Virus record (IMG/VR): IMGVR_UViG_3300025941_000108
Coordinates: 1-21,673 of that record
Direction: 5' to 3' (one strand)
Length of the DNA stretch: 21,673 bases
Source of the DNA: a virus
The notes beneath the pieces are model-generated. The model saw nothing but the letters and a program-made list of their open reading frames with translations. It did no database searches and was not told where the DNA came from. The position numbers and the translations under genes are program-made. Positions 1 through 21,673 of this stretch are shown here, piece by piece (position 1 is the first letter of the stretch; each line of letters opens with the position of its first letter).

Positions 1-69
1 CCCGTACAACGGGATCTCGCCATTAATAATACCGCGTCGCACGATCTCCTCGCGCGGCATGCCGGTCAA
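1..69 (-). CDS. 5' end of an unrecognised phage gene, cut by the window edge
   Basis: Only the first 23 codons are inside the window. Reading leftward they give a start like LTGMPREEIVRRG and stay open to the edge. Two starts are possible. A TTG at 69-67 overlaps the stop of the preceding 33-aa ORF as TTGA and has GGAGAG eight bases upstream. The ATG at 60-58 lacks a clear ribosome-binding site. I chose the TTG on spacing alone. As the next gene after the portal it probably belongs to the head or scaffold group, but there is too little sequence to name it. Confidence 0.4.
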   Translation of the reverse strand, partial: MTGMPREEIVRRGIINGEIPLYG

Positions 70-167
70 GGATTGAACTCTCCCGTCTGCGGGTTCTGGG
101 TCGCCATCGGCGCCCCCTCATCCCTGGCGCCGCCCAGCGGTTGCTGCAGCCAGTCGAGCACCGCCAT
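66..167 (-). CDS. Small 33-aa ORF downstream of the 137-aa gene
   Basis: A short open frame begins with ATG at 167-165, four bases after the stop of the preceding gene, and ends MATQNPQTGEFNP. The outer ATG has no good ribosome-binding site. An internal ATG at 107-105 has AGGGGG about six bases upstream, so a 13-residue product is also possible. The next gene starts in the -1 frame at an overlapping TTGA, so translational coupling, or less likely a frameshift fusion, could link the two. Function unknown. Confidence 0.3.
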   Translation of the reverse strand: MAVLDWLQQPLGGARDEGAPMATQNPQTGEFNP

Positions 168-171
168 CAGA

Positions 172-585
172 TCAGAACGGCACCCGGTAGCGCGCCATAA
201 AGTTCCCCGACCCCGATCCCCTACCCATCGGCATCGCGTACCCGCCCGACAGGTCGATCGGCAGTCCCGGTACGCTGTATTGCAGTTGCAGGTTTAGCGG
301 CTCGCTGGTTTTCCCGGCTCGTCCGCCCATCGAGTAGCCGCCGCCCGTCAACTCGAGCGGCCAGTCGGCCGGAGACGGCACAGGCATCAAGTTCAGCGGC
401 GTATTCGGCTGGTTAAGCCGTCCCGATGACCCTCCGGCAAGGTCAAACAAATTAGCCGGAGGAGCCCCTCGCGCACCAGGTTCCGTCCCCGCCAGATACC
501 GCCGCAGATAGTCACCTTGGTCTTCCGGCCGGTAGGCCGGCTGGCCCGCCAATAGTTGCTGCAACAAAGACAGCGCGTCAGCCAT
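172..585 (-). CDS. Hypothetical phage structural-region protein, 137 aa
   Basis: The product is a 137-residue Gly/Pro/Leu-rich protein. It has a short helical start (MADALSLLQQLLAGQ) followed by a low-complexity region that repeats Leu-Asn-Leu and Gly-Gly-Tyr phrases (PLNLMPVP, PLNLQLQYSVPG, LTGGGYSMGG, LSGGYAMPMG). No signal peptide, membrane segment or catalytic motif is visible. Its ATG shares one base with the portal stop codon (TGATG), so it is probably translated by coupling to the portal. Such proteins next to the portal are often minor virion or scaffold components, but this one I do not recognise. The Gly-rich beta-like repeats could form an extended surface or linker. Confidence 0.7.
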   Translation of the reverse strand: MADALSLLQQLLAGQPAYRPEDQGDYLRRYLAGTEPGARGAPPANLFDLAGGSSGRLNQPNTPLNLMPVPSPADWPLELTGGGYSMGGRAGKTSEPLNLQLQYSVPGLPIDLSGGYAMPMGRGSGSGNFMARYRVPF

Positions 586-3053
586 CAGGCGCTGCCGCCG
601 CCGTTCGGCTCCAGCGGTCGGATGCCCTGCCCGGCGGCATAGGCCCCGGCAGCGTATTTGAGCCGCACCTCCTGCAGCCGCACCTCGTTCTGTGCCTCCA
701 TCTGCGCCCGCGCGATCAAGATGTCGTTGGCACTTTTCTGCCGCTCCAGTTCCATCTCGTGGGCTAAGCGGCGCTCCTCCAGCATCAATTCGTGCTGCAG
801 TTTCTGCTGCGCCAGCCCCGCCTCCGCTTGGGCCTGCTGCTGCTGTAATTGGGCCTCCAATTGGGCCTTCTGTTGGCTCTGCTGAGCTTCGGCCTGGGCT
901 TTGAGCTGAAGGGCTTGGATGGCGGCCTGCGCTTTGATCATCGCCGGGTCAGGCTTTTGTGGGCCTCCCGGCGGCGGCGAACCCGGCGGCGGCGGCATGC
1001 TCGGGTCGCTGAAGAAGCTGGTCTTGAACCCGGCATTGGTCGTCAGCTCGTGCAGTGCCGCGTAAACATCCTTGGCGTAGACCAAGGGGCCGGTCACGCC
1101 GCCCTGCTGCTGCACGATCGTCCCCTGGATCTGGATCACCTGCATCAGGTGGGCGAGCACCTGATCGCGATTGCCGGTGCCGAGCCCGACACTGACCGTC
1201 ACCGGCATCTCGTCACGCCACTCGCGCGGGTCGACCGTTAGATAGCCGCCGGTGACCCGGATGATCCGCTCCTGCTGCTGGTTTTTGCGCACCAACTCCA
1301 TGACACCGCGCATCAATTTTTCGACGCCGTGCGCGAAGATCCGGGCAAACAATTCGATACGCTGACCGGCGGCCTGTTGCAGCATCGCGATCGAGCTGGC
1401 CGCCGTATTGTTCAGCGCGTCGGCGGTGATCATGCTGCCCTCGCGCGCCACGCCGGTGCGCAGTTCGGCCGTCGTGTCGAGGTACTGCACCAGCGGAAAC
1501 GTCTTGTCCGCGGTGTAGGGGATCATCATCGGCGAGATACCGCCGAGCCGCTTTGTCCTGACGATGCCGCCGGGGCGCAGGGTTAAGAGATCGTCGTAAG
1601 TGTTTTCGTTGACGCTGTCGTCGCCGACTTCGATACGCGGCCAGTTGGAGAGGTACGCATTATCGAGCATCTGCCGCATGATGACCGATTTGACGTACTG
1701 CAGATCCATCACCAGGTCCGCCAGGCTCATCCCGACCAACCGGTGGCTCATCGGGATCGGCGTGACGCTGACAAACGGCGCCTCGTCAACGCAGTCGATA
1801 CACGGCTCGCCATCGCGGGTCAGGATGACCCGACCGTTGCCGGCCGTCATCACCTTGTAGAGCTCGGTGGTCCGGCCAGCCTTGCCGTCGCGGCTGAGCT
1901 GGACGTAATTCTCTTCGATCCAGAGATGCTCGCCGGCGTCGGTGCGCTCGTATTGCGGCGTATCGTCGTCGAGCCGGTGGCGCTCTACCCGCTCCTGGTT
2001 CCAGTCCAGGCTCTCGTTGGCCGGGATATCCTCCAAAGAGGCCTCGTCGTAGCCCTGCTGGATCAAATCGCTGCGGGTCCAGCGGCGGCGGTGGCACAGG
2101 TAGGGAATATCGTCGCGCTTTGCCCGCCGACTGAACAGGATCTCTTCCGGCGGCACGTTTTCGATAACCGCCCGGCCGTGTTCGCGAGTAATCCTGAGAG
2201 TAACATCGATCAGCTCGACCGGAGGAGGCGATGGCGGCGACATTGACAGCGGAACAGCGCCTGGAGGCGGCGGAAGGGGCATTCCACGCGGCGGCGATGA
2301 TGCTGCTGAACCTGGAAAGCGTGCCGCAGAAATGGCGGAACCGTTTATACCCGGCGCAGTTGGAGTTAGCCCATAATTCGCTAACGGCGGCACGGGAGGC
2401 CCTAGAGGCGGCATGGGAGGAAGTAGAGGCGGAGGAGGCGGCACCTGCGGCCGATCCATGTTGAACTCGTCAGCGTCCTGGGCGTAACGCCGGATTTTCA
2501 CCACCTCGACATCCGCGTCCTGGCCCAACAGCGCGTCGTATTGCTCCTGGGTCAGCCCGGTATAAGTCTTGCTTTCGACAGTTTTCTGGGTGTTCCACCA
2601 ATACTTTACCCAGCCTACCTTTTCCAGGAGCGCATCGAACAGCCAGTCATGGAGGATCATAAAGCCGGGGTTGTCGCGGTGAAAAATATGATTGAGGTAC
2701 TCGCTTGCCTGGGCGGCGCGCGCCTCCAGCCCCGGCCGCGGCGGATCGACGATGCAAATCTGATCCGAGGCGGTAAAAATCCGCAAGAGTGCCGGCAAGG
2801 CCCACTCGACAGCCTCCAGGACCGTCTTGAAGACAAGCTGACTGCGGCCCTCGACCTCGTTGCCTAAGGGCTCTCCGGCAAAGTATTTCTGCGCCTGCAG
2901 CCGCTCCTGCGCTAGGCTCCCGCCATCCTGCCCGAGCGCCGCTTGCAATTCCTGCTGGACGACCTGTTTTACTTCGTCTTCGTCCAGCCCGTCAGGCAGG
3001 TCGAGCCCTTGCGCGACGGGCTGCTGGTAGTCGGTGCCGAAATTGCCGATCAT
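585..3053 (-). CDS. Portal protein (head-tail connector) with proline-rich insert
   Basis: The 822-residue product fits large podovirus-type portal proteins, which form the dodecameric ring at the capsid vertex through which DNA enters. The N-terminal part (about 30-190) has the acidic helical start and the EWALPALLRIF and DPPRPG-like stretches, and the core resumes with ENVPPEEILFSRRAK. The last about 125 residues are a Gln/Ala/Glu-rich coiled coil. Residues about 203-278 are an almost pure Pro/Ser/Ala/Gly insert that interrupts the conserved core. Its codons end in A or T about half the time by hand count, unlike the flanks. The same stretch holds a convincing ORF on the other strand (2231-2464). 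I chose ATG 3053, which has AAGAAGG seven bases upstream and overlaps the previous stop (TGATG); a TTG lies one codon earlier. Confidence 0.88.
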   Translation of the reverse strand: MIGNFGTDYQQPVAQGLDLPDGLDEDEVKQVVQQELQAALGQDGGSLAQERLQAQKYFAGEPLGNEVEGRSQLVFKTVLEAVEWALPALLRIFTASDQICIVDPPRPGLEARAAQASEYLNHIFHRDNPGFMILHDWLFDALLEKVGWVKYWWNTQKTVESKTYTGLTQEQYDALLGQDADVEVVKIRRYAQDADEFNMDRPQVPPPPPLLPPMPPLGPPVPPLANYGLTPTAPGINGSAISAARFPGSAASSPPRGMPLPPPPGAVPLSMSPPSPPPVELIDVTLRITREHGRAVIENVPPEEILFSRRAKRDDIPYLCHRRRWTRSDLIQQGYDEASLEDIPANESLDWNQERVERHRLDDDTPQYERTDAGEHLWIEENYVQLSRDGKAGRTTELYKVMTAGNGRVILTRDGEPCIDCVDEAPFVSVTPIPMSHRLVGMSLADLVMDLQYVKSVIMRQMLDNAYLSNWPRIEVGDDSVNENTYDDLLTLRPGGIVRTKRLGGISPMMIPYTADKTFPLVQYLDTTAELRTGVAREGSMITADALNNTAASSIAMLQQAAGQRIELFARIFAHGVEKLMRGVMELVRKNQQQERIIRVTGGYLTVDPREWRDEMPVTVSVGLGTGNRDQVLAHLMQVIQIQGTIVQQQGGVTGPLVYAKDVYAALHELTTNAGFKTSFFSDPSMPPPPGSPPPGGPQKPDPAMIKAQAAIQALQLKAQAEAQQSQQKAQLEAQLQQQQAQAEAGLAQQKLQHELMLEERRLAHEMELERQKSANDILIARAQMEAQNEVRLQEVRLKYAAGAYAAGQGIRPLEPNGGGSA
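2231..2464 (+). CDS. Candidate antisense gene nested in the portal gene, 77 aa
   Basis: This plus-strand ORF lies wholly inside the minus-strand portal gene. It starts at an ATG preceded by GGAGGAGG at near-ideal spacing. The product (start MAATLTAEQRLEAAEG, end EEVEAEEAAPAADPC) is a balanced, mostly helical sequence with Trp, Tyr, Phe and charged residues, and looks like a real protein rather than a shadow. By hand count about 23 of its 77 codons end in A/T, against about half of the portal codons over the same stretch, where the portal reads as proline-rich low complexity. The borders of ORF and portal insert agree within about 20 bases. I infer overprinting: a small gene inserted antisense while the portal frame stayed open. 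No family is recognised. A chance ORF opposite a GC-rich low-complexity segment is the alternative. Confidence 0.45.
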   Translation: MAATLTAEQRLEAAEGAFHAAAMMLLNLESVPQKWRNRLYPAQLELAHNSLTAAREALEAAWEEVEAEEAAPAADPC

Positions 3054-3181
3054 CAACGAGCCTTCTTGCCCGGCTTCCGCTTGGTTGCCGTCACTTCGGC
3101 CAAATCGTACTTTTTAGCCAGCGCAACCAAACCCTTCTCCAATGCCGTCTTAGGCGGGTGGCCTTTTGGCTTCGCTTTCAT
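3053..3181 (-). CDS. Small basic protein, 42 aa (paralogue of the preceding gene)
   Basis: This very basic peptide begins MKAKPKGHPPKTALEKG and ends TKRKPGKKAR. Its start overlaps the stop of the preceding 52-aa gene (ATGA) and its stop overlaps the portal start (TGATG), so it sits in a fully coupled chain. The stretch ALAKKYDLAEVTATKRKPGKKA matches AFAKKLGI...KRKPGKKA of its neighbour, and the DNA for the KRKPGKK tail is nearly identical, which suggests an internal tandem duplication. The Lys/Arg tail may bind DNA or the acidic portal-terminase assembly; that is a guess. Confidence 0.6.
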   Translation of the reverse strand: MKAKPKGHPPKTALEKGLVALAKKYDLAEVTATKRKPGKKAR

Positions 3182-3213
3182 CGGGTTGTCGCCTTCTTGC
3201 CAGGCTTCCGTTT
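3060..3213 (-). repeat. Pair of 23-bp repeats encoding the KRKPGKK tail
   Basis: Positions 3060-3082 and 3191-3213 match at 21 of 23 bases and lie 131 bases apart, at the 3' ends of the two consecutive small genes. Both encode the same basic heptad in frame. This supports tandem duplication rather than convergence. Confidence 0.7.
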
Positions 3214-3336
3214 GGCGGCGTCGGCCTTGTTAAACTCACGCGCGACGGATTGTGGGATACCGAGCTTTTTAGCAAATGCCGGGTTATGCGCCGCCGCCGC
3301 CATCGTGCGGCGCTGGGCCGGCGATTTTGACGGCAC
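3178..3336 (-). CDS. Small phage protein with SxAQRRxMAAAAH motif, 52 aa
   Basis: The product contains SPAQRRTMAAAAH, then LGIPQSVAREFNKAD, then a basic KRKPGKK tail. The first two blocks follow a pattern I know from many small phage proteins of unknown function encoded among head genes (SxAQxRxMxAAAH ... LGIPxxVxxEFxxAD). I chose the GTG at 3336, which overlaps the preceding stop as TAGTG; an ATG at 3303 would give a 41-residue form without the AQRR part, so the longer form is favoured. It overlaps the following 42-aa gene by four bases and shares the duplicated basic tail with it. Confidence 0.65.
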   Translation of the reverse strand: MPSKSPAQRRTMAAAAHNPAFAKKLGIPQSVAREFNKADAAKRKPGKKATTR

Positions 3337-3563
3337 TATGACACCACCCGCCGCCCGGTGCCGCGCCCGTACAATTGGTTCTTCTCCTTGCGGGCTGCGG
3401 CGTGATCCGGCGATGGCCCGAGCAATTCTTCAAGGCTCTCCTCGTGACCGTGAACGAGGCCCGCCAGCTCGGTGCAGCGCTCGCGCAGATTGTCGACGAG
3501 CACCTCCAGACGCGCCACGCGCTCCTGCAGCTCAGTGAACATCACACTGTCACTCTGTGTCAT
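3336..3563 (-). CDS. Coiled-coil protein between terL and portal, 75 aa
   Basis: Residues about 8-50 form a heptad-like amphipathic helix (LQERVARLEVLVDNLRERC then LAGLVHGHEESLEELLG), followed by a basic tail ending GRGTGRRVVS. The ATG at 3563 has AGGA about six bases upstream and lies 15 bases after the terL stop. Small coiled-coil proteins are common next to terminase and portal genes. It could be an assembly or scaffold helper, or a holin-adjacent protein, but no membrane segment is visible, which argues against a holin. Function unknown. Confidence 0.7.
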   Translation of the reverse strand: MTQSDSVMFTELQERVARLEVLVDNLRERCTELAGLVHGHEESLEELLGPSPDHAAARKEKNQLYGRGTGRRVVS

Positions 3564-3578
3564 TGATTTTCCTGTGTT

Positions 3579-4895
3579 TTATACGATACCAAGTTGCGGA
3601 TAGCGGATCGCCTTCGGCCGCCCGGCCGGGGTCTCGTACGCCACCGCCATGAGCCCCGCAGCGTCGGCCGAATGAGACGCCCAATCATGCTCGGGTCCCA
3701 GTCCAACGTCCCGCACGTCTTCGCTGCGGCGTTCGTGATACCAACCCAAAGCATCGCGCCCCGCCTCGGTCGTGTCGGCATTAAACCAGAGGCTCGGAAA
3801 CAACCGCCGCAGCGCTTCGATACGCGCCCGCGCTGCGCCGCGACCCTGGTTGGGGATCACCTCCACATTGAACCCGGCCGCCCGAAAAGCACTCTCAAAC
3901 GACACGTCATAGACCCGGTCATGGGTCGCGCCGTCATGGGGGAGAAAAATCTGCGCCTTGCCCCAACCGCGCTCGCGCAGCCAATCGACATGCACGCCAA
4001 GGCTCTGCCCGACCGCCTCGTAGTAATCGAGCACCCGCACCTCGCGACCGACAAACTGGCAAACCCACATCGCGAACGCATCGCTGCGGGCGCCCGTGCC
4101 GCCCAAATCGCAATACGCCCGCACCGCCAGCAGCGGGTCCTTTGTGACCCGGCCGATGCGGCCCTCTTGGCTCGCATCCGACAGAAATTTAGCGTAGTAG
4201 GCGCCGGCGTGGGCGATTGCATACTCGCCCTCCCAGATGTGCGGGTACTGCTCCGGCCGCTTCGCCTCGTCCTCGCGGCGGATCTGATCGAGGGTCGACG
4301 GGAACCAGGCGTTGTCGCGCCAGTTCAGTTCGACAATCTTGCTGTTTTCCGGCGGGTTGACGCGAAATCGCTGGTTGGTGGCGCTGGCGCGCCGCTCGGG
4401 GTTCCAGGTCACCCAGATTTCCGCATTCTCCTCGCGGACCGTGGGTATCGCCTTCTGCCACGCCATCTCCGATACCGGCTCGGCCTCGTCGACCCACAGA
4501 AGGCGTATCCTGGCGGTCGATTTGACGCTCTCGATGTTTCTTCTAAGGCCGACAAAAGAGAAATCGATCCGCCCGTCGCGGGTCCGAATGAATTTCTCGC
4601 CGATCTCGTAGTTAGCGGCCAGCCACGGCTCGGTCTCGATCGCCTGCTTGACCTCCGCCATGCTGCTTTCGTCGAGGCTGTTCTGGAACTCGCGGCCGCA
4701 GACAATAACCCCGCTTTCCTTCGCCAGGGCGCAGCGCAACCCGTGCACCGCCGCCATCTTGGCAAAGGATCTGCTCTTTGCGCTACCGCGACCGCCGTAT
4801 GCCCCACGATACAACGCCTCGCCACTGAACACCGGGATCAGTTTCTCCGGCAGTTCGATCCGCCCCGCGGTCATATTACGCTCACGGACAGACAT
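3579..4895 (-). CDS. terL: Terminase large subunit (packaging ATPase-nuclease)
   Basis: This 438-residue protein pumps DNA into the procapsid and cuts it. The N-terminal ATPase shows a P-loop GGRGSAKS (34-41), Walker B with catalytic Glu LLWVDEAE (132-139) and a WVTWNPE coupling-type motif (161-167). The C-terminal RNase H-like nuclease has Asp in YCDLGGTG (about 263), a following acidic strand (VLDYY, about 288-292) and HDWASHSADA near 403-412. The P-loop style and length fit the PBSX/Terminase_3 group. ATG 4895 overlaps the preceding gene by 14 bases; an internal ATG at codon 8 is an alternative start. Three exported-type genes separate it from terS, which is an unusual arrangement. Confidence 0.95.
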   Translation of the reverse strand: MSVRERNMTAGRIELPEKLIPVFSGEALYRGAYGGRGSAKSRSFAKMAAVHGLRCALAKESGVIVCGREFQNSLDESSMAEVKQAIETEPWLAANYEIGEKFIRTRDGRIDFSFVGLRRNIESVKSTARIRLLWVDEAEPVSEMAWQKAIPTVREENAEIWVTWNPERRASATNQRFRVNPPENSKIVELNWRDNAWFPSTLDQIRREDEAKRPEQYPHIWEGEYAIAHAGAYYAKFLSDASQEGRIGRVTKDPLLAVRAYCDLGGTGARSDAFAMWVCQFVGREVRVLDYYEAVGQSLGVHVDWLRERGWGKAQIFLPHDGATHDRVYDVSFESAFRAAGFNVEVIPNQGRGAARARIEALRRLFPSLWFNADTTEAGRDALGWYHERRSEDVRDVGLGPEHDWASHSADAAGLMAVAYETPAGRPKAIRYPQLGIV

Positions 4896-5709
4896 TCACC
4901 ACGCCGGCGTTATTCCACAGCGTGCCGGGCGCCGCCCCGGAACAAGACCCCAGCATTACCGGCAGGACAATCCCGGCCGCCTTCACCGTGCCATCGCGCG
5001 ACACCGCGAAATACTCCGGCGATCCCGGTGTCCCCACCCAAATCGCCCGGTCGTTCGGCGCCGTCCCGATCGCCGCCGCCTTGATGCACAGCCCGCAGTG
5101 CAACCGCGCCGCCGAACCGGCCGCCTCGCCAAAATAAATGCCTCCCGTCACGTTCTGCGTGCCGGCCGGCATCAAGTGCATGATGTATTTCGATGTCGTC
5201 GTGTCGTGGTTGGGCTGATCCAACGCTGCAAAGTTCTCCAGTGACATCTCGGCCGCCAGCGCGTACCCGTCCGACCCAGCGTCCACCCGGCCGCTGGAAA
5301 ATAACCCCCAGGCCCGACCCTGCATGTTCGGCGTCATGACCCTGCCCCGCGTGTCCAACCCTACCATGTCAAGGTTCCGCGCCCCGGACGAGGGATCGCG
5401 CGTGTATGTCTGGATCAACAGCCCAGCCCGCTCATACCCCGGCCCCGTCGTCGTCGTCGTCTCCGCACCACCCTGGATGTTTAGGATAAACCGATTGCCG
5501 CCAGCCCCTGTCGGGTCTTCCAGATTGGCATTGTACCCGCTGTAACTACTGCCCCAGGCGCCCGGATCCGGCAGGATAGAGCCCGGCGGTATCGACTTGA
5601 TGCCCGACACTACCGGGTTCGTCACATTCGACATATTCTGGTACATGTCAGCCACAGCGATAGTGCTGACCAGCGCCAGCACCGTCGCAGCAGGAAAAAC
5701 CCGGCGCAT
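4882..5709 (-). CDS. Exported hypothetical protein, 275 aa
   Basis: The N-terminus is a typical signal peptide: MRRVFP, then a hydrophobic stretch ATVLALVSTIAVA with a likely cleavage after AVA. The mature part is Gly/Thr/Asn-rich and beta-like (GGNRFILNIQGGAETTTTTGPGYERAG, DMVGLDTRGRVMTPNMQGR) and resembles tail-fibre or receptor-binding segments. Four cysteines lie near the C-terminus, two of them in HCGLC. The start is the ATG at 5709, overlapping the previous stop (TGATG). The phrase VGTPGSPEYFAVSRDGTVKAAG resembles the repeated ends of phage tail proteins. A signal peptide on a gene between terS and terL is odd. It may be a secreted moron or an outer-surface protein. No family is firmly recognised. 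Confidence 0.75.
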   Translation of the reverse strand: MRRVFPAATVLALVSTIAVADMYQNMSNVTNPVVSGIKSIPPGSILPDPGAWGSSYSGYNANLEDPTGAGGNRFILNIQGGAETTTTTGPGYERAGLLIQTYTRDPSSGARNLDMVGLDTRGRVMTPNMQGRAWGLFSSGRVDAGSDGYALAAEMSLENFAALDQPNHDTTTSKYIMHLMPAGTQNVTGGIYFGEAAGSAARLHCGLCIKAAAIGTAPNDRAIWVGTPGSPEYFAVSRDGTVKAAGIVLPVMLGSCSGAAPGTLWNNAGVVNVCP

Positions 5710-6611
5710 CAAAACCCCCAGTACTGGCGCTGATTGCTGGTGAGTGCCGCGCGCTCAGCCGGGGTCAGTGCGTAATTGTCCCAGATGATCAACTCAGCCT
5801 CGCGGATACTCCCCACACTCGGCCCGATATTGCCGTAAACCCCCGCCGCCGCGCTGCCAGTCAATGTCCCCGTCGTCGCCGTCCCGTCGAGAAAAGCATA
5901 GCTCGACGCACCGTTCAGCGTGCCCTGAAAGGCGTGCCATGCCGCATCCGCCGCCGCCACCGCCAGGCTGCCACCCCCGCCAGTCGCAGCGTCCCAGACC
6001 CACGTGTTCGCCGCGCCGCCGGTATACAGCCGGTTGACATCGCCATTCAGCAACGCAATCCGCCCCACACCCGTCGTCCCGGCGTTGCGGTTCGCCACCG
6101 CCGACAGAGACTGCACACCCGTCGCCGGCGTCACGCTGGCCGACTGCAACGTCATGCCGCTGTTACTAAGCTGCAGGCACGGCTGGCCGCCGAGGCAATT
6201 CGCCACAAAATCCGGCTGCCCAGGCCCAAAGCCCTGCGCAATGTGGCGCGCGTTGCCGCTCTGATCATACCAGGTGTCCATCGTGCAGGTGGTGGCACTG
6301 CAGAACGCACTCGCCGCCGCCACATCCAACGGCGCCCCGGTAAAGCCGGTGAAGCCCAGAAAATTGATGTTCTGGGTGGCGTTGTCGCTGGCCCGCCGCA
6401 ATTTGATGCCGGGGCCAGCGTAGCCGCTCTTCAGCTTGCGAAAACTGTACGCACCCGCCGGGCTCGCAAAAGACCCACCGCCATCCAACGGCGCAATCGC
6501 CCCCGCCAGCCGGTGCCCAGCACGCAGCACGTTTGGCCCGGCGTGCATCCGCGCCACCACCGGCGATGCCGCCAGCAGCAGCACCGCCGCAGTTAGGCCA
6601 GCAACCCTCAT
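5709..6611 (-). CDS. Exported AbfB/LamG-like beta-sandwich protein, 300 aa
   Basis: After a signal peptide (MRVAGLTAAVLLLAASPVVA, likely cut near residue 20) the protein resembles the arabinofuranosidase-B/concanavalin-like fold found in GH54 enzymes and many phage tail proteins. Visible hallmarks are AYSFRKLKSGYAGPGIKLRR (54-73), DTWYDQSGNARH (112-123), a paired Cys segment FCSATTC (103-109), and a lectin-like end IIWDNYALTPAERAAL with QRQYWGF. The role is likely carbohydrate binding or cleavage at the host surface. Enzyme activity cannot be claimed, because only the lectin-like features are clear. The ATG overlaps the preceding stop (ATGA) and the stop overlaps the next start. Confidence 0.8.
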   Translation of the reverse strand: MRVAGLTAAVLLLAASPVVARMHAGPNVLRAGHRLAGAIAPLDGGGSFASPAGAYSFRKLKSGYAGPGIKLRRASDNATQNINFLGFTGFTGAPLDVAAASAFCSATTCTMDTWYDQSGNARHIAQGFGPGQPDFVANCLGGQPCLQLSNSGMTLQSASVTPATGVQSLSAVANRNAGTTGVGRIALLNGDVNRLYTGGAANTWVWDAATGGGGSLAVAAADAAWHAFQGTLNGASSYAFLDGTATTGTLTGSAAAGVYGNIGPSVGSIREAELIIWDNYALTPAERAALTSNQRQYWGF

Positions 6612-6979
6612 AACCCGTCGCCCGGCGTTATATAAAGCGTCGCCGCCGTGCCGCCGGTGATCCCCGCAATGTACTGCTGCGCACAGCCCAACACTTCAAC
6701 CGTGCCCGGCGCAATCGGCAGGCTCGCGGTCGTCGCGACAGCCGTGACATCGCCGCAAACGATGAACACCGCCACCGTGCCGCTATTATAAAGACGCATA
6801 GCCTTGCTGTTCGGCCCCGTCTGCACCTGCACCCGCGAGGTCGTCCCGGTCGCCGCCAGGCTCACCGTCGCACCCCCCGCCAGAAAAGGAACCTGCGCGC
6901 GTGCGCACATATATATAGATGACAAGATTAAAACGAGCGCGGCGGGCGCTAGAACACGCAAAGGTTGTGGCGATCTCAT
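6608..6979 (-). CDS. Small exported beta-rich phage protein, 123 aa
   Basis: I start it at the ATG of MRSPQPLRVLAPAAL (6979-6977), which has GAGG six bases upstream. The longer open frame to 7096 runs through the 22-bp tandem repeats and is unlikely to be translated. A signal peptide (VLAPAALVLILSSIYMCARA) precedes a compact beta domain with RLYNSGTVAVFIVCGDV, PIAPGTVEVL and TAATLYITPGDGL. That pattern matches small phage proteins often found beside tail-fibre genes, but the family has no assigned function known to me. It is first in a chain of three exported-type genes coupled by overlapping stop-start codons. Confidence 0.75.
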   Translation of the reverse strand: MRSPQPLRVLAPAALVLILSSIYMCARAQVPFLAGGATVSLAATGTTSRVQVQTGPNSKAMRLYNSGTVAVFIVCGDVTAVATTASLPIAPGTVEVLGCAQQYIAGITGGTAATLYITPGDGL

Positions 6980-7016
6980 GCCGGGCCTCAAAAAAATATT
7001 CGGGAGGGTGCGGCTG

Positions 7017-7074
7017 ACACGGATGCGGTGCGCCCCCAACACGGATGCGGTGCGCCCCCAACACGGATGCGGTG
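7017..7074. repeat. 22-bp tandem repeat, about 2.6 copies
   Basis: The unit begins ACACGGATGCGG and ends GCGCCCCCA. Copies run 7017-7038, 7039-7060 and 7061-7074 (partial), with no mismatch seen. The unit is not a multiple of three, which argues against coding. It ends about 37 bases upstream of the start codon of the 123-aa gene. Confidence 0.85.
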
Positions 7075-7076
7075 TG

Positions 7077-7262
7077 ACCAGACGGCTACAGCGCATGAAG
7101 CGAGAGACGAGATGGGGCCGTCAGCCAGCCGGATGGAACCATCGTCTTCGGGGGTGGCCCGGGGGGCCTAGCCCAGGTGAGCCGCGCTGGCTGCTGATTG
7201 TCCGGGAGGCAGGCTCCTAACCAGACCAGACGGCGACAGCGCATGAAGCGAGAGACGAGATG
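7077..7262. repeat. 38-bp direct repeat pair, 148 bp apart
   Basis: Copies at 7077-7114 and 7225-7262 match at 37 of 38 bases (ACCAGACGGC start, GAGACGAGATG end). Each ends in a GAGAC element; the second runs straight into GTCTCG, forming a small dyad. Confidence 0.85.
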
Positions 7263-7377
7263 TCTCGTTAGGATCTAGACCCGCGCCTCGCTGCGTCTCT
7301 TAACCATCATTTCGACCCTGATGAGACGCAAATAACGTCTCATCGTCTCGTATGTCTGGGGTTCACCCAAGCGAGAC
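7104..7377. promoter_or_regulatory. Cluster of eight GAGAC/GTCTC elements: candidate terminase recognition site
   Basis: GAGAC occurs at 7104, 7252, 7323 and 7373 and GTCTC at 7262, 7295, 7337 and 7345. Eight sites in about 275 bases is far above the roughly 0.5 expected for a 5-mer on two strands. The cluster is 115 bases from the terS stop. Small terminases bind arrays of short sites in or near their own gene in several phages, so this is a plausible pac site. A transcription-factor array is the alternative. Confidence 0.4.
7320..7344. other. Hairpin with 9-bp stem built from GAGAC/GTCTC
   Basis: GATGAGACG (7320-7328) pairs perfectly with CGTCTCATC (7336-7344) around the 7-base loop CAAATAA. 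No T-run follows on either strand, so it is not a typical intrinsic terminator. It is more likely a protein-binding dyad or an RNA structure. Confidence 0.6.
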
Positions 7378-7488
7378 TGGGGCGAGTTCTAGCTGCAAAA
7401 CAAACAGCGCGTGATCGGTGCGTGAGAAAGCCAGACAACCCCTCAGTTTCCGGCTTTGGCAACAAACCCAAGCTAGAACTCGCCCCAG
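7377..7488. repeat. Perfect 18-bp inverted repeat with 76-bp spacer
   Basis: Arms at 7377-7394 and 7471-7488 are exact reverse complements (left arm starts CTGGGGCGAG, ends TTCTAGCT). Each contains the 8-mer CTAGAACT or its complement, which also recurs in the 10-bp repeat array near 10250. The spacer holds partial copies of the terS 3' end. No transposase is nearby, so a small non-autonomous palindromic element or a recombination scar is possible. Confidence 0.75.
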
Positions 7489-7534
7489 AGGTTACTCGGT
7501 TTCCGGCTTTGGCAAACGACGCGTGATCGGTGCG
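7408..7534. repeat. Fragments of the terS 3' end duplicated downstream of terS
   Basis: Two pieces of the terS end recur beyond its stop. CGCGTGATCGGTGCG is at 7408-7422 and again in the gene at 7520-7534. GTTTCCGGCTTTGGCAA is at 7446-7462 and again at the gene end, 7499-7515. Their order is rearranged, consistent with duplication followed by decay. Confidence 0.75.
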
Positions 7535-8019
7535 ACCGGCACCAGCTCAATGCGCGTCACAATCGGCGCGTCGGGGTTGCCGACTAGCTCTTGAGTGACT
7601 TTGTCGCCGTACTGTTTCGGCAGCAGCTTGGAAAGCATCCACTTGCGGCTGTCGACCTGTAGCCGCTGTTTCTGAACTAAAGCATTGTCCGCTTCACCAT
7701 TAAGACCAATACACGACGCATCACTAATGGCGATTACTTCATCCGCCAAGCGTTCAAGGCCGATAGCTTTCGCGCGTGCGTATCTTTCCGCAAACGGTGT
7801 CGCGCCATTTCTAACCGGTTCTCTCTCAATAGCCCACGATCGCACTGTACTCGCAGGTGGCAGATGCACCTCGCGACAGATATCTTCGAGCCGTTCGCCG
7901 GCAGCCAGCCTGTCGAGTATTTCCCCGGCTATTTCTTCCGAGAACGTCCACTGCCGGCCGCGACTGCGTTTGGGTGGCGGGTCGATCGCGTCGGCGATAC
8001 GACGAAGTTCACGCTGCAA
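7492..8019 (-). CDS. terS: Terminase small subunit
   Basis: This 175-residue protein should recognise the packaging site and hand DNA to TerL. The order fits alphaproteobacterial phage small terminases: a basic start, an HTH segment (FSEEIAGEILDRLAAGERLEDICREVHLPPASTVRSW), a FAERYARAKAIGLERLADEV helix, then RLQVDSRKWMLSKLLPKQYGDK. No ATG is available. The frame opens with TTG at 8019 and is closed upstream by TAA, so the TTG, or a CTG six bases earlier, must be used. It overlaps the 40-aa ORF by 11 bases, so coupling may help the weak start. The repeat-rich candidate packaging site lies directly downstream. Confidence 0.85.
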   Translation of the reverse strand: MQRELRRIADAIDPPPKRSRGRQWTFSEEIAGEILDRLAAGERLEDICREVHLPPASTVRSWAIEREPVRNGATPFAERYARAKAIGLERLADEVIAISDASCIGLNGEADNALVQKQRLQVDSRKWMLSKLLPKQYGDKVTQELVGNPDAPIVTRIELVPVAPITRRLPKPETE

Positions 8020-8131
8020 GGTCAGCGTCCCGCTCCCCCTCGCCCGCGCGCGCGAGCGCGCACAATTCCTTTAGCAGCGCGATAATGGCATCGAGCTTGG
8101 CGAGCATGGCCTCGACGTCACCGTCGCGCAT
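8009..8131 (-). CDS. Small leucine-rich ORF ahead of terS, 40 aa
   Basis: The ATG at 8131 opens MRDGDVEAMLAKLDAIIALL, an amphipathic helix with regular Leu/Ile spacing, and the ORF stops 11 bases inside terS. The ribosome-binding site is weak. It may be a small helical protein or simply a leader that delivers ribosomes to the TTG start of terS. No family is recognised. Confidence 0.4.
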   Translation of the reverse strand: MRDGDVEAMLAKLDAIIALLKELCALARAGEGERDADLAA

Positions 8132-8174
8132 CAGGGCGCCCGCACATAAATCGACATAGCGTAGCTTTTTACCC

Positions 8175-8203
8175 TTGCAACTCGACGTGGCGTCAACTAT
8201 CTT
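8175..8203 (+). promoter_or_regulatory. Candidate promoter for the 8248-8744 cassette
   Basis: TTGCAA at 8175-8180 and TATCTT at 8198-8203 are 17 bases apart, each matching four of six consensus positions of a housekeeping promoter. It points into the plus-strand cassette, about 45 bases before its first ATG. Confidence 0.4.
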
Positions 8204-8220
8204 CTGTCTTGTCAGACAGA
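8203..8220. promoter_or_regulatory. 7-bp dyad at the end of the -10 box (possible operator)
   Basis: TCTGTCT (8203-8209) and AGACAGA (8214-8220) are perfect complements around TGTC. The dyad begins at the last base of the candidate -10 box and covers the expected transcription start, a usual operator position. The HTH protein at 8556 is a natural candidate ligand. Confidence 0.4.
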
Positions 8221-8247
8221 CACACCCCGAACCCGGAGCACATCAAA

Positions 8248-8559
8248 ATGACCACGTACACACTCGTCATTGCAACATCACCCGGCACAACCCTGCTGAT
8301 CGGCTCCCCGGTAGACGGCGACCAGGCCGGCGTTAACCAGGCGATCGCCGGGCACCGCGAGATGGAACGCGAAGATCACATGGGCTACGACGATGACGAC
8401 GAGCATCGCGACACCGCAGGCGCCGATATTGAATTGATCCCCGGCTGCACCCTGACCGATGACGAGCCGGAAGACGAAGACCGCATCGTGTGGCAGGGCC
8501 ACGAGTACGGCTGGCTGATCGACGAAGACGGCAACCCCTACAAATACGCAATTCGATGA
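8248..8559 (+). CDS. Highly acidic hypothetical protein, 103 aa
   Basis: I start at the ATG of MTTYTLVIATSPGTTLL, with GGAG ten bases upstream; the frame also opens at a TTG at 8209 inside the operator dyad. The protein is strongly acidic, with runs such as GYDDDDEHRD and DDEPEDEDR, and ends in an aromatic segment (WQGHEYGWLIDEDGNPYKYAIR). It is first in a short plus-strand cassette and overlaps the next gene as ATGA. Small very acidic early phage proteins are sometimes DNA mimics that block restriction or repressors. That is inference only; no known anti-restriction family is recognised. Confidence 0.75.
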   Translation: MTTYTLVIATSPGTTLLIGSPVDGDQAGVNQAIAGHREMEREDHMGYDDDDEHRDTAGADIELIPGCTLTDDEPEDEDRIVWQGHEYGWLIDEDGNPYKYAIR

Positions 8560-8744
8560 CCGGCCCCGAACTCCGCACCGCCCTCAAATCCCTCAGCCTC
8601 CGTCAGACTACACTGGCGGAGGTTTTGGGCGTGTCGCCGAACACCGTTCACCGCTGGGTGAAAGGCGATATGGCAGTGCCACGATACGCGAGCGCATATG
8701 TGGCGCTGCTGCAACTGTTAGCTACCCGCAATCCCGGTGAATAA
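8556..8744 (+). CDS. Small HTH DNA-binding protein (Cro/XRE-like), 62 aa
   Basis: The ATG at 8556 overlaps the stop of the acidic protein (ATGA). Residues about 5-50 form a compact HTH: ELRTALKSLSLRQTTLAEVL, then the recognition helix region GVSPNTVHRWVKGDMAVPRYA. It is likely a transcription factor controlling its own cassette, with the dyad at 8203-8220 as a candidate site. The last 23 bases overlap tail-to-tail with the zinc-finger gene on the other strand. Confidence 0.8.
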   Translation: MTGPELRTALKSLSLRQTTLAEVLGVSPNTVHRWVKGDMAVPRYASAYVALLQLLATRNPGE

Positions 8745-8991
8745 ACACATCCGGAACTACCGGATCTGGTGTCGGACCGCACCAGCAATCCGGTGAAGAA
8801 ATGTGTTCCCGACCGTGCAAATCGTCACCTTGCGCGGAGCTCTCGTGCGCCAGCGCGAGCACCGCAGCATTGATGTCCGCGACATAGCCCTCGCAACAAT
8901 AGCCGAACCCGACCCCGCCGCAGGCTGGGCACGGCTGGGGCGGCTTGGCATCCGCCAGATACCCGGTGCCGTGGCAAGCCTCGCAGATCAT
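8722..8991 (-). CDS. Zinc-finger protein with DnaJ-like CxxCxGxG motifs, 89 aa
   Basis: The start MICEACHGTGYL and the second motif CPACGGVGFGYCCEG (cysteines at 3, 6, 21, 24, 32 and 33) closely resemble the zinc-binding repeats of DnaJ and of many small phage proteins. Three more cysteines lie near the C-terminus (DCWC, RDCG). It probably binds zinc and a nucleic acid or protein partner. It is the only minus-strand gene in this cassette: convergent and overlapping with the HTH gene by 23 bases, and divergent from the 82-aa gene with 38 bases between the starts. The spaced Cys pairs make a shadow ORF unlikely. Confidence 0.75.
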   Translation of the reverse strand: MICEACHGTGYLADAKPPQPCPACGGVGFGYCCEGYVADINAAVLALAHESSAQGDDLHGREHISSPDCWCGPTPDPVVPDVFIHRDCG

Positions 8992-9029
8992 ATTCCCGCC
9001 TTTGCCCTCAAAATCCCCTAGGAAGCAGA

Positions 9030-9278
9030 ATGTCCACCAATTACAACGCCAATCGGCGCAGTCAACGCGAACGCCGGGCGGTCCTTGAAACTTTGCGCAA
9101 ACAGCTTGGCGACAAGCTATTTGCCGATTTCATGATCGACCGCTACGCCGAAAGTGGCCCTACAATCTCAGTCGCGGACCTTCCTTGCCTCGTCGGGGTA
9201 TGGCTCATAAATCGCCCTGGAAGCCCGCCAGATGGGGTAAAGGTTTTGACGGGCAAAACCACCAGCGAAACGCTTTAG
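9030..9278 (+). CDS. Hypothetical protein, 82 aa
   Basis: A good ribosome-binding site (AGGAAG, five bases before the ATG) precedes MSTNYNANRRSQRERRAVLE. The N-terminus is basic and helical (RRSQRERRAVLETLRKQLGDKLFADFMIDRYAE), and the rest ends in ADLPCLVGVWLINRPG and a short polar tail. No family is recognised. The basic helix could bind nucleic acid. No clear terminator was seen in the 142 bases that separate it from the convergent DUF6456-like gene. Confidence 0.65.
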   Translation: MSTNYNANRRSQRERRAVLETLRKQLGDKLFADFMIDRYAESGPTISVADLPCLVGVWLINRPGSPPDGVKVLTGKTTSETL

Positions 9279-9420
9279 CCCCACTGGCGGCCACGACATG
9301 CGATTTCTGAGGCCATCCTTGCTCGGTAGACGGGTCGGGCTTGAGGGATGGGCTGATAACGGGGGATCATCGAACCCGCCCCACCCGCCGCCGGCATGGT
9401 CGCAACATGCACCTAACCCC

Positions 9421-9936
9421 CTATCTGGTGGGTACCTGGCGTGTCAAGCCGAAATGTAGCGCCAGCACTGGCAATGCGGCCATCAGCACGCCTTTAGCGG
9501 CTCCGCCCCTGCCACCGATCCAAGTCTGCCGCTGCGCCCAGGCCGAGAGACTTTCATCGCGGCCGAGCACATCCCAGGCGAGGCTACCCATCGGGCTGCC
9601 AAGACCGCCGAGCGCATCGAGGGCGAGACCGAGTTGGTGGCGGGCGCGTTCGCTGCCGCTGCCGTCGCGAAGCCGCCCGCTGCTGCGAACCCGCATCAGA
9701 TCGCTAGCCTGCAGCGTCGGCACCGCGGCGCGTCTGGCCAGTTCACTAAACTGCAGGCCGGCGGCGTGTTCCTGGGAGGCGATCTCGCGACGGGCCAGCA
9801 GATTGTCCAACAGACTGCGGCAATGCCAGGGATGACCGACAGCACCGGTGCTGTCGGCGATAACCGGGCTGCGGGCGATGTTGCCGTGCTGCCAGCGCTC
9901 CGGGGTGGGTGCGAGGTTGGCGCTAATCCGGTTCAC
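9421..9936 (-). CDS. DUF6456-like protein, 171 aa
   Basis: The C-terminal about 110 residues follow the DUF6456 pattern I know from alphaproteobacteria: ARREIASQEHAAGLQFSELARRA, then ERARHQLGLALDALGGLGSPMGSLAWDVLGRDESLSAWA, then GVLMAALPVLALHFGL. These proteins are often paired with HTH segments and are thought to be DNA-associated regulators, possibly late-gene regulators in phages; the exact role is unknown. The start is GTG at 9936 with GAGG about seven bases upstream. A tiny frame (MSRFIKTRGRE) links it to the previous gene through TGATG and GTGA overlaps, which suggests coupling. It is the last gene of the minus-strand early group. Confidence 0.75.
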   Translation of the reverse strand: MNRISANLAPTPERWQHGNIARSPVIADSTGAVGHPWHCRSLLDNLLARREIASQEHAAGLQFSELARRAAVPTLQASDLMRVRSSGRLRDGSGSERARHQLGLALDALGGLGSPMGSLAWDVLGRDESLSAWAQRQTWIGGRGGAAKGVLMAALPVLALHFGLTRQVPTR

Positions 9937-9967
9937 TCTCGTCCTCGGGTCTTGATAAAACGTGACA

Positions 9968-10192
9968 TCACCATATCCCTACGCCGGTTTCTGTCTTGAC
10001 ATAAAAGTTCTTATCCCCCCGGGGGCACTCCTCGCGCAACATGACCGCACCGCGCTTCACGGAAGCCTCCTCGGTGCCGAACACCTCGACCGAGTGCCCG
10101 CAGCGGCTGCAGGTCACGATCAATCCAGGGACACAGACGCCGTAATCACCGTCCAACTCCTCCTCTTCGATTGTAAACAATACGCGTGACAT
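9968..10192 (-). CDS. Small Cys-containing protein, 74 aa (possible zinc finger)
   Basis: The protein shows CSRCGHSVEVFG (Cys 28 and 31) and later LREECPRGDKNFYV (Cys 56). This matches small phage proteins that have a CxxCG pair and end in a CPxxxxNFY phrase. It probably binds zinc; the partner is unknown. A strong GAGGAGG lies about nine bases before the ATG at 10192. Its leader holds the 10-bp repeat array, so it may be controlled by whatever binds there. Confidence 0.75.
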   Translation of the reverse strand: MSRVLFTIEEEELDGDYGVCVPGLIVTCSRCGHSVEVFGTEEASVKRGAVMLREECPRGDKNFYVKTETGVGIW

Positions 10193-10212
10193 CTTGTGGT
10201 GCCTCCTCTGGG

Positions 10213-10276
10213 ACCTAGAACGAAACTAAGAGCAGGACTAGAGCGCACTAGAACTGACTAGAACTGACTAGTTCAG
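10213..10276. repeat. Helically phased 10-bp direct repeats (iteron-like)
   Basis: Four consecutive 10-bp units (ACTAGAGCGC, ACTAGAACTG, ACTAGAACTG, ACTAGTTCAG) fill 10237-10276, with two looser units from 10213 (CCTAGAACGA, ACTAAGAGCAGG). The 10-bp period puts every unit on the same face of the helix. The last unit is inverted against its neighbour (GAACT-GACT-AGTTC). The array could be replication iterons or an operator. Confidence 0.75.
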
Positions 10277-10385
10277 TGTTACAAAGCGTCGATAATGGTC
10301 GATACATATACAAGGGGGGGTTTTTATCCCTTTTTATATCTATCTATATACCCCCCCCTGCGTATCGCTTTCATCGACAAATTTT
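10277..10385. other. AT-rich tract bracketed by G7 and C8 runs: candidate origin
   Basis: Thirty AT-rich bases (10321-10350, TTTTTATCCC onward to CTATATA) are flanked by seven G (10314-10320) and eight C (10351-10358). Outside these, CGATAC (10300-10305) and GTATCG (10362-10367) extend the inverted symmetry. It sits between the phased repeats and the end of the primase-helicase gene. Iterons plus an easily melted tract beside a primase gene is the usual look of an origin. A terminator is less likely because no T-run follows the stem on the minus strand. Confidence 0.4.
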
Positions 10386-12782
10386 CTATCGATAGCGCCC
10401 GAGCTGGTTCATCGCTTGTTTCACCGCGGCAACGCGGGCGGTCTCTTCGGCTAGTCGCTCCGGAAAAATCTGCTGGAGCCTCGGGTTCACAAACCATACA
10501 CGATTTGTGTTGGGATACGGCTCGGCCGGTTTGGCCCAGCCACCGTTGACGAGCGGCTCCATCGCGATGTTGAGTTCCTTGGTGGTCATGTTGCGGCAGA
10601 CGGCGACATTCCGCATCAGATCGCGAGCGCTGACTTGGCGCGGCAACAACCGCAACAGATAACTTCCGATCGCCTGGGTGCTCGCGCGTTTTTCCGCTTG
10701 CATATACAGCTGCGCGCTGTGCGCCATCTCGTAGTTCACGAACTTCTTGGCGCGACGGACGGTATCCGGACCAATTACGTCCTGAGCCGGCGTCTCCAGA
10801 AGATGCAGGATCAACGCAACACGGGCGTGCAGCCCGTGCATTTTGTGCGCTTCTGCGGCAAAAGCCTGTCCCAAGTCGGTGGTTCTGGCGAGCGTGCGGC
10901 CCTCGGCTTGCGTCTGCCGTATTAACGCCTCACCTTCCGATGACAACGTGTATTCATCAAAAGGACTTACCAACAGTAGACGCTCTATCGCCGCATCAAG
11001 CGTCGGTATTCCAGTATAAGTCACGCCCGTTACGACCCCTGTCTCGGGACCGTTTTTGAGCTTTATCTTGATAAATCGCTGCATCAACCCATCCCCTGTA
11101 ATTTTGAGGTGATCCAACACTCGAAACAAATGAGTGCCCCCGCCGATCATTAGCCCGGTATTATCCAGGTGAAGCGCACCGCGCTTTACCCGGATCAGCG
11201 TGAAGGGCTTGGCTTCATAGCTTTCCAGATAGAAAGCCCGAGACGACTGCCCGCCTCCGGGGGTTTGTGCGTACCGGTCGAAATCCAGAACCACCGACAA
11301 CTCGTCCCGCACATAAGCCAGCCCCCGCGGCGTATGGCTAAGCGCGATCTGCACACTCTCTACCGTGACATCGTTCACCAGCACCGGCCGGATCTGCGGC
11401 GGCAGGTTCTGCTGCCGATACGCGGCCGGCTGCGCCCGATACTGGGTTTGCGCCGTCTTCCACTGCGCCATCGCCGCGTTATGGGCCTTCTGCACCGGCT
11501 CCATCGCGGTCTCCCAGATCGGCGACTTCATGCTGCCGCTGTCGCCGATCAGCATCACCCAGATGATCGGTGGCGTGGTCCATTTGGCGCCATTGTACGG
11601 GCGCAGCCGGAGCCGCTTGTCTGCCGCGGCGGATACGGCTGCCAGGACTGCCGTCGCAAGCCCACCGTGATCGAACTCGTTTTGCCGGGCGCAGGCGGCA
11701 ATCTCGCTCTCGACCTGGTCTTTGAAAACACCCCCAGGCCAACTCGGCGGTATCGGCTCGTCCCATAAGTCGAGAGCCTCGCTAGGGACTGCCGCGATAA
11801 GCGGGGCTATTCCCGGGCCGATGCGCTCGACATCGTCGAACTCCAGCCGGGCCAGGCTCTCCAGGCCGCCGCTGTCCTCCCGGATCGAGGCATCGGCCCA
11901 GGCCCGGACATCCGCCATACTTCGGTCTTCGCAGTGCCCGTGATGACATTTGAAGCGCTCCTTGACCGGGACGTAGCTGGCGGCCGACCGGGGATCGGTG
12001 TGTTCACCGGCCCACGGGCAGATCACCTCGAAGCCCCACCCAAACGGCATACTCCGGCCGTGGTCGAGGACCATGCCGCGGTCCCGAAACACCTTCAGGA
12101 CCAGGTCCGCCTCGATCTCGGCCGGGTCGGGCATCCCGGTGAGCAAGCTCACCCTCGGAAGGGTCGGTGTGATCGTGCCCAGGCGCTTCTCGATCGCCGG
12201 CCAGTCCAGGCGATCGATGCGGGTGTCGGGCTTCCAGTACACCAGCTTGACCGGGAACCCGGCTGCGCCGTTCTTTGCTTTACCGTTGGTCCCAACCGGT
12301 AATCTTACCAGGGTAGTCGGCTTGACCAGGTTGTCCCCGGTGCGCCCCAGCGCCTCGTACAAGGCCCGCAGCATGCCGGTGACCCAGGCGTGGTCGGTGA
12401 GTGGCTCGATAAACCAGCCCGCGTGGAAGTTTTGTCGTGAAGTCTCGATGATGTAGCTCGGAGGCCCCAGGATGGTCCGGGCTCGGTCGGCCACCACCTT
12501 GACCCCGTAATCATCCAGGACGATCGCGTAGAGCGCGCCGAAATCCTGCCCCTGACGGCTGCCGCCCGGGACCGGCAGGCTGACATCCCAGTAATTGTTC
12601 ATACTAGGCGTCATCACCCGCAGGACATCGGCCGCGGGGTAGACCCGCCAGTCGGCAGACTTTTCCGGGTCGCCCAGGAAATACGCCACCAGGGCTTCGC
12701 CCCAGCGGTCGCCAAAGACCGCCTGCAAGAACTGCTCGTTGGATACCGGAAAAGGCACAACTCGGGTGTCGACGGCGGACAT
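10386..12782 (-). CDS. Primase-helicase: AEP-like primase plus DUF3987 ATPase, 798 aa
   Basis: This probably synthesises primers and unwinds DNA for phage replication. The N-terminal part (about 80-180) resembles RepB/AEP-type primases, with ALYAIVLDDYG (Asp 90/91), ETSRQNFHAGWF (113-124) and LVRLPVGTNGK. A Cys/His cluster follows (CPWAGEHTD ... FKCHHGHC, 255-284). The C-terminal half matches DUF3987: a P-loop-like GDSGSMKS (413-420), VLVNDVTVESVQ, RDELSVVLDFDRY and MIGGGTH. I start at ATG 12782, with AGAGGA about ten bases upstream; the frame stays open to 13235 but that part crosses terminators and is not protein-like. It lies on the opposite strand from the other replication genes, with a candidate origin at its 3' end. 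Confidence 0.88.
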   Translation of the reverse strand: MSAVDTRVVPFPVSNEQFLQAVFGDRWGEALVAYFLGDPEKSADWRVYPAADVLRVMTPSMNNYWDVSLPVPGGSRQGQDFGALYAIVLDDYGVKVVADRARTILGPPSYIIETSRQNFHAGWFIEPLTDHAWVTGMLRALYEALGRTGDNLVKPTTLVRLPVGTNGKAKNGAAGFPVKLVYWKPDTRIDRLDWPAIEKRLGTITPTLPRVSLLTGMPDPAEIEADLVLKVFRDRGMVLDHGRSMPFGWGFEVICPWAGEHTDPRSAASYVPVKERFKCHHGHCEDRSMADVRAWADASIREDSGGLESLARLEFDDVERIGPGIAPLIAAVPSEALDLWDEPIPPSWPGGVFKDQVESEIAACARQNEFDHGGLATAVLAAVSAAADKRLRLRPYNGAKWTTPPIIWVMLIGDSGSMKSPIWETAMEPVQKAHNAAMAQWKTAQTQYRAQPAAYRQQNLPPQIRPVLVNDVTVESVQIALSHTPRGLAYVRDELSVVLDFDRYAQTPGGGQSSRAFYLESYEAKPFTLIRVKRGALHLDNTGLMIGGGTHLFRVLDHLKITGDGLMQRFIKIKLKNGPETGVVTGVTYTGIPTLDAAIERLLLVSPFDEYTLSSEGEALIRQTQAEGRTLARTTDLGQAFAAEAHKMHGLHARVALILHLLETPAQDVIGPDTVRRAKKFVNYEMAHSAQLYMQAEKRASTQAIGSYLLRLLPRQVSARDLMRNVAVCRNMTTKELNIAMEPLVNGGWAKPAEPYPNTNRVWFVNPRLQQIFPERLAEETARVAAVKQAMNQLGRYR

Positions 12783-12922
12783 GGGGCCGCATCCTCTCAG
12801 CATCGGTGGGATGTGTGGGGTCGTCGTGTAGGCAGGGACCGTGCGGGTGTACGCACTTGCCGCATACACAGCCTGCGCCCGCGCACCAGCGCCTGGCAAT
12901 GGGTTTTCGCCCCAATCTTGCC

Positions 12923-12949
12923 AAAAAACCCGAGGCGCGCTATATCGGG
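12923..12949 (-). terminator. Weak terminator-like hairpin
   Basis: On the minus strand CCCGA and TCGGG pair around an 11-base loop and are followed by TTTTTT. The stem is only five pairs, so termination may be partial. It could act as an attenuator ahead of the primase-helicase gene. Confidence 0.35.
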
Positions 12950-13042
12950 CGCGGCAACTTAGGTTGTCCTCTCGGCCGGGAGTGGTGTCCCGCGTCTGGG
13001 TTGTGTGTGGGGCTTGGTGATGTCGTGTCGCCAAACAAAAAG

Positions 13043-13076
13043 AGGGCGGCGATCCCCCTGTCGGGATCGCCGCCCT
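13043..13076 (-). terminator. Strong intrinsic terminator after the 99-aa gene
   Basis: AGGGCGGCGATCCC and its exact complement form a 14-bp stem around a six-base loop. On the minus strand the stem is followed by CTTTTTGTTTGG. It lies 16 bases beyond the stop of the 99-aa gene, so it would end the integrase-side transcript before the primase-helicase. Positions 13057-13084 recur at 13621-13648. Confidence 0.8.
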
Positions 13077-13092
13077 CGCCGCGTTTGGAAGG

Positions 13093-13392
13093 TCAATCCA
13101 GGAGACAGACTTCGAAGCTGCCATCCGGTTGGGTGATTGAGGCGTAGCCGTACTTGTAGACCCGGACGATCTCGCGCCGCAGGTCGAACAGGGCGAGCGG
13201 CAGCATGGGTGGGTCGCCAGGGTAGAGCAGCGCACCGTCCGTCCGCATTGAGAAGCCCGGTTGCGGGCGCCAGCCGCTGATGTAATGCGCGTCGATCTGC
13301 TTGGCGGCGCTGCGCGGGTCGGTCTCAGACAGGAAAGACGGGATCAGCCCAAGGACCGCGGGCGTCCCGTTATTCAGCAGAAACCAAATCAT
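13093..13392 (-). CDS. Hypothetical phage protein, 99 aa
   Basis: The protein starts MIWFLLNNGTPAVLGLIPSF and continues with SETDPRSAAKQIDAHYISGW, PGDPPMLPLALFDLRREIVRVY and a C-terminus reading YASITQPDGSFEVCLLD. I know similar short proteins from phages of alphaproteobacteria, but without a function. The ATG at 13392 has AGGAGG only two to three bases upstream, which is tight; a GTG at 13416 directly after the previous stop is the alternative, adding eight residues. It is last before a strong terminator and shares the phrase of Asn followed by a hydrophobic run with its 59-aa neighbour. Confidence 0.75.
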   Translation of the reverse strand: MIWFLLNNGTPAVLGLIPSFLSETDPRSAAKQIDAHYISGWRPQPGFSMRTDGALLYPGDPPMLPLALFDLRREIVRVYKYGYASITQPDGSFEVCLLD

Positions 13393-13416
13393 GACCTCCT
13401 CGCGACCAAGCCTCAC

Positions 13417-13596
13417 TCAAGGAGGGAACCACACACGCAATATACCGGACAAACAGCCTTGGTATTGGTCCGGCAGTATACCACACAACTCCCGGGCGTT
13501 GTTGAAGACCGCTACTGCCCCCGACTTCAGGGGCAGCAGCTGGATCACATCGTCACTGTAGAGGCGGGAAAGCGCCTCTTGTTCGTCGGGGGTCAT
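13417..13596 (-). CDS. Hypothetical small protein, 59 aa
   Basis: The ATG at 13596 follows GAGGAGATCAA, a strong ribosome-binding site. The product reads MTPDEQEALSRLYSDDVIQL, then LKSGAVAVFNNARELCGILP, ending LSGILRVWFPP. The AVAVFNNARELxGILP phrase is one I associate with small phage proteins; the role is unknown. The ribosome-binding site lies inside the 12-bp palindrome CCTCACGTGAGG (13604-13615), so its translation or transcription may be controlled there. It stops directly before the GTG that could begin the next gene. Confidence 0.7.
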   Translation of the reverse strand: MTPDEQEALSRLYSDDVIQLLPLKSGAVAVFNNARELCGILPDQYQGCLSGILRVWFPP

Positions 13597-13603
13597 TTGA
13601 TCT

Positions 13604-13641
13604 CCTCACGTGAGGCGGCCCCTGTCGGGACCGCCGCCCTC
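13604..13641 (-). promoter_or_regulatory. Palindrome over the RBS plus a GC-rich hairpin
   Basis: CCTCACGTGAGG (13604-13615) is a perfect 12-bp palindrome containing the ribosome-binding site of the 59-aa gene. Just upstream in the transcript, GGCGGTCCC and GGGGCCGCC pair around GACA with one G-U. No T-run follows, so this looks like an attenuator or RNA-stability structure rather than a full terminator. Confidence 0.4.
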
Positions 13642-13656
13642 GCCGCGTCGGGCCTA

Positions 13657-13691
13657 GGGGGCTAGGCGGGGGGCTAGGCGGGGGGCTAGGC
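13657..13691. repeat. 12-bp G-rich tandem repeat, three copies
   Basis: The unit GGGGGGCTAGGC occurs three times, the first lacking one G. Three runs of five or six G on the plus strand, plus short GG steps, could fold into a G-quadruplex. It lies just past the stop of the DUF1153-like gene. Confidence 0.85.
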
Positions 13692-13926
13692 GTTTAACAG
13701 CCCGGCGCAGATGGTCGGGTCCGCCGACGCGACCGTGCAGATTTTCGCCACTCAAGAAGTTCTGCCGTGGACGTGTGGTAGCGACGGCACGCTTCTTCGA
13801 TGCTGATGTCTCTGCAGTCGATGGCCAAGAGGACTTCCGTTTTTCGTTTCTGCGTCCAGCGTTTGATGTCGGCCGGTGGGGTGGGTCTTTGGATCATGCG
13901 TTGACGGCCCGGCGCAGATGATCGGG
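13690..13926. repeat. Two copies of the integrase 3' end flanking the DUF1153 gene
   Basis: 13690-13719 and 13898-13926 align with one gap and about four mismatches and share an exact 14-bp core, GCCCGGCGCAGATG. Read in the integrase frame, the downstream copy gives PDHLRRAVKRLA, and the real gene ends PDHLRRAVNA. The longer version looks more like a usual integrase C-terminus. This suggests the DUF1153 gene was inserted at the integrase end and left the old end behind. Confidence 0.75.
13694..13897 (-). CDS. DUF1153 / SciP-like regulator, 67 aa
   Basis: Residues 1-52 match the DUF1153 family: PTPPADIKRWTQKRKTEVLL, then ISIEEACRRYHTSTAELLEW. In Caulobacter the family member SciP binds DNA and blocks activation by the master cell-cycle regulator CtrA, and the family is alphaproteobacterial. 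A phage copy could adjust host cell-cycle promoters or act as a phage repressor; which one is not shown. The ATG overlaps the integrase stop (ATGA). The last about 15 residues (RSRRRTRPSAPGC) do not fit the family. They are an out-of-frame reading of a second copy of the integrase 3' end (see repeat at 13690), so the C-terminus is probably acquired. Confidence 0.85.
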   Translation of the reverse strand: MIQRPTPPADIKRWTQKRKTEVLLAIDCRDISIEEACRRYHTSTAELLEWRKSARSRRRTRPSAPGC

Positions 13927-14991
13927 CGACAGGTGCAGATAGTTCGCCTCGATCGTCGCCATCGTGTCACCCATGACCTGCGCGATGTCGTACAAGGGCA
14001 CCCCCCGCATCGCCTTGAGCGAGCCCCAGGTGTGCCGCAAGACATGCGGCGTCACCCACGGCGTCGAGGTCGTGCGGGCAAACCGGGCGAAGGCATCGCC
14101 GATATGGTTGACCCCGATGACCCGGCCCCAAGGATGCCCTGCGGCGTCCTTGGGAGCCCGTAGCCACGCCTCTTTCAAGATGGGCATCAATCTATCGCTG
14201 ATCGGCAAACCCTGCACCCTGCGCTTCTTGGTGAGCCTCCTGCCCGGTACCTGGTAGTTGATGGTCCCGCGGCCCAAATCCACCCGGTCCCAGGTGAGGT
14301 CGAGGATCGCCTGCCGTCGCGCCGCGGTCTCCAGCCCCAAACACGCGAACAGCATCACCCGGTGAGCGGCTTCGCGGTCCGCTCGCCGCGTCCAGCGGCC
14401 GGCCTCGCCCCAGGCCACGGCGGCGTCCCAAAAGGTTTTCTCCTGTGCCTCGTCGAGGAACTTTGCGCGCGGCGGTCCCGGCGGCGGCAAGATCCGCTTA
14501 AAGCTTGGCACCTCGTCGCGGCTGATCTGACGTGTGTCGGCGGCCCATATGAGTACCGTCCGCAACGCCCCCAACTCGCGCCGGATGGTCCCGGCACTGC
14601 GCTGTCGCACCCTCGCATAGTCCTGCAGGACGATGCCGTCGATCTGCCTCGCGGTGTAGTGCCCCAGCTCGGTCCTGACCGCGGCCAGCACATACCGGCC
14701 TACCCGGGCCTTGCCCTGCACCTCGACAAACTGCAGCCAGCCGCGGGCCAACTCGTCGACCGTTGGCGCCCGTGCCACCGCTACGGTAGCTTGCCCCCGG
14801 GCGTCGGCGCAGAAGCTGTCGAGATAAGCCTCAGCCTGCGCGCGGTCCTTTGTCTTCGTGCTCTCGCGCCGGGTGAGGTAGCCATTGCCGGTGGCGTCGG
14901 TCCACCAGACTTCCCAATAGCCTTGTTTGTTGGTCCTAAGCCGGATCTTACGGTAGGTGCCGATGTCCGGACGGTTTGGGTTCGCAACCAT
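13894..14991 (-). CDS. int: Tyrosine-recombinase integrase, 365 aa
   Basis: This protein would integrate and excise the phage DNA. The catalytic domain (about 175-360) shows Arg I in ETAARRQAILDLTW (about 225), a Lys-containing beta-hairpin (LTKKRRVQGLPIS), the box II motif HVLRHTWGSL (His 316, Arg 319, Trp 322) and the nucleophile Tyr 351 in TIEANYLHLS. The N-terminal about 75 residues have a basic arm-binding look, followed by a SAM-like core-binding domain. It overlaps the excisionase-like frame by 211 bases and the DUF1153 gene by an ATGA. The C-terminus is short compared with the duplicated end copy downstream. No attachment core was identified. Confidence 0.93.
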   Translation of the reverse strand: MVANPNRPDIGTYRKIRLRTNKQGYWEVWWTDATGNGYLTRRESTKTKDRAQAEAYLDSFCADARGQATVAVARAPTVDELARGWLQFVEVQGKARVGRYVLAAVRTELGHYTARQIDGIVLQDYARVRQRSAGTIRRELGALRTVLIWAADTRQISRDEVPSFKRILPPPGPPRAKFLDEAQEKTFWDAAVAWGEAGRWTRRADREAAHRVMLFACLGLETAARRQAILDLTWDRVDLGRGTINYQVPGRRLTKKRRVQGLPISDRLMPILKEAWLRAPKDAAGHPWGRVIGVNHIGDAFARFARTTSTPWVTPHVLRHTWGSLKAMRGVPLYDIAQVMGDTMATIEANYLHLSPDHLRRAVNA

Positions 14992-15128
14992 CTGTGAAAA
15001 TCATCCTCCGGTATGAGAACAGGGCGGCCTGCTATCCACGGCAGTCCGGCCTGGCGCCGCAGCCGCGCGATCTTGTGAACGGAACACCGCAACAAGAGGG
15101 CTGCCTCGTGCTGCGTCAGGTACTTCAT
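14781..15128 (-). CDS. Excisionase-like HTH protein, 115 aa
   Basis: Residues 1-50 are a MerR/excisionase-type winged HTH: MKYLTQHEAALLLRCSVHKI, ARLRRQAGLPWIAGRP and VLIPEDDFHRWL. It probably directs excision or regulates the integrase. The ATG overlaps the repressor stop (ATGA). The remaining about 65 residues are low-complexity Arg/Ala/Pro and overlap the integrase gene in another frame for 211 bases. They are probably not conserved, and the functional domain is complete without them. The alternative is a frameshift fusion of the HTH to the integrase, but the integrase has its own ATG with GGAGGA about a dozen bases upstream. Confidence 0.75.
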   Translation of the reverse strand: MKYLTQHEAALLLRCSVHKIARLRRQAGLPWIAGRPVLIPEDDFHRWLRTQTVRTSAPTVRSGLGPTNKAIGKSGGPTPPAMATSPGARARRQRTARRLRLISTASAPTPGGKLP

Positions 15129-15802
15129 TGACTGGCTAGACCGCCCTGGATGAGGTCGCCCGGCTGCGGGCCGTCGTCTTCGACACTCTCGTCGGTCGCG
15201 GCTTTCTCGCCGGTCTCGGCTTCCTTGAGCATCGCATGGATGCTGGCAGCGAGTTTCCAGTGGATCACCCGGTCGACCTGGATGCGGATCTTGGTCGGCT
15301 GCGCCGGCAGCGATGTCAGGATCAGGTCGCCGCTGGCGCCAGCAACCGCGGGATGCTTGGCGCTCGACCCTTGAGGGCGAGAGCGCGCCGGGTCTGCCGC
15401 CGGCTCGCCAGCAAGCTCTTCCACCGAGAGACCCACCGCCGCAGCCAGCCGGGCCATGATTTCCGGGCTGGGGTAGCTGACGCCGTTGAGATAGTGCCCG
15501 ATGCGGTCTCGGCTGCGGGCGACATTGTGGCCGCGTTTGTCCCGGGTGGTGCCCCAGACCCGTCGGGCTACCTCGGAGGAATGCAAACCGCCCCGGTTCA
15601 TAGCGTCACGCAATCGTGCGGCGAACGCCTGGTTTCTGGCCCGGTTTCTGGGTTGGAACACTCTCTGTGTTGTTGTGCGCGGCGCCTCTGTTCCAGCATA
15701 TTTTGTCCCCACACTTTGTGGTGTGGGGCTATCTTGCGCGCGTGGGCCGACACCCTCAAGGGGTTTTTCGTCGTTCAGGTCTGCTATGTTGGGCTGTGCC
15801 AT
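15125..15802 (-). CDS. XRE-family repressor (CI-like), 225 aa
   Basis: The HTH domain lies at about 58-132: FAARLRDAMNRGGLHSSEVA, then a loop, RSRDRIGHYLNGVSYPSPEI and MARLAAAVGLSVEELAG. A C-terminal segment (TKIRIQVDRVIHWKLAASIH) may mediate dimerisation; no Ser-Lys self-cleavage peptidase is visible, so SOS-type autocleavage is not supported. The ATG at 15802 has GAGAGGA about five bases upstream, but the first about 48 residues are low complexity, and a GTG at codon 48 is an alternative start. It faces the Cro-like gene across the palindromic operators and is the first gene of the integration transcript. Confidence 0.85.
   Translation of the reverse strand: MAQPNIADLNDEKPLEGVGPRAQDSPTPQSVGTKYAGTEAPRTTTQRVFQPRNRARNQAFAARLRDAMNRGGLHSSEVARRVWGTTRDKRGHNVARSRDRIGHYLNGVSYPSPEIMARLAAAVGLSVEELAGEPAADPARSRPQGSSAKHPAVAGASGDLILTSLPAQPTKIRIQVDRVIHWKLAASIHAMLKEAETGEKAATDESVEDDGPQPGDLIQGGLASQ
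15707..15728. promoter_or_regulatory. Dyad inside the repressor gene, CACA-N3-TGTG type
   Basis: CCCCACAC and GTGTGGGG pair around TTTGTG. The inner CACACTTTGTG (15710-15720) has the same CACA-N3-TGTG layout as two sites in the intergenic palindrome, so it may be a distal operator within codons 25-32 of the repressor gene. Confidence 0.35.
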
Positions 15803-15815
15803 CCGGTCCTCTCAA

Positions 15816-15863
15816 ACCACATCCTGTGTTATGTGGTCGTAACCACATAACACAGGATGTGGT
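15816..15863. promoter_or_regulatory. 48-bp near-perfect palindrome: candidate repressor operator pair
   Basis: Two 22-base arms (15816-15837 and 15842-15863) are exact reverse complements around a four-base centre, CGTA. Each arm is itself dyadic (CCACAT-N8-ATGTGG; also CACA-N3-TGTG at 15819-15829 and 15851-15861), so two adjacent operators are likely. It begins 13 bases upstream of the repressor ATG and overlaps a possible minus-strand -10 (TGTTAT). Repressor autoregulation is expected. Confidence 0.7.
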
Positions 15864-15866
15864 GGC

Positions 15867-15988
15867 ACACAACAACTTGTGTAGAGGGTTTGCCGGAGCG
15901 AGCCTGGCGTGGGCCGGTGGCGTGACCTATGTTATTAGGGTTTTACCTGTAGTGGGCCTACGGTGTTTTACCACACAAGATGTTGTGA
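15867..15988. promoter_or_regulatory. Two ACACAA-N4-TTGTG dyads, further operator candidates
   Basis: ACACAA-CAAC-TTGTGT lies at 15867-15882 and CACAA-GATG-TTGTG at 15974-15987 (the last half ends TTGTG). The shared half-site differs from the CCACAT form in the big palindrome and may be the site of the second (Cro-like) protein. The rest of 15889-16080 shows no gene and no clear plus-strand promoter, although one must exist here or just downstream. Confidence 0.45.
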
Positions 15989-16080
15989 AGCCCGACAACA
16001 CCCCACATTGCCCAAGCCCTTTACACCGTCCCCACAAAACTCTACGGTGCGCGGCTGTATTAGAAGAGGAGGCCCAGCGC

Positions 16081-16344
16081 GTGGTCAAGATCGACGTGCC
16101 CCACGTGTTCCGGGTGTTTGCCGGCGCCCGAGGTTTGCTGACGTTGCTGGACCGCCACTGCCCTGGACACGGCCTTGTGTACAACACCGTGCAGATGTGG
16201 CGGGGGCGGCAGATCCCGACAAAATGGATCGCTGCTGTGTTCTACTGTATCGAGCGTGAGGGGCACTCGTGTCTGGAGTTTCTCGTCGACGACGACGAGT
16301 TTACTACGGCACCGGCCCCCAGAAATGCGCGTTCTCGGGGTTGA
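16081..16344 (+). CDS. Cro-like HTH regulator, 87 aa
   Basis: The GTG start at 16081 has GAGGAGG eight bases upstream. The fold reads VFRVFAGARGLLTLLDRHCP, then the recognition region YNTVQMWRGRQIPTKWIAAVFYCIEREGHSCLEFL, a pattern seen in YdaS/Cro-type phage proteins (VxxWxxRxxIPxKW). It is the first gene of the rightward early operon, divergent from the repressor, and so the natural second half of the switch. The last 20 bases overlap ruvC. The acidic end (VDDDEF) and the Pro/Arg tail are probably not conserved. Confidence 0.75.
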   Translation: MVKIDVPHVFRVFAGARGLLTLLDRHCPGHGLVYNTVQMWRGRQIPTKWIAAVFYCIEREGHSCLEFLVDDDEFTTAPAPRNARSRG

Positions 16345-16801
16345 CCCCGGTGCCAATGGCGCCTTGGCGATGCTGGACACCGATCTCGCGGCGCTTGTCG
16401 TCTGCGATATGCCCTCGACCCTGATCCGGGTCGGCAAGCACCACCGACGCCAACTCAGCGAGTTCTGGCTGGCCGACATCCTCAAGGTGTACCAGCCCGA
16501 CTGTGCCTGGATCGAGCGGGTCCACGCCCTGCCCCGTCAAGGGGTTACCAGTTCTTTCAGCTTTGGCTTGTCCTATGGGTTGGCCCGCGGCGTCTTGGCG
16601 GCGCTCGGCATACCGACCCAGCTGGTGACACCGCAGGAATGGAAACGGTCCTTTCGGATGGGTCCCGACAAAAACGAGGCGCGCCTGATCGCGGCAAGAT
16701 TGTTCCCGGACAACGCCGCCAACTTCACCCGCGCCAAGGACGACGGCCGGGCCGAGGCGGCGCTGTTGGCACTGTTTGGGGCCAATCAGCAATCTGTGTA
16801 G
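16325..16801 (+). CDS. ruvC: RuvC-like Holliday-junction resolvase, 158 aa
   Basis: An RNase H-fold nuclease that should cut four-way junctions or branched DNA made during replication and packaging. The first strand shows MRVLGVDPGANGALAM (Asp 7). The second catalytic position is Glu 64 in AWIERVHALP. The last cluster is KDDGRAEAALLA (Asp 139/140, Glu 144), in place of the usual Asp-x-x-Asp pair. The ATG at 16325 lies inside the end of the Cro-like gene, so translation is coupled. Length is close to bacterial RuvC. It heads the replication-recombination operon. Confidence 0.88.
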   Translation: MRVLGVDPGANGALAMLDTDLAALVVCDMPSTLIRVGKHHRRQLSEFWLADILKVYQPDCAWIERVHALPRQGVTSSFSFGLSYGLARGVLAALGIPTQLVTPQEWKRSFRMGPDKNEARLIAARLFPDNAANFTRAKDDGRAEAALLALFGANQQSV

Positions 16802-16848
16802 GTGCGCTGTGCTTTTCGGCTTGACACCACGCACAGCGCACGATCAAT
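16802..16848 (+). promoter_or_regulatory. Promoter with TTGACA inside an 11-bp inverted repeat
   Basis: GTGCGCTGTGC (16802-16812) and GCACAGCGCAC (16831-16841) are exact complements directly after the ruvC stop. The 18-base loop contains a perfect -35 box TTGACA (16821-16826), and ATCAAT follows at 16843-16848 after 16 bases as a weak -10. A protein binding the dyad would cover the -35 box. The hairpin could also slow read-through from ruvC. Confidence 0.45.
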
Positions 16849-16852
16849 CTAG

Positions 16853-16903
16853 CCCCTGTTAACCAAAGAACCCCAAGCTCCTAACAGCTTGTGGGGACAG
16901 GGG
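16853..16903 (+). promoter_or_regulatory. Leader RNA structure sequestering the helicase RBS
   Basis: CCCCTGT (16853-16859) pairs with ACAGGGG (16897-16903). Nested inside, CCCCAAGCT (16871-16879) pairs with AGCTTG-T-GGGG (16886-16896), with one bulged base and a six-base loop. The outer right arm contains the ribosome-binding site AGGGG of the SNF2 gene (ATG at 16910). When folded, the site is hidden, so translation may depend on a ligand, protein or the passing ribosome. Confidence 0.5.
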
Positions 16904-16909
16904 ATTTTC

Positions 16910-18322
16910 ATGCCCGCGGCTGCCACACCACCGCTCCGGGACTACCAAACAAAAGGCATCGACTGGATCTGCCAGCAACTGCAGATCAACCGGGCGGTCT
17001 TGGTGGCCGACGAGATGGGGCTCGGCAAAAGCTTGGAAGCCCTCGCCGCGGCCGAAGCCTGTGGCGCCGACCGGGTTTTGATCGTTTGTCCCGCCACAGC
17101 CCGGCGGGTCTGGCAGGCCGAGATCCAGCGCTGGCTAGGGGGCTGGTCCTCGCGCGTCGTCCTGATGGAACCCGGGACCAAAATCACCGATATCAAACTT
17201 TGCCTCGACCGGCCGCAGTTTGTCCTGATCGTCGGCTATGACGAGTTCTCCGACCGACAGAGCCAACTGGCCAACCATCTGCGCTCCCGGCGGCTTGATC
17301 TCTTGATCCTCGACGAGGCGCACTATCTGAAAAACCCGTCGAACCGCACGCTGGCGCTTTATGGTCATCGCGGTTCCGGCACCGGGGTCCAGGCCAGCGC
17401 CGCCCGGGTCATCTTACTGACCGGCACCCCGACCCCCAATCACGCCGGCGAGTTGTGGCAGCACTACCGGACCTTTTGGCCTGACCTCCTAAAAGCCCAC
17501 ACCGGGCGGGCCTTGAGCCAGGTCGAGTTCGAGGACCGGTTCACCCGCTACCGGGACACCCCGTTTGGGCGCCAGGTGACCGGCAGCAAAAACCAGACGA
17601 TCTTGCGGCACAGCCTCAAGGGCGTGGTGCTGCGCCGCCGCAAGATCGAGGTCCTGTACGAACTGCCACCGTTAATCCTGCAGGACATCCCGTTGCCGGC
17701 GCCGGGCCAGTGGCTCGACCGGATCTCGGCGCCGGTGCGCAGCGCCGCGGCAAAGCTGGCCTATTCCGGCCGCTACATGACCGACGACGAGTTGTTAAAG
17801 ACCTTGCGCAATCCCGATGCGGCGCTCGCCACGGTGCGGCGCGAACTGGGATTGTTAAAGACCAGCCCTACGATCCTTTGGGTTCAGGAACGGCTGGCAT
17901 CAACCGAAAAGATGGTGCTGTTCGCCTGGCACCACGACGTGATCGAGCAATTGCGGCGCGGTCTTCTGGAGTTCGATCCCGTCGTGGTGACGGGCGAGAG
18001 TTCGCCTAATGCCCGGGCGCTGGCGGTCGAGGACTTTCAGACTAGGGCCGGGACCAGGCTCTTTATCGGCCAGATCCTCGCCGCCGGGACCGCGATCACC
18101 CTGACCGCGGCAAACGAGGTGGCGATCGTCGAGCCTTCCTGGGTCCCCGGCGAGAACGTCCAGGCGATCGCCCGCGCCCACCGGCTAGGCCAGCGCGACA
18201 GCGTCCTGGCGAGCTTTCTTTTCCTGCCCGGCACCCTCGACGAACAGATCATCCGGGTGTTCCGCCGCAAGGCCGATGAAATCAGCATCCTGCAAGGAGA
18301 TACCCATGCAAGCGCAGCTTAA
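16910..18322 (+). CDS. SNF2-family DNA helicase / translocase, 470 aa
   Basis: An SF2 ATPase that moves on double-stranded DNA and remodels forks or branched DNA. Motifs in order: Q-like LRDYQTKGIDW (9-19), Walker A ADEMGLGKS (33-41), DEAH box LDEAHYLKN (134-142), TGTP (171-174), then the C-terminal RecA lobe with motif VI RAHRLGQR near 421-428. At 470 residues it is compact and lacks accessory domains, as in phage SNF2 proteins. I start at ATG 16910 (AGGGGA six bases upstream) rather than the TTG at 16889. A structured leader may control it. It overlaps the next gene by 17 bases. Confidence 0.92.
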   Translation: MPAAATPPLRDYQTKGIDWICQQLQINRAVLVADEMGLGKSLEALAAAEACGADRVLIVCPATARRVWQAEIQRWLGGWSSRVVLMEPGTKITDIKLCLDRPQFVLIVGYDEFSDRQSQLANHLRSRRLDLLILDEAHYLKNPSNRTLALYGHRGSGTGVQASAARVILLTGTPTPNHAGELWQHYRTFWPDLLKAHTGRALSQVEFEDRFTRYRDTPFGRQVTGSKNQTILRHSLKGVVLRRRKIEVLYELPPLILQDIPLPAPGQWLDRISAPVRSAAAKLAYSGRYMTDDELLKTLRNPDAALATVRRELGLLKTSPTILWVQERLASTEKMVLFAWHHDVIEQLRRGLLEFDPVVVTGESSPNARALAVEDFQTRAGTRLFIGQILAAGTAITLTAANEVAIVEPSWVPGENVQAIARAHRLGQRDSVLASFLFLPGTLDEQIIRVFRRKADEISILQGDTHASAA

Positions 18323-18878
18323 TTTTACCTTCGATCTCGGGTCTCCTGCAGGACGAGCCGAGTTCCGCCGGATGTTCCGGCACCTGTTGACGTCAAATAA
18401 CAACGACGAGATGTTGTTGGACGATCGGCAGGGTATGCCGATCGCGCCGGACCTGGAGCCGGGGCCGGAGCCGGCTAAGGTCAACCCCTCGTCGATCCCG
18501 TCTGATCCTGCTCGGGCCGAGGCCGCCTTGGCCGGGCGGCAGGCCGCCGCGGCCAAGGCGCGCGCCGCCAAGGCTGCCAAAGCGGTGCCCGGTAATGGCG
18601 CGGCCGAGGACCTCGGGGACCAGCTGGTCGGGGACGAGCCCGACGCCGACACCGACGACATGGGTCTCGCCGATCCCTCGATGTCACCTGGCGAAGCCAA
18701 GGAGGCTGGTCTCGCCCTGGTGCGCCAGATGTATGCCGCCGGCAAGGTGGCGGAAGTGAAGCTTTTGCAGAAGCAATACGGCGTCGCGAAGTTCTACGAC
18801 GTGCCGCTGGAGAAGGGGCACCAATTCTACCGCGAAGTTCTGGCGATCTCTCACAAGGTGATGGGCGCCCAGGCGTGA
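18306..18878 (+). CDS. Hypothetical replication-operon protein, 190 aa
   Basis: AAGGAG lies eight bases before ATG 18306, inside the end of the helicase gene. The N-terminal about 40 residues are ordered (MQAQLNFTFDLG, RAEFRRMFRHLL). The middle (about 50-130) is low-complexity Ala/Lys/Pro/Asp. The C-terminal about 50 residues form a conserved-looking helix bundle (LALVRQMYAAGKVAEVKLLQ, YGVAKFYDVPLEKGHQFYREVL). Similar ends occur in phage proteins near ssDNA-binding or recombination genes, so it may be a recombination or replication accessory. That is inference. Its stop overlaps the next GTG. Confidence 0.75.
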   Translation: MQAQLNFTFDLGSPAGRAEFRRMFRHLLTSNNNDEMLLDDRQGMPIAPDLEPGPEPAKVNPSSIPSDPARAEAALAGRQAAAAKARAAKAAKAVPGNGAAEDLGDQLVGDEPDADTDDMGLADPSMSPGEAKEAGLALVRQMYAAGKVAEVKLLQKQYGVAKFYDVPLEKGHQFYREVLAISHKVMGAQA

Positions 18879-19609
18879 TCCACGTCGTGGCTCTTTCCGG
18901 CGGCAAGGACAGCTCGGCTATGGCCCTGCGCCTGCGCGAGCTGCACCCGAACATCGACTACACCTACGTCTGCACCCCGACCGGGGACGAGCTGCCGGAG
19001 ATGTTCGCGCATTGGCGCAAGCTCTCCGAGCTGCTGGGAAAGCCTCTGGTCCCGATCATGCGCAAAGGGGGTTTGCAGGGTTTGGTTCACGAGGAAGACG
19101 CGATCCCCAACTGGCGCATGCGGTTTTGCACCCGGATGTTGAAAATCGAGCCCTATGCCTCTTGGCTGATCCAGCAGCAGACGCAGCACGACGAAATTAT
19201 CTCTTATGTCGGTTTACGCTTTGACGAACCCGACCGCGAGGGCGGCGACTATGCCAATGTGCCGGGAGTGCGATCGGCCTTCCCATTGCGCGAGTGGCAG
19301 TGGGGGCTGTCCGAGGTGCGGGAGTATCTGCGGTCTCGCGGTGTCGAGATCCCGCTACGCACCGATTGCGCCCGATGCTTTTTTCAGCGGCTGACCGAGT
19401 GGTATCAGCTGTGGCTCGATCACCGGGACATCTTTGATGATGCCGCCGTGCAGGAAGCCGTCTATGGCGCCACTTGGCGTAGCCCTGGCCGCGATAGCTG
19501 GCCGGCGGCTTTAGCCGAGCTGGGTGCCGAGTTCGAGACCGGCCGGCAGCCCAAGCCGCGCAAAGACGATCCCCTAAAAGCTCTGCAATGCCGGGTGTGC
19601 CGCACATGA
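18875..19609 (+). CDS. PAPS-reductase-like PP-loop protein, 244 aa
   Basis: The start VVALSGGKDSSAMALRL contains the PP-loop SGGKDS (8-13) that binds ATP or PAPS in the adenine-nucleotide alpha-hydrolase superfamily. WRMRFCTRMLKIEP (Cys 85) and PLREWQWGLSEVREYLRSRG are typical of phage PAPS-reductase-like proteins. Extra Cys pairs TDCARCFF (165/168) and CRVC (239/242) could hold zinc or an iron-sulfur cluster. True sulfate reduction is unlikely in this operon. Nucleic-acid modification (for example sulfur transfer, as in DndC) is possible but unproven. The start is GTG 18875, overlapping the previous stop as GTGA; the end overlaps the DUF2800 gene as ATGA. Confidence 0.85.
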   Translation: MIHVVALSGGKDSSAMALRLRELHPNIDYTYVCTPTGDELPEMFAHWRKLSELLGKPLVPIMRKGGLQGLVHEEDAIPNWRMRFCTRMLKIEPYASWLIQQQTQHDEIISYVGLRFDEPDREGGDYANVPGVRSAFPLREWQWGLSEVREYLRSRGVEIPLRTDCARCFFQRLTEWYQLWLDHRDIFDDAAVQEAVYGATWRSPGRDSWPAALAELGAEFETGRQPKPRKDDPLKALQCRVCRT

Positions 19610-20826
19610 CCGAGCACAGCCTTCTCGGGGCGTCGAGCGCCTATCGCTGGCTCAGCTGCCCGGGATCCTTCCGGTTGTCACAGACCGCGCCGCATCGACC
19701 GTCGTCGATCTATGCCGCGACCGGGACCCTGGCGCACGAGTACATCGAGAACGCGGTGACAAGCGGGGTCGAAATCGTCCTGCCCTCCGAGTTGGGTCGG
19801 GTGTGGTCCCGGGACGGGCACCTCATCACTGTCGATCAGGCATTTATCGACGGTATTCACGTCATGCTGGACTATTTTTATGAAGCCTGCGGTCGCGGTC
19901 CGGAGCCGAGACCTGATGCTGACTGGCGTGATGTCGAGTTTCGGGTCGATCTCGACAGCTACTTTCCCGGACGCCCCCCGGTCCCTGTGTTCGGCACAGT
20001 CGATGCCGGGATTGTGTCCGGTGAAATCCTGGAGGTCGTCGATTACAAGAACGGGTCCGGCATTACTGTCTCCGCGGTCGAGAACCCGCAGTTGATGTTC
20101 TATGGCGCCGGGGTCTTGGGCGCTTTGCCGGCAGCCCAGCGCGATCAGGTAAAGACGGTAAAACTCACCATTGTGCAGCCGCACGCCTCGGGTGTTTCCC
20201 CGATCCGATCCTGGGAAATCGATGTAGTCGACCTCTTGATGTGGGTCGACGAGGTGCTGGTCCCGGGGGTCGAAGCCTGCGCTCAGCCGGATGCGCCTCT
20301 GGTCCCGGGGTCCTGGTGTAGATTTTGTCCGGTATCGCACGCCTGTCCCAAGCTGATGGCCGACGCCCTGGAGATGGCCAAGGCCGAGTTCGACGACGAC
20401 CTCAACCTCGATCCCGACAACGCGCTGCCCGCGGTAGACGAACTGGCCAAAGCCCTCGACACCGCCGAGCGGGCCGAGTTGTGGATCGCCCGGATCCGCG
20501 AGTTCGCGATCGACCAGCTGCAGCACCAGGTGCGTATCCCGGGCTGGGGTCTGGTCCCGACCAAAGCCACCCGCAAGTGGCTCGCCCCTGACACCGACAT
20601 CGCGCATCGCCTCTCCGACCTCGGCGCCAGCCACGACGAGATCTGGGAAACCCGGGTTCGCTCCCCGGCCCAGATCGAGCGGCAACTCCACCGCACCCGC
20701 AAGGGGCGCCTGATCTGGGACCAGGCCGCGACGACGATGGTCGAGGCTCGGTCCTCGGGGCTCAAGCTCGGCCGCGACGATACCACCGACGCCCTGGAGG
20801 AGTTCGATGACGACGCTGCAGGATGA
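19606..20826 (+). CDS. DUF2800 Cas4-like PD-(D/E)XK nuclease, 406 aa
   Basis: This matches phage DUF2800 proteins, exonuclease-like relatives of Cas4/RecB. The nuclease fold shows GTLAHEYIE (His 44), GTVDAGIV (Asp 133), VVDYKNG (Asp 146, Lys 148) and NPQLMFYG (Gln 162). A four-cysteine set, SCPGS (Cys 18) with WCRFCPVSHACP (Cys 238, 241, 247), fits a 4Fe-4S cluster as in Cas4/AddB. It probably resects DNA ends for recombination together with the DUF2815 ssDNA-binding protein downstream, a pairing known in many phages. The ATG at 19606 overlaps the previous stop; the end overlaps the 66-aa gene by 20 bases. Confidence 0.9.
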   Translation: MTEHSLLGASSAYRWLSCPGSFRLSQTAPHRPSSIYAATGTLAHEYIENAVTSGVEIVLPSELGRVWSRDGHLITVDQAFIDGIHVMLDYFYEACGRGPEPRPDADWRDVEFRVDLDSYFPGRPPVPVFGTVDAGIVSGEILEVVDYKNGSGITVSAVENPQLMFYGAGVLGALPAAQRDQVKTVKLTIVQPHASGVSPIRSWEIDVVDLLMWVDEVLVPGVEACAQPDAPLVPGSWCRFCPVSHACPKLMADALEMAKAEFDDDLNLDPDNALPAVDELAKALDTAERAELWIARIREFAIDQLQHQVRIPGWGLVPTKATRKWLAPDTDIAHRLSDLGASHDEIWETRVRSPAQIERQLHRTRKGRLIWDQAATTMVEARSSGLKLGRDDTTDALEEFDDDAAG

Positions 20827-21007
20827 TCTGGAACGGACACTGCCGATGTCTCAAAGGGTTTCGATGATGATGCTGTGGCTCGACCTGGAGCGGCTGCTGA
20901 TTAAGCTAGAAGAACGCCGCCGGGTTCTTAGCCGAGCTGAACTGGACGAGATCATCCTCGACCTGAAGCATATCATCGACTTCGTTGTACCAAAGCTACT
21001 GGCATGA
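20807..21007 (+). CDS. Small helical protein, 66 aa
   Basis: GGAGGAG lies five bases before the ATG, inside the end of the DUF2800 gene. The product is mostly helix with a coiled-coil tone (MLWLDLERLLIKLEERRRVL, ELDEIILDLKHIIDFVVPKL). No cysteines and no catalytic motif are seen. Its place between a DUF2800 nuclease and a DUF2815 protein suggests an accessory to that pair. The stop overlaps the next ATG (ATGA). No named family is recognised. Confidence 0.75.
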   Translation: MTTLQDDLERTLPMSQRVSMMMLWLDLERLLIKLEERRRVLSRAELDEIILDLKHIIDFVVPKLLA

Positions 21008-21171
21008 CCGAGCCAAACGACGAGGAGATCCGTCTCTTGGCGCTCTGGCTGCGCACGGTATCTAGCTACATCGAGAAGTATCCCCGCCCGTCAACCGTTG
21101 CCGCCAACATCAACCAAATCCGGCAGCATGTCGAAAACCTGGCGATCAAAGCCTACTCAAAGGAGACATAG
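21004..21171 (+). CDS. Small helical protein, 55 aa
   Basis: The start overlaps the previous stop (ATGA), and the end carries AAAGGAG, the ribosome-binding site of the next gene. The product runs MTEPNDEEIRLLALWLRTVS, then TVAANINQIRQHVENLAIKA, ending in YSKET. It is short and helical. Tight coupling on both sides supports a real gene. Function unknown; it may work with its 66-aa neighbour. Confidence 0.65.
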   Translation: MTEPNDEEIRLLALWLRTVSSYIEKYPRPSTVAANINQIRQHVENLAIKAYSKET

Positions 21172-21175
21172 GGAC

Positions 21176-21673
21176 ATGGCCTCGCTGCGTACCCCGATCG
21201 GTATCCTGAGCTTCCCCAATTTGTTCTCGCCCCGGCCGCGCTCGCCCGGCAGCGAGCCAGTCTACCAGTGCTCGATTTTGTTTGATCTGAACGCCCAGAA
21301 GGACCCAGCCTTTGCGGCACTGAAGAAAGCGGTCCTGGAGTGCATCGAGGACAAATGTGGTCCCGGCAAGAGCACTGACCGGCAGTTCATGGCCGGGCTG
21401 CGCTCGCCGTTCCGGCCGTGCTCCGAAAAATCCTATAACGGCTACGACATCGACGGCGGGGTGTTTATCTCGCCTTGGAGCAAGACCCGGCCGGGTCTCG
21501 TCGACGCGCAAAGAAACGAGATCATGGTCCCCGAGGATTTGTGGGCCGGCCAGCTGGTGCGGGCCACCGTGAGCCCGTTTTACTACAATAACAGCGGCAA
21601 CCGCGGGGTGTCGTTCGGGCTCAACAACCTGCAGCTCTGCGCCGCCGGCACGCGCCGGCTCGACGGCCGGAAG
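21176..21673 (+). CDS. DUF2815 ssDNA-binding protein, 5' part (166 codons seen)
   Basis: The N-terminus MASLRTPIGILSFPNLFSPR, the phrases YQCSILFDL and AALKKAVLECIEDK, GYDIDGGVFISPWSKTRPGLV and the segment GQLVRATVSPFYYNNSGNRGVSFGLNNLQL match DUF2815, an OB-fold-type phage single-strand DNA-binding family usually encoded beside DUF2800 and a family A DNA polymerase. It coats single strands during replication and recombination. AAAGGAG lies 8 bases before the ATG. The gene runs off the right edge, and a DNA polymerase gene can be expected beyond it. Confidence 0.9.
   Translation, partial: MASLRTPIGILSFPNLFSPRPRSPGSEPVYQCSILFDLNAQKDPAFAALKKAVLECIEDKCGPGKSTDRQFMAGLRSPFRPCSEKSYNGYDIDGGVFISPWSKTRPGLVDAQRNEIMVPEDLWAGQLVRATVSPFYYNNSGNRGVSFGLNNLQLCAAGTRRLDGRK

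Follow-up and report, generated by a model that had tools for sequence, protein, structure and literature searches.

RESULTS

An open reading frame antisense to a portal gene

The window, by which we mean the whole stretch of viral DNA analysed here (21,673 nt, positions 1–21,673 of IMG/VR record IMGVR_UViG_3300025941_000108), carries on its minus strand, at 585..3053, a gene for an SU10-type portal protein of 822 amino acids from the ATG (823 with an upstream TTG), identified by Pfam (SU10_portal, PF23899, E=1e-175), PHROG (portal, E=2e-139) and structure matches. Embedded wholly within this gene, on the opposite strand, is a complete ORF for 77 amino acids (2231..2464, plus strand), as the first-pass annotation had proposed. 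It runs from an ATG at 2231..2233 to a TGA at 2462..2464, and is preceded by the Shine-Dalgarno (SD)-like sequence GGAGGAGG at 2221..2228; an AGG-rich motif likewise precedes the start in most relatives. Again as first described, the two ends of the ORF fall within about 20 bases of the ends of a proline-rich, hypervariable insert in the portal protein (residues 203–278; 2220..2447, minus strand), and the stop is made by conserved portal codons (F-N-M) directly outside the insert. The structure model of the portal is poor (pLDDT 37) and was used solely for the two predicted beta strands that flank the insert, at residues 183–192 and 279–287. The insert is missing from the solved homologues (9nwm, 7sxk, and 7z44) and is short or absent in outgroup portals, although proline linkers do exist among them.

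Elsewhere in the portal, a second proline-rich stretch (residues ~684–700) is followed by a long predicted Gln/Ala-rich helix at residues 703–801 (window ~650–1005). Another open frame, of 496 codons, lies antisense to the terminase gene (3594–5084, plus strand); such long frames are common opposite GC-rich genes. Profile matches identified an integrase-type gene (13894–14991), an SNF2-type helicase (16889–18322), a PAPS-reductase-like gene (18875–19609), and a DUF2800 nuclease-like gene (19588–20826), and by this gene content the phage is of temperate type. No prophage with such a portal turned up in two scans of bacterial genomes.

Evidence from the single allele

Portal codon position 1 lies opposite ORF position 1, portal position 2 opposite ORF position 3, and portal position 3 opposite ORF position 2. 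The codon counts given in the first-pass annotation are right, with 23/77 plus-strand codons ending in A or T and, for the window's allele, a portal GC3 of 0.47 inside the insert vs 0.82 elsewhere, but they are a weak cue, since ORF position 3 is set by the base at portal position 2, and Pro/Ala/Ser codons therefore yield G/C endings automatically. The near-consensus ribosome-binding site is likewise present, but GGAGG is CCTCC reversed, and the SD match alone is therefore no evidence. The openness of the ORF had a probability of 0.0025–0.017 under portal codon usage, and of 0.11 when synonyms were permuted inside the insert. The openness of the window's single allele is thus non-decisive, and the strong evidence is comparative; openness, G/C-ending codons, and SD match were all dropped as proof, because proline DNA yields the three of them free. 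They are equally what would be expected if the frame were a by-product of a portal sequence rich in proline and in GC, its SD motif and Ala/Glu helices being nothing but CCTCC and CCN reversed: this phase makes few stops as well as G/C endings automatic in such DNA, and single alleles are frequently open by chance.

Relatives and variability of the insert

Relatives were gathered by scanning viral contigs with several portals of the same group, which gave a pooled set of 57 distinct insert regions, plus three near-identical copies (L128–130) of one further allele that was fetched later. The ORF clade was defined by the portal motif F(N/T/G)(M/L)DR(P/A) ahead of the insert and not by openness, although the ORF had already been seen in several members before this definition was made. 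Inserts are ~45 to 107 codons long in the ORF clade and 4 to 88 codons, mostly proline-rich, in the outgroups, and cannot be aligned even where the portals are ~90% identical outside them. Three alleles (L064, L071, and L074) have identical amino acids in the portal flanks and strongly different inserts, a pattern that suggests very fast change or an exchange of alleles limited to the insert. In one 46.5-kb contig (L014, 5541–6151), a single indel in the proline insert, perhaps an assembly error, disrupts both the portal and the antisense frame, and this allele was left out of the stop counts.

Conservation of the open frame

Variable proline inserts with no conserved plus-strand ORF, which the first-pass annotation had held to speak against a gene, were looked for, and the opposite was found: the antisense frame is stop-free through the insert in 32/32 in-frame clade alleles (~20 distinct), and L128–130 are open in the same frame. 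Over the 20 distinct alleles and their 1,696 codons, no stop was observed in the ORF frame, against 21.6 expected when synonymous portal codons were permuted within each insert (minimum of 9 in 1,000 trials), 27.1 when the portal was recoded with its own codon usage, and 25.9 with the pooled codon usage of the inserts (minimum of 11), so the frame is open beyond chance given the protein that it overlaps. The joint probability of all 20 alleles being open under permutation is 10^-11.8 with alleles treated as independent, a value that their relatedness makes too small; for eight mutually very different alleles (L001, L004, L034, L036, L053, L073, L087, and L089), the product of the single-allele values is ~2e-7. 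Across the rest of the portal, stops in this same frame are at the level expected from portal codon usage. The other antisense frames of the inserts exceed the portal-usage expectation (54 vs 21.4 and 16 vs 6.9), and in the analysis with within-insert nulls they have 54 stops observed vs 54 expected (frame 0) and 18 vs 11.7 (frame 1). Outgroup inserts had 10 stops in the ORF frame vs 15.7 or 13.1 expected, a lean toward few stops that the by-product explanation would predict, but a depletion not comparable to that of the clade.

Codon choice in the insert

Mean portal GC3 drops to 0.56 in inserts that carry the ORF, and only in these, the outgroup inserts having 0.80. Of the proline codons, CCA and CCT together account for 48% in ORF-bearing inserts, for 22% in those of the outgroups, and for 8% in the portal body. 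The share of GGC among glycine codons falls from 57% to 12% in ORF-bearing inserts. The portal codons avoided are the C-ending ones, which put a G at ORF position 2 (Gly, Arg, Trp, or stop), and this matches the need of an Ala/Glu/Leu/Val-rich ORF. The earlier suggestion that the portal tolerates the complement of a plus-strand gene fits this confined drop, while its other half, that the insert exists for the sake of that gene, is less secure: the linker may well predate the ORF, because outgroups carry proline linkers without it, and purifying selection on the residues of the ORF is not significant. The reverse order of events, in which the portal acquired a small plus-strand gene by insertion and came to read its complement as a proline loop, is a question of origin compatible with a real ORF and agrees with a codon choice in the insert that tracks the plus frame and not that of the portal. 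We consider it improbable, since outgroup linkers without the ORF occupy the same place, on a tree whose root is not fixed, and a search for a stand-alone homologue found none.

Start and stop signals

Seventeen alleles have a portal with the motif x-(L/F)-P-P-P, and in 17/17 the residue ahead of Leu/Phe is encoded by xCA, which on the plus strand gives ATG or GTG at one aligned position, downstream of AGGCGG(Y)A or a near match to it. In the window, the ATG lies one codon nearer to the SD-like motif than the A/GTG of these 17 alleles, and none of the outgroups has an A/GTG at the aligned position. An SD-like motif and a fixed A/GTG thus accompany the ORF in most alleles; these initiation signals are weaker in the FNLDRPY subclade, in which most members (L067, L090, L092, L101–L103, and L111) lack the fixed start. 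Three alleles (L091, L093, and L094) have no stop near the border, so that the ORF runs beyond the insert, and in the remaining ones a stop follows immediately beyond it.

A search for sigma-70-like sites found no such promoter on the plus strand near the ORF, and fourfold-site conservation gave no clear promoter signal adjoining the start. The portal's highest fourfold-site conservation (0.85 and 0.80 in two bins, against a mean of 0.54) lies at 1901–2033 (portal codons 341–385), ~200–330 bases upstream of the ORF on the plus strand, and could reflect either a regulatory element or sampling.

Predicted product

AlphaFold, run with a 22-row alignment, predicted a hairpin of two helices (residues 7–29 and 33–70) with a pLDDT of 86.8 and a pTM of 0.67, in line with the protein-like helical product first described. 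The products of the clade are Ala-rich and mainly acidic, with some basic exceptions. Helix-forming character was assessed against permutations of synonymous codons that left the portal protein and its codon pool unchanged. Under this null, the amphipathic-helix moment of the ORF frame had z = +1.6 ± 0.2 in the clade and +0.2 in the outgroups, and the helix cost had z = -2.9 ± 0.2 and -1.3, respectively; in the clade's other antisense frames the moment was +0.8 (frame 0) and +0.1 (frame 1), and the helix cost was not lowered. Tandem repeats in L053 and L069 may inflate the moment; L004, L071, L074, L087, and L092 are positive and have no obvious repeats. A leave-group-out profile ranked the real product first among 301 in 7/17 alleles and among the top 18 in five more; the other five alleles (L004, L034, L036, L053, and L069) did not score.

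The explanation of the ORF as a by-product of portal codons is, in light of these results, quite unlikely: the same protein with the same codon pool gives 21.6 stops where none is seen, the GC3 shift is confined to ORF-bearing inserts, the helix signal is tied to the frame and to the order of synonymous codons, and the position of the start is fixed in most alleles.

A profile search of related contigs matched the ORF only at the portal locus, and the search of the 77-residue product against phage proteins, advised in the first-pass annotation, yielded no convincing relative in Pfam, PHROGs, PADLOC, phage records, or the PDB. A fold search with the hairpin model returned only generic helical matches, none with E < 0.001. 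Pfam matches of single products (e.g., HTH_31, E=0.00095, in 1/22 members) were treated as chance.

Selection on single residues

The comparison of synonymous and non-synonymous change in both frames, likewise advised earlier, gave for the ORF an overlap-aware dNN/dNS of 0.88 (bootstrap 0.67–1.06), which is not significantly below 1; in the same frame, the portal body has a ratio of 1.55 and the outgroup inserts have one of 1.0. Changes synonymous in the portal accumulate more slowly within inserts (0.19 overall) than in the portal body (0.28), a difference seen in 6/7 pairs, L071/L074 being the exception. Neither this overlap-corrected ratio nor substitution counts by codon position were decisive. 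Where inserts can be aligned, the matching pieces usually show higher identity in the portal frame than in the ORF frame, but proline composition inflates portal identity, and this comparison was set aside as uninformative. By these measures, constraint on individual residues is weak, and conservation resides in the frame, in its two ends, and in the type of protein encoded.

Weak conservation of residues is what would be expected if stops were excluded from the frame for some purpose unconnected with its protein, as has been argued for ambigrammatic narnaviruses (PMC8155312); the passage of ribosomes on an antisense RNA or an RNA or DNA element would be examples. We regard such a non-coding open frame as very improbable, given the order-dependent amphipathic-helix signal, the hairpin-like profile common to many alleles, and the presence of an SD motif, a start, and a local stop. 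Moreover, the narnaviruses for which it was put forward are RNA viruses, whereas this is a dsDNA phage in which the stop-free frame differs from the codon-aligned one, which has 54 stops.

DISCUSSION

The alleles compared here show that this clade of phages has retained the frame, its boundaries, its start context, and its helix-forming character despite a fast turnover of sequence, and the plus-strand ORF is very probably a genuine coding gene, overprinted on the strand opposite the portal's proline-rich loop. Both phages and bacteria are known to have antisense overlaps (PMC7017920, PMC7457138, PMC9927249), and a survey of dsDNA viruses found them annotated in many tailed phages, e.g., in 21/347 Podoviridae, although it counts annotations and not selection (PMC7017920). 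A close likeness is to laoB, asa, and pop of E. coli O157:H7, antisense embedded overlapping genes with expression data (PMC5810103, PMC6294744, PMC7103648), which are also short coding ORFs antisense inside a longer gene and for one of which, laoB, an origin by overprinting has been proposed. Unlike these, the portal ORF is known from sequence comparison alone, in ~20 divergent alleles, and overlaps a gene for a phage structural protein. A de novo origin antisense to another viral gene has likewise been proposed for HIV-1 asp and further antisense genes of retroviruses (PMC8156140, PMC8622228), but these are retroviral and differ in sequence, host, and mechanism of expression. Ambigrammatic narnaviruses also keep a reverse frame open, but in an RNA virus and in a frame argued to encode no functional protein (PMC8155312). 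In the papers searched, no gene lying opposite a portal gene, and so none backed by many divergent alleles, had been described.

We envisage that the ORF was born de novo, by overprinting of a pre-existing proline linker, since antisense to CCN is GNG (Ala, Glu, Val, or Gly) and CCTCC gives GGAGG: a growing proline loop would supply on the other strand both a ribosome-binding site and an Ala/Glu-rich, stop-poor frame. Translation would take place from an antisense transcript, and expression could therefore differ in time or level from that of the late portal mRNA; given the integrase-type gene in the window, expression in the lysogenic state is possible. The product would be a soluble helical hairpin of ~65–108 residues, probably acting by binding another protein. 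An accessory protein that interacts with the host or with its defences is perhaps its most likely role, a tentative proposal suggested by rapid divergence alone. More speculative is the idea that proline-rich loops of phage virion proteins are nurseries for antisense genes, here giving rise to fast-diversifying helical-hairpin effectors whose type is kept while their sequence is not, as might happen in an arms race with the defences of the host.

Claims of embedded antisense genes usually rest on a single genome and are disputed, whereas here ~20 divergent alleles together with outgroup controls make a clean statistical case. If confirmed, this would be an unusually well supported example of two proteins encoded on opposite strands of one piece of DNA. 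The route of gene birth that it suggests, from a proline loop to an antisense SD motif and a helical frame, may be searched for in other genomes, and the class of genes to which it points is one that annotation software discards by rule.
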